Origin: Cyanobium sp. ATX 6F1
GTDB taxonomy: Bacteria > Cyanobacteriota > Cyanobacteriia > PCC-6307 > Cyanobiaceae
Direction of reading: 5' to 3'
DNA length: 64,000 bases
Assembly (NCBI RefSeq): GCF_024346315.1
Contig: NZ_JAGQCS010000003.1
Span: 62,001 to 126,000, forward strand
Below, piece after piece: positions 1 through 64,000 of this stretch (positions within the stretch are counted from its first letter, which is position 1; each line of letters begins with the position of its first letter). A program made the translations under genes and the position numbers. The notes beneath the pieces are model-generated. The model did no database searches, was not told the DNA's origin, and saw nothing but the letters and a program-made list of their open reading frames with translations.

Positions 1-2
1 AC

Positions 3-1466
3 CTGCGCATTGACGCGGCCCTGAGCCAGCAGTTGATCGAGGAGGCCCTCACCCAGCAGGGGCTGCCCCTGATTCATGTCAAGAAGGGTGATCTGATCAC
101 CCGCCGCGGCGAGCCGATCAGCCCCCAATCCTTCGATGTGCTCGATTACTTCGGCCTGGTGAACCGTCGCCCGCTGGTGCGGGCCTGGCTGTTCCACTTC
201 AGCGAGGCCCTGGCGGTCAGCGGCGTGATGGTGCTGCTGATCCGGCGCTGGCGGGCGAGCCTGGAGCCGCGCCAGGCCCTGCTGGCCCTGGCGATGTTGC
301 TGGTGGTCCAGGGCCTCAAGCTCGCTCTTGGGGCCGCCGTCAATCCCCTGGCCGTACTGGTGGCCCCCACCCTGCTGGTGGCCCAGGGACTGGGCACTGC
401 CTCGGGACTGGCCTGGCTGGCGGCCGCCAGCCTGCTCTGGCCCGTGCCCTACGAGGCGATGAGCGAGTCCAGGTTGCTGATCGCCTCGGCCGTGGCGGCC
501 GTGGCGGCGATCCTGGCGGGGCGCCAGCGCAGCCGGGCCCAGCTGTTGCAGCTCGCGGTGCTGCTGCCGGCCGGAGCCCTTGTGGTGCAATGGCTACTGC
601 TGCAGAGCACGGTGCTCACCGGCCGCAGCCTCGGGGTGCCGAACAGTGTTGCTGAGCTGCTGGGGGAGGCGGTGCTGGTGGGCGGACTGCTGATGGCCGG
701 TCTGCTGCTGGCGCCCCTGGTGGAGAGTTCCTTCGGGCTGCTGACCCGGGCGCGGCTCCTGGAGCTGGCGGACCACGAACGCCCTTTGCTGCGCAGGCTC
801 TCCTGCGAGGCCGCCGGCACCTTCGAGCACACCTTGATGATCTGCGGCCTGGCGGAGGAGGGGGCCCGGGCGATCCACGCCGACGTGGATCTGATCCGCA
901 CCGGCGCCCTCTATCACGACGTGGGCAAGATGCATGCCCCCCAGTGGTTCATCGAGAACCAGGCCGATGGGGTCAACCCCCACGAGGCCCTCGACGATCC
1001 CTACGCCAGTGCCGCCATCCTCCAGGCCCATGTCGATGAGGGGCTGAAACTGGCCAAGCGCTACCACCTGCCCCGCCCCCTGGCGGATTTCATCCCCGAG
1101 CACCAGGGCACCTTGAAGATGGGCTACTTCCTGCACCAGGCCCGGGAGCGGGACCCCGACTTCGATGAGAGCCGTTTCCGTTACCGCGGGCCCACCCCCC
1201 GCAGCCGTGAGACGGGAATCCTGATGCTGGCTGATGGCTGTGAGGCGGCCTTGCGCTCCCTGCCCCCCGACACCTCCAAGGCCCAGGCCAGTGAGATGGT
1301 GCGGCGCATCGTCGACGCCCGCCAGCGCGATGGCCAGCTGGCGGCCAGCGGTCTCAGCCGCGGTGAGCTGGAGCTTCTGATCCAGGCTTTTGTGGCGGTG
1401 TGGAAGCGCATGCGCCACCGGCGCATCCCCTACCCGATCCCCGCCAAGAAGGGCTACAGCGCCTGA
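3..1466 (+). CDS. 7TM-HD (PgpH-like) HDIG phosphohydrolase, 5'-truncated by the window
   Basis: The frame is open from the first bases of the window, so the gene starts upstream and about 487 C-terminal residues remain. An end of an extracellular domain is followed by several hydrophobic segments (nt 170-740), then a cytosolic HD domain: FEHTLMICG near nt 823 and the metal-binding YHDVGK near nt 913. This order is that of the 7TMR-HDED/HD family, whose characterised members (PgpH) hydrolyse cyclic di-AMP at the membrane. The substrate here is inferred from the family. It converges with ppk2, 13 bases away. Confidence 0.9.
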   Translation: MRIDAALSQQLIEEALTQQGLPLIHVKKGDLITRRGEPISPQSFDVLDYFGLVNRRPLVRAWLFHFSEALAVSGVMVLLIRRWRASLEPRQALLALAMLLVVQGLKLALGAAVNPLAVLVAPTLLVAQGLGTASGLAWLAAASLLWPVPYEAMSESRLLIASAVAAVAAILAGRQRSRAQLLQLAVLLPAGALVVQWLLLQSTVLTGRSLGVPNSVAELLGEAVLVGGLLMAGLLLAPLVESSFGLLTRARLLELADHERPLLRRLSCEAAGTFEHTLMICGLAEEGARAIHADVDLIRTGALYHDVGKMHAPQWFIENQADGVNPHEALDDPYASAAILQAHVDEGLKLAKRYHLPRPLADFIPEHQGTLKMGYFLHQARERDPDFDESRFRYRGPTPRSRETGILMLADGCEAALRSLPPDTSKAQASEMVRRIVDARQRDGQLAASGLSRGELELLIQAFVAVWKRMRHRRIPYPIPAKKGYSA

Positions 1467-1479
1467 TCCCGTAGGCTCC

Positions 1480-2274
1480 TCAGAACGGCTCTGAGATGCG
1501 CTGGGGGGAGCTGAGCGGTTCGATGTAATCGCCCGGTTTCTGGCGTTTCGGCAGCGTGATCGACGGGGCCTTGATGGGCTGGTAGGGGATCTGATCGAGC
1601 AGGTGGCGGATGATGTTCAGCCGGGCGCGCTTCTTGTCGTTGGAATCAACCACGAACCAGGGGGCATGGGCGCTGTCGGTGGCGGTGAACATGGCATCGC
1701 GGGCGCGGGAGTAGTCGTACCAGCGGCTATACGACTCCAGATCCATCGGCGTGAGCTTCCAGGTCTTGCGGCCGTCGTGGATGCGCCCCTCCAGCCGCCG
1801 GGTCTGCTCCTGCTGATCCACCTCCAGCCAGTACTTGAGCAACGTCACGCCTGAATCCACGATCGCCTTTTCCACGCTGGGTGCCATACGCAGGAACCGC
1901 TCCACGGCTTCTTGTGAACAGAAGCCCATCACCCGTTCCACGCCGGCGCGGTTGTACCAACTGCGATCGAAGATCACCACTTCGCCGCCGGCGGGCAGAT
2001 GGGGCATGTAGCGCTGCACGAACATCTGGGTCTTCTCCCGGTCGCTGGGGGCCGGCAGGGCCACCACCCGGAAGACGCGGGGGCTGACCCGCTCGGTGAT
2101 CCGCCGGATCGCACCTCCTTTGCCGGCGCCGTCCCGCCCCTCGAACAGGATGCAGACCTTGGCGCCGGTCTTCACCACCCACTGCTGGAGCTGCACCAGT
2201 TCGACCTGGAGGAGCCCCAGCTCCCGTTCGTAGTCCTTGCGGGAGAGCTTCTGCTTGCTGTCTTGATGGCCCAT
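1480..2274 (-). CDS. ppk2: Polyphosphate kinase 2 (PPK2 family)
   Basis: 264 residues, the normal size of a single-domain PPK2. The Walker A motif GRDGAGKGG lies near residue 47 and the Walker B/lid region FDRSWYNRAGVE near residue 105; the Trp-rich LLKYWLEV strand follows. PPK2 enzymes move phosphate between polyphosphate and nucleoside di- or monophosphates in the cytosol. Length and single domain suit class I (acting on ADP or GDP), but class and direction cannot be proved by eye. A conserved hypothetical gene lies 51 bases upstream on the same strand and may be co-transcribed. Confidence 0.93.
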   Translation of the reverse strand: MGHQDSKQKLSRKDYERELGLLQVELVQLQQWVVKTGAKVCILFEGRDGAGKGGAIRRITERVSPRVFRVVALPAPSDREKTQMFVQRYMPHLPAGGEVVIFDRSWYNRAGVERVMGFCSQEAVERFLRMAPSVEKAIVDSGVTLLKYWLEVDQQEQTRRLEGRIHDGRKTWKLTPMDLESYSRWYDYSRARDAMFTATDSAHAPWFVVDSNDKKRARLNIIRHLLDQIPYQPIKAPSITLPKRQKPGDYIEPLSSPQRISEPF

Positions 2275-2325
2275 GGGTGCACGCTGGCTGAACGGTGGGT
2301 GTGGATCGAGGTTGGGTCTTCTCGT

Positions 2326-2820
2326 TCAGTCAGCGGGGCGGCGCTTGAAGATCAGCGAATAGGAGCGACCGAAGCCCTGGTCATCGAGGTTGCGCAAGGC
2401 ACTGGTCGCCAGCTCCCAGCCCCGGTCCCCCATCAGGTTCAGCAGCTCGTGGAACTGCGCCGTGGCTAACAGACCGTCGCAGGAACTGGTGGAGATCGGC
2501 TGGCCGTTGATCAGCACGCGTTCCAGCACGGAACCGCCCTCCTGCGGGGCGAATTCGACCAGCAAAAAGCAATACTCCCAGCGCTCACCGGTGGGGGCGC
2601 CGATGATGGCCTCGATGCTGAGGGGGTGGTCGATCCCATCCGATGGCAGCCAGGAGCGCAGCGCCTCCAGGGGCACCTGGCAGAGCAGCGCCCCATGGCT
2701 ATCGCGGAGCACGTAGCCATCGGCGGTGTGTCCGCTGTGGCTCTCGTCCGGTTGCCCGTCCCGGGGCAGCAGACCCGTGCCCTTGGCGACGGCCAGGGCG
2801 GTGTGGAAATCGGACAGCAT
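2326..2820 (-). CDS. Conserved hypothetical protein
   Basis: 164 residues from the ATG at 2820. An in-frame upstream ATG at 2916 would add 32 residues of low-complexity, non-protein-like sequence and is disfavoured. No signal peptide or membrane segment is visible. The C-terminal half (GDRGWELATS followed by YSLIFKRRP) has the feel of the short DUF4177-like families in which a single mixed sheet ends in a K/R-rich strand, but I do not assign a function. It sits just upstream of ppk2 on the same strand and diverges from the small gene at 2932. Confidence 0.6.
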   Translation of the reverse strand: MLSDFHTALAVAKGTGLLPRDGQPDESHSGHTADGYVLRDSHGALLCQVPLEALRSWLPSDGIDHPLSIEAIIGAPTGERWEYCFLLVEFAPQEGGSVLERVLINGQPISTSSCDGLLATAQFHELLNLMGDRGWELATSALRNLDDQGFGRSYSLIFKRRPAD

Positions 2821-2931
2821 GGCCCTCGGTGGATCCCTGGGCCCAGCGTAGGGACGGCACCTGGCAGCAGAGTTGCTGAGAACCTGCGCCGTCTTGGCGC
2901 TGCCGACCCATCGCATCGTTGGCTACCGCCC

Positions 2932-3228
2932 ATGACCGCCCAGCTTGAGGGGCCCTTCCAGCCCTGCTTCGAAGCCATTCCAGCGATCAGCCTCGATCGC
3001 TGGGGGGTGCCGCTGGTCTTTCTCCGTCATCGCGCGCAGTGGGAGGGCACCGCCCGCGGCATCGACACGGCGGGCCACTGCATCGACACGCGACTGGTGT
3101 TTCCGCTCACCGATGAGGGGATCACCCTGGTGTCGGATGACCACCGGGTGCGTACCACCCAGCTCTACGAAGACGGCGTCTACCGGCACGTGACGATGAT
3201 CGAGGAATGGCGACAACCGCGCCCCTGA
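2932..3228 (+). CDS. Small conserved hypothetical protein (98 aa)
   Basis: The ATG at 2932 was chosen over the far upstream start at 2626, because the region before it overlaps the divergent gene and reads as out-of-frame sequence. The product is an acidic, soluble-looking protein of 98 residues with alternating beta-like segments (VPLVFLRHR, THLVF-like, GVYRHVTMIEEW). No motif is recognised. It is transcribed divergently from the 2326-2820 gene and ends just before a strong hairpin. Confidence 0.55.
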   Translation: MTAQLEGPFQPCFEAIPAISLDRWGVPLVFLRHRAQWEGTARGIDTAGHCIDTRLVFPLTDEGITLVSDDHRVRTTQLYEDGVYRHVTMIEEWRQPRP

Positions 3229-3242
3229 GAGGCGATCGGTCT

Positions 3243-3274
3243 GCTCAACCCCCCGCTCAGCTGGGGGGTTGAGC
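3243..3274. terminator. Perfect 12-bp hairpin between convergent genes
   Basis: GCTCAACCCCCC at 3243-3254 and GGGGGGTTGAGC at 3263-3274 form a perfect 12-bp stem with an 8-base loop. No U-tract follows on either strand. It lies between the stop of the 2932 gene and the stop of the transglycosylase gene (stop codon inside the hairpin), so a bidirectional termination or mRNA-end role is the natural reading. Confidence 0.6.
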
Positions 3275-4288
3275 GAGGGGCGGAGCGCTTCCGGGTGACT
3301 GCTTGAGATAGGACTGAACGGGCAGGCGCTGGCGCTGCACGTAGCCCACCGGCAGCCAGAGGTCGCCGGCGTTGGAGATGATGTGGATCTCCCAGTTGTA
3401 GAGGCCGTTGAAGGCGGCTGGATCTTGCTTGAGCAGGGCGGCGTAGGCGAGCACGCCGCGCACGTAGTGGTCGCTGTTGTTGTAACCCCACAGCCCCTTG
3501 CGGATGTCCTTGAGGCCGCCGCGGCGCACCAGATAACGGGCGGCGGCCTGGATGGCGTCGTGGGGGTCGCGGATGTCGCCGCGTCCGATGCCGCGCTCCG
3601 CCCAGGTGGTGGGCAGGAACTGCATCGGGCCATGGGCATCGGCCACCGACACCCCATCGATGCGGCCCATGCCGGTTTCCACCAGGTTGATCGCCGCCAG
3701 CACCTCCCAGGGGATGCCCGTGGCCGCCTGGGCCTTGCGGTAGTACCCCAGCAGGGACCTAGCGGGCTCGGGCGGGATGATTCGCCAGGCCGGCACGGTG
3801 GCCGAACCGGGCCGGCCCCGCTGCATCGCCAGGAATTCCCGCCGGGCCGCCAGATGCAGGTCGAGCACGGTCCACCAGCGCTGGGGCAGTTCCCGTCGCA
3901 CGGCTTCCGCCAGCTCCGGCCTGCGGGCCAGTAGCCGGATGATCACCTGTTCCTGGTGGCCCAGGGCCGGCAGCTCGGCCGGGGGGGTGTCGGGGGAGCG
4001 CAGCCCCTCCTCCACCTGGCTGAACAGGGCAGCCAGGGCGACGGGCTCGGCGGGAAGCTGGGGGTAGGCGCGGCTGACGAGGTTGGTGCTCGCCGCGGGG
4101 GCCGCTGCCTGGACTGGCTCGGCCTGGGCCGGCTCAGCCTGGGCCTTAGCGGTTGGGCCGGCGGCTTGTTCTGCCGCCACGGCCCGGTCGCTGGCACTCT
4201 GCGGGCTGCGCGGCAGGAGCGCCAGGGCCATCAGGAGGGCCCCGCCGCCGACGGTGAGCAGCCAGGGGAAGGGGGAAGAGCGACGCAC
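3257..4288 (-). CDS. Lytic murein transglycosylase (SLT domain), exported
   Basis: 343 residues. A signal or anchor segment occupies residues 6-27, followed by an Ala/Pro/Glu-rich linker (residues 30-70), a helical region and then an SLT fold. The catalytic glutamate is in INLVETGMGRI near residue 200, followed by GPMQFLPTTW and a GLWGYNNS Tyr/Asn motif, as in SltB-like enzymes. These cleave the MurNAc-GlcNAc bond of peptidoglycan with 1,6-anhydro formation in the periplasm. The C terminus is Pro/Ser-rich. It stands alone, convergent with the 2932 gene. Confidence 0.9.
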   Translation of the reverse strand: MRRSSPFPWLLTVGGGALLMALALLPRSPQSASDRAVAAEQAAGPTAKAQAEPAQAEPVQAAAPAASTNLVSRAYPQLPAEPVALAALFSQVEEGLRSPDTPPAELPALGHQEQVIIRLLARRPELAEAVRRELPQRWWTVLDLHLAARREFLAMQRGRPGSATVPAWRIIPPEPARSLLGYYRKAQAATGIPWEVLAAINLVETGMGRIDGVSVADAHGPMQFLPTTWAERGIGRGDIRDPHDAIQAAARYLVRRGGLKDIRKGLWGYNNSDHYVRGVLAYAALLKQDPAAFNGLYNWEIHIISNAGDLWLPVGYVQRQRLPVQSYLKQSPGSAPPLAQPPS

Positions 4289-4460
4289 TGGAATCCTGGA
4301 ACCGCTGCTGGATCGAACCTATCTGCGCCCAGCGCTTCTGGGGGCCCGCGGCGCTGCGGCCAGGCCTTGGGCAATCGCTGACAACGGGGATATTCGGTAG
4401 CAAGCAAGCCGTCAATCCGTGATTTTTGTCGCGACTCTTCAAACATCTTGAGGACACCCC

Positions 4461-4895
4461 ATGGCCCCGGCCCGTCGCGTCGAGGTGCTGCCCCTGGAGG
4501 GAAGCACCGCCGGCCGCACCTTCTTCTGCCATCCCCAGCCCAGTGATGCGACCCAGATCGCCGAGCTGGCCCCCGACCAGCCCTGTGAATTGTTCTGTCA
4601 CCGGCTCCAGACCGATCAGATCATCCTGATGCGCGGCTCCCTCGACCTGGTGGTGCTCCAGGGCCGCCGCCTGCAGCGCATCACCCTGAGGGAGGACGAG
4701 CCCAAGCTGGTGCGCATCCCCCCGGGCGTTCCCCACGGCGCCATCACCGTTGGCCGCCGCTCGGCCACGGTGGTCAACGCCGTGCTGCGCCATGGCCCAT
4801 CCGACCCGCGGGATGTCCTTCCCCGGAGGGTGCCGGCGTCGTTGATGGACCAATGGCGACAACTCATGCGCGAGTGCGGCGCCCCTGAGGAATGA
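4461..4895 (+). CDS. Cupin-type protein
   Basis: 144 residues from ATG 4461. The central part shows a cupin-like order of strands: QIILMRGSLDLVVL, then LVRIPPGVPHGAITV, i.e. the G-x5-hydrophobic and PPGxPHG half-motifs of a small jelly-roll barrel. The first cupin motif lacks the usual HxH, so metal binding is doubtful. Thirty bases downstream begins the ATP-grasp gene, then def, all on the same strand, so the three probably form one transcript. The function is not known; a small-molecule-binding or isomerase role is only a family-level guess. Confidence 0.7.
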   Translation: MAPARRVEVLPLEGSTAGRTFFCHPQPSDATQIAELAPDQPCELFCHRLQTDQIILMRGSLDLVVLQGRRLQRITLREDEPKLVRIPPGVPHGAITVGRRSATVVNAVLRHGPSDPRDVLPRRVPASLMDQWRQLMRECGAPEE

Positions 4896-4925
4896 TGGAA
4901 CCACGGGCCCTTCGCAGGCGTTCGG

Positions 4926-6431
4926 ATGGCCCTCAGTTTCCAGGAACTTCAGCAGCAGCTGCGTCAGCGCTCGCCCCAGCGGCGGGGTGAGGACGACACC
5001 AGCGATCTGCTGGTGGTGCCGTCGCTGTCTTTTGAGCCCCGGGAGCTGGCCCTGGTGAGCGGCGTCCATCATTACGAGGAGCGAGCGCTGTTCGAGTTGA
5101 TGCGCCTGCGCAATCCGCACACGCGCCTCACCTACCTGAGCAGCACCCTGCTCAGCGAGCTGGTGGTGGAGGCGGTGCTGGAGCTGATGCCCGGCATGCC
5201 CGCGGCCCATGCCCGCCGGCGCCTGGCGCTCTTCGACACGGGCGATGCCTCCAGCCGGCCCCTCACCGCCAAGCTGCTGGAGCGACCGGTGTTGCTGCGG
5301 CGGATCCGTGAGCAGCTGCGGCCCGAGCGCTGCGTGATCAGTTGCTTCATGGTCACGGCGCTGGAAAAGGAGCTTTCCGAACGGCTGCAGATTCCCCTGC
5401 TGGGCACCGATCCGGCCCTGGCCCCCTGGGGCAGCAAACGGGGCAGCCGGCGGCTGTTCGCCCGCTGCGCTGTGCCCCATCCCCCCGGCAGCGAGCTGGT
5501 GCACGACCTGGACGCCCTGGCGGAGGCCACCGCGGAACTTTGGGAGGCCCATCCGGAGCTGGAGCGGGTGGTGGTGAAGCTGAACGAGGGTTTCAGCGGC
5601 GAGGGCAATGCCTGCCTGGATCTGGCACCCCTGGCCCTCGCTCAGCATTCAGCCGAGGCCCGGCGGCGCCGGCTGCGACTGGCCCTGGAGGTTCTGCCGA
5701 TGCCCCCGCCGGAGTGGCGCGACTTGCTGGTGGAGCAAGGGGCGCTGGTGGAGGCCTGGCTGCAGGGGGGCGAGGCGATCAGCTCGCCGAGCGTGCAGGG
5801 AATGGTCCATCCCGACGGCACGGTGGAGGTGCTCTCCACCCATGAGCAGGTGCTGGGGGGGGCCAGCGGCCAGACCTACCTCGGCTGCCGATTCCCCGCC
5901 GCTGACGCCTACCGCAGCGCGCTCCATCGCCATGGCCGGGTGGTGGGGGAGGCCCTGGCCGCCGAGGGTGCCCTTGGGCGCTATGCCGTTGATTTCATCG
6001 CCCGCCGCCAGGACGGCGTGTGGGACCTGCAGGCGATCGAGGTGAACCTGCGCCAGGGGGGCACCACCCACCCCTTCCTGGCCCTGCGTTCCTCCACCAA
6101 CGGCTGGCTCGACCCAGCCAGCGGGCTGTTCCACGCGCCCACGGGCCTGCCCCTGTTCTATGAGGCCACCGACAACTTCTGCGATCCGCGTCTGAAGGGT
6201 CTGCTGCCGATCGACCTGATCGACATCGCCTGCGAGGCGGGCCTGCACTACGACCCAGCCGAGCTGCGGGGAAGTGTGTTCCATCTGCTGGGGTGCCTGT
6301 CGGAATTCGGCAAGCTGGGGCTCACGAGCATCGGCCGCAGCCCCGAGGAGGCGGCCCAGCTCCATGCCGCCACCACCGAGCGCTTGGCACGGGCCGCCCA
6401 GGAGCTTCAGGCTGGGGCGCTGACCTCCTGA
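4926..6431 (+). CDS. ATP-grasp peptide-ligase-like protein (PGM1-related)
   Basis: 501 residues. The N-terminal ~170 residues resemble the pre-ATP-grasp part (YEERALFELMRLRNPHTRLTYLSS) and the rest an ATP-grasp fold: VVVKLNEGFSGEGNA near residue 222, a LVEQGALVEAWL segment, and a metal-binding IEVNLRQGGTTHPFLAL near residue 370. This is the layout of the family containing the pheganomycin peptide ligase PGM1, which joins carboxylates to amines with ATP. No substrate can be named. It stands between the cupin gene and def (22-base gap to def), so a coupled small metabolic cluster is possible. Confidence 0.8.
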   Translation: MALSFQELQQQLRQRSPQRRGEDDTSDLLVVPSLSFEPRELALVSGVHHYEERALFELMRLRNPHTRLTYLSSTLLSELVVEAVLELMPGMPAAHARRRLALFDTGDASSRPLTAKLLERPVLLRRIREQLRPERCVISCFMVTALEKELSERLQIPLLGTDPALAPWGSKRGSRRLFARCAVPHPPGSELVHDLDALAEATAELWEAHPELERVVVKLNEGFSGEGNACLDLAPLALAQHSAEARRRRLRLALEVLPMPPPEWRDLLVEQGALVEAWLQGGEAISSPSVQGMVHPDGTVEVLSTHEQVLGGASGQTYLGCRFPAADAYRSALHRHGRVVGEALAAEGALGRYAVDFIARRQDGVWDLQAIEVNLRQGGTTHPFLALRSSTNGWLDPASGLFHAPTGLPLFYEATDNFCDPRLKGLLPIDLIDIACEAGLHYDPAELRGSVFHLLGCLSEFGKLGLTSIGRSPEEAAQLHAATTERLARAAQELQAGALTS

Positions 6432-6453
6432 GAACACACCCCCAGAAACAACC

Positions 6454-6942
6454 ATGGCCGTTCGCACGATCCTGCTGGAGGGGGACCCGCGCCTGCGGCG
6501 GGTCGCCGAACCTGTGAACCCGGAGTCGATGTCAGATCCCGCCCTCCAGGCGCTGATCGACGACCTGCGCGACACCATGGCGGCCGCCGAGGGTGCCGGC
6601 CTGGCGGCCCCCCAGATCGATGTGAATCTGAGGGTGGTGATCTTCGGAATCACCGTTAACCGCCGCTACCCCGAGGCGCCGCCGATCCCGGAGACGGTGT
6701 TGATCAATCCGCTGATCACACCCCTGGGTGAGGAGCTCGAGCGCCGCGAGGAGGGTTGCCTGAGCGTGCCGGACCGGCGGGCGCCTGTGAGCCGTTGGGC
6801 GCGCATTCGCTACCGCGGCTTCGATGGCCTGGGGCGCCTGATCGAGCGGGAGGTGGAGGGCTTCCATGCCCGGGTGGTCCAGCACGAGGTCGACCACCTC
6901 GATGGGGTTTTGTTTCCTGATCGCCTTGAGGCCTCGGCCTAG
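6454..6942 (+). CDS. def: Peptide deformylase
   Basis: 162 residues with the three diagnostic motifs: EGAGLAAPQ near residue 46, EEGCLSVP near residue 101 (metal-binding Cys) and QHEVDHLDG near residue 143 (two His ligands and the catalytic Glu). The enzyme removes the N-formyl group from nascent proteins in the cytosol. It is slightly short compared with type 1B enzymes. Picocyanobacteria often have more than one def, so this could be a paralogue. Its 3' end nearly abuts the convergent HD-GYP gene. Confidence 0.93.
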   Translation: MAVRTILLEGDPRLRRVAEPVNPESMSDPALQALIDDLRDTMAAAEGAGLAAPQIDVNLRVVIFGITVNRRYPEAPPIPETVLINPLITPLGEELERREEGCLSVPDRRAPVSRWARIRYRGFDGLGRLIEREVEGFHARVVQHEVDHLDGVLFPDRLEASA

Positions 6943-6946
6943 GCCC

Positions 6947-9889
6947 TCAGGGGGCCAGCAGCGCCTCCTCGTCGACGGCATCGATCTGCTCGGGCCGCAG
7001 GTACTGCTCGGCGTAGCGCTTGTAGACCCCGGAGCGGATGAACAGGGCGAACAGATCGGGGTCGATGTGCTGGTCCTTTTTCATGAAGCCCATGATCTTC
7101 AGGGCCTGGGAGAGGGTCTTGCCCTTCTTGTAGGGGCGATCGACGGCGGTGAGCGCCTCGAAGATGTCGGCGATCGCCATCATCCGCGCCACCTCGCTCA
7201 TCTCCTCGCGCTTGAGGCGCTTGGGGTAGCCGGTGCCGATCATCGTTTCGTGGTGGCCGCCGGCGATCTCCGCCACCTGGCTCATGTGCCGCGGGAAGGG
7301 CAGGACCGAGAGCATGCGGATCGTCTGGATGATGTGCTCGTTGATCTTGAAGCGCTCCTCAGCCGAGAGCGTGCCCCGGGCGACGGAGAGGTTGTAGACC
7401 TCGCCGCGGTTGTAGAGCAGTTCGGGGGCGTCCACCTTGAAGCCGTAGGGGTTGTCCGCCTCGATGGCCGTGCTGCCTGCGGGGCGCTCGATGCGGTGTT
7501 CGGGTTTGTCCGCCAGCAGGGGCTCGATGGCGGGCACGGGCACCGCCGGCTGCAGTTGCTTGCGCAGCAGTTCCTCGGTGGAGACACCGAGGCGGTCGTC
7601 GAGGGTGCGCCGCCAGGTGCGGGCGGCGATGGCGTTGAGCCGCTCGATCCGATCGGGGGCCATGAACTCGCCTCCCTGGTTGCATTCGGCCACGAAGGCG
7701 AAGTCGTCGTCGAGCTGGGCGAGTTCGGAGTCGCGCTCGGCGGCCAGGGCGGTGGCGTCACCGCCGGCGGCCAGCTGCTCCCAGTAGCGGAGTTCCGCAT
7801 CGCGCTTGAGCACCTCGAAGCGCATGCGCACCTCGTGGATGCGGTCGTAGATGGTTTCGAGCTTGGTGGCCTTGTCGACCACGAATTCCGGCGTGGTGAC
7901 CTTGCCGCAATCGTGCAGCCAGGCGGCCACATGCACGGTCTCCCATTGCCCTTCATCGAGCTGGAAGTCTTTGAAGGGGCCGTCGCTGCTCTCGCAGGCG
8001 GCGGAAGCGAGCATCTTGGTGATCTCCGGCACCCGGAAGCAATGGCCGCCGGTGTAGGGGCTCTTGGCGTCAATCGCGTTGGCGATCAGCTCGATGAAGG
8101 ACTCGAACAGGGCCTTCTGGGCGCGGATCAGTTCCCGGGTCTCGAGGGTGACCTCGGCCGTGCTTGAGAACGCCTCGGTGAAGGCCACCAGTGAGGTTTC
8201 CGGTGCTTCGTCGAACCAGAGCAGCAGTAGACCCAGAAGCTGCTTTTCCCTGTTCTGCAGGGGAACGGCCAGGTAGGGGGCGTTCTGCAGTGTGAGGGCC
8301 TCGGCCAGCTGTTTCTCCACGGCTGAGCCCTGGTCGCTGATCGTGCCCTGGAGCACCTTGCGGGCATCCTCCAGGCCAAATTTGCGCTCAATGGCCTCCG
8401 ACGCCAGTTGTGTGGGAGGGAGGTTCAAGGGCTGTTGGTCGGCCCCCATGGCCTGCACGGAATCAAGGCTGTCGCCCCCTTCATTGAGCAGGAACAGGGC
8501 CCCACCCTTGGCCTTGGTGTTGAGAATCGATTCCCCCAGAATCCGCTCCAGCAGACGCTCGAAATTGGGCTCCGAGGCGATCGCGGCGCTCACCGAAAGG
8601 AAGCGACGGATCGTTGATTTCATGCCGTCGATGGTGAGCGACAGGTCGTCCACCTCTTTGACGATCGAGCGGGAGGCCGGGCGATCGGAGAAATCGAAGT
8701 TGCGCACGGCCTCCGCCTCCTCCGAGAGGCGCCGCAGGCTGGCGGTGACACGGCGGGAGATCAGGATCACCAGCGGCAGGGCGATGGCGATCGCCAGCAG
8801 GGTGGAGAGGATCGAATCACGGCGCAGGGTTTTGGCTCCCTCCAACAATTCCTCGTCGGGGACGGCCACCACCAGATAGAAACTCCTGCCGGAGACCAAC
8901 GGGATTTTCGCGACGGCCAGTTGCCAGTTGGCGCCACCCAGGCGTAACTGGCGCTCCACCAGCTTGGTTCCGCCATTCAGTTCGGCGATGATGGGGGGAA
9001 GATTTTTTCCTGCCTGGTTCAGCACCGGCACCTGCACCTCAGAGAGCGTGCCCAGATCTTTGAGCAACTGATTGCGGGCGTCCCGGTCGGGCATCTGGGC
9101 GAAATCGTCCAGGGCGACCACTCTGTTTTGGGCATTCACCAGGGCAAGCTTCGTGCCCGGGGTGATGCGTTGACGTTTCAACAGGGCACTGACTGTGGAG
9201 AGGCGCAAGTCCGCCGCCAGCACCGCCTGGCCGTCGGGGGCTCGCTGGGCCAGGGTGACCCCGAGGCGGCCTGTGCTGGCAAAGCGATAGACCTTGGTTG
9301 TGATCGGCTTGGGGGTGACGATCGCGGCCTTGAACCAGGGGCGGGTGCGCGGGTCGTAGGTCGAGAACTCCGGTGCCAGCTCCGTCCTCATGAGCTTGAG
9401 TTGCTTGTCGAACAGCCAGACCCGGGCCACATTGCGGGCTCCCGTGCGCTCGTTCGTCTGCAGCACGTACTGGGCCTCCTGGGGAGCCTTGAACAGGGTG
9501 CGGTCGACGTCGTCCCAGATGTACCGCAACAGGAAGCGGTCGCCATTGGCGTAGCCAGCGAGATAGGAGGTGGCCGCCGGCGTGCTCTGCAGGGCGTCAC
9601 GCAGGGCGGGAACGAAGCTGAGCCGCTGGGGCAGTGTGCGGACGTTGCCGAGGGGCGCGAGACGCTCCAGGTTGTGTTGCGCCCCTTTGATATCGAGCAG
9701 CAGTTGCACTTCCGCCGAGGTCTTGGCCGCCGCCGCGGCCATCAGTTGGCGGTTGGCCTTGAGCAGCAGGTCGCTGCTGCGCTGGTAGGAGGTGATCGCG
9801 ATGCCCACGCCTGTGAGCAGAACCACGGGCACGAACAGGGCCGAGAGTCCAACGTGGAGGCGCAGGCGGCTGAGCATGGGCTTCAACAA
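6947..9889 (-). CDS. Membrane sensor with Cache, HAMP, GAF and HD-GYP domains
   Basis: 980 residues. TM1 lies at about residues 12-32, then a Cache-like periplasmic domain (about 35-340), TM2 (about 355-375), HAMP (about 376-430), GAF (about 435-600) and a C-terminal HD-GYP domain. LHDCGK is near residue 658 and the HHETMIGTGYP signature near residue 878. HD-GYP proteins are cyclic di-GMP phosphodiesterases. Here about 220 residues separate the two halves, far more than the ~60 usual in RpfG-type domains, so an insertion of roughly 150 residues is present. An alternative ATG lies four codons in. Confidence 0.88.
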   Translation of the reverse strand: MLKPMLSRLRLHVGLSALFVPVVLLTGVGIAITSYQRSSDLLLKANRQLMAAAAAKTSAEVQLLLDIKGAQHNLERLAPLGNVRTLPQRLSFVPALRDALQSTPAATSYLAGYANGDRFLLRYIWDDVDRTLFKAPQEAQYVLQTNERTGARNVARVWLFDKQLKLMRTELAPEFSTYDPRTRPWFKAAIVTPKPITTKVYRFASTGRLGVTLAQRAPDGQAVLAADLRLSTVSALLKRQRITPGTKLALVNAQNRVVALDDFAQMPDRDARNQLLKDLGTLSEVQVPVLNQAGKNLPPIIAELNGGTKLVERQLRLGGANWQLAVAKIPLVSGRSFYLVVAVPDEELLEGAKTLRRDSILSTLLAIAIALPLVILISRRVTASLRRLSEEAEAVRNFDFSDRPASRSIVKEVDDLSLTIDGMKSTIRRFLSVSAAIASEPNFERLLERILGESILNTKAKGGALFLLNEGGDSLDSVQAMGADQQPLNLPPTQLASEAIERKFGLEDARKVLQGTISDQGSAVEKQLAEALTLQNAPYLAVPLQNREKQLLGLLLLWFDEAPETSLVAFTEAFSSTAEVTLETRELIRAQKALFESFIELIANAIDAKSPYTGGHCFRVPEITKMLASAACESSDGPFKDFQLDEGQWETVHVAAWLHDCGKVTTPEFVVDKATKLETIYDRIHEVRMRFEVLKRDAELRYWEQLAAGGDATALAAERDSELAQLDDDFAFVAECNQGGEFMAPDRIERLNAIAARTWRRTLDDRLGVSTEELLRKQLQPAVPVPAIEPLLADKPEHRIERPAGSTAIEADNPYGFKVDAPELLYNRGEVYNLSVARGTLSAEERFKINEHIIQTIRMLSVLPFPRHMSQVAEIAGGHHETMIGTGYPKRLKREEMSEVARMMAIADIFEALTAVDRPYKKGKTLSQALKIMGFMKKDQHIDPDLFALFIRSGVYKRYAEQYLRPEQIDAVDEEALLAP

Positions 9890-10032
9890 CGAAACAACTC
9901 CCGGCGTGGAGGCGCCAAGGAGATGGCTCTGAGGCTAATAGCACCGATCGGAATCGTCTGTCCGGACACGTCCCGAGTGGCAGGTCGTACTGTGGTTTCT
10001 AAACAGCTAACCAGTCAGGTAAGCCCATTGGG

Positions 10033-11568
10033 GTGATTTCACAGGCTCTACCCGCCTTGATCATGGCCTTCTCCGTGGCGACCTCAGGAGCAGCGGCGAA
10101 GGCGGAGACGCTGGAGGCAGCGACTCTGGCGGCTGTGCTGGAACGCCACGGCTGCGGCGGCGCCATCCCAGAGCGCCCCCTGGGGGAGTCCCCCCCCCTC
10201 AGCCGCTCGGAGGCAGCGGCCCTGCTGGAAATCTGCCTGGAGCGATCCCCCCCCCTGAGCGACGGGCTGCTGCGCCTGCGGGAGAAGTTCGCCCTGGAGC
10301 TGAAGCAGCTGGAGGCAACGGCCTTCTCCACCACCACGACCCTCTCGGGCGTCAGCAATTTCGTGCTGGGGAGTACCGCCTATGGGGGTGATGTGGCCGC
10401 CAACCTGCCGGGCACCACCCCCGGCAACAGCCCCCGCGACGCCGTCAGCTTCAACTACGAACTCAGACTGATTCTCAACACCAGCTTCACCGGCAAAGAC
10501 CTTCTGTTCAGCCGGCTCCGCTCGGGCAATTTCAACGCCAGCGCCTTTGATGGCACACCGGTGCGGCTCTCGAAGATCGATGCGGCCTACAGCCCCACGA
10601 TCATCGGGGCCGACGGCCTTGCCGTGGCGGCGGCGAACGTGGTGCGCCTGGACCGTCTCTCCTACCGCTTTCCGGTCGGCCAGGAGTTCACGTTCCTGGT
10701 GGGGCCCCTGAGCCGGAACCATGACACCCTGGCGATCATCCCCTCGGTGTACGGCACCCGGGGCGGCCCGCTCCTGGAGTTCTTCACGTTCTATGGAGCT
10801 CCGGCGGTCTACAACAAAGCCACCGGGGCCACCCTGGCGGCGATCTGGCGCCAGGAGGTGCCCAGGGGGCGGGGCCGCTGGGGGGCGTCGGTGAGCTACG
10901 TGGCCCAGCGGGGCGGGTCTGGGGATCCTGCCGCTGGCGGTCTTTTCAATGGCAACAGCGCAGCGAACCTCACGGCCCAGGTCGGCTACCAGGCGCCCCA
11001 GTGGGCCCTGGCCGCCGCCTTCCGGAGCGGCCAGGCGGGTACCCGAGCCAACGTGGGCACCACCTTGGGCAGCGCGATTCTGGCGGCCGGCGACGGTGGG
11101 ACGTCCGGATCGAGTCTGAATCTCGCGCTCAGTGGCTACTGGCAACCGCAAAGCAGCGGCTGGATCCCCTCAATCAGCGCCGGCTGGGGCAGCAGCTGGA
11201 TCCACCAGAACGCCGACGCCTTCCCCACGCCCCAGCCCCTGAATGCCCTCACCAATGTCCGCTCCAGCCGCTCCTGGTCGGTGGCCCTGGAGTGGAAGGA
11301 TGCACTGGCCAAGGGTTACACCCTGGGGGCGGCCGTGGGCCAACCCACCCAGGCCTCGGGCCTGCGCACGGGCCGGGTGGCCGATGGCAATTTTGCCTTC
11401 GAGCTCTGGTATGCGCTGCCGATGAGCGACAGGATCACGGTCACCCCAGCCGTCTTCTATCTGAGTCGGCCCTTCGGCCAGCTGACCCGCAACGCCTCCG
11501 GCGCCCAGAACGCCGACGGCCGCTTTACCGACCTGGGGGTGCTGCTGCAGACCGCGATCAGGTTCTGA
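10033..11568 (+). CDS. Outer-membrane porin of the cyanobacterial SLH-porin family, SLH degenerate
   Basis: The frame starts with GTG 10033; an ATG at 10063 is the alternative, and both leave a signal-peptide-like N terminus ending near AKAET. After ~70 residues resembling a worn SLH segment (VLERHGCGG, SRSEAAALLEICLE) comes a helix and the typical FSTTTTLSG entry into a beta-barrel of alternating strands, ending in the terminal phenylalanine (TAIRF) needed for outer-membrane insertion. Members carry small solutes or iron across the outer membrane. The substrate is unknown. It diverges from the HD-GYP gene across about 140 bases. Confidence 0.82.
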   Translation: MISQALPALIMAFSVATSGAAAKAETLEAATLAAVLERHGCGGAIPERPLGESPPLSRSEAAALLEICLERSPPLSDGLLRLREKFALELKQLEATAFSTTTTLSGVSNFVLGSTAYGGDVAANLPGTTPGNSPRDAVSFNYELRLILNTSFTGKDLLFSRLRSGNFNASAFDGTPVRLSKIDAAYSPTIIGADGLAVAAANVVRLDRLSYRFPVGQEFTFLVGPLSRNHDTLAIIPSVYGTRGGPLLEFFTFYGAPAVYNKATGATLAAIWRQEVPRGRGRWGASVSYVAQRGGSGDPAAGGLFNGNSAANLTAQVGYQAPQWALAAAFRSGQAGTRANVGTTLGSAILAAGDGGTSGSSLNLALSGYWQPQSSGWIPSISAGWGSSWIHQNADAFPTPQPLNALTNVRSSRSWSVALEWKDALAKGYTLGAAVGQPTQASGLRTGRVADGNFAFELWYALPMSDRITVTPAVFYLSRPFGQLTRNASGAQNADGRFTDLGVLLQTAIRF

Positions 11569-11714
11569 ACCCAGCACGGCCTTACGTAGGGATGGTTACC
11601 TTTGTCTCAGATCAGGCATCCTGTCGAGGCAGCCCAAGGAACCCTCTCTTCGGCGACGTCGCTGAGCATGCCTTGCCCATGGCCCCCACCCAGACGAGGC
11701 GCCCATTGCCCCCC

Positions 11715-12926
11715 ATGCCTACCGATACCCTTCAGGCCACCCCCAGCCGGGCTGATTTCAGCCTCAGGCCCTACATGGCCAGCAACGACTGGTGGGCCAG
11801 CTGGCAGCTGATCAATACGTTGGTGCCCTTCGGCTTGCTGTGGTGGGCGATCGGTCCAGCCGTGCGCAGCTCCCTCTGGCTGGCGGTGCCGATCGTGGTG
11901 CTGATGGTGCTGCTTTCAGCGCGCTGCTTTTCATTGATGCATGATTGCGGCCACGCCTCGTTGTTCAGCTCGCCGAAGGTGAATCGGGCCGTGGGATTTC
12001 TGCTCGGGGTGATCAATGCCATCCCCCAGTACCCCTGGTCGCGGGGCCACGACTACCACCACCGCCACAACGGCAACTGGGAGCTTTACCGGGGGCCATC
12101 AGCGCTGATCACCACAGGCCAGTTTCTGGCGTTAAGCCCTCGCCGCCAGTGGTTCTACGCCTTCCTGCGCCAGCCGCTGATGCTGATTCCCGGGGGATTC
12201 TTCTATCTGATCATCAAGCCACGGCTGGCTTTGGTGCTGGGCCTGGTGGGGCTGGTGCGCCATGGCCTCGATTGCCGCCGGGAAGATCCCTCCAGCACCG
12301 TGGCGGCGATCTTCGCGAGCTACCGCAGCCGCCACTGGTACACCACCGGAGAATTCTGGGATCTGCTGGGCAACAACATCTGTGTGCTCAGTCTCTGGGC
12401 GCTGATGGGCCACTGGCTGGGCCTTGGGCTGTTCTGGAGCGTCTATTCGATCGTGATGGCCTGCTCGGCGGCGATCTTCATCTGCATCTTCTTCGTGCAG
12501 CACAACTACGAGGGCTCCTATGCCCACCGCAGCGAGGATTGGAGCTACCTCAAAGGGGCGATTGAAGGCTCCAGCTACCTGAAGATGCCGGCGCTGCTCA
12601 ATTGGTTCTCCGCCGACATCGGCTACCACAACATGCACCACCTCTCGGCGCGGATCCCCAATTACCGCCTGCGGGAGGCCCACCAGGCCAACGCCCACCT
12701 GCTCACAGGGGTGCACACCCTGCGGCTTGCCGAGATCCCGAACTGCTTCAAGTTCATCCTCTGGGATCCAGCCACCGACAGCCTCACCTCGATTGAGGCG
12801 GTTCGCCAGCAGGCGGCGCTCGGTTTCAAGGGCTCCAACCTTCCTGAGCTCCCCACGGCGGTGGGGGCCTCAGGCGTGAAGGGACGTGAAGAGGCTGGCC
12901 AACGGGGGGCCGCCACGGCAAGGTGA
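11715..12926 (+). CDS. Membrane fatty acid desaturase family protein
   Basis: 403 residues from ATG 11715; ATG 11679 in the same frame is possible. Three histidine boxes are present: HDCGH near residue 76, HDYHH near residue 112 and HNMHH near residue 303, with two pairs of hydrophobic segments between them. That is the di-iron site of acyl-lipid desaturases and related hydroxylases in the thylakoid or plasma membrane. Regiochemistry cannot be told by eye. The open frame extends far upstream to 11001, but that part overlaps the porin and is a shadow. Confidence 0.85.
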   Translation: MPTDTLQATPSRADFSLRPYMASNDWWASWQLINTLVPFGLLWWAIGPAVRSSLWLAVPIVVLMVLLSARCFSLMHDCGHASLFSSPKVNRAVGFLLGVINAIPQYPWSRGHDYHHRHNGNWELYRGPSALITTGQFLALSPRRQWFYAFLRQPLMLIPGGFFYLIIKPRLALVLGLVGLVRHGLDCRREDPSSTVAAIFASYRSRHWYTTGEFWDLLGNNICVLSLWALMGHWLGLGLFWSVYSIVMACSAAIFICIFFVQHNYEGSYAHRSEDWSYLKGAIEGSSYLKMPALLNWFSADIGYHNMHHLSARIPNYRLREAHQANAHLLTGVHTLRLAEIPNCFKFILWDPATDSLTSIEAVRQQAALGFKGSNLPELPTAVGASGVKGREEAGQRGAATAR

Positions 12927-12947
12927 ATTGATCCCCAAAGGAGGGTC

Positions 12948-13148
12948 ATGGCGCTCGCCGAACTGGAAAGGCTGGTGGATGAGGCCGAGGCCGATGGCGC
13001 CCTGCGCCGGGCCCTGAAGCATTGCCGCAGCAGCCACGAGCTCGTGCTGGCGGCTCGGCGGCTGGGGTACCGAATCACCCGCGAAGACCTGATCCAATCC
13101 CGCCTCGAGGGGCCGGCGACCAGGCCGCGCTCAGAACTTCGCGCGTAG
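12948..13148 (+). CDS. Nif11-domain peptide (orphan)
   Basis: 66 residues from ATG 12948, with an excellent ribosome site AAAGGAGGG seven bases upstream. The sequence shows the Nif11 pattern: an amphipathic helix (LERLVDEAEAD), then LVLAARRLGYRITREDL. Nif11-like domains serve as leader peptides for modified peptides in picocyanobacteria but also occur as free small proteins. No Gly-Gly cleavage site, no Cys-rich core and no LanM-type enzyme are nearby, so a precursor role is not supported. Its 3' end overlaps the convergent 73-residue gene by 18 bases. Confidence 0.75.
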   Translation: MALAELERLVDEAEADGALRRALKHCRSSHELVLAARRLGYRITREDLIQSRLEGPATRPRSELRA

Positions 13149-13352
13149 CAGCAGCAGCGCCCCGAGGAACAGGGGCACGTTGATCACGGCGGCGATCAGC
13201 AGCACCGCGCTGCCCCAGCTGGGCTGACCGATGCGCTCGGCAGCCCAGAGAAAGGTGCCATCCACCACCACCAGAGCCAGCAGCCAGGCCACCGGGAAGC
13301 GGATCGAGGCCCGCGGCGGCGGTGATGAGGGATCAGGGGCGGGCTCAGCCAT
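13131..13352 (-). CDS. Small two-TM membrane protein coupled to arsJ
   Basis: 73 residues. The ATG at 13352 lies inside the last codons of arsJ, overlapping it by 8 bases, which suggests translational coupling. A Pro/Ser-rich N terminus precedes two hydrophobic segments (VAWLLALVVVDGTFLWAA and AVLLIAAVINVPLFLGALLLL) and ends in LRAKF. No family is recognised. Its place as last gene of the GAPDH-arsJ operon suggests a helper for arsenical export, an inference from position only. Confidence 0.65.
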   Translation of the reverse strand: MAEPAPDPSSPPPRASIRFPVAWLLALVVVDGTFLWAAERIGQPSWGSAVLLIAAVINVPLFLGALLLLRAKF

Positions 13353-14616
13353 GGGCGGCGGCGACCATTGAACGGGTTGGGGACAGTCTGAGGCTGGTGA
13401 GCCACGACAGCCCCACCAGCAGCGCCGAGCACCACAGGCAGGCCTGCAGGCCGCCCACCAGGAACAGGGCACCGGAGAGCAGGGTGCCCAGCAAACGGCC
13501 CGCGGCATTGGCCATGTAATAGAAGCCCACGTTGAGGCTCACCGATTCGGCGTCGGTGTAGGCCAGCACCATGTAGCTGTGGATCGAGGAATTCATCGCG
13601 AACACCGCCCCAAAGGCCACGAGCCCCACCACAATCGCCAACCCCGGCTGGGCCACCTCGCGCCAGAGCGCCACGGCGATCAGGGCCGGTATTGCCGTGA
13701 GCACCGCACTCCAGAACTGCACCGCTGAAGGCCCCGGCGGGCCGCCGCTGCCCCAGGCCCGGCGCAGGGCGGGCGTGGAACCCTGGATGATCCCGTAGCC
13801 GATCACCCACAGGCCCATAAAACCGCCCACCTCCCAGAATCTCCAGCCCAGGGCGGCCTCGAGGAACACCGGCAGGGCCACCACGAACCACACGTCGCGG
13901 GCGCCGAACAGGAAGAAGCGGGCCAGCGAGAGGATGTTGATGCCGGCGCTCTTGGCGAACAGGGCCGAGAAGGCCGGCTTATGCTTCATTCTGCCGATTT
14001 CATCCGGCAGCACCAGGGTGCCGAGCAGGGCCAGGAACAATCCGCCGGCCATGCCCGCCACCGAAGTGGCGAATCCGAAGCTGGTGAGCAGCACGCCGCC
14101 CAGGAAGAAGCCCACCCCCTTGAGGGCGTTCTTGGAGCCGGTGAGCAGGGCCACCCAGCGGAACAGTCGCTGCTCCACTTGGCTTGGTTCGCCTGGGGTT
14201 TCCGGCACCACCTCCCCTGCGACCACGGTCTTGATGGCGCTCTTGGCGCTCATCTTGTTGAGGTCCTTGGCGATGCCGCTGATCGCCTGGGCGCCCATCA
14301 CATAGAGCAGGGAGAACAGCTTCGGCCAGCTGGCTGAGACCGGCACCAGCATCAGCAGGGCGATGATCTGCAGCACCAGGCCGGCCCAGAGGGTGAGCCG
14401 CAGACCGAAACGGGCCCCCAGCCAGCCGCCGTAGAGGTTGGTGACGATGCCGAAGAACTCGTAGAACAGAAACAGGAAGGCGATCTCCAGGGTGGAGTAG
14501 CCGAGCTGGTGAAAGTGGAAGATCACCAGCATGCGCAGGGCGCCATCGGTGAGGGTGAAGGCCCAGTAGGAGGCGGTGACGACCGCGTACTGCTCCAGCG
14601 CCGTGAGCTGTTTCAT
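13345..14616 (-). CDS. arsJ: Organoarsenical efflux transporter ArsJ (MFS)
   Basis: 423 residues with about twelve hydrophobic segments. The N terminus ([21 protein letters not shown]) and the internal [16 protein letters not shown] loop are typical of ArsJ. With the partner GAPDH, this MFS protein exports 1-arseno-3-phosphoglycerate, which forms when GAPDH uses arsenate instead of phosphate; the ester then breaks down outside, giving net arsenate removal. Its ATG overlaps the stop of the GAPDH gene (ATGA). The neighbouring arsR and operator strengthen the assignment. Confidence 0.92.
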
Positions 14617-15653
14617 GACCCGGCAGCTTCAAGTGCTGCCACATGGCAGGCGAGATCGGCCAGGCGGCAGCTGTAACCCCACTCGTTGTCGTACCAGGTG
14701 TAGACCTTGAGCTGGGTGCCGCCCGTCACCAGCGTCGAGGGGGCATCGACGATCGCGCTGCGCGGGTCGTTGACGTAGTCGATCGACACCAGCGGCCGCT
14801 CCTCGCAGCCCAGGATTCCCTGCAGCGCTCCGGCGGCAGCGGCGGCAAAGGCGGCATTCACCTCCTCAACGCTCACCGCGCGCTCCAGCTCGAACACCGC
14901 ATCGGTGATCGAGGCATTGAGCATGGGCACCCGCACCGCATGGCCGTTGAGTTTGCCCTGGAGCTCCGGGAAGATCAGGCCGATCGCCTTGGCCGAACCG
15001 GTGGTGGTGGGGATCAATGAGCTGGTGGCGGAGCGAGCCCGGCGCAGGTCGGATTTGAAGCTGTCGATCACCACCTGGGTATTGGTGATGTTGTGCAGAG
15101 TGGTGATCGAGCCGTGGCGAATGCCGAAGCTCTCGTGCACCACCTTCACCACCGGTGCCAGGCAGTTGGTGGTGCAGGAGGCGGCGGTGAGCAGGCGGTG
15201 GAGGCTGGGGTTGTAGAGCGCGTGGTTGATGCCGAACACCACGTTCAGTGCCTCCTCGCCGGCGATCACCCCCTTCACCGGGCAGGCCACGATCACCCGC
15301 TTCAGGCCCGCCGCGCTGAAGTAGGGCTCGAGGGTTTCGGGCGTTTTGAACTTGCCGCTGCACTCGAGCACCAGGTCCACCCCGGCATCCAGCCAGGGCA
15401 CGGCGCTGGGGTCCTTGTGGCGGCTGTAGCTCACGGTGGTTCCGTCCACCTGAAAGCCCTGGGGCACGGTGGGATCAGCGGCCACTGCCCGATCCCAGCG
15501 GCCATGCACGGAGTCGAATTCGAGCAGATGGGCGGCGGTGGCGGCATCACCGGCCGGGTCGTTGACATGCACCAGCGCAATGCCGGGCCTGCCCCAGAGG
15601 GCACGGAACACGAGGCGGCCGATGCGGCCGAAACCGTTGATGCCGAGGCGCAT
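14613..15653 (-). CDS. gap: ArsJ-associated glyceraldehyde-3-phosphate dehydrogenase
   Basis: 346 residues from ATG 15653; an open frame continues upstream over the intergenic region but is not coding. NAD-binding [10 protein letters not shown] is at residue 4, the catalytic cysteine motif [10 protein letters not shown] near residue 157 and the C-terminal [11 protein letters not shown] near residue 322. In this context the enzyme is expected to arsenylate glyceraldehyde 3-phosphate to 1-arseno-3-phosphoglycerate for ArsJ. It is first in the minus-strand operon, overlaps arsJ by 4 bases, and diverges from arsR across an 84-base region holding an ArsR box. Confidence 0.93.
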
Positions 15654-15701
15654 GGGAACGAAGCAGGTGAGCAGCGCCTGTGGTCGGCGGGCGTAACCTA
15701 G

Positions 15702-15724
15702 ATCAAATCTGCTTGATTGATCAA
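15702..15724. promoter_or_regulatory. ArsR-type operator between GAPDH-arsJ and arsR
   Basis: ATCAA at 15702-15706 and TTGAT at 15713-15717 form the inverted repeat ATCAA-N6-TTGAT, followed at once by the palindrome TTGATCAA (15717-15724). This is the motif described for cyanobacterial ArsR operators. It lies 14 bases before the arsR start and 49 before the GAPDH start, so one site could repress both divergent units until arsenic or antimony releases ArsR. Confidence 0.8.
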
Positions 15725-15737
15725 GAGGAGTTGATGA

Positions 15738-16070
15738 ATGACGGTGTCCCTGCCCGCCGGGTCCCCTGCGCTCCAGTCCAACCAGGCTCGGTCCCTGCTC
15801 AAGGCTCTCTCTGACCCCCTGCGTTTGCGCGTGATCGAAGCCCTCGCCAATGGCGAGAAGTGCGTCTGCGACCTCACGGCTGAGCTCGATCTGGCCCAGT
15901 CCAAGCTCTCCTTTCACCTCAAGGTGCTCAAGGAGGCGGGGCTGTTGGCTGACCGCCAGGAGGGCCGCTGGATCTACTACCGCCTGGAGCCGGCCGCCAT
16001 CGAGGCCCTGCGCTCCTGGCTTGCGGATCTGGCCAGCCGTTGCGGCGCCAGCGCGCCCCCATGCGGCTGA
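15738..16070 (+). CDS. arsR: ArsR-family arsenic-responsive repressor
   Basis: 110 residues from ATG 15738, with AAGAGGAG as ribosome site eight bases upstream. The winged helix has [13 protein letters not shown], then the metalloid-binding CVCDL motif in the DNA-recognition region (residues 36-40) and [17 protein letters not shown]. Two further cysteines lie at the C terminus (RCG, PCG) and could complete a site for As(III). It is autoregulated if the upstream box is used. The same box recurs before sphX, widening its likely regulon. Confidence 0.93.
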
Positions 16071-16097
16071 ACCATCCCCCGGTGCTGGCCAAGTTGA

Positions 16098-16181
16098 GGC
16101 CCCTTGATCGAGGTGCCGGCCCTGGTGAGCCTGGTTTATCTCTCGCTGACGCTGCGGCGGCGCCTCCAGCGCTTGGCCTGA
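16098..16181 (+). pseudogene. C-terminal remnant of an ACR3-type arsenite efflux pump
   Basis: Just after arsR, 27 codons and a stop read [17 protein letters not shown] followed by [13 protein letters not shown]3 permeases typically end in a xGPLxEVPVxxxLVxxALxxRRR segment, which this matches in order and spacing. The codon before it is TGA and no start is available, so the rest of the pump has been lost. The position downstream of arsR is where ACR3 usually lies. A chance match is possible given the short length. Confidence 0.5.
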
Positions 16182-16187
16182 GGCAGG

Positions 16188-16217
16188 GTTCATCAAGGCT
16201 TAAACCGTCGTTAAACC
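16188..16217 (+). promoter_or_regulatory. Pho box upstream of sphX
   Basis: CTTAAACC (16199-16206) and GTTAAACC (16210-16217) are near-identical 8-mers with an 11-base period, and a weaker GTTCATCA occupies the preceding register (16188-16195). This is the tandem CTTAACCT-like arrangement bound by the PhoB/SphR response regulator in cyanobacteria. It predicts induction of sphX under phosphate shortage. Confidence 0.75.
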
Positions 16218-16236
16218 ATCAATCGCATTTGATCAA
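16218..16236 (+). promoter_or_regulatory. Second ArsR-type operator, upstream of sphX
   Basis: ATCAA (16218-16222), six bases, TTGAT (16229-16233): the same inverted repeat as at 15702, again running into TTGATCAA (16229-16236). It begins on the base after the last Pho-box unit, where the -10 region of a PhoB-activated promoter would lie. ArsR bound here should block activation, linking phosphate uptake to arsenic status. Confidence 0.7.
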
Positions 16237-16268
16237 TCAGGGTGATCGGGCTGGCGCCCTCCCGTCCC

Positions 16269-17357
16269 ATGCTTCGCTTCCGTCGCCCCTCCTCACCCGG
16301 CCGCCATTCAGCTCGTGTCGCTGCTGCCACGCGCCTGATCGCCGCCACGGTCTTGGCCCTGCTCGCACCGCTCGCGCAGACCCAACCCGCCCGGGGCCAA
16401 CAGGCCACGCCCCCCACGGTGCGCATCACCGGATCGAGCACGGTCTACCCGATCATCCAAGCCGCCATCGCTGCCTTCCAGCGCACGGAGGCCGGCAAGG
16501 GGTCCCGCTTTGATCTGGTGGAATCGGGTACCAGCGGCGGCCTGCGTGATCTCTGTGCCGGTCGGGTGCCGATGGCCAATGCCTCGCGGCCGATCAGCTC
16601 CACTGAACTCAAGGCCTGTGAGCGGAAAGGGGTGCGCTTCTTCGAGCTGCCCCTCGCCTTCGATGCCCTCACCGTGGTGGTGAACCCGCGCAACACCTGG
16701 GCCCAGGCGATCACCACCCAGGAACTCTCCCGGCTGTGGCAGCGACGCGCCCAGGGCCGCATCATGCGTTGGAATCAGGTCAACCCCCAGTGGCCCGCAC
16801 GGCCGATCCGGCTCTGCGGACCCGGTAGCGATTCAGGCACCTTCGACTACTTCAACAAGGCGATCAACGGCTCCGCCACTGATTCACGCCGCGACTACAC
16901 CGCCAGCGAAGACGACAACGTGGTGGTCAACTGTGTGGCCAACGACCCCCATGCCCTCGGTTATCTGGGCTATGGCTGGTACGTCGCCCATGCCCAGCGG
17001 TTAAGGGCTCTGAAGGTTCAGGCGGGTCAGGTGGCGGTGGCACCTTCGGCGGAGAGCGTGTTCGATGGCAGCTACGAACCGCTCTCCAGGCTCCTGTTCA
17101 TCTACGTCAACGAACGGGCGCTCAAGGAACAAGACCTGCTGCGGCGCTTCATCGGTTACCTGTTGGTGAACGACACCCAACTGGTCGAGAAGGCACGGTT
17201 CATTCCCCTGCCGGGCAGCACCAATCAGGTGGTGGAAGCCAAGCTCTACCGCCAGATCACCGGCACATCCTTCGGCGGTGAACTTCCGATCGGCCTGACG
17301 GTTGGCGAGGCCATACGGCGCAGTTTTGCTCAAACCAAGCGACCTGCTTACCGCTGA
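16269..17357 (+). CDS. sphX: SphX/PstS-type periplasmic phosphate-binding protein
   Basis: 362 residues from ATG 16269; a GTG at 16242 is an alternative. Residues ~22-50 form an export signal ending near PARGQQA. The mature part opens with VRITGSSTVYPIIQAAIAAF, the SphX form of the phosphate-binding loop, followed by ESGTSGGL and GPGSDSGTFDYFN ligand loops. The protein should bind phosphate in the periplasm, either for the Pst ABC importer or as a buffer. No pst permease or ATPase genes are next to it. Its promoter carries Pho and ArsR boxes. The 3' end overlaps the convergent gene by 10 bases. Confidence 0.9.
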   Translation: MLRFRRPSSPGRHSARVAAATRLIAATVLALLAPLAQTQPARGQQATPPTVRITGSSTVYPIIQAAIAAFQRTEAGKGSRFDLVESGTSGGLRDLCAGRVPMANASRPISSTELKACERKGVRFFELPLAFDALTVVVNPRNTWAQAITTQELSRLWQRRAQGRIMRWNQVNPQWPARPIRLCGPGSDSGTFDYFNKAINGSATDSRRDYTASEDDNVVVNCVANDPHALGYLGYGWYVAHAQRLRALKVQAGQVAVAPSAESVFDGSYEPLSRLLFIYVNERALKEQDLLRRFIGYLLVNDTQLVEKARFIPLPGSTNQVVEAKLYRQITGTSFGGELPIGLTVGEAIRRSFAQTKRPAYR

Positions 17358-18493
17358 GGCGAACCGGGGGGCTCCGGTCCAGCGCTCTCCACCGGATAGC
17401 CCTCCGCTTTCCAACGGCTCAGACCGCCGCGCAGGTTGGCTACTTGCCTCAGGCCGGCTTTGCTCAGTTGCTGGGTGGCCAGGGCCGAGCGGCTGCCGGA
17501 ATGGCAGAGCACCACCGTCGGGCGATCGGTGGGGATTTCTGGGCTGCGGGCCTCCAACTCCGGCAGGGGGATCAGCTGGCTGCCGGGAATGTGGCCATCG
17601 GGGCCGTCGTATTCCTGCCGCGAGCGCACGTCCACCAGGTTGAGGGCGCTGAGGTGGGCGGCCACCCATTCAGGGATCAGTTCCGGCAACCCGGCGTAGC
17701 TGCGCCGGATCGGCGCCCAGTCCTGGTCGTCCGCTCCGCTGGCGGGCTCTAGGGGCTCACCGCAGCGCAGATTCGCCGGCAGGGCCTGGGCGATGCGGTG
17801 GGGGTGGGGGAGACGCAGGTTCTCCATCGACCCGACGAAGTCGCGCTCATCGGCGCCGCCCCCCAGGCGGGCGTTGTAGGCCCGTTCCTCAGCCACGGAG
17901 CTGACGCAGCGGCCGGCGTAGTCGTGGCCCGGGTAGAGCAGGCAGGCCTCTGGCAGCGACAGGATCTGCTCGGTGATCGAGCGGTAGAGGTTGTGGGGGT
18001 TGCCCTGCTGGAAATCACAGCGACCGCAGCCGCGGATCAGCAGCGCATCACCGGTGAAGGCGAGGCTCTGGTTGTCGAGCACATAGGTGAGGCAGCCGTC
18101 GGTGTGGCCCGGGGTGGCGCGCACCTCCAGAAAGCGGCCGCCGAAGTTCACCCGATCGCCATCGCTCAGGGGCTTGGTCACGTTGCTGGCACGCACCTTG
18201 GCCGATAGTCCGATGGCGCAGCCCGTGGCCCGCCGCATCAGCCAGGCGCCGCTGATGTGGTCGGCGTGGGCGTGGGTGTCGAGGCAGGTGACCAGATCGA
18301 TCTCCAGCTCCTCGATCAGGGCCAGATCTCGGCTGTGCTGTTCGAACACCGGATCAATCAGCACCCCCTCGCGTGCCCCCACGTCTGCGAGTAGGTAGGT
18401 GTAGGTGCCGGTGTCGGCGTCGAAGAGTTGACGCAGCAGCAGCTCGCCGCCACCGGCGGCGGCCCGCAGCGAGAAAGGGGGGGCGACGGCCAT
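17348..18493 (-). CDS. Metallo-beta-lactamase persulfide dioxygenase fused to rhodanese
   Basis: 381 residues from ATG 18493; the 25 extra codons upstream lack coding character. The N-terminal 240 residues are an ETHE1-like fold with THAHADH near residue 70, TPGHTDGCLTY, and GRCDFQQG, ligands of the mononuclear iron. The last ~110 residues are a rhodanese domain with active-site loop CHSGSRSA and the entry VDVRSRQEYDGP. Such fusions oxidise glutathione persulfide to sulfite and exchange sulfane sulfur, a step in sulfide detoxification in the cytosol. It stands alone, convergent with sphX. Confidence 0.88.
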   Translation of the reverse strand: MAVAPPFSLRAAAGGGELLLRQLFDADTGTYTYLLADVGAREGVLIDPVFEQHSRDLALIEELEIDLVTCLDTHAHADHISGAWLMRRATGCAIGLSAKVRASNVTKPLSDGDRVNFGGRFLEVRATPGHTDGCLTYVLDNQSLAFTGDALLIRGCGRCDFQQGNPHNLYRSITEQILSLPEACLLYPGHDYAGRCVSSVAEERAYNARLGGGADERDFVGSMENLRLPHPHRIAQALPANLRCGEPLEPASGADDQDWAPIRRSYAGLPELIPEWVAAHLSALNLVDVRSRQEYDGPDGHIPGSQLIPLPELEARSPEIPTDRPTVVLCHSGSRSALATQQLSKAGLRQVANLRGGLSRWKAEGYPVESAGPEPPGSPQR

Positions 18494-18709
18494 GGTGGAT
18501 CTGACAGCCCGGGCCAGGGAGCTTAGGCCTGTGGCCCCAGCCAGGTGGGTCTTGAGCACGAACACCAAGAGGGAGCCGTCAACTGAAGGACGTTTTGGGG
18601 CAGGCTTTGATCGATCGACCTAAGGCGGCAGCGATGGTTGCCGATGGACGCCCCTCATTGCTGTGAAGAGCCACGTGCCTTGCCATGGCTCGTGCCAACC
18701 CAGATGGGT

Positions 18710-21568
18710 TCAGGGTTGGGCGATCTCGACCGTGAGTTGGATCGGTGCTCCGTTCCTGTTGGTGAGCTGCAGCTGCACGCGGTAGGGCAAAGCCCCCATC
18801 GGTGGATTCGTGGCTGTGAAGGTGCGACTGGTGGGTTGGTAGGTGAGCCAGCTGGGCAAGGCCCCGCCTCCGGGCTGAGTCGCTTCGGAGGGACCACCGA
18901 GGTCCACATCGGGGAAGCGCTCCAGCAGAAGTTGTCGCGGAACCTGATAGCTGAAGCCCAGGCCCTGCTGCCGCGTCGCCGCCAGGGCCATCGCCTCGCT
19001 GCGTGCTTGCTGCACCGTCCCAGCCCGTAAGCCCTCAGCCAAGTTGGAGGGTTTCGCCCCAGGCATGGGGCCCACTTCCCCACCGCCGCCACCCGGTGGG
19101 ACCACGGCCGGGCCGCCACCGGGCCTGGAAGGTCGGGTGGGCATGAGGCCGATTTCGCCACCGCCACCACCCGGTGGGATCACAGCCGGGCCACCACCGG
19201 GCTTGGAGGGCCTTGTGGGCATGAGCCCGATTTCGCCACCGCCGCCACCAGGGGGGATCACCGCCGGGCCGCCACCGGGCCTGGAGGGCCTTGTGGGCAT
19301 GAGGCCGATTTCTCCACCACCGCCACCTGGTGGGATCACCGCCGGGCCACCACCGGGCCTGGAGGGCCGTGTGGGCATGAGCCCGATTTCGCCACCGCCG
19401 CCACCAGGCGGGATCACGGCCGGGCCGCCACCGGGCCTTGAGGGCCGGGTGGGCATGAGTCCGACTTGTCCGCCACCGCCACCAGGGGGGATCACCGCCG
19501 GGCCGCCACCAGGTCTGGAGGGCCGCGTGGGCATGAGCCCGACTTCTCCACCGCCGCCACCCGGTGGGATCACAGCAGGGCCACCACCGGGCCTGGAGGG
19601 CCGTGTGGGCATGAGGCCGATTTCTCCACCGCCGCCACCGGGCGGTATCACGGCCGGACCGCCACCAGGTCTGGAAGGCCGAGTTGGCATGAGGCCGATT
19701 TCTCCGCCGCCGCCACCAGGTGGGATCACAGCCGGTCCGCCACCGGGTCTGGATGGAAGCCCGGGCATGAGGCCCACTTCTCCGCCGCCGCCGCCACCAG
19801 GTGGGATCACGGCCGGACCACCGCCGGGTCTGGATGGAAGGCCAGGCATGAGTCCGACTTCTCCGCCACCGCCACCCGGGGGGATCACAGCAGGACCACC
19901 ACCAGGTCTGGATGGAAGCCCAGGCATGAGGCCCACTTCTCCACCACCGCCACCAGGGGGGATCACGGCCGGGCCACCACCGGGCCTGGAGGGCCGCGTG
20001 GGCATGAGTCCCACTTCTCCGCCACCGCCACCAGGGGGGATCACAGCCGGGCCACCACCAGGCCTGGAGGGTCGGGTGGGCATGAGCCCGATTTCTCCAC
20101 CACCGCCACCTGGCGGGATCACGGCCGGGCCGCCACCGGGCCTGGAGGGCCGAGTGGGCATGAGCCCGATTTCGCCGCCACCGCCACCAGGCGGGATCAC
20201 AGCAGGGCCGCCACCGGGCCTGGAGGGCCGCGTGGGCATGAGGCCGATTTCGCCGCCACCACCACCAGGCGGGATCACAGCAGGACCGCCACCAGGCCTG
20301 GAAGGCCGTGTGGGCATGAGCCCGATTCCTCCACCCCCACTGCCGCCTCCGCCATTCCCGCCGCCACTGCCTCCACCGGCGTTGCCACCTCCATTTCCGC
20401 CACCGCCATTTCCTCCGCCACCGCCCGGTCGCCCTTGCCCGGCGCCATTGCCGGGGCCGCTGCCGTCCCCGGGACCACCCGCCCCGCCGCCTGTGCCAGG
20501 GATGAGGTTGGCTCCGCCGCCGAGGTTGGCTCCGCCACCACCGCCACCCTCTGGCTTGCCGCCTCCGTCAGGCTTGCCGCCACCATCGGGCTTCCCGCCA
20601 CCGCCCGGTCGCCCTTGCCCGGCGCCATTGCCGGGGCCGTTGCCGTCACCGGGACCACCTGCCCCACCGCCGGTGCCAGGGATGAGGTTGGCGCCGCCGC
20701 CGACGTTGGCGCCGCGACCGCCGCTATTTCCGCCTCCATTGCCATTGCCATTGCCATTGCCACCAGCACTCCTGTTGCTGAGGCCGTCACCGACCCTGGG
20801 ACGAACGCCAGGGGTGGCGCTGGAGAGGGCTTGCTTCCCGAGCGGAGCGGCGCCGCGGCTCTGGAGACGGCTGCCAACAGGTGTGCGGGCGCCGCCTGCG
20901 ATCAGGGCCGGTGGCTTGAGCCCGGTGGCGGGGAGCCGGGTGGCATTGATGGCCGCCAGCAGGGATTGACCGCTCTGGATCAGCGCAGCCCGGTTGCTGA
21001 CGTTGCCGGGCAGAAGGGTGAGGGACCCTTCGATCGGCCGTTGGGTGCCGAGGATCGTGCCGCGCAGGTTGATGGCCTGATCCCGGATGAAGCTGAGATT
21101 GCGGAAGCGAGTGGGCTGGATGGCATAGGCCTGGGAGAAGCGCCAGAGGGTGCTGGGATCGAGTCGCAAAGGCACCAGCCAGGAGGAAGGGGCCAGGATC
21201 CGCCCGCTTGCTTCCACCTGAATTCCACTCGGATTCACCAGCACGAAGCGGGGACCCGATTGCACCGTGCCGCCGATGAGGGAGGCCCCGCTGGTGCCAC
21301 GGACGAAGTTCAACAGCACCTGGTTGCTGCTGCCCTGGACCTGGAACAGTTCACCCGGGCTGACGTTGAAACTCTGCCAACGCACCAGGCCGCCTTTGCC
21401 GACCACCTGGATCTGACCGTTGGCGCCGGGGATGAGGCCCTGCACATTGGCGCTGCGGCCCCCACTGAACTCGGGCAGGGCCTGGCTGGGAAGGGGCAGC
21501 CAGGGCACCAGGCTCAGGCCCGCGAGCACACAGAGGGAGATTCGATGCGGCTGGTTTCGGTGTGTCAT
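18710..21568 (-). CDS. TpsA-like secreted protein with haemagglutinin N-domain and Gly/Pro repeats
   Basis: 952 residues. A signal peptide (1-31) precedes a TPS/filamentous-haemagglutinin secretion domain (~32-260: GLVRWQSFNVSPGE, NPSGIQVEASGRI). About 570 residues of Gly/Pro/Asn-rich sequence follow, containing a duplicated block (LIPGTGGGAGGPGDG) and sixteen copies of a 26-residue repeat. The C-terminal ~100 residues (LPSWLTYQPTSRTFTATNPP) look like a cadherin/He-PIG-type Ig-like domain. The gene lies 4 bases from the TpsB gene, so it should cross the outer membrane through that protein. The long repeat tract in place of a beta-helix is unusual. Surface adhesion is an inference. Confidence 0.85.
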   Translation of the reverse strand: MTHRNQPHRISLCVLAGLSLVPWLPLPSQALPEFSGGRSANVQGLIPGANGQIQVVGKGGLVRWQSFNVSPGELFQVQGSSNQVLLNFVRGTSGASLIGGTVQSGPRFVLVNPSGIQVEASGRILAPSSWLVPLRLDPSTLWRFSQAYAIQPTRFRNLSFIRDQAINLRGTILGTQRPIEGSLTLLPGNVSNRAALIQSGQSLLAAINATRLPATGLKPPALIAGGARTPVGSRLQSRGAAPLGKQALSSATPGVRPRVGDGLSNRSAGGNGNGNGNGGGNSGGRGANVGGGANLIPGTGGGAGGPGDGNGPGNGAGQGRPGGGGKPDGGGKPDGGGKPEGGGGGGANLGGGANLIPGTGGGAGGPGDGSGPGNGAGQGRPGGGGGNGGGGNGGGNAGGGSGGGNGGGGSGGGGIGLMPTRPSRPGGGPAVIPPGGGGGEIGLMPTRPSRPGGGPAVIPPGGGGGEIGLMPTRPSRPGGGPAVIPPGGGGGEIGLMPTRPSRPGGGPAVIPPGGGGGEVGLMPTRPSRPGGGPAVIPPGGGGGEVGLMPGLPSRPGGGPAVIPPGGGGGEVGLMPGLPSRPGGGPAVIPPGGGGGGEVGLMPGLPSRPGGGPAVIPPGGGGGEIGLMPTRPSRPGGGPAVIPPGGGGGEIGLMPTRPSRPGGGPAVIPPGGGGGEVGLMPTRPSRPGGGPAVIPPGGGGGQVGLMPTRPSRPGGGPAVIPPGGGGGEIGLMPTRPSRPGGGPAVIPPGGGGGEIGLMPTRPSRPGGGPAVIPPGGGGGEIGLMPTRPSKPGGGPAVIPPGGGGGEIGLMPTRPSRPGGGPAVVPPGGGGGEVGPMPGAKPSNLAEGLRAGTVQQARSEAMALAATRQQGLGFSYQVPRQLLLERFPDVDLGGPSEATQPGGGALPSWLTYQPTSRTFTATNPPMGALPYRVQLQLTNRNGAPIQLTVEIAQP
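19070..20325 (-). repeat. Sixteen tandem 78-bp units encoding 26-residue Gly/Pro repeats
   Basis: Each unit encodes GLMPTRPSRP, then GGG, then PAVIPPGGGGGE plus I or V. Three central copies have GLPSRP in place of TRPSRP, one has an extra Gly, one has Gln for Glu, one SKP, and the last PAVV. Synonymous changes differ between copies, so the array is not freshly amplified throughout. It is prone to slippage and assembly error, and copy number is likely to vary between strains. Confidence 0.95.
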
Positions 21569-21572
21569 GGGC

Positions 21573-23318
21573 TCAGAACCACTTCCTCAGAGACACCCAG
21601 ACCCGCACGCTGGCATTGAGTCCATCCACGTCGTTGCCGGTGGGGGAATAGAGGTTGTTGCCCAGCGGCCAGGCCACATCCAGCGAGGCGAGCAGATCGC
21701 CATGGGTGCCCCATTCCAACCCTAGGCCCGGTCCCCACAGGCCCAGCTGACCCGGCAGCTCCCCATCGGCAAACGAACTCGTCCAACGCCAGATGTAGCC
21801 CCCATCCACGAATCCCTTGGCGATCAGATTGCTGGCCAGTTGGTAGCGAAGGGTGAGTTGCCCCGACAGCCCCGAATCTCCGAGGGCCTCACCCGGTGGA
21901 TAGGCGCGCACACCATTGGGCCAACCAAGGGACATCTTCTCGACGGTGTCGAGGTTGTTGAACGCAACCTGGGCCTGGCTGAACAGTTCGACCGACCAGC
22001 GCGAATCGCGGAACATCTGATAACGCCGATAAAGGCCGAACAACTTCCCCCAGGCACCGGCCTTGGCGGCGCCTAATTCATCGAGTTCGGCCTCAAAGGG
22101 TCCGTCCAGGCCCAGATTTCCCACCGACAGCGTGAGCAGTCCGCTGTTGATGCCGAGCCCGAACAGGTTGTCCTGGTTGTCGCCCATCAACGTGAAGCGG
22201 CCGACCCAGTTGGTGCGGTTGGAGTATTGATAACCGAGGACTTCATCGGTGAAGTGATCGACTTCAGCGCTGACATTCCAGGAAAGGTTCTGTCTGGGGC
22301 GCCGCCACAGCACCTGAGACAACCCCACCGAACCGCTGGCGAAGGATCCCTTGTAGTCGAAAGGTGCCTGATCTTTAAGCAGGCGATAATCACTCCAGTT
22401 CACCGACCCTGTGGCATTCAGCCCGCCCGGTGTGAGGGGCAAAGTTACATTCGTGCCGGCATAGCGGCTGCCGTACCAGTTCACATTGCCGGAATAGGAT
22501 GTGAATAGGCTGAGCACCTCGCCGCGGCCCGCTAGGCCGTTGAGGTTCAGCGTGGCTTGCGCCTGATACGGCCCGGTGTCGATCGTGGATTGGTTGTTGA
22601 GGTTCAGCTCCCCCTGGACCTGCCGCGTGGCCCGCAGGTTGAGCAACACATCGGTGCTCCCGGCTATGTCCCCTGGCTGGAGCTCGGCCCTGGCCTGGAC
22701 ACCACCGAGGTCGCCCAGCTTGAGCAAAGCACTCTCCAGCTTGTCGAGCCGCAGCGGCTGGCCCTTGCCCACCGCATCGAGCACTGTGGCGATCGCCCAG
22801 TTCGAGGAGATCGGGGCCTGGTTGGAGGGGATGCGCACGGCCCCGAGCCGCGCTTCCACCACCGGAGCCACCACCACGCCATCGGCGCGCTGCAGCGGCT
22901 CGCCCACGCTGACCAGCAGCTGGGCCCGCTCGTAGGCCGCCTCCAGATCGGCCCGCAGCTTGGCGAGCACCTCCTGGGTGGCGCTCTGGCTGATGTAGCG
23001 CTCCTGCAGCGGCTTCAACCAGCCCGGGGTTGGGAGGCTCGAGCCTTCCAGTTCCACGCCCTTGATCGGCGGCGCTGCCGAGGGGACTGAGTCTTGGGGG
23101 AGGGCTGCAGGGGTGCCTGGCAGACCTTCGATCAGGGGCTGCTGGGGTTGGAGCTGTTGTTGATCAACCTGGCGCAGCTGGTCACGCCGCTGTTCGTCCT
23201 GGATTCGACGCTCCACCCGGCCCGAGGGTTGGGCCCAGCCGGGCGCCACGAGCAGCGCCGAGGAGAGCACGGCGATGGGGCCCACCACATGGGTGATCGG
23301 TTTTGAAAAGAGCGTCAA
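21573..23318 (-). CDS. TpsB outer-membrane transporter (ShlB/FhaC family)
   Basis: 581 residues: signal peptide (about 1-29), a Gln-rich periplasmic linker, POTRA-like segments (LEAAYERAQLLVSVGEPL, then LDKLESALLKLGDLGGVQARAEL), and a C-terminal 16-strand-type barrel from about residue 230 ending in LRKWF. This is the Omp85-related transporter of two-partner secretion, which exports its TpsA partner across the outer membrane. The TpsA gene follows after 4 bases. The POTRA part seems complete. Confidence 0.9.
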   Translation of the reverse strand: MTLFSKPITHVVGPIAVLSSALLVAPGWAQPSGRVERRIQDEQRRDQLRQVDQQQLQPQQPLIEGLPGTPAALPQDSVPSAAPPIKGVELEGSSLPTPGWLKPLQERYISQSATQEVLAKLRADLEAAYERAQLLVSVGEPLQRADGVVVAPVVEARLGAVRIPSNQAPISSNWAIATVLDAVGKGQPLRLDKLESALLKLGDLGGVQARAELQPGDIAGSTDVLLNLRATRQVQGELNLNNQSTIDTGPYQAQATLNLNGLAGRGEVLSLFTSYSGNVNWYGSRYAGTNVTLPLTPGGLNATGSVNWSDYRLLKDQAPFDYKGSFASGSVGLSQVLWRRPRQNLSWNVSAEVDHFTDEVLGYQYSNRTNWVGRFTLMGDNQDNLFGLGINSGLLTLSVGNLGLDGPFEAELDELGAAKAGAWGKLFGLYRRYQMFRDSRWSVELFSQAQVAFNNLDTVEKMSLGWPNGVRAYPPGEALGDSGLSGQLTLRYQLASNLIAKGFVDGGYIWRWTSSFADGELPGQLGLWGPGLGLEWGTHGDLLASLDVAWPLGNNLYSPTGNDVDGLNASVRVWVSLRKWF

Positions 23319-23376
23319 TCGTTCCCGGGCGCCGCGGTCAGATTAAAGGCTGGCAACGTCGCCCCAGGTGCGTCCG

Positions 23377-23910
23377 TCAGGAGTGAGCCATCGGCCGATC
23401 CGCCCTGCAGCGCGCCCGCAGGGCGCTGATCAGCTTGCTCACCGCATCGGCTTGCCCCTGCAGCCCAAACGCCTCCCGCTCCACCGCCAGGTTCCCGTGG
23501 CCATAACGGGTGGTGAGGATGCCGCTGATCTCCCGCTCCACCACCGGCGCCAGGGTCACCTTCCAGCCGATCGGCCTCAACACCCCGCGGGGGCAACTCT
23601 GGGCGGCATGCACCGCCTCGTGCAGCACGGTCTGCCGGCCGATGCCCAGCTCGAACGCCACCGGCGCCACCCAAAGCGTCTTGCTTTTGGCCTCGAACAA
23701 CCCGTAGATGCCGCTCCGCGGCGGCGCCTGCAGCAGCACGGTGAAGCCCCGTCGCCGCAGCTCTTTCACCAGCGGTTGCAACTCCGCCGGCAGGCTGTCC
23801 AGGCGTCTCGGGGCCAATGGCCCAGGGGCCAATGGCCCAGGGGCCAACGGCCCAGGAGCCAACGGCCCTTGCGCCAGAGCGGCAGCCAGCAACAGTGCAA
23901 TCACGGCCAC
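23377..23910 (-). CDS. Exported protein with HExxH-like motif and GPLAP repeats
   Basis: 177 residues from a GTG start. A short signal-like segment (AVIALLLAAALAQ) is followed by GPLAP repeated four times, encoded by a 15-bp tandem repeat. The domain after it has LHEAVHAAQS near residue 95, close to a zinc-peptidase HExxH except that the order is HEAVH, which does fit HExxH. A third ligand might be E in EREAF near residue 147. A periplasmic zinc-dependent peptidase-like protein is possible; no family name is given. It is upstream of the TpsB gene on the same strand. Confidence 0.6.
   Translation of the reverse strand: MAVIALLLAAALAQGPLAPGPLAPGPLAPGPLAPRRLDSLPAELQPLVKELRRRGFTVLLQAPPRSGIYGLFEAKSKTLWVAPVAFELGIGRQTVLHEAVHAAQSCPRGVLRPIGWKVTLAPVVEREISGILTTRYGHGNLAVEREAFGLQGQADAVSKLISALRARCRADRPMAHS
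23810..23869. repeat. Four 15-bp tandem repeats (GPLAP coding)
   Basis: Units GGGGCCAATGGCCCA (two identical copies), GGGGCCAACGGCCCA and GGAGCCAACGGCCCT follow each other without spacers. On the minus strand they encode a Gly-Pro-Leu-Ala-Pro repeat directly after the putative signal peptide of the 23377-23910 gene. Confidence 0.9.
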
Positions 23911-23958
23911 AGCCCCCCGAGGCGGATCCCGGCCCCCAGGGCGTGAACCATAACTAGT

Positions 23959-24609
23959 TCAGCCACCGCCGGGACCGCAGCCACCGCTGAGCAGTTCGGC
24001 CCGCAAGCCCTGCAGCGGCGGGGAGGCCGGGGCGCGGGGATCGAACAGCAAGGCCCAGGCCATGGGCACTTGCCCGCGGGCCAGCGCCCCCTCCACCGCG
24101 CGCTCCCAGGCCCTGGGATCGCGGCCCAGACGAGCCACCAGCTGCTCGCTGGAGCGCAGCACCGGTGCCGCCGCCGCCCGTAGCCGCACGCTGGCGAAGT
24201 GGCCGGCGGCTGTTCCGCGCGGGCGCAGGCGCAGCACCGCCAGCTCCCCTGGTTTCAGGGGTGCCAGGGGCCAGGGGATCGCTGTTCCCGCCCGTTGGCT
24301 CGCCGGGATCTGTGCGCTCCAGGGCCGCTGTCCGCCGCGCTCGATGCGCAGCTCGCCCAGTGGCTCGGCCACCACCAGGGTGGGCCTGGCGTTCGGCACG
24401 GTGCCGCCCACCCGGCCATCGGCGTCGCTCTCCACCCGCGGTGCGATCACGCAGATCTCCGGTTCGCTCTCGGTGGTTGGCGCCGCCCGGGCCCGGTCAC
24501 CAGGCAGCAGGACCAACAGCAGCATTGCCCCCAGAGTGATGCGCCGCCAAGGTTCCGCGCGCCCCGCTGGGAGCGATGGAGCTTGATGGCGTCGGCGTTG
24601 GGGCAACAA
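23959..24609 (-). CDS. Hypothetical exported protein
   Basis: Up to 216 residues; an internal ATG at 24525 would start right at the hydrophobic core. The N terminus has basic residues then AMLLLVLLPGDRARA, a likely signal peptide. The mature part has an Arg/Pro/Ala-rich beta-like region and one Cys pair (EICVIAPR, GGCGPGGG). The sequence LRPRGTAAGHFASVRLRAA may be a strand-rich domain. I recognise no family. It lies upstream of the HExxH gene on the same strand and diverges from the retropepsin-like gene. Confidence 0.5.
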   Translation of the reverse strand: MLPQRRRHQAPSLPAGRAEPWRRITLGAMLLLVLLPGDRARAAPTTESEPEICVIAPRVESDADGRVGGTVPNARPTLVVAEPLGELRIERGGQRPWSAQIPASQRAGTAIPWPLAPLKPGELAVLRLRPRGTAAGHFASVRLRAAAAPVLRSSEQLVARLGRDPRAWERAVEGALARGQVPMAWALLFDPRAPASPPLQGLRAELLSGGCGPGGG

Positions 24610-24688
24610 CGGCTTGGGATCGATCTCCCCATGCTGACGACCCGGAGGACGGCCCTACGATTTGGTTTCTGGTCTGGATCGGCCACCC

Positions 24689-25588
24689 ATGCTGGCCGTC
24701 TGCGCCGCCCTGCTGCAGCTCAAGGGTGAACCCCTGGCCGGCGGCGTCCCCAGCGGTGGCGCCACCGTGCCCCTGGAGCGGGCCGCAGACGGCGACACCC
24801 CGGTGCTCAACCTGCGCACGGATCGAGGCAGCCTGCGGCTGTTGCTTGACACGGGGGCCTCCTCGTCGATGGTCACCCCCGCAGCGGCCCGGCGCCTGGG
24901 GCTCCGTTCCGAGCCCGTGCCCCCCGCCCACTTCGGCATGGCCGGCGGCGGCAGCGGCTGCGCCCAGCTGCGTCCCCGTCGCCTGCGCCTGGGTGACCTG
25001 CGCCTCGGTGGCGGTGCCGATCAGCTCCTGCTGCGCTCGGCGGAAGCCCTGGTGATGCCGGTGGCGGCCCTGCCGCCGGGGGTCGATGGGGTGCTGGGGG
25101 CGCCCCTGCTGAAGCGCCTGCCGGTCTGGATTGATCCCGTGGGCCAGCGCCTTCGCCTCGGGGAGGGCGCCGTGGCCCTGGCCGGCCCCACGCCCCCGCG
25201 CCGCACCCTGCCCCTGCGCTGGGCCCGGGGGGTGCCCCTGATTGAGCTCAGCAGCCCCCTGGGTCCGGTGGCGGCCCTGGCGGACACCGGCGCCGAGGGC
25301 CTGTTCCTCAGCCCCGCCCTGGCCAGGCGCCTGGGGCCGATCGGGCCGGGGGATCCGCTGCGGCTGGTGGGTTTCTGTGGGGAGCAGCAGGTGCGGCGTC
25401 AGCGTTTTGCTGGCTTGGGTCTTGGCCTGGGACCGGCCCCTGCCCAGGCCAGCGTTGAGGGGATCGTCACAGCGAATCCGATCTTTGCGGAGCTTCAGGT
25501 GGAGGCGATCGCCGGCCAGGAGTTGCTGCGCAGCCATCGCCAGCTCTGGCGCCTCGATCGGGTACCGCCCCAGCTGAGCCTGTGGTGA
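24689..25588 (+). CDS. Retropepsin-like aspartic protease with two DTGA motifs
   Basis: 299 residues from ATG 24689 (TTG 24662 is in frame). Two half-domains each carry an aspartic protease signature: LLLDTGASSSMV near residue 53 and AALADTGAEGLFLS near residue 200, each followed by a hydrophobic-hydrophobic-Gly strand (VDGVLGAPLL; ANPIF and AIAGQELL). Retropepsins normally dimerise to pair two DTG loops; here one chain holds both. No clear signal peptide. The stop codon overlaps the start of the CPBP gene, so the two are probably translationally coupled. Confidence 0.78.
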   Translation: MLAVCAALLQLKGEPLAGGVPSGGATVPLERAADGDTPVLNLRTDRGSLRLLLDTGASSSMVTPAAARRLGLRSEPVPPAHFGMAGGGSGCAQLRPRRLRLGDLRLGGGADQLLLRSAEALVMPVAALPPGVDGVLGAPLLKRLPVWIDPVGQRLRLGEGAVALAGPTPPRRTLPLRWARGVPLIELSSPLGPVAALADTGAEGLFLSPALARRLGPIGPGDPLRLVGFCGEQQVRRQRFAGLGLGLGPAPAQASVEGIVTANPIFAELQVEAIAGQELLRSHRQLWRLDRVPPQLSLW

Positions 25589-28074
25589 AGCCGTTCGCAG
25601 CCCTTCTGGCGGTGTCCCTGGCGCTGGTGCTGGCGCTCGCGGGCCTGTTCAGCCCAGCCCTGGCGTCGGGGGGCGCTGCCTCGCCCCTGGGCACCCCCAC
25701 GGCTCCCTCACCGCTCTCCAGTGAGGTCCTGAGCGCGCGCGCCCCGTTCAACCAGAGCGCCCACTACCCCCTGGGCCAGCGCCCCGATCCCGCCCTCTAC
25801 AGGCCCCATGCCGACTGGCTCGGGCGCTTGATCCTGCCCAGCGAGCGCGAGCTGGTCCAGGCCCCGGCCGCTCTCGGCCAGGACTGGGTCTGGATCGAAC
25901 TGGAGCAAACCCCCGCGGAGCAGGCGCCGTTGCGGGGCCAGCGCCTGCGGCTGGGCTGGAAGGACGACCCCCGCCTGCGCCAGCTGGTGCGCGCGGTCAG
26001 CACCGACATCCGCCTGGATGACGCCGCCCGCGCGGCGATCGTCGATGGCAACGTGGTGCCCACTCGCCTCGATGGGCGCCGGCGGGTGGGGCCGCTGCAG
26101 TCCCTGGCCGGGGCCCGCCCCCGCGATGACGTGACCGTGGAACTGCGGGATGTGGCCCTGGTGGCTGCAGCTACGGGCGCCCCGAGCCTTCGCGTCGGCC
26201 GGCCGCCGATTCAGACCACCGGCCGCTGGGTGGCGCTGGTGCGGATCCTGGGCCCGACGCCAGCGTCGGCCGGTGGTGTCAGCTCCGATCGCTTCCGGGT
26301 GCAGCACTACGACAGCGAGGGGGGGGCGTTCAGCGGTCCGATCACGACCGTGCGCCTCCCCCAGCAGCCCCCCAACCGCTACGGCCGCTGGATGTCCAGT
26401 CCCCGCGGTCTTGCGAGCAACCCGATCGGCTATCAGGGCTGGTACCTCTACGGAGCCCCCGATGTCACCGGGCTGTTCACCGTCCAGTCCCTGCGCCCCC
26501 GGGCCCTGTTCCAACTCAAGGCCGACCAGCTGCTCCAGGGCCGCTCGACGCTCTGGCGTTACCTGCTGCGCGGCAACTGGGGCCCCGCCAGCCTGCAACG
26601 GGGACGCTTCTCGCGGGTGGAGCTCGCCCTGGCGGCTCCGGTTCCCTGGAGCCTGGGGGACCGCGGCCTGGTGATCCATACCTTCGGGGGCATCGGTGGC
26701 CGCCAGGCGGAGCCCGTGCCGTTCTTCACCGTCACCGGCCACTTCGCCTTCGGTGAGGCGGAGGTGGTGCGCGACCCGTTCACGGCTGAACTTCAGTTCG
26801 CCCTGCGCTACCACCAGATCTATGCCAACAATCCCGATGGGATCGTGGCCGGCACCCAGGACTGGAGCGCCTATGCCGGTGACCTGCGCCGGGGCTGGCT
26901 GGGCACTCGCCCGTTCTCCGATCTGGTGGTCAAACTCGACCTGTTCGATGAACCGGCCGGCCCTGAGGGCAGCGCTGACCCCCAGCGGTTGTCATTGCTG
27001 CGGGAACTGCAACTGCAGGCTGAAGTGCTGATGGCGCGCTACCGCAGTGGCGACGGCACCGGCTTCAACGGGGTGGGTGCGGCGATCTCCTGCGTGCAGG
27101 ATTCCAGCCAGGCCCTGGCGATCGCCGTGGAGCGCCTGCGCCAGCGGCTGGCCTCGCTCCCCCGTTCAGGAAGCGGTTCAGGCCCCGGTTCCACCATGGA
27201 GTCTGAGCGGCTTGCCTCCCTCGATCGGCTCACCCGCTCCCTCGATGACCTGCTCACGCCCTTCGGCCAGATGCGCGCCGACTGGCGACGCAACGGGACC
27301 CTGGTGGATCAGGCGTCCGAAGGGATCGACGAGGGTGCCAGCTTCCGTCGCAACACCGGCCTGCGCGACACCCTGCTGAGCTGGCGCACGGTCCTGCCCC
27401 GCCGCGGCCACGACGATCTGGCCCGGGTGTTTCTGGGCCACGGCGCCCAGCTGCACGTGCTGCGCACCAACTTGATCCCCGGCGGCGACGATCGTCTCGC
27501 CCCGCTGGCCCCCACCGGAGTGTTGGGTCAACTCCCGCCCCTGGCCTCCCTGCTGCGCCGGATCGCCGATGCCCTGTTCATGCCCACCGGTGGGCGAACC
27601 GTGGCGCTGACCCTGGCGATCCTGGTGCCCTATGCCCTGGTGGCCCTCACGCTGGGGCATCGCTCCGGTTTCCTGCGCGAGCAAGTTTTGTGGGGGCCGC
27701 CGGGACTGTTGCTGCGCCATGCCCTGGGTTGGTTGCTGATGCCCGCGCTGCTGGAGGAGTTGTTGTTTCGTGTGGCCCTGCTGCCCCACCCGCTGGAGGG
27801 GGAAGGCCTCCCCGGCACGATCGCCTGGGGCGCCCTCAGCCTGGGGCTGTTCGTGATCTATCACCCCCTGGCGGAGCGCACCTGGTACCCCGAGGCCAAG
27901 GGGGTGTTCCATGACCCGCGCTTCCTGGTGCAGTGCAGCCTGCTGGGCCTGGCCTGCCTCGTGGCCTACAACCTCAGCGGCTCCCTGTGGCCGCCGCTGG
28001 TCATCCACTGGCTGGCGGTCACGGTCTGGTTAGGGCCCCTGCAGGGCCACCGGCGCCTACGGGCACCACGGTGA
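25582..28074 (+). CDS. Large exported protein with C-terminal CPBP intramembrane protease domain
   Basis: 830 residues from GTG 25582 (or GTG 25585). A signal peptide (2-28) leads into a ~570-residue non-membrane region of unknown type (PNRYGRWMSSPRGL, GNWGPASLQRGRF, HQIYANNPDG). Residues ~625-830 are a membrane bundle with the CPBP/Abi motifs LLEELLFRVALL (EExxxR), FVIYHPL and VIHWLAVTVWL. CPBP proteins are glutamic intramembrane proteases of the CAAX-prenyl-protease type. The large N-terminal domain is much longer than in typical ~200-300 residue members. The 3' end overlaps the convergent yccF-like gene by 56 bases. Confidence 0.8.
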   Translation: MVKPFAALLAVSLALVLALAGLFSPALASGGAASPLGTPTAPSPLSSEVLSARAPFNQSAHYPLGQRPDPALYRPHADWLGRLILPSERELVQAPAALGQDWVWIELEQTPAEQAPLRGQRLRLGWKDDPRLRQLVRAVSTDIRLDDAARAAIVDGNVVPTRLDGRRRVGPLQSLAGARPRDDVTVELRDVALVAAATGAPSLRVGRPPIQTTGRWVALVRILGPTPASAGGVSSDRFRVQHYDSEGGAFSGPITTVRLPQQPPNRYGRWMSSPRGLASNPIGYQGWYLYGAPDVTGLFTVQSLRPRALFQLKADQLLQGRSTLWRYLLRGNWGPASLQRGRFSRVELALAAPVPWSLGDRGLVIHTFGGIGGRQAEPVPFFTVTGHFAFGEAEVVRDPFTAELQFALRYHQIYANNPDGIVAGTQDWSAYAGDLRRGWLGTRPFSDLVVKLDLFDEPAGPEGSADPQRLSLLRELQLQAEVLMARYRSGDGTGFNGVGAAISCVQDSSQALAIAVERLRQRLASLPRSGSGSGPGSTMESERLASLDRLTRSLDDLLTPFGQMRADWRRNGTLVDQASEGIDEGASFRRNTGLRDTLLSWRTVLPRRGHDDLARVFLGHGAQLHVLRTNLIPGGDDRLAPLAPTGVLGQLPPLASLLRRIADALFMPTGGRTVALTLAILVPYALVALTLGHRSGFLREQVLWGPPGLLLRHALGWLLMPALLEELLFRVALLPHPLEGEGLPGTIAWGALSLGLFVIYHPLAERTWYPEAKGVFHDPRFLVQCSLLGLACLVAYNLSGSLWPPLVIHWLAVTVWLGPLQGHRRLRAPR

Positions 28075-28453
28075 CGCCGATCGGGGCCAGGGCGATCACC
28101 GCCAGCTTCAGATGCTGCCAGCCGAAGGGGATGCCGATGATCGTCACGAAACAGGCCAGGGCCGAGCTGAGGTGACCGATCGCCAGCCACATCCCCGCCA
28201 CCAGGAACCAGATCACGTTGCCGATGAACCCCAGCGGGCCCGTGCCCAGATCGCGCCGGCCGGTCAGCTCCAGGCGGCTGACGGCCTCCTTGCCGAAGGG
28301 AAAAAACGAGAAGTTCCCGATCACGAAGCAGGCCCGGGCCCAGGGGAGCCCAACGATCGTGAGCGCCGCCACCAACCCGGCTAGCCACCAGCCCAGGCCC
28401 ATCACCAGCCCTCCGAGCACGAACCAGATCAGGTTGAGCAACCAGCGGATCAT
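28019..28453 (-). CDS. yccF: YccF-family membrane protein
   Basis: 144 residues with two copies of the YccF module: RWLLNLIWFVLGGLVMGLGW followed by TIVGLPWARACFVIGN, and FIGNVIWFLVAGMWLAIGH followed by TIIGIPFGWQHLKLA. The family is an inner-membrane protein with four to five segments and no known function. The Gly/Ala-rich tail after residue 120 overlaps the convergent CPBP gene. Confidence 0.88.
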   Translation of the reverse strand: MIRWLLNLIWFVLGGLVMGLGWWLAGLVAALTIVGLPWARACFVIGNFSFFPFGKEAVSRLELTGRRDLGTGPLGFIGNVIWFLVAGMWLAIGHLSSALACFVTIIGIPFGWQHLKLAVIALAPIGVTVVPVGAGGPAGALTRP

Positions 28454-28465
28454 GGGTGTGGCGCC

Positions 28466-29140
28466 TCAGGGTGTCTGAAGTCTGCCTGCGCTCGCCAGCA
28501 GGTCTCGCACGTCGCGGTCGCTGAGCTGCTCGAACTCCCTGAAGTGCTCCCCCACCGAGCGCAGTTCCCGTACGACGGCCAGGGCCACGATCTCGTCGAC
28601 GAGGGGCTCCAGCAGCGGCAGCACCGCCGCATCGATCACCGGCACCGCCAGGATCAGCCGCTCCGGCCCCAGCCCGGCCAGGGATTGCAGCGCCGCCCGC
28701 GCGCTCATCCCCGTCGCCACCCCATCGTCGACGACGATCAGGCAACGGTTGTGCAGGGACGCTGCCGCAGGATCCCCGAACACCCGCTGGCGCCGCATCA
28801 GCTCCCTCTGTTGCTCCGCCACCAGCGTTCGCTCCTGCTGGGGGGAGAGGTCCAGCTGCGCCCGGGCGCCCGCGTCCCAGAGCACCACCCCACCGGGGGC
28901 CACCGCGCCGATGGCGACCTCGGGGTTGAGGGGATGGCCGATCTTGCGCACCGCCCAGGTCTCCAGGGGTAAGGCCAGCGACCGGGCCAGCTCCGCCGCC
29001 ACCGCCACGCCCCCCCTGGGCAGGGCGAGCACCACGGCGGTGGGGTGCTGGTGCCACTGCCCCAGCTGCGCCGCCAGGGCCCGGCCCGCCTCGGCCCGAT
29101 CGTGCCAGTGGGCTGGAGGTTGTCTCCAGGGTCGTTCCAT
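28466..29140 (-). CDS. Phosphoribosyltransferase-family protein
   Basis: 224 residues from ATG 29140 (ATG 29152 is an alternative). The type I PRTase fold is shown by VVLALPRGGVAVAAELA near residue 36, KIGHPLNPEVAIGA, and the PRPP loop LIVVDDGVATGMSARAAL near residue 134. This belongs to the group of stand-alone predicted PRTases often annotated as erythromycin-esterase- or dienelactone-associated; the base substrate is unknown. It lies 12 bases upstream of the yccF-like gene on the same strand. Confidence 0.83.
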   Translation of the reverse strand: MERPWRQPPAHWHDRAEAGRALAAQLGQWHQHPTAVVLALPRGGVAVAAELARSLALPLETWAVRKIGHPLNPEVAIGAVAPGGVVLWDAGARAQLDLSPQQERTLVAEQQRELMRRQRVFGDPAAASLHNRCLIVVDDGVATGMSARAALQSLAGLGPERLILAVPVIDAAVLPLLEPLVDEIVALAVVRELRSVGEHFREFEQLSDRDVRDLLASAGRLQTP

Positions 29141-29187
29141 GGAGGAGTCCATGGCCGTGGCGCTCCGGGCGACACCGTCACCCCAGC

Positions 29188-29523
29188 ATGGCAAGCGCTC
29201 AGACTGGCGGAGTTCAAGCAGACGGTCGCGTGTCTTGCCCCAAGTGCGGTAGTTGGTCGGTTCGGCGGGATCGCAGCCTGGCCGGTCGCATGGTCTGCGG
29301 CCGCTGCGGCACCCCGCTGGGGGAGTCCGCCGCCAGGGCGGCGCAACGGGGCCGGGGTCAGGGTCGGCTCCAGCGTCTGGGGCTGCGGCTTCCCCAACGG
29401 GTGCCCCTCTGGGGCTGGCTTCTGGCCCTGGTGGGCCTGTCGGCGGTCCTGGCGGCGCTGCCGTCCCGCTCGCCGCTGCCCTCAGACCCCAGCCCCCTTC
29501 CATCCGGCCAGCTGGGCCGCTGA
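29188..29523 (+). CDS. Zinc-ribbon membrane-anchored small protein
   Basis: 111 residues from ATG 29188. A CPKCGSWSVRRD and VCGRCGTPLG pair makes a four-Cys zinc ribbon (residues 17-44); a basic linker and one membrane segment (LWGWLLALVGLSAVLAAL) follow. The C terminus is Ser/Pro-rich and overlaps the convergent ParB-like gene by 42 bases. Proteins of this kind are common in picocyanobacteria with no assigned role. Confidence 0.7.
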   Translation: MASAQTGGVQADGRVSCPKCGSWSVRRDRSLAGRMVCGRCGTPLGESAARAAQRGRGQGRLQRLGLRLPQRVPLWGWLLALVGLSAVLAALPSRSPLPSDPSPLPSGQLGR

Positions 29524-30147
29524 GACGGAACGCGCCAGGGCCCGAGCCGCCGGCAGGGCCGGTTCGAGGCGCTCGGAGCTGAAGGGGGGCAGGCGCCGGC
29601 TGCGCAGCCAGGCCCCCCAGCGGAACTCATGGAACGGAATCAGTGGGGCCGGGGCGATCACCCCCTCGCGCTTGAGCTTCCAGACCAGGCTGCGGTAAGG
29701 GTCATCCTCCAGCGCCTCCAGCCGGCTCGGCAGCACGGCCGGCGCCAGGGGCCCGCGACCGCGGCCATCGAACAGGTAGAGCCAGCCGCGCTGGTGCAGG
29801 GCCTCAAGCACCTCGGCGCGGCTGCTCTGCTGGAGCTGCAGCACCACGTAGCCAAAGGTGCTGGCGGCCGGATCGAGCTCGATCAGGGCCCGGAGGCGAT
29901 GGTGGCGGTCCACCATCCACAGCTCACCGTTGCCGCTGCGCACCAGGGGCACGGGTTTTTCCCTGAGGTAACCCCGGCGTTGATCGCGGTTTTCAGCTCG
30001 GAAGTCCTCACGCCGGCTGGTGACCTCCGCCAGACCCACACAGAGCTGGGTGGGTTGGAGATCCGCCAGCGCTACCTCCACCAGGGCGTCGGTGCGGGGC
30101 GGCGGGGGCGGCAGGGGGTCGTAGGGCGGGAGGCGCAGGGCCATCAA
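29482..30147 (-). CDS. ParB/Srx-like nuclease-fold protein
   Basis: 221 residues (ATG 30147 or the adjacent ATG 30144). The central part has the ParB N-terminal pattern: DALVEVALADLQPTQLCVG, then REKPVPLVRSGNGELWMVDRHHRLRAL, where the GxxHR-type box is replaced by DRHHRLRA. No helix-turn-helix domain follows, so it is not a partition protein; it matches the solitary ParB-like proteins related to the sulfiredoxin fold. A nuclease or ATPase role is unproved. Confidence 0.7.
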   Translation of the reverse strand: MMALRLPPYDPLPPPPPRTDALVEVALADLQPTQLCVGLAEVTSRREDFRAENRDQRRGYLREKPVPLVRSGNGELWMVDRHHRLRALIELDPAASTFGYVVLQLQQSSRAEVLEALHQRGWLYLFDGRGRGPLAPAVLPSRLEALEDDPYRSLVWKLKREGVIAPAPLIPFHEFRWGAWLRSRRLPPFSSERLEPALPAARALARSVSAAQLAGWKGAGV

Positions 30148-30153
30148 GGGGCG

Positions 30154-30822
30154 TCAGCCGAGGTGCTGAATCAGCTCATTAGCTGAATAGCGCACTTTCG
30201 CCAGGGTGGCGTACTTGTCGTCACCGCTGCGATAACCCGCGACCGCCACCACGGCGGAGTGATAAGGCGTGCCCTCCAGCCCCAGGATCCGGTCGTACTC
30301 GGCTGGCGAGAAACCTTCGATCGGCGTCGTGTCGACCCCCAGCAGGGCGGCGCAGGTGAGGAAGTTGCCCAGGGCGATGTACACCTGGTTGATCGCCCAG
30401 TGGTTGATCACGGCGCTGCGCGGGCCATTGATCAGGTCTTTGAGGATCAGGTCGCGGTAGAAACCAAGCGATTCGACCGGCACGCCCCGGGCGGCGCTGG
30501 TGGCGCTGATCAGCCGCTCCACGTCGGCCGCTTCGATCGTGCGCTGGGCCAGGAACACCACCAGGTGCGAGGCGTCGGTGATCTGGGATTGGTTCCAGGA
30601 ATGGGGACGCAGTTCAGCGCGCAGCTCAGGGTTGGTGATCACCAGGAACTTCCAGGGCTGCAGGCCGTAGGAGGAGGGGGTGAGCACCAGGGCCTGCTCC
30701 AGGGCGGCCCAGGTTTCGGCGTCGATGCGGCGGCTGGGATCGAAGACCTTGGTGGCGTAGCGGTGGCGCAACACCTCCAGCAAGCTGCCGCTGCTGAGGC
30801 TCGGGGCGGTGGTGAGGGTCAT
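30154..30822 (-). CDS. NfsB-type NAD(P)H nitroreductase
   Basis: 222 residues. RYATKVFDPSRR near residue 22 binds the FMN phosphate; LTPSSYGLQPWKFLVI is the FMN pocket, and VAVAGYRSGDDKYATLAKVRY near the C terminus is the distinctive NfsB ending. The enzyme reduces nitroaromatics or quinones in the cytosol as a homodimer. Six bases upstream of the ParB-like gene on the same strand. Confidence 0.9.
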   Translation of the reverse strand: MTLTTAPSLSSGSLLEVLRHRYATKVFDPSRRIDAETWAALEQALVLTPSSYGLQPWKFLVITNPELRAELRPHSWNQSQITDASHLVVFLAQRTIEAADVERLISATSAARGVPVESLGFYRDLILKDLINGPRSAVINHWAINQVYIALGNFLTCAALLGVDTTPIEGFSPAEYDRILGLEGTPYHSAVVAVAGYRSGDDKYATLAKVRYSANELIQHLG

Positions 30823-30989
30823 GGCGCAGGCGGGCGGAAAAGCGATGGGCGGAACCTAAGCGGAGCGGTTCCGATTTCGCTGCATCCCTGCCTCCCCCTG
30901 GCGCGCGCAGCGGCGGCACCCAGACGCCAAAGGCCGCGCCCACGGACCGCTCTGCGCCCATGCCAGGGTCGGGGCCGCGGGGTGGTGGG

Positions 30990-32234
30990 ATGAATCGCTT
31001 CACGGTGGTGCTCGATCTGGGGGGGCAGTGGCGCCTGGATGACCAGAGCGCCCTGCACCGGGCCGTGCTCCGCGCCCAAGCCGCCCCCGGCGGACGGCTG
31101 GTGGTGCTGCAGAGCGGGGACGCCGATGGGCGCCTGCGGGGCCCGCACCAGCGGCGTCTGCTGGAGCAGGCGCTCGCGGCTCTGGCCGAGCGGTTGGCCG
31201 CTGTCGGGATCCCCCTGCTGTGTCCCGTTGGTGCCGACCTGGAGCAGACCCTGGGCGTGATCGCCCGCCACGGACCGCTCGTGGCGGTGGAGCGCTGCGG
31301 CAGCAACCAGCTCTTCGACGACTGGCCCTATGGCCGGGAGATCTTCCCCCGGGTGTTTTCCGATTTCCGGCGGGGTCTGGCGATCGAGCCGGAGGCGGCC
31401 CTGCCGGCGCCCGATCTGGGCGGCCTGGGGGACCCTGACCTGCTGCGGCACGAAGCCTGGCCGGAAGGTTGGCTTCCCGGTCAGCACCGTGATCCGCGCA
31501 GGAGCCAGGAGGCTGGCGTCGATCCGCGCAGCGCCTTCCCGTTTCGAGGTGATGAGACCAGCGCCCTGGCGCGGCTGGAGCACTACGTCCACCGCAGCGA
31601 GGGGTTGCGCCAGTACCGCGACACGCGTGATGCGGTCCTCGGCACCGAGGGCTCCTCGAAGTTCTCCCCCTGGCTGGCGATCGGGGCCCTTTCGGTGCGA
31701 CGGATCTGGGCCGAGGTGCGCTCCTATGAGGCGCGCCAGGGCAGCGATCGGGGTTCGGAGTGGATGCTTCAGGAACTGCTCTGGCGTGAGTTTTTCCTCT
31801 GGACGGAGCGGCGCGACCCTGAGCGCTTCGCCAGCCTGGGCGGCACCCAGGGCCGTGCCTTTAGCTACGACGACGACCGGGAGCGCTTCGCCCGCTGGAC
31901 CCGCGCCGACACGGGATCGCCCCTGATCGATGCCGCCCTGACCGAGCTCAAGGCAACGGGCTGGCTCTCCAACCGGGTGCGCCAATGGGTGGCCTCCGAT
32001 TTCGTCCACCGCCTGCGCCTGCCCTGGCTCTGGGGGGCCCGTTGGTTCGCCTGGCAACTGATCGACAGCTGCCCCAGCTCGAACATCGGCAACTGGTCCT
32101 ACCTGGCTGGGGTGGGCGCCGATCCACGGAGTTTCGGCGCCGGGCCGCGACGCTTTGATCTCGAACGTCAGCTCCAGCGCTACGACCCCGAGGGGAGCTA
32201 CCTGCGCCACTGGTCGTCTGCTCGGGGGTCGTAA
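30990..32234 (+). CDS. Cryptochrome DASH
   Basis: 414 residues from ATG 30990; the in-frame start at 30960 adds ten Gly/Pro residues. The FAD domain has GSSKFSPWLAIGALS, LLWREFFLW, LSNRVRQWVAS and SNIGNWSYLAGVGADPR, all diagnostic of Cry-DASH. These blue-light flavoproteins repair cyclobutane dimers in single-stranded DNA and may signal. The N-terminal antenna domain is short. Its stop codon directly abuts the stop of the convergent photolyase gene. Confidence 0.92.
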   Translation: MNRFTVVLDLGGQWRLDDQSALHRAVLRAQAAPGGRLVVLQSGDADGRLRGPHQRRLLEQALAALAERLAAVGIPLLCPVGADLEQTLGVIARHGPLVAVERCGSNQLFDDWPYGREIFPRVFSDFRRGLAIEPEAALPAPDLGGLGDPDLLRHEAWPEGWLPGQHRDPRRSQEAGVDPRSAFPFRGDETSALARLEHYVHRSEGLRQYRDTRDAVLGTEGSSKFSPWLAIGALSVRRIWAEVRSYEARQGSDRGSEWMLQELLWREFFLWTERRDPERFASLGGTQGRAFSYDDDRERFARWTRADTGSPLIDAALTELKATGWLSNRVRQWVASDFVHRLRLPWLWGARWFAWQLIDSCPSSNIGNWSYLAGVGADPRSFGAGPRRFDLERQLQRYDPEGSYLRHWSSARGS

Positions 32235-33854
32235 TTAAGACGCAGCGTTGCCTGGATCCTCGCCTGGCATCTCTGGGGCACCGCCCAGATCGAGGCTGAG
32301 CTGGCCTGGATGCGGCTGCCCCTTGGTCTTCTGGCGAGGCCGCCCGGAGCCAGCTCGCCCGGCCTCACGGCGGCGGCGGCCCCCGCGCCGGGAGCCGTGG
32401 CGTTCATGGATGGCGCCGGCGATGGCGCGGAACGCCGTTCCCTGGCGCAGGCCCCAGACCCGCTCCCGCGCCTGCCGGGCCGCCTCGATCGGATCCACGA
32501 TCGGCAGGGGGTAATCCACCCCCAGCCGGCAGCCGGCCCGCTCCTGGGTGGCCGCGTCCATGGTCCAGGGTTCGTGGAGATGCACGGCGGGCACGGCGGA
32601 GAGCTCCGGCAGCCAGCGGCGGATGAACTGGCCCTCAGGATCGTGGTCGCGGCCCTGTTTGATCGGGTTGTAGATGCGCACGGTGTTGATGCCCGTGGTG
32701 CCCGCCTGCATCTGGCACTGGTTCCAGTGGATGCCGGGTTCGTAGTCGACGAACAGCCGCGCCAGCACCGCACCGCTGTCGCGCCAGTCGATCCAGAGGT
32801 GGTAGCTGGCCACCGCCATCAGCATCGCCCGCATGCGGAAGTTGATCCAGCCCCCGGCGATCAGGGCACGCATGCAGGCATCCACGAAGGGCAGGCCGGT
32901 GCGGCCTTCGGCCCAGGCCGCCAGCCGGGCCGGATCGGTGCGGCGCAGGCCGGCATAGACGGGGTGGGCCTCGCTGGCTTCCAGATCCGGCTGGCTTTCG
33001 AGCTTCTGGATGAAGTGGCAGTGCCAGTGCAGGCGTTCCTCGAAGGCCCGCAGCGCCCGCCGCCAGGAGCTGACCTCGGCGCCCGTGGCCGTCCCCAGCG
33101 CCCGTCGCCTGGAGCGGCAGGCCTGCACCACCTCCCGCAGGGAGAGGGTGCCGAACGCCAGGTGAGGCGAGAGGCGCGAACAGGCCTCGAAGGCGGTCAG
33201 CGGGCTGGAGAGCTGGCGGTGGTAGGCCCCGCCGCGCTCGCTCAAAAAGCTGTTCAGCGTCAGCAGGCCCTCGCGGCGGCCGCCCCGCTGGCGATCCGGG
33301 CAGGGATCGCACGCCAGCCCCAGGTCGTCGGCGCCGGGCAGGGGGCCGGGCTCCAGCCCAGAGCCTTCCGGCACCAGCGTCACAGGTGGTTGGAGCAGCG
33401 GCTGGGCCATGCGCTCCTCCCAGCGCCGGGCCCAGCCATTGCGCTCCCGCAGCCCCCGCACCACGCCGCCAGAGGGCCACTGGCGCCAGGGCAGGCCGCG
33501 TGAACGCGCCCAGGCGGCCACCTGGCGGTCACGCCCATAGCTCCAGCCGTTGCCGGTCTCCTGGTGACTCCACAGGCCCGCCACCAGTCCCTGGCGCTGC
33601 AACGCCTCCAGCACGTCCAGCACCTCGCCGACCCGCACCACCAGGGGCAAGCCAAGGCCCGCCAACTGCTCGCGCAGATCCAGGAGACTCTCGGCGCAGA
33701 AGGCCCATTGGCGGCCGGAGGCATCCGGCTGGGACCAGAGGCCGGGCTCAGCCACATACAGCGGCAAGACCGGGCCGTTGCGCGCCGCCTCCCTCAGCGG
33801 TGCGTGGTCGTGGATCCGCAGATCCCGCTTGAACCAGACCACCTGGGCTGCCAT
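32235..33854 (-). CDS. Deoxyribodipyrimidine photolyase / cryptochrome family
   Basis: 539 residues from ATG 33854. The antenna domain begins VVWFKRDLRIHDH; the FAD domain has SRLSPHLAFGTLSLREV, FVDACMRALIAGGWINFRMRA (split), WRDSG and GINTVRIYNPIKQG. These features identify the photolyase/cryptochrome superfamily; repair of UV-induced cyclobutane dimers with blue light is the family function. The C-terminal ~60 residues are a basic Arg/Gly-rich tail. Class cannot be fixed by eye. No intergenic base separates it from Cry-DASH. Confidence 0.9.
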   Translation of the reverse strand: MAAQVVWFKRDLRIHDHAPLREAARNGPVLPLYVAEPGLWSQPDASGRQWAFCAESLLDLREQLAGLGLPLVVRVGEVLDVLEALQRQGLVAGLWSHQETGNGWSYGRDRQVAAWARSRGLPWRQWPSGGVVRGLRERNGWARRWEERMAQPLLQPPVTLVPEGSGLEPGPLPGADDLGLACDPCPDRQRGGRREGLLTLNSFLSERGGAYHRQLSSPLTAFEACSRLSPHLAFGTLSLREVVQACRSRRRALGTATGAEVSSWRRALRAFEERLHWHCHFIQKLESQPDLEASEAHPVYAGLRRTDPARLAAWAEGRTGLPFVDACMRALIAGGWINFRMRAMLMAVASYHLWIDWRDSGAVLARLFVDYEPGIHWNQCQMQAGTTGINTVRIYNPIKQGRDHDPEGQFIRRWLPELSAVPAVHLHEPWTMDAATQERAGCRLGVDYPLPIVDPIEAARQARERVWGLRQGTAFRAIAGAIHERHGSRRGGRRRREAGRAGSGRPRQKTKGQPHPGQLSLDLGGAPEMPGEDPGNAAS

Positions 33855-33952
33855 GGCCGGCAAGCTAGTGATGACCGAGGACCCGGCGCGACGCAACGCT
33901 CGAGCCGCGCCCCTGGCCAGGATGGAGGGATCAGCTTCCCCCTGCCCTGGCC

Positions 33953-34402
33953 ATGGTCCGCTCACGTTCCCCAGGGTTGGAGTCCCTGGCGGCCCCTGGA
34001 GCCCAGGACTCCCCGGCGCCGCAGTTGGTGTTCGATGGGGGTTGTCCCTTCTGCCGTCACTTCGCCCTGCTCAGCGAGCTGCGCGGTGGTCTGCCCGGCC
34101 TGGTGATCCGCGATGGTCGCAGCGACCAGGCGCTGCGCCGGGAGCTGCGCCAGCGCGGCTTCGACCTCAGCCGTGGGGCGGTGCTGATCGATGGGGAGCG
34201 GCTGCTCCACGGGGCGGAGGCGATCCAGTGGCTCTGCGCTCGGATGAGGCCCAGTGCGCCGCTGCTGCGGCTGCTGGGGCCCTTGCTGGCGGACCCTGAA
34301 CGGGCCGAAGCGCTCTATCCCCTGCTGCTGCTCGCCCGCCGCTGGGCCCTGGCCGCCAGGGGGCTGCCGGTGGATCCCGATCAGCCGGCCCGGCAAGCCT
34401 GA
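33953..34402 (+). CDS. DCC-family thiol-disulfide oxidoreductase (DUF393)
   Basis: 149 residues. After a ~22-residue Ser/Pro-rich start comes LVFDGGCPFCRHFALL, the DxxCxxC signature of the DCC1-like thioredoxin-related family, then IRDGRSDQALRREL and GAVLIDGERLLHGAEAI. The last ~40 residues are hydrophobic (LLRLLGPLLA, LYPLLLLARRWALAA). The family's reaction is not well defined. It diverges from the photolyase gene across about 98 bases; DCC genes commonly lie beside photolyase genes. Confidence 0.85.
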   Translation: MVRSRSPGLESLAAPGAQDSPAPQLVFDGGCPFCRHFALLSELRGGLPGLVIRDGRSDQALRRELRQRGFDLSRGAVLIDGERLLHGAEAIQWLCARMRPSAPLLRLLGPLLADPERAEALYPLLLLARRWALAARGLPVDPDQPARQA

Positions 34403-34406
34403 GCGC

Positions 34407-34847
34407 TCAGGCCCCGCTGTCCTGGCGCTGACAGGCGAAGCTGCTGATCACCCCCCGGCTCTGCAGGAAGCGCGGGTGCTCGGGGTCCTCCACGCTCCAC
34501 CACCACTGGCCGTCGCTGTAGCTGGGGGCGCCGGCGTTGTTGGTGCGGGGCAATTGCAGCACCTGTTCCCGCCAGCGCAGCAGCACCACCGCACCGGGCA
34601 CGGTGCCCGCGGCGGTGTTGGGCAGATTCAAGGCATCGACCGCACCGTTCTCCACCTGGGCCTGCAGGGGGTCGCCGTCACAGAGGTAACGCTCAGGGGC
34701 AAGGGCGAAGGCTGGGGTGGCGAAGGCCAGCTCGAGCAGCAGCGCAAGCAGGGCGGCGAGCAGCACAACGAACCAGCTGTGGTGCGGCGATCCTCCGAAG
34801 CGGGTGAGGGTGCTGGGGCCGGAACCCGTTGCGGCGGAGCTGCTCAA
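34407..34847 (-). CDS. MliC-like exported protein
   Basis: 146 residues with a signal or anchor segment at about 25-48 (VVLLAALLALLLELAFATPAFA split) and a mature domain beginning ERYLCDGDPLQAQ. The pattern YxC, then GAVVLLRWREQVLQL, then APSYSDGQWWWS and a terminal Cys is that of membrane-bound inhibitors of C-type lysozyme, which guard peptidoglycan. Recognition rests on the order of motifs; overall similarity is modest. Confidence 0.55.
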   Translation of the reverse strand: MSSSAATGSGPSTLTRFGGSPHHSWFVVLLAALLALLLELAFATPAFALAPERYLCDGDPLQAQVENGAVDALNLPNTAAGTVPGAVVLLRWREQVLQLPRTNNAGAPSYSDGQWWWSVEDPEHPRFLQSRGVISSFACQRQDSGA

Positions 34848-34882
34848 ATCAATTCGTCGAGATCAGAGCAGGCATCGCTGGC

Positions 34883-35536
34883 ATGGCTGTGCCCCACGAC
34901 CTGATCATTTACATGATGTTACAAACAGCGGGCGCCCCCGGGTGGATCTCGCCTGCACGGATTCCCTTCCCATCCGATCCGCCCCAGCGCGCTGCGGGGT
35001 TGCGAGGATCAGCGTTGGCCCGATGGCCCCGAAACCCCTTGGCTCTTCGCTACCGCCTGCGCCGGATCCTGTCGGGCCGTTTCGGGGCCACGGACAGGCG
35101 CGCTCCCCTGGTGCTGCAGCTTCAGGAGCGGCGCAGCCTCACGGCCACCTACCTGCTCTGGGCCCTGGCCTTCGTGGGCCTCTGTGGGATCCAGCGCTTC
35201 TACACCCGCCGCCCGTTCAGCGGTGCCCTGCTGCTGCTCACCTTCGGCGGCTGCGGTCTCGGCCAGCTGGTGGATCTGTTTCTGGTGCCCAGGCTGGTGC
35301 GCAGCGCCAACCGCATCGAGGGGCCGACGGCCTTGCCCCTGGACCGCCAATTGCTGGAGCTGGCCCGGCTTCGGGGCGAGGCGGGCTTCACCCTCAACGA
35401 CGCCCTGCTGGACCTGGAGCACCAGGAGCCGGTGCCGATCGAGCCGGTGCGCCAGGAAATCGAGCGCTTGCTGTTCGCCCATCTGCTCGATGTGGGCAAT
35501 GACGAGCGCGGCCGGATCATTTACCGGGAGCCTTGA
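34883..35536 (+). CDS. TM2-domain membrane protein
   Basis: Up to 217 residues from ATG 34883; ATG 34913 or a later non-ATG start is possible, since the first ~60 residues lack clear coding character. A TM2 domain is present: YLLWALAFVGLCGIQRFY, then FSGALLLLTFGGCGLGQLVDLFLV, two helices joined by a short turn, as in small prokaryotic TM2 proteins. A ~90-residue cytosolic part follows with helical repeats (LARLRGEAGFTLNDALLDL). Function unknown. Confidence 0.75.
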   Translation: MAVPHDLIIYMMLQTAGAPGWISPARIPFPSDPPQRAAGLRGSALARWPRNPLALRYRLRRILSGRFGATDRRAPLVLQLQERRSLTATYLLWALAFVGLCGIQRFYTRRPFSGALLLLTFGGCGLGQLVDLFLVPRLVRSANRIEGPTALPLDRQLLELARLRGEAGFTLNDALLDLEHQEPVPIEPVRQEIERLLFAHLLDVGNDERGRIIYREP

Positions 35537-35589
35537 GCGCCAAGGGCGGCCCCAGCCGTGACCCGGCCGGGGTGGTTCCGGGCCCCGGC

Positions 35590-35835
35590 TCAGGAAGGAA
35601 TGAACGAGCGCAGCTTGCGGGCATCGACGCCGGCGCGCTGCTGCAGCTCCTCGTCACTCAGCTGAGATTCCTCCCGCTCCAGGGCGGCCAGTACGTCGGC
35701 TTCACTGAGGGCGTAACCCTCGGATGCGGCCAGCTCCAGGAGAGCCTCCAGCTCCAGGGGGCCCTTCAGCTGGCTCTCCAGCACCGGAGTGCGGCGGGCG
35801 TGCTCCAGAAAGGCGTCGAGATCGGTGAGGCTCAA
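35590..35835 (-). CDS. Nif11-domain peptide (second orphan), TTG start
   Basis: 81 residues. No ATG lies near the domain; the frame runs to 36075, but the upstream part overlaps the next gene and is not coding. The TTG at 35835 gives a product starting LSLTDLDAFLEHARR, the normal start of Nif11 leaders. LLELAASEGYALSEADVLAAL and SDEELQQRAGVDARKLR follow. The LSDEEL...AG end is that of peptide leaders, but the 12-residue tail has no Cys, Ser-rich or Thr-rich core, and no modifying enzyme is nearby. Confidence 0.7.
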   Translation of the reverse strand: MSLTDLDAFLEHARRTPVLESQLKGPLELEALLELAASEGYALSEADVLAALEREESQLSDEELQQRAGVDARKLRSFIPS

Positions 35836-35858
35836 GGGGGTGAAGAGATGAGGTGGGT

Positions 35859-36329
35859 TCAGTCTTGACGGGATCGGCGAATGGCGGGGTTCAACTTGCT
35901 GATCTGAAGCAGGCCAATGATGGCCACCGGTCCCCAGAGCAGGTAAGGAACCAGGAGTCCTGCGGCGGCGGCCGACACCGGTGCCACGGCGCTCAGCAAG
36001 ATCAACGCCCAGAGCCAGGCCACGGCCCCCAGAACCACCCCATTGCGCGGTGAACGGGTTGTGCAGACCAGCCAATTGACGCCTTGGGCCAGCACCACCA
36101 GGGCCAGGTAGCTGAAGAAGAGAGTCCAGGACCCGCGCGATTCCAGCGCAAGTCGGGCGGAAAAGTAGAAGCAGATGTAGAGCCCAAGCCAGATCCAGGT
36201 GACTTTGCTCTCGAAGTTGAACCAGCGGGGCCGATGCAGCTCCAGGTAGCGCTCATAGGCCTGGGAGCTGGGCTGGATCACCAGGTAAATGGTCCCCAGC
36301 GCCACGAGAAGGACGATCCAGGCGGGCAT
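35859..36329 (-). CDS. TspO/MBR-like membrane protein (divergent)
   Basis: 156 residues with five hydrophobic segments. The order fits TspO: WIWLGLYICFYFSARLAL, LVVLAQGVNWLVC, and a last helix with LLVPYLLWGPVAIIGLLQISKLNP (quoted in part), matching the family's LPYLxWxxxAxxLN ending. The WxPP motif of the first loop is not clear. TspO proteins bind porphyrins and sterols in membranes and respond to oxygen or light. Divergence makes this a moderate call. It starts 23 bases upstream of the Nif11 gene. Confidence 0.5.
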   Translation of the reverse strand: MPAWIVLLVALGTIYLVIQPSSQAYERYLELHRPRWFNFESKVTWIWLGLYICFYFSARLALESRGSWTLFFSYLALVVLAQGVNWLVCTTRSPRNGVVLGAVAWLWALILLSAVAPVSAAAAGLLVPYLLWGPVAIIGLLQISKLNPAIRRSRQD

Positions 36330-36433
36330 GGTGAAGACACTCGATCTCCGCTTGTCTATCAGCTGTTGGCAGCCGTTGGAGCATCGTGGGTGGCCAAGTT
36401 GGTCATTCAGTCGGTCGCTGCGGTGCGCACTCC

Positions 36434-36925
36434 ATGACCCCTCCCCCTCCCCAGCGATCCGATCAAGGGCGCGCCATCACCTGGATCCAATGGATCGGGG
36501 CAGGGCTGACGGCGACCTTGGCGGTGCTGTTCGTGGTGGCGATCCAGCGGCTGCAGGAGCAGAACCAGAGCCTGCGGCAGCTGGAGCAACGCCTCCAGGT
36601 CCTTGAGAACGCCCGCGCCCTGGAGCGCACCAACGCCCTCGAGCAGCAACTGCGCGCCACGGTGGAGCGGGTGCATGGGCTGGAGGACGACCAGGGCAGG
36701 GTGGCGGATCTGGCCCGAGCGCAGCAGCAGCTGGCCGATCAGGTGCAACGGCTGCAGAGCCTGCCCCCTGGAGGCAGCTTCGATGGGCTGGGGCTTGGCG
36801 GTGAGATCCCACCGGGCCTGCGCACCCCCAGCGCCAGGTCGCCGGCCGGCCGGCCCCCCTCCCCCCGTCCGGTGCCGCCCCGCCCGGGGCCTGAGCCCAC
36901 CGCGCCGGGACCCGACCAGCTGTGA
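36434..36925 (+). CDS. Membrane-anchored coiled-coil protein
   Basis: 163 residues from ATG 36434. One membrane helix (WIGAGLTATLAVLFVVAI) precedes a long heptad-like stretch (QEQNQSLRQLEQRLQVLE, then ERTNALEQQLRATVERV) and a Pro-rich tail of about 45 residues. No enzyme motif. It lies 25 bases upstream of the aminotransferase gene on the same strand. Probably structural or a scaffold, but no function can be given. Confidence 0.65.
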   Translation: MTPPPPQRSDQGRAITWIQWIGAGLTATLAVLFVVAIQRLQEQNQSLRQLEQRLQVLENARALERTNALEQQLRATVERVHGLEDDQGRVADLARAQQQLADQVQRLQSLPPGGSFDGLGLGGEIPPGLRTPSARSPAGRPPSPRPVPPRPGPEPTAPGPDQL

Positions 36926-36950
36926 GCCTCCGAGTCGCCCTTCTTCAGCC

Positions 36951-38162
36951 ATGAGCGTCTCTCCGGCCCGGCGGATGGCTGCGGTGCAGAGCCCCGTGAT
37001 TCCTGTGCTGGGGGCGCTGATCCGAGCCACCCCCGGCACGTTGTCGCTGGGGCAGGGGATGGTGAGCTGGGGCCCGCCCCCCCAGGTGCGCCAGGCGGTG
37101 GCGGCGGCGCTGGCGGGCTCCGGCCCTGATGAGGCCTCCAGGGAGCTCCCCGATCCAGCTCTTGATGGCTACGGGCCCGTGGCGGGCGACGCAGCTTTGC
37201 TGGGTCGGCTCGGCCGCCAGCTGCGGGAGGAGGACGGCTTTGATCTGGAGGCGAGCGAACTGCTGGTGACCGCCGGCAGCAACATGGCCTTCAACGCCCT
37301 GATGCAGGTGCTGCTGGACCCGGGCGACGAAGTGTTGCTGCCCGTGCCCTGGTACTTCAACCATGAGATGGCGGTGCGCCTGGCGGGGGGCGTGCCGGTG
37401 TCTGTGAGCGTCCCGGGCGCTGAGCTGGATCCCGAGCGGCTGGCGGCGCAGATCAGCCCGCGCACCCGGGCGATCGTCACCGTTTCCCCCAACAACCCCA
37501 GCGGCGCGGTGGTGCCGCGGCCGGTGCTGGAGGCGATCAACCATCTCTGCGCCAGCCGCGGCCTGGTGCACCTGCACGATGAGGCCTACCACCTGTTCAC
37601 CTATGGGGGCGCCGTCCACTGGAGTCCCGGCCGTGCCCCCGGCAGCGGCGAGCACACGGTCACCCTGCGCTCGTTCTCGAAGGCCTATGGCATGGCCGGT
37701 TGGCGCCTGGGCCATGCGCTGGTGCCCCGGCCGCTGCTGGCGGATCTGGCCAAGATCCAAGACACCGTGCTGATCAGCCCGCCCCGGCTCACCCAGGTGG
37801 CCGCCCTGGCGGCGCTGGAGGCGGGCTCCGCCTGGTGCCGGCCACGCATCGAGGCGTTGGAGGAGCGGCGGCAGCGGGTGCTGGCGGCCCTCGACGTGCC
37901 CGGTGCTCCTTGGCGCCTGCTGGTGCGGCCCGAGGGTGCCTTCTATGCCCTGCTGGAGCTCGACACTCCCCTGACAGCGGACGTGGTGATGGAGCGGCTG
38001 GTGCGCGAGCACCGGGTGGCGCTGGTGAGTGGCAGCAGCTTCGGGCTCACGGGCTGTGCCCTGCGGCTCAGCTACGGGGTGCTGGAGGGGGCGGAGCTGG
38101 AGGAGGCCCTGGAGCGGCTGGTGGGCGGTCTTCACCACCTGGCGGGCGTGTCTTCGAATTAA
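36951..38162 (+). CDS. Class I/II PLP-dependent aminotransferase
   Basis: 403 residues from ATG 36951. TAGSNMAFNALMQVLLDPGD binds the cofactor phosphate, SPNNPSGAVV and HDEAYHLF place the pyridine-binding Asn and Asp/Tyr, and the Schiff-base lysine is in SFSKAYGMAGWRLGH near residue 245. A C-terminal arginine (LRLSYG) binds the substrate carboxylate. The fold-type I enzyme resembles aspartate/aromatic or methionine-forming aminotransferases in cyanobacteria; the substrate is unknown. Confidence 0.9.
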   Translation: MSVSPARRMAAVQSPVIPVLGALIRATPGTLSLGQGMVSWGPPPQVRQAVAAALAGSGPDEASRELPDPALDGYGPVAGDAALLGRLGRQLREEDGFDLEASELLVTAGSNMAFNALMQVLLDPGDEVLLPVPWYFNHEMAVRLAGGVPVSVSVPGAELDPERLAAQISPRTRAIVTVSPNNPSGAVVPRPVLEAINHLCASRGLVHLHDEAYHLFTYGGAVHWSPGRAPGSGEHTVTLRSFSKAYGMAGWRLGHALVPRPLLADLAKIQDTVLISPPRLTQVAALAALEAGSAWCRPRIEALEERRQRVLAALDVPGAPWRLLVRPEGAFYALLELDTPLTADVVMERLVREHRVALVSGSSFGLTGCALRLSYGVLEGAELEEALERLVGGLHHLAGVSSN

Positions 38163-38182
38163 GACCCCTGGACAGGATTGTT

Positions 38183-38401
38183 ATGGTTGATACGGAAATT
38201 GTGAGCTCTGCTCCCTCCACCATGGCCAACGCCCCCACCAATTCACCTGCCCGCCAGGCCGCCCTGATTGATTCCCTGCGCCTGCGCTACAGCGCCGCCG
38301 TGGCTTCCGGTAATGCCGACGCCAAGCTCGCCCTGTTCAAGGAAGCCGCCTATCTCGACATCAAGGCCGAGCTGCTCGATCAGCCCGCCGTCGCGGCCTG
38401 A
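38183..38401 (+). CDS. Small conserved hypothetical protein (72 aa)
   Basis: The ATG at 38183 has GACAGGATT upstream, a modest ribosome site. A Thr/Ser/Pro-rich start (~22 residues) is followed by one helical region (QAALIDSLRLRYSAAVASG then ADAKLALFKEAAYLDIKAEL). ATG 38222 would start at the helical part. The coding style fits its neighbours. No family is recognised. Its last 22 bases overlap the convergent Rieske gene. Confidence 0.6.
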   Translation: MVDTEIVSSAPSTMANAPTNSPARQAALIDSLRLRYSAAVASGNADAKLALFKEAAYLDIKAELLDQPAVAA

Positions 38402-39489
38402 ACCAGGTCCGAGCGCCCCAGTTGGTCGCGGTAGTGGGCTTGGTGGTGCAGGATGCGTCCCTCAAGCCCATGGGCCGGACCGGGTCTGAACCCCGGGCTC
38501 CCATAGGCCCGCTGGGCTGATTCCACCAAGGCACGGTCTTCTTCCAGGAAGGCCGCCATTTCATTGAGCTGCGCTTCGGCCCCGGCTGATCCCTCTGGCT
38601 GCCCGGCCAGGGTCAACTCCATCCGGCAGCGATCGAGTGCTTCGTGGTGAAAGCCGATCAGGGCCGTGGTGCCATCGGGCCAGAGCAGCACATGGTTCCA
38701 GGGGGGCACCGAAAAGGTGAGGAACTCCCCTGGCGCCTCGCCCGCGCCCGGCACCGGTGTGGCCAGCAGGTTGCACCAGCGGCCGAACACGTGCCGGTAG
38801 GCGCTCACGGGCCCCTGAAGTCGGTGCAGCGTGGTGGGATGGGCGATGGCGACGTGGTAGTCGTCGAGGGTGTTGTCGTGGGCGATCTTCCAGTTGCAGG
38901 CCAGGCTGCGCTGGCGCCGGCCCCAGAGGGGCAGCGCAGCTGCGGAAGCTGGCTCACCGACGCTCCAGCCGCCAACCTCCAGTAGCAGATCCAGCTGGTC
39001 GGCCAGGGATGGGCCTGGCTCACCGGCCTCTGGGCCGTGGGCAGGCAGGCGCACCCACAGAAAGGGTCCGCCGCGCTCGATCGCCACACTCACCAGGTCC
39101 CAGTCACGGCGCCTGAACGGCGCGCAGAACTCACCTTCCCGGGCCGCCGCCAGCAGGCGGCCATCGGGGGCGTAGGTCCAGCCGTGGTAGGGGCAGATCA
39201 GCTTGCGGCAGGCAGCGATCGAGGCCCCTGGCGCCAGCAGGGCCACGCCCCGGTGCGGGCACTGGTTCAGGAACGCCTTCGGCCCCATCCCAGTCGGGTG
39301 GGTGAGAACAAGCTCAACCCCCAGCAGCTCCCGGCTGAGCGCCGCCCCCGGCGGCAACTCCGACACCAGGGCGATCGGATGCCAGAAGCGGCGCGCGTAG
39401 ACGAGCTGCTCCCACTCGGCGACTTCGGTGCAGTGGTAGAGCGCGGCGGGCAGAAAGGCTTGCCCATCGAACGTCGAGGCAACAGCCAT
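38380..39489 (-). CDS. Rieske non-haem iron oxygenase, alpha subunit type
   Basis: 369 residues. The Rieske cluster ligands are CPHRG near residue 77 and CPYHGW near residue 99; the catalytic iron motif NTLDDYHVAIAHP near residue 205 gives the two His, with a later Asp expected. This is a single-component-looking oxygenase alpha subunit, like those that hydroxylate or demethylate small molecules using an outside reductase; none is nearby. Its ATG overlaps the stop of the ABC ATPase gene, so it is the last gene of the guanidine-riboswitch operon by position. A dealkylating role is inference. Confidence 0.85.
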   Translation of the reverse strand: MAVASTFDGQAFLPAALYHCTEVAEWEQLVYARRFWHPIALVSELPPGAALSRELLGVELVLTHPTGMGPKAFLNQCPHRGVALLAPGASIAACRKLICPYHGWTYAPDGRLLAAAREGEFCAPFRRRDWDLVSVAIERGGPFLWVRLPAHGPEAGEPGPSLADQLDLLLEVGGWSVGEPASAAALPLWGRRQRSLACNWKIAHDNTLDDYHVAIAHPTTLHRLQGPVSAYRHVFGRWCNLLATPVPGAGEAPGEFLTFSVPPWNHVLLWPDGTTALIGFHHEALDRCRMELTLAGQPEGSAGAEAQLNEMAAFLEEDRALVESAQRAYGSPGFRPGPAHGLEGRILHHQAHYRDQLGRSDLVQAATAG

Positions 39490-40256
39490 CAGCCCATGGT
39501 GCTGTCAAGAACCCGCAGGTAGTTGGCCAGTTCTTCCCGCAGTTCCAGAAACGGCGCCGAGAGACGCAGGAAGGAGAGATCCCGGCGATCCAGCTTCCCT
39601 TCCACCGTGCGCACGATCCGTCCGGGCCGCGGCGCCATGATGTGCACGCGCTGGGCGAGCAGCAACGCCTCCTCCACGTCGTGGGTGATTAGCAGCGCCG
39701 TCAGGCCGGTGCGTTCCCAGAGTTGGTAGAGGAACTCCTGCATCGTCTCGCGGATCTGAAGATCCAGGGCGCCGAACGGCTCATCCAGCAGCAGCACCTT
39801 CGGGTCGGCGGCCAGGGCGCGGGCGATCGCCACCCGCTGTTGCATGCCGCCGGAGAGCTCCCGGGGCAGGCGCCGACCGGCATCGGAAAGCCCCACCACC
39901 TCCAGGAAGTAGGCGGTGCGCTCGTTCACCTCCCGCTTGGGGCGGCCCTGGAGTTGCATGCCGAAGGCCACGTTTTCGGCGGCGCTCAGCCAGGGGTACA
40001 GGCTGTACTTCTGGAACACCATGCCCCGGTCGGAACCCGGGCCCTTCACCGGCTGGCCGTCCACGGTGATCGTGCCGCAGCTTGGAAGCTCCAGGCCGGC
40101 CACCAGGCGCATCACCGTGGATTTGCCTAAACCTGAACTGCCCACCAGGGCGACGAACTCGCCCGAGTCGAGCTCCAGGTTGATGTCCTCGAGCACATGT
40201 TTGGCCTTGGTGCCGCTGCCGAAGGTCTTGCTGACGCCGGATACCGAGAGGTGCAT
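39489..40256 (-). CDS. ABC transporter ATP-binding protein (nitrate/sulfonate/taurine type), putative guanidine importer
   Basis: 255 residues. Walker A GSSGLGKST near residue 39, Q-loop VFQKYSLYPW, signature LSGGMQQR near residue 135, Walker B LLLDEPFG and the H-loop ITHDVEE are all intact. The protein belongs to the SsuB/TauB/NrtD group energising import of small organic or inorganic ions. It follows the permease gene after 15 bases. In Synechocystis an ABC system of the same type sits beside the guanidine hydrolase genes, which together with the riboswitch suggests guanidine as substrate. Confidence 0.9.
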   Translation of the reverse strand: MHLSVSGVSKTFGSGTKAKHVLEDINLELDSGEFVALVGSSGLGKSTVMRLVAGLELPSCGTITVDGQPVKGPGSDRGMVFQKYSLYPWLSAAENVAFGMQLQGRPKREVNERTAYFLEVVGLSDAGRRLPRELSGGMQQRVAIARALAADPKVLLLDEPFGALDLQIRETMQEFLYQLWERTGLTALLITHDVEEALLLAQRVHIMAPRPGRIVRTVEGKLDRRDLSFLRLSAPFLELREELANYLRVLDSTMG

Positions 40257-40271
40257 GGGGAGGGGTCGGTG

Positions 40272-41072
40272 TCAGTTGGCCCAGGGGCAAGTCCGGCGCA
40301 TCAGCAGCCGGAAGCTCAGATCAATCGCCAGACCGATCAGGCCGATCACGATCAGGCCCAGGAAGATCTCATCGGTTTTTAGGAAGCGCTGGGCGAGGGA
40401 GATGCGTTTGCCGAGGCCCTCGTTCGCGGCCACCAGCTCGGCCACGATCACCAGGTTCCAGGCCGAGGCCATGTTGATGCGGTAGGTGTCGATCACTTGG
40501 GGGGCGATGAACGGCGCCACCACCTTCGTGACGATCTGAAAGCCGTGGCCCCCAAGCGTGAGCGCCGTTTCGCGGAGTTCGGAGGGCACGAACTTGACCG
40601 AATCCATGATCATCAAGGTGTTGAAGAACACCGTGCCGATGAAGATCAGCAGCACCTTGAGTTCTTCGCCCAGGCCGAAATAAATAATCAGCAGCGGGAT
40701 GAAGGCGGGTGCCGGCATATAGCGGATCAGGCCCATCAGCGGCTCCAGCAGCTGGCAGATCACCCGACTGCAGCCCATGGCGATGCCGATCGGCAGCGAC
40801 ACCGCCGCCGAGAGGGCGAAACCCGCCCCCACCCGGCCCACGCTGGCCAGCAGATCCTTGATCAGGATGCCGCGGGCGTACTGCTCACTGCCTGCCCTCC
40901 AGACACCCTCGGGGCTGGGCAGAAAGAGTTTGTCGACAAGGCCGCTGGCGGCGACAAGTTGCCAGGCCAGCAGCACGGCGAGGATGCCGATCACCCCCAG
41001 CGACCAGGGGTGGCCCAGCCATTGCCTGACCCTCCCGGTATCGTCTCGGCTTCTGGTTGCCGTGGCACTCAC
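40272..41072 (-). CDS. ABC transporter permease, putative guanidine importer
   Basis: 266 residues with about six hydrophobic segments and the cytoplasmic EAA-like loop VPSELRETALTLGGHGFQ near residue 170 that contacts the ATPase. The N terminus up to residue 25 is basic and cytosolic. The start overlaps the stop of the binding-protein gene by 4 bases (ATGA). It is of the SsuC/TauC/NrtB type; the substrate is inferred from operon context. Confidence 0.9.
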   Translation of the reverse strand: MSATATRSRDDTGRVRQWLGHPWSLGVIGILAVLLAWQLVAASGLVDKLFLPSPEGVWRAGSEQYARGILIKDLLASVGRVGAGFALSAAVSLPIGIAMGCSRVICQLLEPLMGLIRYMPAPAFIPLLIIYFGLGEELKVLLIFIGTVFFNTLMIMDSVKFVPSELRETALTLGGHGFQIVTKVVAPFIAPQVIDTYRINMASAWNLVIVAELVAANEGLGKRISLAQRFLKTDEIFLGLIVIGLIGLAIDLSFRLLMRRTCPWAN

Positions 41073-42085
41073 TTGGCGGCGTCCACGAAGGTGGAATTCA
41101 GCAACTTGCTCAGGTCAGGCTTGGTTTTGGCCAGGCCTGTTTCCACCAGGAAGGCACTGAGTTCTTCGGCGGCGAACGGCAGGGAGGTCATGGTGGTGCC
41201 GGGCTTGAAGTTGGTGCGGTTCTCCTCAAGGGTCTGGATCGTGGTGCCGGCGTCGTAGGCCTTGAATTCGGCCTCGCTCACACCGGAGCGTTCCACAAGG
41301 ATCGGCAGGGTGCCGGCGGGGTCGTCCTTGATGGTCTTGAGGGTGGCGAACCAGGCATTGACGATTTTCTGGATCTTCTCGGGGTTCTTGGCGACGAACT
41401 CCGTGCGACAGACCAAGAGGTCGCTGATGGCGCCGGGGTGGTCCTTGGAGGTGCTGAGTGCCTTGCTGCCGGGGCGCTTGAGCGCCTGGGTGGTGAAGGG
41501 GGCGTAGACACCGGCCGCATCGATCTTGCCGGCGGCGAAGGCGGCGGCGGCGGCGCCGGTCTCCAAGGGAACGAAGCTGATGTCTTTGGCGGAAAGGCCA
41601 CCGTCCTTGAGAACCTTCAGGAGCAGGAAGTGATCGACGGTGCCTTCTTCAGCGGCCACCTTCTTGCCCTTGAGGCCGGCCACGGTGGTGATCTCCTTGG
41701 CGGCGATGATCTGGTCGTTGCCGGTGGAGAAGTCGTTCTGGAGCACGACCTGCAGATCGGCGCCGCCAGCGATCGAACTGATCGTGTCGTTCAGCGTTTG
41801 GCTGTTGCAGTCAAGCTGGCCGGCGTTGAGGGCGTTGATCGAATCGAGGTAGCCATCGAACCATTGCATGGCAACGGGAACGCCCTGGGCCTCGAAGAGT
41901 TTCTTGTCTTCGGTGACCTTCCAGGGGAACCAACCGGGCCAGGCGCTGTAGCCGATCTTCACGGGTGTGCTCTGGGTGACGGGTTTCTGGCAACCCACCA
42001 ACAGGCCGGCGGAGAGGGCCGTGACCAGCGCTGAGGCGACCAGGCGTGTGCGGGAGGAGCTGCGGGCGAACGAGGAGCGCTTCAT
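41069..42085 (-). CDS. ABC transporter substrate-binding lipoprotein, putative guanidine importer
   Basis: 338 residues with a lipoprotein signal peptide ending LSAGLLVGC (cleavage before Cys ~32). The mature protein opens VKIGYSAWPGWFPWKV, and has LNAGQLDCNSQTLND and GLKGKKVAAEEGTVDHFLL loops characteristic of the NrtA/SsuA/TauA binding proteins. It should capture the ligand in the periplasm for the permease. Homologous genes flank the guanidine hydrolase genes of other cyanobacteria. The gene starts 59 bases after the glutamine-synthetase gene ends, so both may share the riboswitch-controlled transcript. Confidence 0.88.
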   Translation of the reverse strand: MKRSSFARSSSRTRLVASALVTALSAGLLVGCQKPVTQSTPVKIGYSAWPGWFPWKVTEDKKLFEAQGVPVAMQWFDGYLDSINALNAGQLDCNSQTLNDTISSIAGGADLQVVLQNDFSTGNDQIIAAKEITTVAGLKGKKVAAEEGTVDHFLLLKVLKDGGLSAKDISFVPLETGAAAAAFAAGKIDAAGVYAPFTTQALKRPGSKALSTSKDHPGAISDLLVCRTEFVAKNPEKIQKIVNAWFATLKTIKDDPAGTLPILVERSGVSEAEFKAYDAGTTIQTLEENRTNFKPGTTMTSLPFAAEELSAFLVETGLAKTKPDLSKLLNSTFVDAAK

Positions 42086-42144
42086 CGTGCAACGAGGGGA
42101 ATGGTTGTGGACGGGAGATCAAAGCGGGGCTGCGATCGCAGGCC

Positions 42145-43491
42145 TTAAAAAAACTCGAGATAGCGCTTGCGTTCCCATTCGGAAACGGCGCCGTGGTACG
42201 ACTCCCATTCCTCACGTTTGTAAGTCACAAACGACTCGAACATGGCATCACCGAACACGCTTCTCGAGAGTGGATCGGCTGCAAACGCCTCAATCGCCTC
42301 GCCGAGGGTGCGCGGCAGCAGGTTGATGCCGCGCTCAGCGAGCTGCTCGGGGCTCAAGGTGTAGGCGTTCACCAGGTTGGCGGGGCCTGGATCCAGCCCT
42401 TCGCGAATGCCCTCGAGGCCCGCCGCCAGGATTATCGCTCCCCCCAGGTAGGGGTTGGCGGCGCTGTCGGCGGCGCGGCATTCCACCCGCCCTCCGGGGG
42501 AGGGGATGCGCAGCATGTTGGTGCGGTTGTTGTTGCCGTAGCAGATGAACACCGGCGCCCAGGTGAAGCCGCTCATTGAGCCCTGGGCCACCAGCCGCTT
42601 GTAGCTGTTGACCGTGGGGGCGATCACGGCACAGATCGCCGGGGCATGGCGCAGCACACCGGCGATGAACTGCCTGGCCAGGCCGCTGACGCTGGCTGGG
42701 GCGCCCGAGGGGCAGACGAACAGGTTCTCGCCGCTGCTCAGGTCGGCCAGGGACATGTTGTAGTGGGCGCCGCTGCCGGTGCGGTCGCTGAACGGCTTGG
42801 GCATGAACGAGGCCACCAACCCATGGGGGCGCACGATCTCCTTGGCCATCAGCCGGAAGAAGGTGAGCCGGTCGGCCATGGTGAGCACGTCGGCGTAGTT
42901 GAAGTCGATCTCGAACTGGCCGGGGCCATCCTCGTGATCGAAGGAGTAGACACCCCAGCCAAGGTCGTTCATGGCGCTCACCAGCTCATCGAGCCAGCCG
43001 AGGTTGTCGAGCAGACCGACCACGTCGTAGGCGGGCTTGTCGAGCACATCGCGCTCGCTGTAGGGAGCGATCTGGCCATCGGGGCCCTGGCGCAGCACGA
43101 AGAACTCGGTTTCGATCCCGAGGTTGAAGCGGTAACCCATGGCGGCGGCCTGGGCGCGGACGCGGTTGAGGATGTTGCGACTGCAGGCCTCGAACGGGAC
43201 GCCGCCTAGATGCAGGTCGCTGGCCAGCCAGGCCACATCTTTTTTCCAGGGCAGCACCGTGAGGCTGGCGGGGTCGGGCACGGCGGCCACCTCGTCATCG
43301 CTGACCTCCTGGGGCACGCCATCGAGGGCGGCGCCGGTGAACAGCTCAGAGCCGCCCAGCATCTGGCCCAGGTGGTCCAACGGCACGGCCTTGGCCTTGC
43401 TGACGCCGTGCAGATCCACGAAGGAGGCGAGGGCGTAGCGCACGCCCTTGGCCGAGAGCTCGGCCTTGAGATCGGAGCTGGAATGACTCAT
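42145..43491 (-). CDS. glnT: Type III glutamine synthetase (GlnT family)
   Basis: 448 residues from ATG 43491, which overlaps the stop of the HypB-like gene by 4 bases (ATGA). The active-site parts are intact: [48 protein letters not shown] and RVECRAAD. GlnT-type enzymes join glutamate and ammonia or an amine with ATP; relatives make gamma-glutamylmethylamide. In this operon it could assimilate ammonia freed from guanidine, or gamma-glutamylate an amine. The position between the chaperone genes and the transporter is not one I know from described guanidine operons. Confidence 0.88.
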
Positions 43492-44192
43492 CGGGACACC
43501 AGGGCGGGGAAGGGCAAAACGTGAGCGGCCACCTGCTCCAGCAGCCACTGGTGCCAGGCGCCGAGGCCTTCGCCGCTACTGGCCGAGAGCAGGAACACGC
43601 GGGCCCGCGGGTTCACCTGATGCACGTGCTCCACAAACCGCTCCACCTGAACCGGCAGGTAAGGGAGCAGGTCGATCTTGGTGATCAGCACGCAGTCCGC
43701 CTCGCGGAACATCACCGGGTACTTGAGCGGCTTGTCGTCGCCCTCGGTGACGCTGAGCAGCGCCACCTTGAGGTGCTCGCCCACCTCAAACTCGGCCGGA
43801 CAAACGAGGTTGCCGACGTTCTCCACCCAGAGCAGATCCAACGCGGCTGGATCGAGGCGCTGCTGCAGCAGCTTGAGGCCGCCGCTCACCATCGAGGCAT
43901 CCAGGTGGCAGGCGCGGCCGGTGGTGATCGGCACCACGGGCACGCCCACCGCCTCCAACCGCTGGGCATCCAGCTGGGTGGTCATGTCGCCTTCGAGCAC
44001 GGCCATCTCCAGGCGCGGGGTCAGGGCGGTGATCGTGCGCTCCAGCAGCGAGGTCTTGCCCGCTCCGGGGCTGCTCATCACATTGATGCAGAGCAGCCGC
44101 CAGGCATCGAAGTGCTCGCGGTTGTGCTCGGCCCGGTGCTGGTTGGCGGCCAGCAGGTTGATGCCGAGCGTGTCTTCCAATGGCATGTGCAT
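43488..44192 (-). CDS. ghaB: HypB-like nickel GTPase, guanidine hydrolase accessory
   Basis: 234 residues from ATG 44192; the longer open frame upstream overlaps the HypA-like gene. P-loop [12 protein letters not shown] near residue 37, then [24 protein letters not shown] and TKIDLLPYL, the G-protein motifs of HypB. No His-rich nickel-storage N terminus is present. HypB loads nickel into enzymes; no hydrogenase genes are in the window, and the neighbouring ureohydrolase of the guanidine hydrolase type needs such chaperones. Gap to ghaA is 4 bases. Confidence 0.9.
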
Positions 44193-44196
44193 GGGA

Positions 44197-44580
44197 TCAG
44201 GGCGAGAGAACAGGGAGGGCTTGATTGCTGAAGACGTAGTCAATGGAGCGGATGCGCAATTCACGCCCAGAGACGATCTCCTCCATCGGGTGATCGCAGC
44301 AGGGGGAGCGATAGGCGTTCTCTTGCTCGGGGGTGTAGAGCGACTCGCAGCGCACACAACGGGCGCGCAAGGGCACGGTTTCGATGCGCAGCTCGCTGCC
44401 AGCCAGCCAGCTCCCCTGCACCGCCGCCCCAAAGGTGAACACCAAGGCATCGGGTTCGACGCAGGTGAAGGTGCCCACCTCCAGGTGCACCACGCTCACT
44501 TCAGGCTCGTTGGGCTGGTGCTGGGCTTTCCACTCATTGAGGGAGAGCAGCAGGCACTTGGTCATGTCGACTTCGTGCAT
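44197..44580 (-). CDS. ghaA: HypA-like nickel chaperone, guanidine hydrolase accessory
   Basis: 127 residues beginning [11 protein letters not shown], with the invariant N-terminal Met-His-Glu used for nickel binding. A zinc site follows: RCVRC near residue 76 and SPCCDHP near residue 93. The core has [17 protein letters not shown]. HypA delivers nickel with HypB to a client enzyme; here the client is most likely the ureohydrolase encoded 4 bases upstream. Hydrogenase maturation is unlikely in this setting. Confidence 0.9.
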
Positions 44581-44583
44581 GGC

Positions 44584-45774
44584 TCATCTCCACTTCTGAT
44601 CGACCTGCATGTTGCAGGTCTCATGCAGCCATGCGGGCTTCTCCTTGCGCGGCAGCTGGCCGCTCACCACCAGATGGGCCATCACATCGCAGATCACGCG
44701 GGTGGCCATCAGCGAGGTAATGTCGCTGACGTCGTAGGGAGGCGACACCTCCACCACCTCAATGCCGCAGACGGGCACGTTGCGCACGATCAGCTCCAGC
44801 AGCTTGAGCGCCTCGCGCGGCAGCAGGCCGCCGGGCTCGGGCCAGCCGGTGCCGGGTACGAAGCCGGCGTCGATGCAGTCGATGTCGAAGGAGATCCAGA
44901 CGCAGTCGGTGCCATCGGTGGCGCGATCGATCGCGAACTGGGCGGCCGCCTCGAGGCCCATGTCGCAGATGTCGGTGACGGTTAGCACATTGGTGCCCCG
45001 CTCCCGGCAGACCTTCACCCCCTCCCGGGGCACCTGCCAGCCGCCGATGCCCAGCTGCACCAGATTTTTGGCCGGGGCGTTGGCCATGTTGGTGGCATGG
45101 AACCAGGGGCAGGTGTGCATGCGCTCGTCGAGGTCGATCTCCTGGGTGTCGACGTGGCGATCGAAGTGGATGATCCCCACCTTTTTGTCGCCCAGGTGAC
45201 GGCAGACCCCGCGCACGGTGGGGAAGCCGATCGAGTGGTCGCCGCCGAGGATGATCGGGAAGGCGCCACTGGCGAAGACGTGGGCGACGCCCTTGGAGAT
45301 CTGATCGAACGACTTCTCGTTGTTGGCGGGGATCGTGAAGATGTCGCCGACATCGCAGAGCTTGATCGACTCACGCAGGTCGACCCCCATCTCGTAGTTG
45401 TAGGGGGTGTAGAGGGCGGAGATGCGGCGGATGCCCTGGGGCCCGAAGCGTGTGCCAGGCCGGTAGGTGGTGCCGCAGTCGTGGGGCACCCCGACGATCG
45501 CCACGTCGAACTCGCCGACCCGGTGGACATCTTCGATGTAGGGCGCCTTCATGAAGGTGTTGATGCCCGCGTAGTGGGGCAGCTCACCGCGCGAAAAGGT
45601 GGAGATGCGCCGATCGACGATGCTTTCGGCCGCCTCCAGCCCGTAGCGCAGGCCCTGATCCACCTCCTGTTGCCAGCCCGTGAGCGGCAGGCGGGCTTCC
45701 TTTTCGAGCGCTTCGGCGCCCTGGCTCAGACGGGGGCGCTCAAAGGCCCCTTCGGGACCTGAAATCTCTGTCAT
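44584..45774 (-). CDS. gdmH: Guanidine hydrolase (ureohydrolase family, GdmH type)
   Basis: 396 residues from ATG 45774, longer than the ~300 of agmatinases because of an N-terminal extension of about 90 residues. Metal ligands are in GGDHS, HFDRHVDTQ and SFDIDCIDAGFVPG. The DRHVD (rather than DAHxD), the YRPGTRFGPQGIRR loop and the GTGWPEPGG loop match the guanidine hydrolase clade represented by Synechocystis Sll1077, which converts guanidine to urea and ammonia with nickel. A guanidine-I riboswitch lies 28 bases upstream and nickel chaperone genes follow. Agmatinase or arginase annotation would be misleading. Confidence 0.93.
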   Translation of the reverse strand: MTEISGPEGAFERPRLSQGAEALEKEARLPLTGWQQEVDQGLRYGLEAAESIVDRRISTFSRGELPHYAGINTFMKAPYIEDVHRVGEFDVAIVGVPHDCGTTYRPGTRFGPQGIRRISALYTPYNYEMGVDLRESIKLCDVGDIFTIPANNEKSFDQISKGVAHVFASGAFPIILGGDHSIGFPTVRGVCRHLGDKKVGIIHFDRHVDTQEIDLDERMHTCPWFHATNMANAPAKNLVQLGIGGWQVPREGVKVCRERGTNVLTVTDICDMGLEAAAQFAIDRATDGTDCVWISFDIDCIDAGFVPGTGWPEPGGLLPREALKLLELIVRNVPVCGIEVVEVSPPYDVSDITSLMATRVICDVMAHLVVSGQLPRKEKPAWLHETCNMQVDQKWR

Positions 45775-45802
45775 GACCGGGTTCACGGATGGGGGCGAGG
45801 CG

Positions 45803-45921
45803 GTCTCCCGGGCTTTTATCCCTCCGTGCCACCGGGCGAACCCGGCGTGTTTCTCTCGGACCAGACGAGGCGAAAGGGCGGCCAAGGCAACCAATTCGCA
45901 ACCGGAACCCTAGAAACTTCA
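45803..45921 (-). promoter_or_regulatory. Guanidine-I (ykkC) riboswitch
   Basis: On the minus strand the conserved blocks appear in order: TTTCTAGGGTTCCGG (from 45917), CTGGTCCGAGAG (45864-45853) with AAACAC after it, then ACGGAGGG (45828-45821), and ATAAAAGCCCGGGAG (45820-45806). A variable GC-rich hairpin (CGCCGGGTT/CGCCCGGTG region) lies between blocks two and three, as in known members. The class binds guanidinium and turns expression on. The start codon of gdmH is 28 bases beyond the element, so control is likely at a terminator-less or ribosome-access step. Confidence 0.96.
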
Positions 45922-45963
45922 TCCGCTGCGCCATGCTCCCCCTTGCCGCTGGGCGGAGTTGTG

Positions 45964-46953
45964 ATGACCGTTACCGAGTCGGGCCAAGGGGGCCAGAGCG
46001 ATGCAGGCGGACGGGGTCTCCAGGAACTGGTGGGTAGCACCGATGCAGCCGCTTTCCTCGCTGATGTCCCGCTTGAGGCCGCCCTGGACGGCGCCCCAGA
46101 ACCGGAGTGTCCCGCATTTCCGCCGCTGCTGCTGCAGAGCCTCTGGGGCTTTGGGGGTTCGCTGGCCGAGGCGATCGAGCGCTCCCGCAACGATGGCTTC
46201 GATGGGCTGGAGCTGAACCTGCGCCACAGCGCCCTGGAGGGCCTCAAGGCCCAGGCGGTGCGATCGGCCCTGGAGAAGGCGGAGCGAGCGCTGATCCTGG
46301 AGCTGGTGACGGGCGGCGACTACGTGCCCGATCTGGGCCGCACGGCCGATCAGCACTTAGAGGAGCTCGATGGCCTGCTGGCCGAGGCGCTGGTCTTGCA
46401 GCCTTTGAAGGTGAATGTGATCACCGGCAGCGACAGCTGGGGCTGGGTGGAGCAGCAGCGCTTCTGGGGCCGAGCCCTGGGGCTGGTGGAGCGATACGGG
46501 CTGAGCGTGAGCTTCGAGACCCACCGCTCCCGCTGCCTGGCGAGCCCCTGGGGCATCGCCCGCACCCTGGAGGCGTTCCCGGCCCTGCGGCTCACGGCCG
46601 ATCTGAGCCACTGGTGCGTGCTGGCTGAGCGGCTGATGACGCCGGAACTGGCACCGGTCCAGGCCATGGCCGGCCGCGTTGATCACATCCATGCGCGGGT
46701 GGGCTGGGCCCAGGGGCCCCAGGTGTCTCACCCGTTTGCGCCCGAGCACCACGAAGCCCTGGAGGCCCACGGCGCGTGCTGGGCGTTGTTCGCCGAACGC
46801 CACCGCGGCCAGGGCCGCGGGGCGCTGACGGTGACACCCGAGTTCGGCCCCGAGGGCTACCTGCCGACCTTGCCGTTCACCAATCAGCCGGTGGCGGATC
46901 TCGGCGAGATCAACAGGGCGATGGCGGGGTGGGTGCGGGAGCGGTTGGGGTGA
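45964..46953 (+). CDS. Xylose-isomerase-like TIM-barrel protein
   Basis: 329 residues from ATG 45964 (GTG 45961 also possible); the frame is open back to 45826 but that part is antisense to the riboswitch. The fold markers are GFDGLELNLRH (acid ligand), LVTGGDYV, SFETHRSR, LTADLSHWCV, VDHIHARVGW and TPEFGPEGYLP, which supply Glu, Asp, His and Glu of a divalent metal site as in sugar-phosphate isomerase/epimerase proteins. The substrate is unknown. It diverges from the guanidine riboswitch, leaving about 40 bases for both promoters. Confidence 0.78.
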   Translation: MTVTESGQGGQSDAGGRGLQELVGSTDAAAFLADVPLEAALDGAPEPECPAFPPLLLQSLWGFGGSLAEAIERSRNDGFDGLELNLRHSALEGLKAQAVRSALEKAERALILELVTGGDYVPDLGRTADQHLEELDGLLAEALVLQPLKVNVITGSDSWGWVEQQRFWGRALGLVERYGLSVSFETHRSRCLASPWGIARTLEAFPALRLTADLSHWCVLAERLMTPELAPVQAMAGRVDHIHARVGWAQGPQVSHPFAPEHHEALEAHGACWALFAERHRGQGRGALTVTPEFGPEGYLPTLPFTNQPVADLGEINRAMAGWVRERLG

Positions 46954-47121
46954 GGGGGTGGGGTTGGGTTGTGCGTTCTTTGTCGGGTCTTTCGGTTGAG
47001 GATTGTCGGGGCAAAAACGTTCCTGCGATCCGATCTTCCGAATGAACGCATCGAAGCTCTCGACACGATGGAGCAGGTACGAGTTCATTCTCTGTTCGGC
47101 GAGCCCAAGCCAACGAAGTGA
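46954..47121. other. Intergenic, start of low-GC island
   Basis: GT-rich sequence just after the isomerase gene (GGGGTGGGGTTGGGTTGTG) passes into average-GC sequence. No promoter, RNA or conserved gene is recognised. A minus-strand open frame crossing it is a shadow of the isomerase gene with a short extension. Confidence 0.5.
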
Positions 47122-47325
47122 TTGGATCGTTGCGCACAGTTGAAGAATTGCAGACCCGCTAACCAGCTGATCGCCAAGAGCGAATGGCAGGGGGAGTTCT
47201 ACAGCGCCCTGGAGGCTAGGCTTTGCTACGAGCTCAGCTTGGCTGACTTGTGCCGACAGAATCGTGAGCTTCGTGGGTGGTTGGAGGGTCTGACCAATGC
47301 CGAGCTGGACGTTTTGTTAGCTTGA
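47122..47325 (+). CDS. Small hypothetical ORF, possibly a fragment
   Basis: 67 codons from a TTG; no ATG is available upstream of the last few codons and no ribosome site is seen. The product has an acidic, Leu-rich helical character (FYSALEARLCYELSLADLCR, then GWLEGLTNAELDVLLA). It may be the 3' end of a gene broken at the island border. No family recognised. It ends 21 bases before the next gene. Confidence 0.35.
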   Translation: MDRCAQLKNCRPANQLIAKSEWQGEFYSALEARLCYELSLADLCRQNRELRGWLEGLTNAELDVLLA

Positions 47326-47346
47326 ATACAAGATCGAGGATTAAAG

Positions 47347-48000
47347 ATGATGATCAGATTACGTGCTTTTGCTTCATTTACGTTTGCGGCACTCATCTTG
47401 ATGTCTTTGGCCCCACTCGCGGTGATGGCACAAAAGCAGAATGTGCCGCGGCCTGACTACTTCCCATTGCGCGTTGGAGATTGGTGGAAGTACCGCTCGA
47501 CGAACGGCGAGGGTAAGCAGTCTGAGTTCGCCATCAAGGTGCTCAGCGAGGAAAAGCAGGTTGACGGCAGAAATTTTTATCTCGTGGAAACACTCACCAC
47601 ATTTCAGCCGATTCATGACTGGTACTCCAAGCCTAGTGGGCAGGTCCTCATGCATCGCATCGCCTACCCAAGCAACGAAGCCCTGAAGGCTGATTATCTT
47701 CCCGTCAAGCTGTATTTGCAGAATCCGCTCACTGTCGGCTCCACTTGGCAGTGGTCTGGGAAGGGAATGATGGGAGTTGATATTGAAGAATCCAGCCGCG
47801 TGACCGGCCCTGAGTTGGTAGTAGTTCCATCAGGTAAGTTTCAGGCGATGAAGGTTGAGACCAGAGTCATTCAGGGAGGGATGCCGGTGACCAAGACCTA
47901 CTGGTTCGCCAGCTGGGTCGGGATGGTCAAATCAATGACGGATGCGGGTCCTATCAAGTCAACTGCGGTACTTCTTGACTACAGTTTTAAGAAAAGATAG
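47347..48000 (+). CDS. Secreted hypothetical protein
   Basis: 217 residues starting from ATGATG with CGAGGA upstream. A clear signal peptide (residues 1-28, ALILMSLAPLAVMAQ) precedes a beta-rich domain that opens YFPLRVGDWWKYRS, a start shared by many secreted bacterial proteins of unknown role, and has VPSGKFQAMKVETRV and TYWFASWVGMVK. GC is visibly lower than in the flanks, which suggests acquisition. Function unknown. Confidence 0.65.
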   Translation: MMIRLRAFASFTFAALILMSLAPLAVMAQKQNVPRPDYFPLRVGDWWKYRSTNGEGKQSEFAIKVLSEEKQVDGRNFYLVETLTTFQPIHDWYSKPSGQVLMHRIAYPSNEALKADYLPVKLYLQNPLTVGSTWQWSGKGMMGVDIEESSRVTGPELVVVPSGKFQAMKVETRVIQGGMPVTKTYWFASWVGMVKSMTDAGPIKSTAVLLDYSFKKR

Positions 48001-48533
48001 AAAGCCTGCAATCTGACCTTTGATCCCTGGATTGTAAGCCAGGTGCTAGTCACTCATCCCTGGCATTATTCCTGTGCTTTGTTGGTACTCATCGACTGCA
48101 ATGGGGACTGGACATTGGCTCCGTCCAAGATCTTTTGGGACCCAGTGAGATTAAGGAGCTGACGCTTATTTAAAGCCGATTAATGAGGCCTTTGGGTGGT
48201 TCAGAGCCCATGGGATTCGCTTTGAGCAAGCAGGTGGATGGGCTGTCAGTGTTAGGCAGATGGCAACTGCTAGGGCTCTTAGCGGAGCGGCAACAGCGCA
48301 GGGGAAACCAGACCATCGTGTTCAGATGCTGAGGAGAGATGGGCTGCAAACGTTGAAGATGGTGGCAGGATGGGTGGAATGTCGAAATACTTGTTGTATT
48401 GACTGGTGAACTGGATTACATATTGAACTGAGGTCTGCTACAAGTCACTTGCTGTCTGCTGGTGCAGCTTCCCTTGCAAGCTTGCCTCAAAGCGGCTATT
48501 GTCTGGGTCACATGTTTCTCTCCCATATCCTCA
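48001..48533. other. Gene-poor stretch in the low-GC island
   Basis: Over 500 bases without a convincing gene. One plus-strand frame is stop-free at 48155-48409 (85 codons, containing FGWFRAHGIRFEQAGGW and GKPDHRVQMLRRDG) but has no start or ribosome site and may be a decayed gene. The last ~100 bases are AT-rich and probably hold the promoter of the gene at 48534. Confidence 0.5.
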
Positions 48534-49019
48534 ATGTTTGGAAAACTTCAATCCATTGCTGGCAAGGCCGGCAATTTAGCCGCTCAACTTCAAGAGAAGA
48601 CAGTCAATGAATACATGCCATTAATTGCGAAGCTTCTTAGAGAGAAGGCAGGCCCTGCAGTACTCGATATCTTGAATGATCCCAGTAAGATTACGGAATT
48701 ATCTCGAACAGTCTACCAAGCTATGCCTATGCCGGTGAGGATGGCAATCAAGGAAGATGCGTTCAACTCAGCGGTACTTACTCATAAGGACAGGCTGATA
48801 CCACTTATCCGATCTCAGATAGAAGTTGAGAATACTGACCAAGCTGAAGATATTGCCGTTGCCAGTCTGGAGCATGAGGGAGGAGAGATGGTAGTCACAG
48901 GGGCTGAAGTTGCTGAGTTGACTGTGGTAGAGCTTGATGCTGAAGAAGTTCAAATTCATCAAGCCATCAGCATGGGAGACACCGACGAGACGAGCAACAT
49001 AACATTGCCTTCCACCTGA
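48534..49019 (+). CDS. Hypothetical protein (161 aa)
   Basis: ATG 48534 was chosen; the frame is open to 48462, but the 24 extra residues are unlike the rest. The N-terminal half is helical and amphipathic (KLQSIAGKAGNLAAQLQEK, then LIAKLLREKAGPAVLDIL); the C-terminal half is acidic (VENTDQAEDIAVASLEHE, VVELDAEEVQIHQAI). No membrane segment. Base and codon use are unlike the flanking core genes. No family recognised. Confidence 0.55.
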   Translation: MFGKLQSIAGKAGNLAAQLQEKTVNEYMPLIAKLLREKAGPAVLDILNDPSKITELSRTVYQAMPMPVRMAIKEDAFNSAVLTHKDRLIPLIRSQIEVENTDQAEDIAVASLEHEGGEMVVTGAEVAELTVVELDAEEVQIHQAISMGDTDETSNITLPST

Positions 49020-49114
49020 GCCGCGACCGTAGGCTCAATATGGCTATGAACCAGTTTTGAGCTCAGCTATTTGTGGCCAGGTGATGGCAGCCTTTAACTG
49101 CACAGGAGGCCTTT

Positions 49115-49378
49115 GTGAAATTCCACGATGTGTTCGTCAACCGAGATGATCGATTCGCAATTGGAGTTGAAGAGGACTCCGGCAAGCATTACTTATCAAT
49201 TCCAGTAGTGAACAGTTTGGTGGACTACGAAGAATACTACGAGATAAGCGAAGATGACTTTTCGAGTTTTAAGAGCGATGTGAAGTTGGCAATCCCTTTC
49301 GTGAAGGAATGCCGGGAGAGAAAAATGGACGATTTACTATTTCTAAAACCTGGCCGAGAAAGAGGATGGCCGGTTTAG
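49115..49378 (+). CDS. Small hypothetical cassette-type protein, GTG start
   Basis: 87 residues. A textbook AGGAGG at 49104 sits six bases before the GTG, which decides the start. The product is acidic and aromatic (YEEYYEISEDDFSSFKSD) with an N-terminal beta-like segment (FHDVFVNRDDRFAIGVEED). No family recognised. The attC-like site beginning 28 bases after its stop makes it look like the cargo of an integron gene cassette. Confidence 0.6.
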   Translation: MKFHDVFVNRDDRFAIGVEEDSGKHYLSIPVVNSLVDYEEYYEISEDDFSSFKSDVKLAIPFVKECRERKMDDLLFLKPGRERGWPV

Positions 49379-49405
49379 TTTCAGAGCCAATCGCGGCATG
49401 ATGTC

Positions 49406-49486
49406 GGGTAACAGGTGAGCTGAAGCCAATCATTCGCTGCAGGCACGATGGCCCTGACGGGCCGCGGCCTCACTCAAACGTTAGAT
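49406..49486 (+). mobile_element. attC-like integron recombination site
   Basis: The left arm GGGTAAC (R'') and right arm GTTAGAT (R', followed by GCAC) pair as TAAC/GTTA. Inside, TGAGCTGAAGCC on the left pairs with GGCCTCACTCA on the right, leaving a single extra C unpaired and a three-base unpaired spacer (AGG against its partner) between R and L boxes. These are the defining parts of an attC fold: R box, central spacer, L box with an extrahelical base. The 81-bp length fits. R'' departs from RYYYAAC at two positions. No integrase gene is in the window. Confidence 0.65.
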
Positions 49487-49509
49487 GCACGTTAAAACAA
49501 AGGAGAATC

Positions 49510-49926
49510 ATGCAAATCACAATTGAAGTCAACGTTTCTGCTCCCATTGAAGAAGTGTGGAGTGCGTGGACCTCACCTGCTGACATTCAGCAGTGGAACG
49601 CGGCTTCTGAAGAGTGGCATTGCCCAAGTGCAGAGATTGACCTAAACCCAGGTGGAAAGTTCTCTTATCGCATGGAGGCCAAGGACGGCAGCATGGGCAT
49701 TGATCTCGAAGGCACCTTCACGAAGATAGTACTCAACGAACTCATCGAATTCGCATTGGAAGACCAGCGGCTAGTAGCAGTGGAGTTTGCTGAGAGTGAT
49801 GAGTCGGTGACTGTTCGTGAGAGCTTCGATGCCGAATCGACAAATTCGGGTGAGCTGCAACGGCAGGGTTGGCAAGCGATCTTGGTCAGATTCGCTCGCC
49901 ACGTCGAGGCTAAGAATGTCAGCTGA
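49510..49926 (+). CDS. SRPBCC (AHSA1-type) domain protein
   Basis: 138 residues from ATG 49510 with AAAGGAGAA upstream. The START/Bet v1-like AHSA1 pattern is clear: IEVNVSAPIEEVWSAWTSPA, then QQWNAASEEWHCP, PGGKFSYRMEAKDG, and a final RQGWQAILVRFARHVEAK helix. Such proteins bind hydrophobic ligands or, in AHSA1, Hsp90; the ligand here is unknown. The gene starts 24 bases after the R' box of the attC-like site and is followed by a second hairpin with the same core, as in a gene cassette. Confidence 0.85.
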   Translation: MQITIEVNVSAPIEEVWSAWTSPADIQQWNAASEEWHCPSAEIDLNPGGKFSYRMEAKDGSMGIDLEGTFTKIVLNELIEFALEDQRLVAVEFAESDESVTVRESFDAESTNSGELQRQGWQAILVRFARHVEAKNVS

Positions 49927-49939
49927 GGTTATCTCACGG

Positions 49940-49978
49940 CATCTAACAGCCAGATTCACAAGTCTGGAGTTGTTGATG
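49940..49978 (+). repeat. Imperfect hairpin with attC-like core after the SRPBCC gene
   Basis: CATCTAACA on the left pairs with TGTTGATG on the right (one bulged T) and CCAGA with TCTGG, around an 8-base loop. The left core ATCTAAC fits RYYYAAC exactly and is the reverse complement of the GTTAGAT that precedes the SRPBCC gene. It is short for an attC (about 40 bases) and could be a transcription terminator. Confidence 0.4.
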
Positions 49979-50067
49979 TCGTCAACCATCAACAGCACTT
50001 GCCCTCTTCTGATCTTGTGTGTCAAAGACACACCCTCTTCTGTTGGCTTGATACGTCAGCTACTGCA

Positions 50068-50521
50068 ATGAACACCGAAAGTACAAACCCAGGAATCAGC
50101 CGTTTCTATCAACACCCAGCGATTCTCGCCCTGATCACCACCACGCTTACCGCACTCACCGGCACTGCAGCAATCGCCAGCCCCCTCCAGGGAACAGCCT
50201 GGAAGCTGACAAGCTGGTCGGTGAGTTCCATCGACCCCGCCAGCGTCACCATCACAGCAGACCTTCGCGGATGGACGAATGTCAGGCCACAGTGGCGTCA
50301 ACAGTTACTCCGGCCCGTACAGGCTTGGTACGCGTCATTCCTTTACGGCGGGGCCCTTTGTGGCGACCCAGATGGGAGGTCCTCAACCGGCCATGCGTGC
50401 CGAGTCCATCTACCTGACCTTGCTCCTCCAGGCCACGTCCTACAAGTCGTCGGGATCGTCGTTCACACTGTTGGATGGCGGCGGCCATGCATCACTGCGC
50501 TTCACCAGCAGCGCCAAGTAG
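50068..50521 (+). pseudogene. META-domain secreted protein, broken by a frameshift
   Basis: From ATG 50068 a signal peptide (ILALITTTLTALTGTAAIAS) leads to the META-like start LQGTAWKLTSWSVSS and then ITAD. At about 50266-50272 the frame is lost; the domain resumes one frame over with ADGRMSGHSGVNSYSGPYRL, TQMGGPQPAMRAESIYLTLL and LLDGGGHASLRF, ending at 50521. Removing one base near 50268 restores a continuous ~150-residue META protein. Either a real pseudogene or a sequencing error; no homopolymer run is at the spot. Confidence 0.8.
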
Positions 50522-50621
50522 GGGCCTGATGTGTTGATGCCAAGGCGGTGGTGTTGGCGCCGTTGCGCTGCCTCGGCAGCGGCTGAACCCACCAGGCTGG
50601 GGCGGCCCCTGGGATCCAACC

Positions 50622-51038
50622 TTGGCTGAGCTTCTGCTGCGCTGCCTGGCCCTTGCCCTGCTGCTCGCCGGCGCCGAAACGCTCCACGGCATGGCGCGCC
50701 TGCGCTGGCTGGTGCCTCGCCTCGGTGGGCGCTGGGCCCAGCGGCTTTCGACCGTGAGCGGTTCGATGCTGGCGTTCCTGCTGATCGCCCTTGCCCTGCC
50801 ATCACTGCCGTTGCCATCCCTGCCGTTGCCCTCCTCCACGTCTCTGCTCCTGCTGGGGCTTGCCCTGGCCGCCTTCATGGCTGCCTACGACGCGGCCCTT
50901 GGCCGTTGGGTCTTTCATCGCTCCTGGCGCTCGGTGCTCCAGGACTTCAACCCCGCCCATGGCAACCTGCTGTTGCTGGGGGTGATTGTGCTCAGCCTGT
51001 CCCCCCTGCTGGCCAGCACGCTGCGCCGGGCCCTTTAG
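50622..51038 (+). CDS. Conserved membrane protein (138 aa), TTG start
   Basis: The frame starts with TTG 50622; ATG 50691 would remove the first helix. The product has four hydrophobic segments: [20 protein letters not shown], a Leu/Pro-rich one with the short repeat [25 protein letters not shown], and [16 protein letters not shown]. High GC returns here, marking the end of the island. Function unknown; similar proteins occur in many cyanobacteria. Its stop overlaps fumC by 4 bases. Confidence 0.65.
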
Positions 51039-52411
51039 ATCATCTCCTCGGGCTGCACCCAGCGCTCGAACTCCTCGGCGCTGATCTCCCCCAACACCAG
51101 GGCCGCCTCCTTGAGGTTGAGGCCGTGCTGGTGGGCGTGCTTGGCGATTGAGCAGGCGCGGTCGTAGCCGATCGCCGGCGTGAGCGCCGTCACCAGCATC
51201 AGACTGCGGTCGAGCAACTCCTCGATGCGGGAGCTGTTCGCCTCCAGCCCCTCCACACAGAAGCTGCGGAAGCCCGTGCAGGCGCCCCGCAGCAGTTCGA
51301 TGCTCTCGAGCACGTTGGCGGCGATCAGGGGTTTGAACACGTTGAGCTCGAAGTTGCCCTGGCTGGCGGCCAACTGCACGGCGGTGTTGTTGCCCATCAC
51401 CTGCACCGCCACCATCGTCAGGCTCTCGCACTGGGTGGGATTCACCTTGCCCGGCATGATGCTCGATCCCGGTTCGTTCTCGGGCAGGATCAGCTCCCCC
51501 AGCCCGCAGCGGGGCCCGCTGGCGAGCCAGCGCAGGTCGTTGGCGATCTTCATCAGGCTGCCCGCCAGCACCGTGAGCGCCCCGTGCGTTGCCGCCAGGG
51601 CCTCCTGGCCCGCCAACGCCTGGAACTTGTTCGCGGCACTGGTGAACGGAAGCCCCAGGCGCTCGCTCAGCCGCGTTGCCACCGCCTCCCCGAAGCCCCG
51701 TGGGGCATTGAGGCCCGTGCCCACGGCCGTGCCGCCGATCGCCAGTTCGCGCAGGCGCGGCAGGCTCAGGCGCAGGCTCTCGAGCCCCAGATCCAACTGG
51801 GCCACGTAACCGGAAAACTCCTGCCCGAGGCTCAGGGGCACGGCGTCCTGGAGGTGGGTGCGGCCGATCTTGATGATCGTTGCAAATGCCTCGGCCTTGG
51901 TGTTCAGCGCCTCCCGCAGCGCCGCCACAGCCGGGATCAGGCGCTGCTCCAGCTCAAGGGCCACCGCCACGTGCAAGGCCGCCGGGAAGGTGTCGTTGCT
52001 CGATTGGCTCAGGTTCACATGGTCGTTGGGATGGACCGGCGCCTTGCTGCCGAGCACGCCGCCGCTGCGCTCGATCGCCCGGTTGGCGATCACCTCGTTG
52101 AGGTTCATGTTCGTCTGGGTGCCGGAGCCCGTCTGCCAGATGCGCAGCGGAAACTCCCCATCGAGCACTCCGGCGGCCACCTCCTCGGCGGCGGCGATGA
52201 TCAGCGCCGCAAGCTTTTGCTCGAGCAGGCCTTGGGCCTGGTTCACCTCGGCGCAGGCGGCCTTGAGCTGGGCGAAGGCGTGGATAAGCGCCAGGGGCAT
52301 CACGGCGCCGTAGGAGAAGAAGTGCAGCGAGCGCTGGGTCTGGGCGCCCCAGTAGTGCTCCGCCGGCACCTCCACCGGCCCGAGGCTGTCGCTTTCAAGG
52401 CGGGTCGCCAT
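51035..52411 (-). CDS. fumC: Fumarate hydratase class II
   Basis: 458 residues, full length for the family. The signature [15 protein letters not shown] near residue 315, the substrate loops [17 protein letters not shown] (near 97) and [17 protein letters not shown] (near 127), and [16 protein letters not shown] are all present. The homotetramer interconverts fumarate and malate in the cytosol. The start codon overlaps the stop of the thioredoxin-like gene by one base. Confidence 0.96.
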
Positions 52412-53028
52412 CAGCGCGCCGGAATGATTTCGCTGTTGAACTCGTTGAAGCTGCGCTCCATCGTCCCCTTGGGCCCCTGCGCGGCCGCCCGGCCCGTGGC
52501 CTTGGCCAGGGCGGCGTCGATGGCGTCGGTGTTGACCTGGCCGGCCGCATCGAACACCACCTTCCCTTGGGCATCGATCACCACCACCTGGGGAATTGTG
52601 CCCTTCCAGTAGTGGGCCGGATCGTTGGGACCGGTGTCGGGTCGGTTCTGGAGGTTGTCGGTGGTGAGGTAGATCAGCTCGGCGTTGGTCCCCCAGGTGC
52701 GCTGCAGCTCCGAGAGCACCGGGGAGAAGGTTTTGCTGGCACTGCTGTCATCGAGGTAGAAGGCCAGCACCACCGTGCGCTGGTCCGCCAGGGCCTGCTC
52801 CAGGCTGGTGCGCGGTGGCACCAGGGAGCCGTTGCCGGCGTAGAGCGAGAAGATGTTGCCATCGAAGCTGTCCGTGTCGCGGGCGGCGAAGGCGGCCGCT
52901 GCACCAGGGCCGATCACGAGCGCCAGCAGCAGGGCAAGGGCGGCCCCGAGGGCCAGCAGGCGGCGCAGGGACGGGCGGATCGGAGCGAGCAGGCGCAACA
53001 ACGGGGTCGGTGGAAGGGCTGGCGCCAT
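52411..53028 (-). CDS. Thylakoid membrane photosystem I accumulation factor (thioredoxin-like)
   Basis: 205 residues with one membrane segment (about 20-48) and a thioredoxin-like domain. The conserved opening [20 protein letters not shown] matches the cyanobacterial family named for photosystem I accumulation. [21 protein letters not shown] occupies the position of the thioredoxin active site, but no CxxC is present, so redox chemistry at that site is lost. [17 protein letters not shown] follows. Location: thylakoid, with the soluble domain on one face. It lies 34 bases downstream of the DUF3685 gene. Confidence 0.83.
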
Positions 53029-53062
53029 TGTGACCCCCCAGCTCTTCCGCTGCTGCCCCGCT

Positions 53063-54730
53063 TCAGCCCCGGCCGACGCTGCGGCCGAGGCCCTGGAGGA
53101 TGCCCCGCCCCACCAGGCCGATGGCCCGGCCGATCACCTGGGTGAGCACCACCACCACCAGATTCCCCAGGCGCTGGACGACGGCCTGCAACTGGGGGGC
53201 CACGGCGTCGCGGGTTTCCAGCGCCAGGGTGACGGCCTGCTGCAGCCAGCCCAGTTGAGCCAGCTCCTGATCCCGTGGTTCGGTGAGCAGCAGCGGCGCG
53301 ATCGCCCCCTGCTCCAGCCGGTAGAGCAGCCGCTGGCTCTCGTAGAGCTGCACCGGCCGCTGGAACCAGGAGGCCCAGCGTTGCTGGGCGTTCAACTGGT
53401 TGCGCAGGCGCTCCAGGTTGCGGGTGGCCAGCAGGTCGGTGGTGAGCAGGTAACGGCGCAGTTCAGGCCAGCTCCCGCAGCAGGCCAGCACCTCAGCGCT
53501 GATCAGTTCGGCGTTGCGGATCAGCCAGTTGCTCACCAGCATTTCCAGTTGCAGCAGCGCCTGGGGTTCATCCGGGGCCAGCAGGCGGCCGCCCACCAGC
53601 AGCGGCTGGGCCCTGAGCAGGGCGCCGAGCATCGGTTGGGCCTCCGGCAGTTCCGGATCGGCGCTGGCCAGTTCACTGCTGGCCTCGAGCGTGTCGGCCA
53701 CCGCCAGCAGTTCCCCCAGCCGCGGAAGCTGCACGTAGGAGCCGGCCATCTGGCGCAGGGCGCTGCGGCGCAGTTCCGGCTGCAACTGATGCCAGTGGCT
53801 CAGCAGCTCCGGCTCGCCGGCCTCGCCCTGGCGCAGGCGCTCCAGCAGCTGATCGAATTGCTTGATCAGCCCCACCAGCAGGTCGCGGCGACGCTCGGGG
53901 CTGAGCCCTTCGAGCGCCAGCAGCTGGCCGGTGCGGTTGGCCAGGCCGGCTTCAGCGGCGCTGTTGAGCCGCTCCTGGATCGCCCGCCACACGCCGATCG
54001 CCGTGCGCTCCCGCAGGGTGATCGCCGTGCCCCCAGGGGGGACGTCCTGGCTGATGTGAGCGGCAGCAGGGCCTGGCTGGGTTGGGCCGCCGCCCTCGCC
54101 ACGGCCATCCCCCCAGGCCAGTACCACCGGGCCCCAGATCCAGAGCAGCAGCTGCCGCGCCGCCGCCAGCTCCCGCAGCCGCCCCTCCACCAGCAACTGC
54201 ACCAGCACCGAATCAGGCGGCGGATCGAGGGCGAGAACGCAGCGCACCCGCTCGATTTCGATCTGCTGCAGGCCGCTCTGCAGCAGCCATTGGCCCAGAC
54301 CCAGGGGCGCCGCCACCGGGGCCGGCCGGCTGGCGGATGGATGCAGGGCCACCACCCGGCCACCCCCCAGCAGGGTGGCGATCGCTTCAACCAATTCACT
54401 GGGTTCAGGGTCCTGCAGCAGACCCTGCACCGGCAGTTGCAGCAGCCAGTCGCTGGGGCAGCTCAGGGGGCTGGGCAGCAACAGCAGGCGCGGGCTCGGT
54501 TGCCAGCGTTCCTCCAGCCGCCGCAGCTCCGCCAGCAGATTCGCCGGCTCCACCGGGGCCACCAGCTGCCAGATCACCAGTTGCGGACAACCCTCCAGCT
54601 GCTCGGGCCGCTCCAGCAGCCGGTAGCCGCCGGGGCGTTCGCGCTCCAGGCGGCTGCGCAGCCCCTCGACCCACAGGGGCTCGGCGAAGACCAGCAGTTG
54701 GGGGCTTGGCTCGCTCGCGGCTTGGATCAC
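53063..54730 (-). CDS. DUF3685 (Ycf55-like) protein
   Basis: 555 residues. The first ~120 residues resemble a receiver-like fold (LLVFAEPLWVEGLRSRLE, LVIWQL, LLLLPSPLSCPSDWL), followed by long helical segments rich in Leu, Gln and Arg and a hydrophobic C terminus (LVVVVLTQVIGRAIGLVG). This is the layout of the cyanobacterial and plastid DUF3685/Ycf55 family. No phosphorylatable Asp is obvious in the receiver-like part. Function unknown. Confidence 0.75.
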   Translation of the reverse strand: MIQAASEPSPQLLVFAEPLWVEGLRSRLERERPGGYRLLERPEQLEGCPQLVIWQLVAPVEPANLLAELRRLEERWQPSPRLLLLPSPLSCPSDWLLQLPVQGLLQDPEPSELVEAIATLLGGGRVVALHPSASRPAPVAAPLGLGQWLLQSGLQQIEIERVRCVLALDPPPDSVLVQLLVEGRLRELAAARQLLLWIWGPVVLAWGDGRGEGGGPTQPGPAAAHISQDVPPGGTAITLRERTAIGVWRAIQERLNSAAEAGLANRTGQLLALEGLSPERRRDLLVGLIKQFDQLLERLRQGEAGEPELLSHWHQLQPELRRSALRQMAGSYVQLPRLGELLAVADTLEASSELASADPELPEAQPMLGALLRAQPLLVGGRLLAPDEPQALLQLEMLVSNWLIRNAELISAEVLACCGSWPELRRYLLTTDLLATRNLERLRNQLNAQQRWASWFQRPVQLYESQRLLYRLEQGAIAPLLLTEPRDQELAQLGWLQQAVTLALETRDAVAPQLQAVVQRLGNLVVVVLTQVIGRAIGLVGRGILQGLGRSVGRG

Positions 54731-54789
54731 GCGGGAACTCGCTCCGTAGGGCTCAAGGTACCGAGTGCGGCGCCGAACTTCCAGGGCTT

Positions 54790-55233
54790 CTAGGCCCGAC
54801 GGCGACCATTGAGTTGGAGCGTGTAGGACTCGATCGTGAAGCCCGTGAGCGACTCGATCCGCGCCACCAGATCCGGCGGCAGCACCACGTCGAGGTCGTG
54901 GATCTCACCCGATTCGTTGCAGGTCAGGTGGCTGTGGGGGTCGCTGCGGTAGCCATACAGGCGCCCCGTCGCCCGATCCAGGCACTCGATCACCCCCGAC
55001 GACTGCAGGGCTTCGAGGTTCTGATAGACGGAGGTGTGGCCGATGTTGCGGCCCAGGGTGTTGAGTTTCTCGAAGATGTCCCGGGCGCTCAGGTGGCTTT
55101 TCTCCTGCCAGAGCAGATCCAGCACCATGCGCCGCTGGCGGCTCAGGCGCATGCCCAGGTCGCGGCAGCGCTGGTAGGCCCCCTCCACCCCAGGGGCGGT
55201 ATGGCTGGATGGTTCGGCGAGGAGGGCCGTCAC
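54790..55233 (-). CDS. Fur-family transcriptional regulator
   Basis: 147 residues from GTG 55233 (product begins TALLAEP); a TTG at 55260 is less likely. The winged helix has RLSRQRRMVLDLLWQE and IGHTSVYQNLEALQSSGVIE; the dimer domain has the HSHLTCNESGEIHDLD metal region. The second CxxC of zinc-structural Fur proteins is missing. PerR, Zur or Fur identity cannot be settled by eye; loss of the structural cysteines fits the reduced Fur paralogues of picocyanobacteria. The AT-rich stretch just upstream (TATGTTATAGG region) is probably its promoter. Confidence 0.88.
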   Translation of the reverse strand: MTALLAEPSSHTAPGVEGAYQRCRDLGMRLSRQRRMVLDLLWQEKSHLSARDIFEKLNTLGRNIGHTSVYQNLEALQSSGVIECLDRATGRLYGYRSDPHSHLTCNESGEIHDLDVVLPPDLVARIESLTGFTIESYTLQLNGRRRA

Positions 55234-55296
55234 GGAGAAACAGCGGAGCGCTGGAGCCAATCTCCGTATGTTATAGGCCGCACCAGGCCGGGTCGT

Positions 55297-56058
55297 TCAG
55301 GCGATCGACGGCGGGATCGGATCCTGCAGCCTCGCCGGGCCGATCGCCGCCAGGGCTTCGCCCAGATCGACGCGGCCGTCGTAGAGCGCCCGGCCCACGA
55401 TCACCCCCACCACCCCCAAGGGCTCCAGGCTGAGCAGGGAGAGCAGGTCGGCCAGATCGCCCACGCCGCCGGAGGCGATCATCGGCACGGAGCTGGCGCG
55501 GGCCATGCCGGCGAGGGCCTCCAGGTTGGGGCCCGCCAGGGTGCCGTCGGTGGCGATGTCGGTGCTGATGATCGCGGCGATGCCGCTGCCCGCCAAGCTC
55601 TCGGCCAGCTCGGTGGCCTCCACCGTGCTCGCTTCGAGCCAGCCCCTGGTGGCCACCTTGCCGTCTTTGGCATCGATGCCCACGACGATGCGGCCGGGAT
55701 GGCGGGCCGCCAGCTCACGCACCAGCTGGGGTTGCTCCAGGGCCACCGTGCCCAGGATCACGCGATCGAGGCCGCAGGCCAGCAGTTCCTCGGCCCGTTC
55801 GGCGCTGCGCACCCCGCCCCCCAGTTGCACGGGGATCGATAGGGCGGCGGTGATCGCCTTGATGGCGGCGTCATTGACGGGTTCGCCGCTGCGGGCGCCA
55901 TCGAGATCCACCAGGTGGAGGCGCTCGGCCCCCTGGCGCTGCCATTCGAGGGCCTGGGCGACGGGGTCGTCGCTGAAGCGGGTCACCTGGTCGTAGTCGC
56001 CCTGGTGCAGGCGCACGCAGCTGCCCTCCAGCAGGTCGATGGCGGGAATGATCTGCAT
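55297..56058 (-). CDS. hisA: HisA, ProFAR isomerase of histidine biosynthesis
   Basis: 253 residues from ATG 56058. The half-barrel catalytic Asp motifs are [15 protein letters not shown] at residue 3 and [16 protein letters not shown] near residue 132; phosphate loops are [10 protein letters not shown] and IASGGVGDL. The enzyme isomerises ProFAR to PRFAR in the cytosol. The frame stays open upstream through a Trp-rich domain to beyond 56331, so translation from an upstream start would give a fusion. The Fur-family gene follows on the same strand. Confidence 0.95.
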
Positions 56059-56331
56059 GCGGGGGCGTCCTCTGGCCCCATCTTCCCCGGCGGGGGCCAG
56101 GGGCCCCGGCTCGGGCTCCTGCTCAAGCCGCAACCAGCCCGGCCGCCAGCGCTCGGGATCCTTCAGCTCCGCCAGCGGCACCCAGAGCCGGCGGCTGCGG
56201 TCCAGCAGCGCCGCCAGCTCCAGGGCCCGCGCGGCTCCGCGGCCGCGTTCCCCCACCTGCTCGAAGTGGCGGCAGCCCAGCACAGGCGCCATGGCGGTCC
56301 AGGCGCGGGGCAAGCGGACGGGGCCTGGCAA
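56059..56331 (-). CDS. TIGR02450-type Trp-rich domain, in frame with hisA and without a stop between
   Basis: About 90 codons read from TTG 56331 (or ATG 56292): [56 protein letters not shown]. The order 'W-T-A ... HF ... V-P ... ELKDPxxWxPGW' is that of the cyanobacterial TIGR02450/DUF2389 Trp-rich family. No stop separates it from HisA, so the gene is either fused to hisA or has lost its own stop. The linker after the domain is Pro/Gly/Arg-rich. Function of the family is unknown. Confidence 0.65.
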
Positions 56332-56443
56332 GGGGGAGCAGTGGGAAGCGTGACGTCCATGCTGCAGGCGCGCTGGGCTGGTCTGCTCGGGCTGGCCCGG
56401 TTGGGCGGGCCGCTTGAATGACACCCCCTGCGCGCGCGGCCCG

Positions 56444-57364
56444 ATGAAGATCCTGGTGATGGGGGGCACGCGCTTCATCGGCAAGCCCCTGGTGACCCTG
56501 CTGGCCGAAGCCGGCCACGAGCTCACCCTGTTCACCCGCGGCCGGAACCCGGTGCCTTCGGGCCTGGAGCACCTCAGCGGCGATCGCGCCAACCCCGCCG
56601 ACCTCGATCAACTCAAGGGGCGATCGTTCGAGGTGATCATCGACAGCAGCGGCCGCACCCTGCCCGACAGCTTCGCGGTGGTGGAGCGCACGGGTGCCCC
56701 CAGCCATCGCTTCGTGTATGTGAGTTCGGCCGGGGTCTACGCCGACAGCGAGCTCTGGCCCCTCGATGAAAACGCCCCCATCGACCCCGCCAGCCGCCAT
56801 GCCGGCAAGGCCGACACCGAGGCCTGGCTGCGGGCCGAGGGCATTCCCTTCACCAGCTTCCGGCCCACCTACATCTACGGACCCGGCAACTACAACCCTG
56901 TGGAGCGCTGGTTCTTCGATCGCATCGTGCACAACCTTCCCGTGCCCCTGCCCGGCGATGGCCGCACGATCACCCAGCTGGGCCACGTGGAGGATCTGGC
57001 CACGGCGATGGCGCGCTCGATTGATGTGGAGGCGGCGGCCAACCGGATCTACAACTGCAGCGGCGCCCAGGGGGTCACCTTCCGTGGGCTGGTGGAGGCG
57101 GCGGCCCGCGCCTGCGGGCGTGATCCTGAATCGGTGCAGATTCGCAGCTTCGATCCCGCCGGGCTCGAGTCCAAGGCGCGCAAGGCCTTTCCCCTGCGGC
57201 TCTCCCATTTCCTCACCGATGTGCACCGGCTGGAGCGGGAGCTGGCCTGGAGTCCGCGCTTCGATCTCGAGCAAGGCCTGGCCGACAGCTATGCCAACGA
57301 CTACGCCCTGCGTTCGGGTGAGCCGCCGGATTGTTCCGCCGATGCGGCCCTGATCGGGGTCTGA
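56444..57364 (+). CDS. NAD-dependent epimerase/dehydratase, CSP41-like
   Basis: 306 residues from ATG 56444; ten more codons to 56414 are possible. The Rossmann start [19 protein letters not shown], the [12 protein letters not shown] Ser region, [20 protein letters not shown] and [13 protein letters not shown] match the cyanobacterial relatives of chloroplast stem-loop binding protein CSP41, atypical short-chain dehydrogenases that in plants bind RNA. The catalytic YxxxK is replaced, as usual in this family (SRHAGK). It stands divergent to hisA. Confidence 0.85.
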
Positions 57365-57472
57365 GGCCGCCAACCCCCGGGGCAGGGGTTGGGGCGAGCG
57401 CATGGATCGCTACCGGCGTATCCCGCAGCCGCGTGATAAGACTTGGAGAGCCGATGGACTTCTGTCCCTTCC

Positions 57473-57817
57473 ATGGAACTCGTGATCAGCCCCCTCAACG
57501 ACAGCGTTCAGTTGGTCAAACTGACCGGCCGACTGGATGCCAAGGGGATCACCGAGATTGATCAGGACCTCACCGTGAGCCTGGTGGCGGCGGGTAAATC
57601 CGCGATCATCGATCTCTCCGATGTGACCTTCCTCGCCTCGATCGGCATGCGGCTGCTGATCTCCGCGGCCCGGGGCATCACGGCCAAGAACAAGCTGTTG
57701 GTGCTCTTGAGCCCCCAGCCCCTGGTGCGTGAAGCCCTCGTCACCGCTGGCTTCGACGCCCTGATCCCCATCCACGACGATCTTGAATCCGCCTCGTTGG
57801 CCCTTTCGGCGGCCTGA
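57473..57817 (+). CDS. STAS-domain anti-anti-sigma factor
   Basis: 114 residues from ATG 57473. The STAS fold is plain: VQLVKLTGRLDAKGITEID, SAIIDLSDVTFLASIGMRLLI with the phosphorylatable Ser in LASIG, and AARGITAKNKLLVLLSPQP. It should bind the anti-sigma kinase encoded next when unphosphorylated. Gene order STAS, kinase, PP2C phosphatase on one strand with short gaps makes a complete partner switch. Confidence 0.9.
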   Translation: MELVISPLNDSVQLVKLTGRLDAKGITEIDQDLTVSLVAAGKSAIIDLSDVTFLASIGMRLLISAARGITAKNKLLVLLSPQPLVREALVTAGFDALIPIHDDLESASLALSAA

Positions 57818-57850
57818 CCCGTTCGCTCCAGCAGCCTTTGCGCGAGTGCC

Positions 57851-58270
57851 TTGGACGAGCTACGCCTTAACAACCATCTCGATGAGCTGGAGCGCCTGAG
57901 CGTCTGGGTCGCTGAGTGCGGTGAGAGGCATGCGTTCAGCGATCGCAGTGTGTTTGCCCTTGAATTGGTGCTCACCGAGCTGGTCACCAACATCATTGAC
58001 TACGCCTTTCCAGCTGGCGGTGACCATGTGATCGCGCTCACGCTGCAGGCTGGCGATGGGGGCATCGATGTCACCGTTGCCGATGACGGTGAGGCCTACG
58101 ATCCGACGGCGAATGAGGAAGTTCAGCTGCCGAGCCAGCTCTCCGATGCGCCGATCGGTGGATTGGGTGTTCACCTGGTCAAGCGCTATTGCGAATCATT
58201 CACCTATGAGCGCGAAGCCGACAGAAATGAGGTCAGACTGCGTCTTCTCGATACGGTAAAAGAAGCCTGA
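57851..58270 (+). CDS. Anti-sigma factor serine kinase (RsbW-like HATPase), TTG start
   Basis: 139 residues from TTG 57851. The HATPase_c motifs are ELVLTELVTNIIDYAFP (N-box), VTVADDGEAYDP (G1 box) and PIGGLGVHLVKRY (G2 box), as in RsbW-type kinases that phosphorylate STAS proteins and hold a sigma factor or other target. No sigma factor gene is adjacent, so the target may be a signalling protein elsewhere. It lies 33 bases after the STAS gene. Confidence 0.88.
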   Translation: MDELRLNNHLDELERLSVWVAECGERHAFSDRSVFALELVLTELVTNIIDYAFPAGGDHVIALTLQAGDGGIDVTVADDGEAYDPTANEEVQLPSQLSDAPIGGLGVHLVKRYCESFTYEREADRNEVRLRLLDTVKEA

Positions 58271-58356
58271 ATGTGTTGTGGTGACATTTTTGGTGGTGCA
58301 GAGTTGGGTTTATTGGGACTGCCGGTGATCGGTCCTGCATTGGATACCCTGAGGCC

Positions 58357-59931
58357 ATGGTGAGCAAGAAGCGTCCCAACCTTTCTCTGCTCAAGGCCAT
58401 CCCCGATCTGATCCTGCTGGTGGATCGCGAGGGTTGTCTGCTCGCTTGCCTCGGCGGCCAGGATTCCGCGATTTCCTGGTTGCCGGCGCAGCCCGTGGGC
58501 CATCGCCTCGAAGGCCTGCTCCCCGCCGCCGCGGTGGCCAAGCTGCAGGAGGGAATTCTTCAGGTGCTGGACCATGGCGAGGGCTTGAATCTGGAGTTGG
58601 CCCTGGAGCCGGCGGAGGAGGCGCGTTGGCATGAGGTGCGCATCAGCCGCTGTGATCGTCAGGCCGCCCTGCTCTTGATCCGCGACATCAGCGCCGACCA
58701 CCAGCGCCGCCTCGATTTACGCACCAGCGAGGAGAAATTCCGCGGACTGGTTGCCAATATCCCTGGCGCGGTTTATCGCTGTCTGGTGGATGAGCACTAC
58801 ACCATGCAATTTATCAGTGACAACATTGAAGTGATTTCGGGGTATCCCGTTTCTGACTTTATTGGCAATGAGGTGCGTTCCTACGGCAGCCTCATCCATC
58901 CCGAGGATCAACATTGGCTGGAATCGGCCAGGAACCATGCCCTGTTCATGCACCAACCCTTCTCCCTGGAATACCGGATCTCCCACAGGAATGGCAGCCA
59001 GCGCTGGGTGTACGAAAAAGGCCGCGCGATCTACAACGCCAAGGGCAAACCTGCCTCCATGGATGGTGCCATCTTCGACATCAGCGAGCGCAAGCAGGCG
59101 GAAGAAGATCTGCGCATCGCTGAGGAGAACTACCGCGAGGTGTTCCAGAAGAACCTCGAGGAGAGCCTGAAGCTCGAATACCTCCAGAAAGACCTCAAGG
59201 CCGCCAGTCAGATTCAGGCCAACATCCTTCCCCATGAGAAACCCCTGCTGCCCAACCACCCGCAGGTGGATGTGGCGGCGATCATCATTCCGGCCAAGGA
59301 AGTGGGCGGTGATTTCTTCGATGCCTTCCCCCTCGATGAGAGCACCATCTGTCTGACCGTGGGTGATGTGTCCGGCAAGGGCATGCCAGCGGGGCTGTTC
59401 ATGGTCCGGGTCGTCACCTTGATCCGGCTGATGCTTACCCAGCCACTGCCGCTCGGGGCCTGCATCGAGTCGGTCAACCGCCACCTCTGCAGCGGCAACG
59501 ACGATTTCATGTTCGCCACCGTGTTCATCGCCCTGTTTGATGTGAGCTCCGGCCAGCTCACCTACGTCAACGGCGGTCACAACCCACCCTTTCTGGCCTC
59601 CGAGCGGGGAGCCTTTGAACCCTTGATCAACTCCCACAAGGGCGTCGCCCTGGGCCTCAACGAACGGGCCAGCTTCGTGGCCTCCGAGTGCAGCCTCACT
59701 CCCGGTGATCGGCTGGTGATCTACACCGATGGGGTGAGCGAGGCGGAGGATCCCGACGGTGGTTTCTTCTCCGTCGAGCGCACGCTGGAGGTGCTCGATG
59801 GCCTCGACCCCGAGCTCTCGGCCGAGGCCAGCGTGGAGGCCCTGAACCAGGCGGTGTTCGCCTTCGCCCGCTCGGCCCCCCAATCTGACGACGTCACGAT
59901 CCTGGGCCTGCGCTACGCCCCACGCAGGTAG
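58357..59931 (+). CDS. PAS-PP2C (SpoIIE/RsbU-type) serine phosphatase
   Basis: 524 residues. A diverged N-terminal PAS-like part (1-120), a PAS domain (about 122-250: EEKFRGLVANIPGAVYRCL, ISERKQAEEDL), a coiled linker, and a SpoIIE phosphatase domain (about 285-524) with GGDFFDAFPLD, VGDVSGKGMPAGLFM, YVNGGHNPPFL, YTDGVSEAED and SDDVTILGL metal motifs. It should dephosphorylate the STAS protein two genes upstream when its PAS domain senses a ligand. A 19-base 3' overlap exists with pgsA. Confidence 0.92.
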   Translation: MVSKKRPNLSLLKAIPDLILLVDREGCLLACLGGQDSAISWLPAQPVGHRLEGLLPAAAVAKLQEGILQVLDHGEGLNLELALEPAEEARWHEVRISRCDRQAALLLIRDISADHQRRLDLRTSEEKFRGLVANIPGAVYRCLVDEHYTMQFISDNIEVISGYPVSDFIGNEVRSYGSLIHPEDQHWLESARNHALFMHQPFSLEYRISHRNGSQRWVYEKGRAIYNAKGKPASMDGAIFDISERKQAEEDLRIAEENYREVFQKNLEESLKLEYLQKDLKAASQIQANILPHEKPLLPNHPQVDVAAIIIPAKEVGGDFFDAFPLDESTICLTVGDVSGKGMPAGLFMVRVVTLIRLMLTQPLPLGACIESVNRHLCSGNDDFMFATVFIALFDVSSGQLTYVNGGHNPPFLASERGAFEPLINSHKGVALGLNERASFVASECSLTPGDRLVIYTDGVSEAEDPDGGFFSVERTLEVLDGLDPELSAEASVEALNQAVFAFARSAPQSDDVTILGLRYAPRR

Positions 59932-60425
59932 CCCAGGGCCGAGCTCAGCGCCAGCAGCAGCGAGGGCCAGAACAACCACCAGCCCGCGCCATGGAGCAGC
60001 GTCGCCGCCGGCCCCGGCCAGAGCAGCAGCAGCAGCGAGCTGAACTGCAGCACGGTCTTGGTCTTGCCGCTCCACGAGGCCGGTGCGCCGTCACCCTGGC
60101 CGGCACGCCAGCCGGAGATCAGCAGCTCCCGCGCCAGCAGCAGCCACACCGCCCACAGGGGCAGCGCCCCGGTGCTGCCCAGCCACAACAGCGGGGCGCT
60201 GATCAGGATCTTGTCGGTGAGCGGATCCAGCCGCGCCCCCCAGACCGAGCCGCCACCACTGCGGCGGGCCAGCCAGCCGTCGGCCCAGTCGCTCAGGCCC
60301 CCCAGCAGCAGCAGCAGCCAGCCCAGCCAGAGTTGGCCGGCCAGCAGCGCCAGCAGCAGGGGCAGCCCCACCACGGCCCGCGCCACCGTGAGGCCATTGG
60401 CCGCTCGCCGCTGTAAGGAGGCCAT
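59913..60425 (-). CDS. pgsA: CDP-alcohol phosphatidyltransferase (PgsA-like)
   Basis: 170 residues from ATG 60425; the frame extends to 60614 but that part overlaps the promoter of the CBS gene. The signature runs DWADGWLARRSGGGSVWGAR then LDPLTDK, giving DGxxAR(x8)G(x3)D(x3)D. Several hydrophobic segments surround it. The product most likely makes phosphatidylglycerol phosphate from CDP-diacylglycerol, a lipid essential for thylakoids. A cardiolipin synthase role is a less likely alternative. Confidence 0.88.
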   Translation of the reverse strand: MASLQRRAANGLTVARAVVGLPLLLALLAGQLWLGWLLLLLGGLSDWADGWLARRSGGGSVWGARLDPLTDKILISAPLLWLGSTGALPLWAVWLLLARELLISGWRAGQGDGAPASWSGKTKTVLQFSSLLLLLWPGPAATLLHGAGWWLFWPSLLLALSSALGYLRGA

Positions 60426-60537
60426 CGGAGCTGAGGTCGCTTCCTGCGAGTCTGCAACCTGAGCCGGTTCACACCTGGCCGGGACGTCTCCTGGGCGGGG
60501 CGCTGACCTAGAAACAGCACAGCCACCGTTGCTGCCC

Positions 60538-61017
60538 ATGGCCACCGAGACCCCCACCACCCAGCGGGTGCGTGATGTGATGAGTACCCCGGCCCTCAGC
60601 GTGCGCACCGACACCCCCTTACAGGAGGCGCTGACCCTGATGAGCGAGCGCCATTTCAGCGGGCTGCCGGTGCTCGATGGCGAGGGTCAGTTGGTGGGCG
60701 AACTCAGCGAACAGGATCTGATGGTGCGCGAGAGCGGTTTTGATGCCGGCCCCTACGTGATGCTGCTCGACAGCGTGATCTATCTGCGCAACCCCCTGCA
60801 GTGGGACAAGCAAGTGCACCAGGTGCTGGGCAGCACCGTGGGGGAAGTGATGACGGGAACCCATCCCCACTCCTGTGGCGCCGATCTGAGCTTGAGCGAG
60901 GCCGCCCGCCTGCTCCATGGCCGCAGCACCCAGCGCTTGTTCGTGCTCGATGCCGGCGGGCGCCTCGAAGGCGTGCTCACCCGCGGCGATGTGGTGCGGG
61001 CCCTGGCGGCGGAGTGA
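60538..61017 (+). CDS. Two-CBS-domain protein
   Basis: 159 residues from ATG 60538. CBS1: RVRDVMSTPALSVRTDTPLQ, HFSGLPVLDGEGQLVGELSE; CBS2: VGEVMTGTHPHSCGADLSLS, RLFVLDAGGRLEGVLTRGDVV. A ~30-residue insertion (YVMLLDSVIYLRNPLQWD) sits between the halves, typical of plant and cyanobacterial CDCP-like stand-alone CBS proteins. These bind adenine nucleotides and regulate partner enzymes; the partner is not shown. Confidence 0.9.
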   Translation: MATETPTTQRVRDVMSTPALSVRTDTPLQEALTLMSERHFSGLPVLDGEGQLVGELSEQDLMVRESGFDAGPYVMLLDSVIYLRNPLQWDKQVHQVLGSTVGEVMTGTHPHSCGADLSLSEAARLLHGRSTQRLFVLDAGGRLEGVLTRGDVVRALAAE

Positions 61018-61056
61018 GTGGTCTTGGTTTCCTTGAGCATCGGCTCAGGGCGTTGA

Positions 61057-62559
61057 TCACTGGGGCGGCGGCAGCTGCACCGGCGGCGGTGCCTGGGGCG
61101 CCGTTGTAGCGCTCTGGCTTGCGGGGGGCTGGGCCTGCGGCGCCGGCGTGGTGGGTTCGGACCCAGGGGAGTTCGTCCCAGTGGGGGATTCCTGGCGAGG
61201 CTCCTCCGGCATGGTTGGCTCGCTGGTTTCCGGGCGCACCGCCTCCGGGTCGCTGGGCAGCTGCTGGCCCTCCTGCAGCACCAACGGTGGGGGCAGATCG
61301 GGGGGCAGCGGCAACTCCGTCGCCGCCGGTTGACCGAGGCTGGGGCTGTCCTGCTGCTGCCGTTCCCGGAGGGCCGTCGGGTCGGCGGTGATCGGCGGCT
61401 CCCGCAGGGGAGCCCCCTGGCTGGGGGCCTTGCCACCTTTGGGCACCCGCGGCGCCCAGATCAGCCGCGCCAGGGGTTCGATTCCCTGCTCCACCAGCCG
61501 GTTGAAGCCCGCCAGGGCGCGATCCAGCAGCTGGCCGCCGAGGGTCTTGCCGCAGTCCAGTGGATTGCCGCAGTCCTGGGATCCCGGGTGGGGGGTGAGG
61601 CTGGCGAGCAGGTTGCCCTGCAGCGGCTGCCCGCGCTCGCTCAGACGCAGCATGAAGGGCACGTGAACGAAGCTGGTGGCACCGCCGCTGATCCAGTTGG
61701 CGTCCTGCTCGGAGAAGCCCTTCACGCCCGGAATGATGAAGCGGCTCTTGGAGGCGTGATCGGGCAAGTAGGCCGCCACCAGCCCCCGATCCCTGGCCAC
61801 GGCGCGGGTCTGCTCCAGGGTGAGCCCGTCGCGGCTCATCAGCACCTCCAGCCGACCGTCCCTGCGCAGGCCGATCACCATGCGGATGCGCGGCAGGTAG
61901 TAGCGGATCTGCTGACCCATGCTGATGCTGTAGGCGCCCTTGTAGGCCTCTGGCGGCGACTCCAGGTCGTTGTAGAGGCTGTGCAATCCGCCGATGAAGG
62001 TGTCGTAGCGGTTGGCCCGCTCCGGGGTCAGCTCGCCGTAGCCGAAATCCACGTGGCCGTCGTGGCCGATGCCGATGAAGGCCCGCTGGCGGGAGGCGGT
62101 GCGGTTGCGGCCGCGCCAGACCCGCTCCCCCAGCTTGAGATCGCCCAGGGGCACGGTGATCTCCCGGCCGCTCTCGTTCACGTGCCGCTCGTACATCGGC
62201 CCGGAGATGTAGGCCAGGGCCGAGCTGTCGGCGAAGGCCTCCTGTTCGCGGTCCCAGCCCTCGAGCACGTCGATGCGCACCCGGCGTGGGTCGAAATCGA
62301 GGGCGAAGGCCTCCTTGTCAGGCTTGTAGCGGAAGGCCCCACCGCCCCCGACGGGGTTCCGTTGGCTGCTCGCGGCGGGCTTGTCCGTCGGCAGTGGCGG
62401 GGCGATCGCGATCAATCCCAGCAGGGCGGCCAGGGGCAGGCCGATCACCAGCCAACGCTTGCGGACCCGTGCGCGGCGCCGTGCCGCGCCCGCCGTTTGC
62501 CGACTCTGATCCGAAGCGTGGGCCGAGGCGTGTTCCGGTGAGCGGAGCTGCCGCGTCAA
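61057..62559 (-). CDS. Membrane-anchored conserved hypothetical protein with Pro-rich tail
   Basis: 500 residues. A basic start and one membrane segment (WLVIGLPLAALLGLIAIAP) precede a ~300-residue extracytoplasmic domain: FALDFDPRRVRIDVLEGWDR, FIGIGHDGHVDFGYGEL, MVIGLRRDGRLEVLM. Two Cys pairs lie close (QDCGNPLDCGKT). The last ~110 residues are Pro/Gln/Thr-rich. The domain has some resemblance to phosphodiester glycosidase-like families but lacks features I could confirm. Its ATG overlaps the GST stop (ATGA). Confidence 0.6.
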   Translation of the reverse strand: MTRQLRSPEHASAHASDQSRQTAGAARRRARVRKRWLVIGLPLAALLGLIAIAPPLPTDKPAASSQRNPVGGGGAFRYKPDKEAFALDFDPRRVRIDVLEGWDREQEAFADSSALAYISGPMYERHVNESGREITVPLGDLKLGERVWRGRNRTASRQRAFIGIGHDGHVDFGYGELTPERANRYDTFIGGLHSLYNDLESPPEAYKGAYSISMGQQIRYYLPRIRMVIGLRRDGRLEVLMSRDGLTLEQTRAVARDRGLVAAYLPDHASKSRFIIPGVKGFSEQDANWISGGATSFVHVPFMLRLSERGQPLQGNLLASLTPHPGSQDCGNPLDCGKTLGGQLLDRALAGFNRLVEQGIEPLARLIWAPRVPKGGKAPSQGAPLREPPITADPTALRERQQQDSPSLGQPAATELPLPPDLPPPLVLQEGQQLPSDPEAVRPETSEPTMPEEPRQESPTGTNSPGSEPTTPAPQAQPPASQSATTAPQAPPPVQLPPPQ

Positions 62560-63134
62560 GTCATCACCTTGAGATAGGCCGGCCGCTCCCGGGTGGCGGC
62601 GATGCGGGCGGCCACGTGGGGATAGGGGCTCAGGTCGAGTTGCGGGAAAAACACCGGCAGGTAGGCCAGGTGCGACTCCAGGGCGCAGTCAGCCACGCCC
62701 CAGGCCTCCCCGACCAGGGGGGTGCCCGCCGCCAGCAGCCGATCGAGCACCCCCATCAGCCGTGGAAATTCCGTTTCCCTGTTGCTGGTCACAAACAGGG
62801 CCGAGGACAGCGTGGCGTTGGCGAACAGCACCCACTGCTCCGCCAGGGCCCGCTGCTCGGGGCTGGCGAATTCGTGGCCGTAACGGTCGGCAAGGTAGAG
62901 CAGGATCGCGCCGCTCTCGAACAGCTGCAGCCGACCGCCTGCTGCTCCAACGGCGGCGTCATCGACGAGCACGGGCACCTTGCCGAAGGGGTTGAGGCTC
63001 AAGAACGGTTCCTGGCGGTGCTCACCGGCCGCCATGTCCAGCTGCTGCCAGTGGTAAGGAAGGCCCTTCTCTTCCAGGTACCAGGCGACCATCGTGGCCC
63101 GCGAACGGGCGCCGCCGTAGAGGGTGAGGCTCAT
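62556..63134 (-). CDS. Glutathione S-transferase family protein
   Basis: 192 residues from ATG 63134. The thioredoxin-like N domain has SLTLYGGARSRATMVAWYLE, NPFGKVPVLVDD and LFESGAILLYLADRYG; the helical C domain has GEAWGVADCALESHLAYLP (the N-capping Asp motif). The catalytic residue near Ser11/Arg12 fits bacterial beta- or theta-like enzymes. It should conjugate or reduce electrophiles with glutathione. Four bases overlap with the downstream gene, so both are likely one transcript. Confidence 0.9.
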   Translation of the reverse strand: MSLTLYGGARSRATMVAWYLEEKGLPYHWQQLDMAAGEHRQEPFLSLNPFGKVPVLVDDAAVGAAGGRLQLFESGAILLYLADRYGHEFASPEQRALAEQWVLFANATLSSALFVTSNRETEFPRLMGVLDRLLAAGTPLVGEAWGVADCALESHLAYLPVFFPQLDLSPYPHVAARIAATRERPAYLKVMT

Positions 63135-63195
63135 GGCAAGAGAAGGGGCCAACCCCCATCCTGACGCCCAGAATCCCTGCATCCGGGGAGCATCG

Positions 63196-64000
63196 GTGAC
63201 GGATGACACGCTGACCGCCACAGGGGCGAGCGAACCCTTCCTGCGCCTGGCCCCCTACCTGGTGGGGCGCGCCCGTCGGGGGGTGGTGGGCAGCAGTCGC
63301 TACGCGCTGGCCCTGCGGGACACCCTGCGCCAGGCAGCCAGCGATCCCACCGCCCGCGCCGTGCTGCTCTCCGGGGAACCGGGCCTGGAAAAAGACAACC
63401 TGGCGGCACTGATCCATTTCGGCTCCGCCGCCCGCAAGCAGCTGATGGTGCGCCTCGATGGCGGCCTGCTGCGGGGCGATGGCGTGGAGCTGTTCGGCAG
63501 CGCCAGCAGCGATGGCGAGGGTTCGCTGCTGATGAGCCTCGGGGCCGGCGCCCTGCTGATCGACAAGCTCGATCGGGTGGACACCGCCCTGTTGCCGGCG
63601 CTGCTGGAGCTGGCGCGCTCGGGCCGGTGGCGGGCGCCGGGGGAGGGGTCCAGCGAGCGGCTGTTCAGGGGCCGGGTCTTCTTCACCACCGAGTCGGCGA
63701 TGCCGGCCTTTGATCGGGTCTGCACCCTGATCCGGGTGCCGCCCCTGCGCGTGCGCCGCCAGGACCTGGGCGAATGGTTGCGCTACGGCATCCGCCAGCG
63801 CAGCCGGGTGCTGGGTTGGAGCCAGCCGCCGCTGGTGCCGGAGGCGGTGATCAAGCGGCTGCAGAGCTACGACTTTCCCAACAACCTGCGCGAGTTGGAG
63901 ATCGTGCTGGATCGGGCCCTGCGCCAGGCCCAGGCCACGCGTCCCGCCGTGCTGCCCGAAGACGTCTTCTGGACCGCCGGCCGCAGCCCGCGGTTGCGCT
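63196..64000 (+). CDS. Sigma-54-activator-like AAA+ protein with degenerate motifs, 3'-truncated by the window
   Basis: 268 codons from GTG 63196 with GGGGAG five bases upstream; the gene runs off the window. The order follows an NtrC-type AAA+ domain: VLLSGEPGLEKDN in the Walker A position (second Gly changed to Glu), ELFGSASSDGEG where ELFG...GAFTGA is expected (loop absent), GALLIDKLDRVD for Walker B (Glu changed to Lys), and FPNNLRELEIVLDRAL at the sensor II region. Cyanobacteria lack sigma-54, and the missing loop argues against activation of it. Diverges from the GST gene. Confidence 0.75.
   Translation, partial: MTDDTLTATGASEPFLRLAPYLVGRARRGVVGSSRYALALRDTLRQAASDPTARAVLLSGEPGLEKDNLAALIHFGSAARKQLMVRLDGGLLRGDGVELFGSASSDGEGSLLMSLGAGALLIDKLDRVDTALLPALLELARSGRWRAPGEGSSERLFRGRVFFTTESAMPAFDRVCTLIRVPPLRVRRQDLGEWLRYGIRQRSRVLGWSQPPLVPEAVIKRLQSYDFPNNLRELEIVLDRALRQAQATRPAVLPEDVFWTAGRSPRLR

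Follow-up and report, generated by a model that had tools for sequence, protein, structure and literature searches.

The promoter of sphX, a phosphate-binding protein gene of Cyanobium sp. ATX 6F1, carries an exact match to the cyanobacterial ArsR operator, set without a gap against a Pho box and upstream of a predicted -10 hexamer. We consider it likely that this composite promoter acts as an AND gate, in which SphR would activate, ArsR would block and arsenite would release the block. The parts of the promoter, their spacing and conservation, the linkage to ars genes and the repeated origin of the arrangement are established by sequence, and dual phosphate/arsenic control of sphX is a reading well supported by comparative evidence. 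The locus lies in a 64,000-nt window, the whole stretch of DNA analysed here, which covers positions 62,001–126,000 of contig NZ_JAGQCS010000003.1 (assembly GCF_024346315.1); feature coordinates within it are collected in Table 1.

Table 1. Genes and promoter elements of the arsR–sphX locus, in window coordinates
Feature	Position	Strand	Description and basis
arsJ	13345..14616	-	Organoarsenical efflux MFS transporter; NF033734, 573.8 bits (cutoff 400)
gap	14613..15653	-	ArsJ-associated glyceraldehyde-3-phosphate dehydrogenase; NF033735, 535.9 bits (cutoff 450)
ArsR operator 2, arsR/gap intergenic region	15702..15717	.	Exact ATCAA-N6-TTGAT
ArsR operator 1, arsR/gap intergenic region	15720..15735	.	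Exact ATCAA-N6-TTGAT
arsR	15738..16070	+	ArsR/SmtB repressor; CVC motif in EKCVCDL
acr3 3'-end remnant (arsenite efflux)	16098..16181	+	Comparison with nearest relative (acr3 position in L089)
Pho-box pair (SphR/PhoB-type)	16199..16217	+	CTTAAACC (16199–16206), GTC, GTTAAACC (16210–16217); 11-base period
Predicted ArsR operator of sphX	16218..16233	.	ATCAATCGCATTTGAT; exact ATCAA-N6-TTGAT between Pho box and -10
Degenerate second ArsR-like repeat	16232..16246	.	ATCAA-N5-GTGAT; overlaps -10; weak, inferred
Predicted -10 hexamer of sphX	16238..16243	+	CAGGGT; positional enrichment of [CT]ANNNT
sphX	16269..17357	+	PstS-family phosphate ABC transporter substrate-binding protein; TIGR02136

ArsR has a winged-helix DNA-binding domain (PF01022, 1.1e-17; NF033788, 101 bits against a cutoff of 55), and its recognition region contains a cysteine pair, CVCDL, which we take to be the As(III) site. 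gap and arsJ diverge from arsR, and the MFS transporter ArsJ with its dedicated GAPDH forms an ArsJ-type arsenate efflux system. SphX scores 248 bits against TIGR02136 (cutoff 206.6); the ATG at 16269 is its likely start, and the alternative GTG at 16242 falls within the predicted -10. With gap and arsJ over their curated cutoffs, and with arsR and a PstS-family sphX beside them, the locus amounts to an arsenate-efflux cluster to which a phosphate-binding protein is joined. Compared with the nearest relative, the arsR–sphX interval (16080–16181) has lost about 1 kb, acr3 with it, and retains the acr3 tail. A second sphX in the genome, 60% identical to the first, lies downstream of acr3 in a second ars locus and has the same kind of promoter. 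An adjacent PhoB/PhoR-like pair (G000:C3:34713-36477) is the candidate SphR/SphS, an assignment made from best hits with scores below the curated cutoffs. On the minus strand downstream of the cluster, a gene convergent with sphX (17348–18568) encodes a single protein that fuses metallo-beta-lactamase and rhodanese domains. It is followed by a secreted protein that resembles haemagglutinins and repeats GEIGLMPTRPSRPGGGPAVIPPGGGG many times in tandem (18710–21568, minus strand) and, adjoining this, a probable two-partner-secretion translocator (21573–23318, minus strand), both recognized by eye in their translations.

The preliminary description of this DNA had reported two 8-mers with an 11-base period, followed directly by ATCAA-N6-TTGAT, before sphX, and the same inverted repeat before arsR; the sequence is exactly as claimed on both counts. 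That description names neither the ArsJ-type efflux pair nor the second sphX with its similar promoter. Two exact operators 18 bases apart occupy the arsR/gap region, and the sphX promoter has one exact and one degenerate repeat, the latter being exact at the corresponding place in two relatives (G167 and G191). SphR binds CTTAACCT-type (CTTAACC) repeats (PMC1906773), and the two Pho 8-mers fit this type with a 3-base linker, as in sphX promoters of the cyanobacterial Pho regulon. They differ from the latter in that known sites have at least three repeats, compared to two clear ones here, and in that no ArsR site is reported for them (PMC1906773). No convincing third Pho repeat was found at the sphX promoter, and two repeats are also the rule in most sphX promoters of the family. 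A search of the promoter for a sigma-70 match with a -35 element found none, as expected if the promoter is activator-dependent.

The CTTAACC box is conserved across sphX promoters. When promoters were aligned on it, [CT]ANNNT occurred 26–27 nt from TTAA in 18 of 21 composite promoters (mean 0.7 per offset) and in 50 of 69 plain ones (mean 2.4 per offset), and we read this shared hexamer as the predicted -10. A plain sphX promoter consists of a Pho box, a spacer of ~20 nt and a -10, and a composite promoter differs only in the ArsR operator that fills the spacer; because the -10 position is common to both classes, the ArsR box appears to have been added to an existing promoter plan. Spacing on the other side of the operator is also regular, with the TTAA of the CTTAACC-type box 6–7 nt before it in 23 of the 27 site-bearing promoters.

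The inverted repeat matches a known binding site. A DNase I footprint of Synechocystis ArsR defined ATCAA(N)6TTGAT (Lopez-Maury 2003, cited in PMC4585019), and in the ArsR regulon of Synechocystis PCC 6803 (arsBHC) the same operator stands as tandem repeats before the ars genes. Across the 2.96 Mb of the genome there are six exact copies of the motif and none of its reversed control. Five of the six sites are at arsR/gap or sphX promoters (two at arsR/gap in the window, one at arsR/gap of the second locus and one before each sphX paralog), and one is unexplained. The latter (L206 3826–3841; G000:C3:175825-175840) is flanked by the 3' end of pstB and a tRNA-Ser gene, has no exact counterpart in the nearest relative, and may be either a chance match or a lone pst-linked operator. 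When up to two mismatches are allowed, the window has 12 matches compared to 6.25 expected, which is only a mild enrichment. The genome has a single perfect TTAAMC-N5-TTAAMC, that of the sphX promoter in the window, and the chance expectation for a doubled Pho 8-mer is 0.03 per window. In Cyanobium sp. Morenito 9A2 (G051), the nearest relative, 3.1 Mb contain three exact sites, namely one at sphX and the arsR/gap pair, and the operator before sphX is 100% conserved between the two genomes despite the loss of acr3 in the window. The arrangement of Pho box and ArsR box is not due to chance.

Comparison across the family ties the operator to arsenic genes. sphX genes were gathered from 400 genomes and promoters were read for 124 copies, with the site defined as A-N-CAA-N6-TTGAT and ars linkage as the presence of arsR, gap or arsJ within 1.5 kb of sphX. 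A motif scan of relatives had been named in the preliminary description as a check, and in it the operator tracks ars linkage: the site is present in 18/18 ars-linked promoters and 9/106 others (Fisher 2e-15), and the exact ATCAA form in 11/18 and 6/106 (1.6e-7), values that overstate independence because the 1.5-kb limit was fixed once the table had been seen and each related genome was counted on its own. With a 5-kb limit, p is 1.5e-7 for the A-N-CAA form and 2e-4 for the exact form. Better control is offered by two genomes, G101 and G180, in both of which the ars-linked sphX bears the site and an unlinked paralog lacks it, and by the sphX protein tree, on which nine changes of the site are required, eight of them forced by well-supported branches. 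A tree-corrected pair test yielded seven pairs, too few for significance (median p of 0.125), and 0 pairs in the opposite direction. The motif was also checked independently on gap promoters: in the ars loci sampled from the family, 26/26 have the exact site. The left arm reads A(A/G)CAA in genus g31 and a few others, which departs from the footprint motif at one base. The mere presence of arsR was rejected as an explanation of the site, with arsR found in 80/80 tested genomes. A loose scan of the 400 genomes for TTAA-N2,3-ANCAA-N6-TTGAT returned mostly chance matches in AT-rich genomes, which were left uncounted because, for example, the L071 site falls in a glycosyltransferase reading frame. 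Three loci of genus g5 (L076–L078, about 3971–4040) have an exact ArsR site at the start of acr3, which supports the operator only; TTAA plus this site was rejected as a composite there, the TTAA lying beside the acr3 start codon.

Beyond the family, 40 loci were sampled, in which most sphX copies have neither ars neighbours nor the site. One clear composite was found, before an ars-linked sphX (G544, TTAACTCATCAAAATAAATTGAT). No clear Pho box accompanies the site in four genomes (G571, G447, G500 and G509), and in three (G522, G570 and G622) an ars-cluster sphX has no site of its own. Exact-site sphX promoters without a clear Pho box were observed in other families at L304, L308 and L319, with an AT-rich -10-like stretch following at L319. 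The survey thus indicates that the composite is mainly a feature of the Cyanobium family and was gained more than once. Perhaps it also moved between genera at times; the G180b and G076 copies group with other genera on the tree.

Simpler control by arsenic deserves the most attention among the alternatives. sphX could be an arsenic-responsive gene of the ars cluster, dominated by ArsR, also via read-through from arsR, with the Pho box a weak or vestigial ancestral remnant. No terminator-like site was found between arsR and sphX, the Pho box is eroded in some site-bearing promoters (G366, G369 and G267), and a study of Nodularia describes arsR and SphX in a shared transcription unit, with SphX up only 0.75–1.21 log2 under phosphate limitation (PMC9846622). 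We nevertheless judge this explanation unlikely: the Pho box is intact at its fixed spacing in 23/27 site-bearing promoters, that of the window is the most perfect in its genome, and ars genes were not found close to nine of the site-bearing sphX genes, so that read-through is not general. Less probable still is a passive relic, in which an ars operator was copied in when the genes became neighbours and has no present role; the site does follow physical linkage to ars genes, but the operator is identical although the adjacent acr3 was deleted, sites at the same spacing occur in five genomes with no ars genes found within several kb (G023, G069, G076, G213 and G253), and the arrangement originated repeatedly with the same placement. 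An equally slight chance attaches to binding by another regulator or to the palindrome being part of the SphR site, as its varying left arm (ATCAA, AACAA or AGCAA) at the junction with CTTAACC might suggest, given that the palindrome is absent from 97/124 sphX promoters, most of which retain the Pho box and -10, and that the motif occurs in every gap promoter sampled and equals the published ArsR footprint.

Under the AND-gate reading, phosphorylated SphR would bind the 11-base repeats and recruit RNA polymerase to the weak -10, and ArsR from the neighbouring gene would sit between the activator site and the -10, blocking the polymerase. ArsR leaves its operator on As(III) binding. Arsenite formed in the cell would release ArsR from the sphX promoter, as at the arsR/gap-arsJ operators, and strong sphX expression would follow only when phosphate limitation and arsenic act together. 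The cell would then have more periplasmic phosphate binding while arsenate competes for uptake and Gap-ArsJ efflux is induced. ArsR occupancy of this promoter, the AND logic and the benefit to the cell are what we infer from the comparisons above. The preliminary description had placed sphX under both SphR and ArsR, with increased phosphate capture as the outcome, an interpretation that is partly supported: its regulatory half passes every sequence test run (footprint motif, ars linkage, fixed spacing and several origins), and its physiological half may hold, but arsenic lowers phosphate-transport genes in Synechocystis (PMC4010505). GSSTV, SR and DSGT motifs are nearly invariant in plain and ars-linked SphX, and ars-linked SphX is therefore probably an ordinary phosphate binder; a search for residues that distinguish the two classes left one column (267) past a simple filter, which was set aside as confounded by clade structure. 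A broader proposal, that insertion of the ArsR operator is a recurrent, transferable AND gate by which several cyanobacterial lineages independently made a phosphate-starvation gene depend on arsenic as well, and that ars-linked SphX is the phosphate-selecting, uptake-side partner of Gap-ArsJ efflux, is tentative, and we would put its chances somewhat below even.

Several components of this scheme are already known, namely the operator motif, ArsR control of a pstS and arsR–pstS linkage in cyanobacteria. In Agrobacterium tumefaciens 5A, ArsR1 occupies the region between pstS1 and phoB1, and both genes are induced by As(III), pstS1 by 8.6–14-fold (PMC7965956). Its arsenic island pst1/pho1 resembles the present locus in that ArsR represses a phosphate-binding-protein gene and As(III) induces it, but there a whole pst-pho-phn operon is controlled and the response is insensitive to phosphate (PMC7965956, PMC3834237). 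The ArsR motifs in that organism are also different and mostly 100–150 nt upstream, with no operator reported in a Pho-box to -10 spacer. Huertas 2014 (PMC4284471) reports that ars clusters of cyanobacteria include PstS, Gap3 and MFS genes, with arsR upstream of PstS in some, and suggests co-regulation. Such clusters, like the Nodularia arsR-sphX-gap-arsJ cluster (PMC9846622), share the gene neighbourhood seen here and a proposed co-regulation by arsenic; the available parts of both reports differ from the present analysis in giving no operator, Pho-box overlap, family-wide test or within-genome control. Unlike the reading proposed here, ArsR of Synechocystis PCC 6803 controls only five genes, sphX not included, and arsenic represses phosphate-transport genes in Synechocystis, which runs against a general rule of induction (PMC4010505). 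In an incomplete literature search, no published case of an ArsR operator within a Pho promoter came up, and the composite promoter, with its embedded operator and recurrent evolution, appears to be new.

Clear spacing rules, repeated origin and paralog pairs that differ in the site make these promoters a clean natural system for understanding how two-input promoters are built, and the composite promoter could be used directly as an arsenic-sensing part that is active only at low phosphate. Phosphate transporters also let arsenate into cells, which creates a conflict for a cell that is starved of phosphate in arsenic-bearing water. For freshwater picocyanobacteria, which are widespread, a two-signal promoter would be a simple and testable way out of it.
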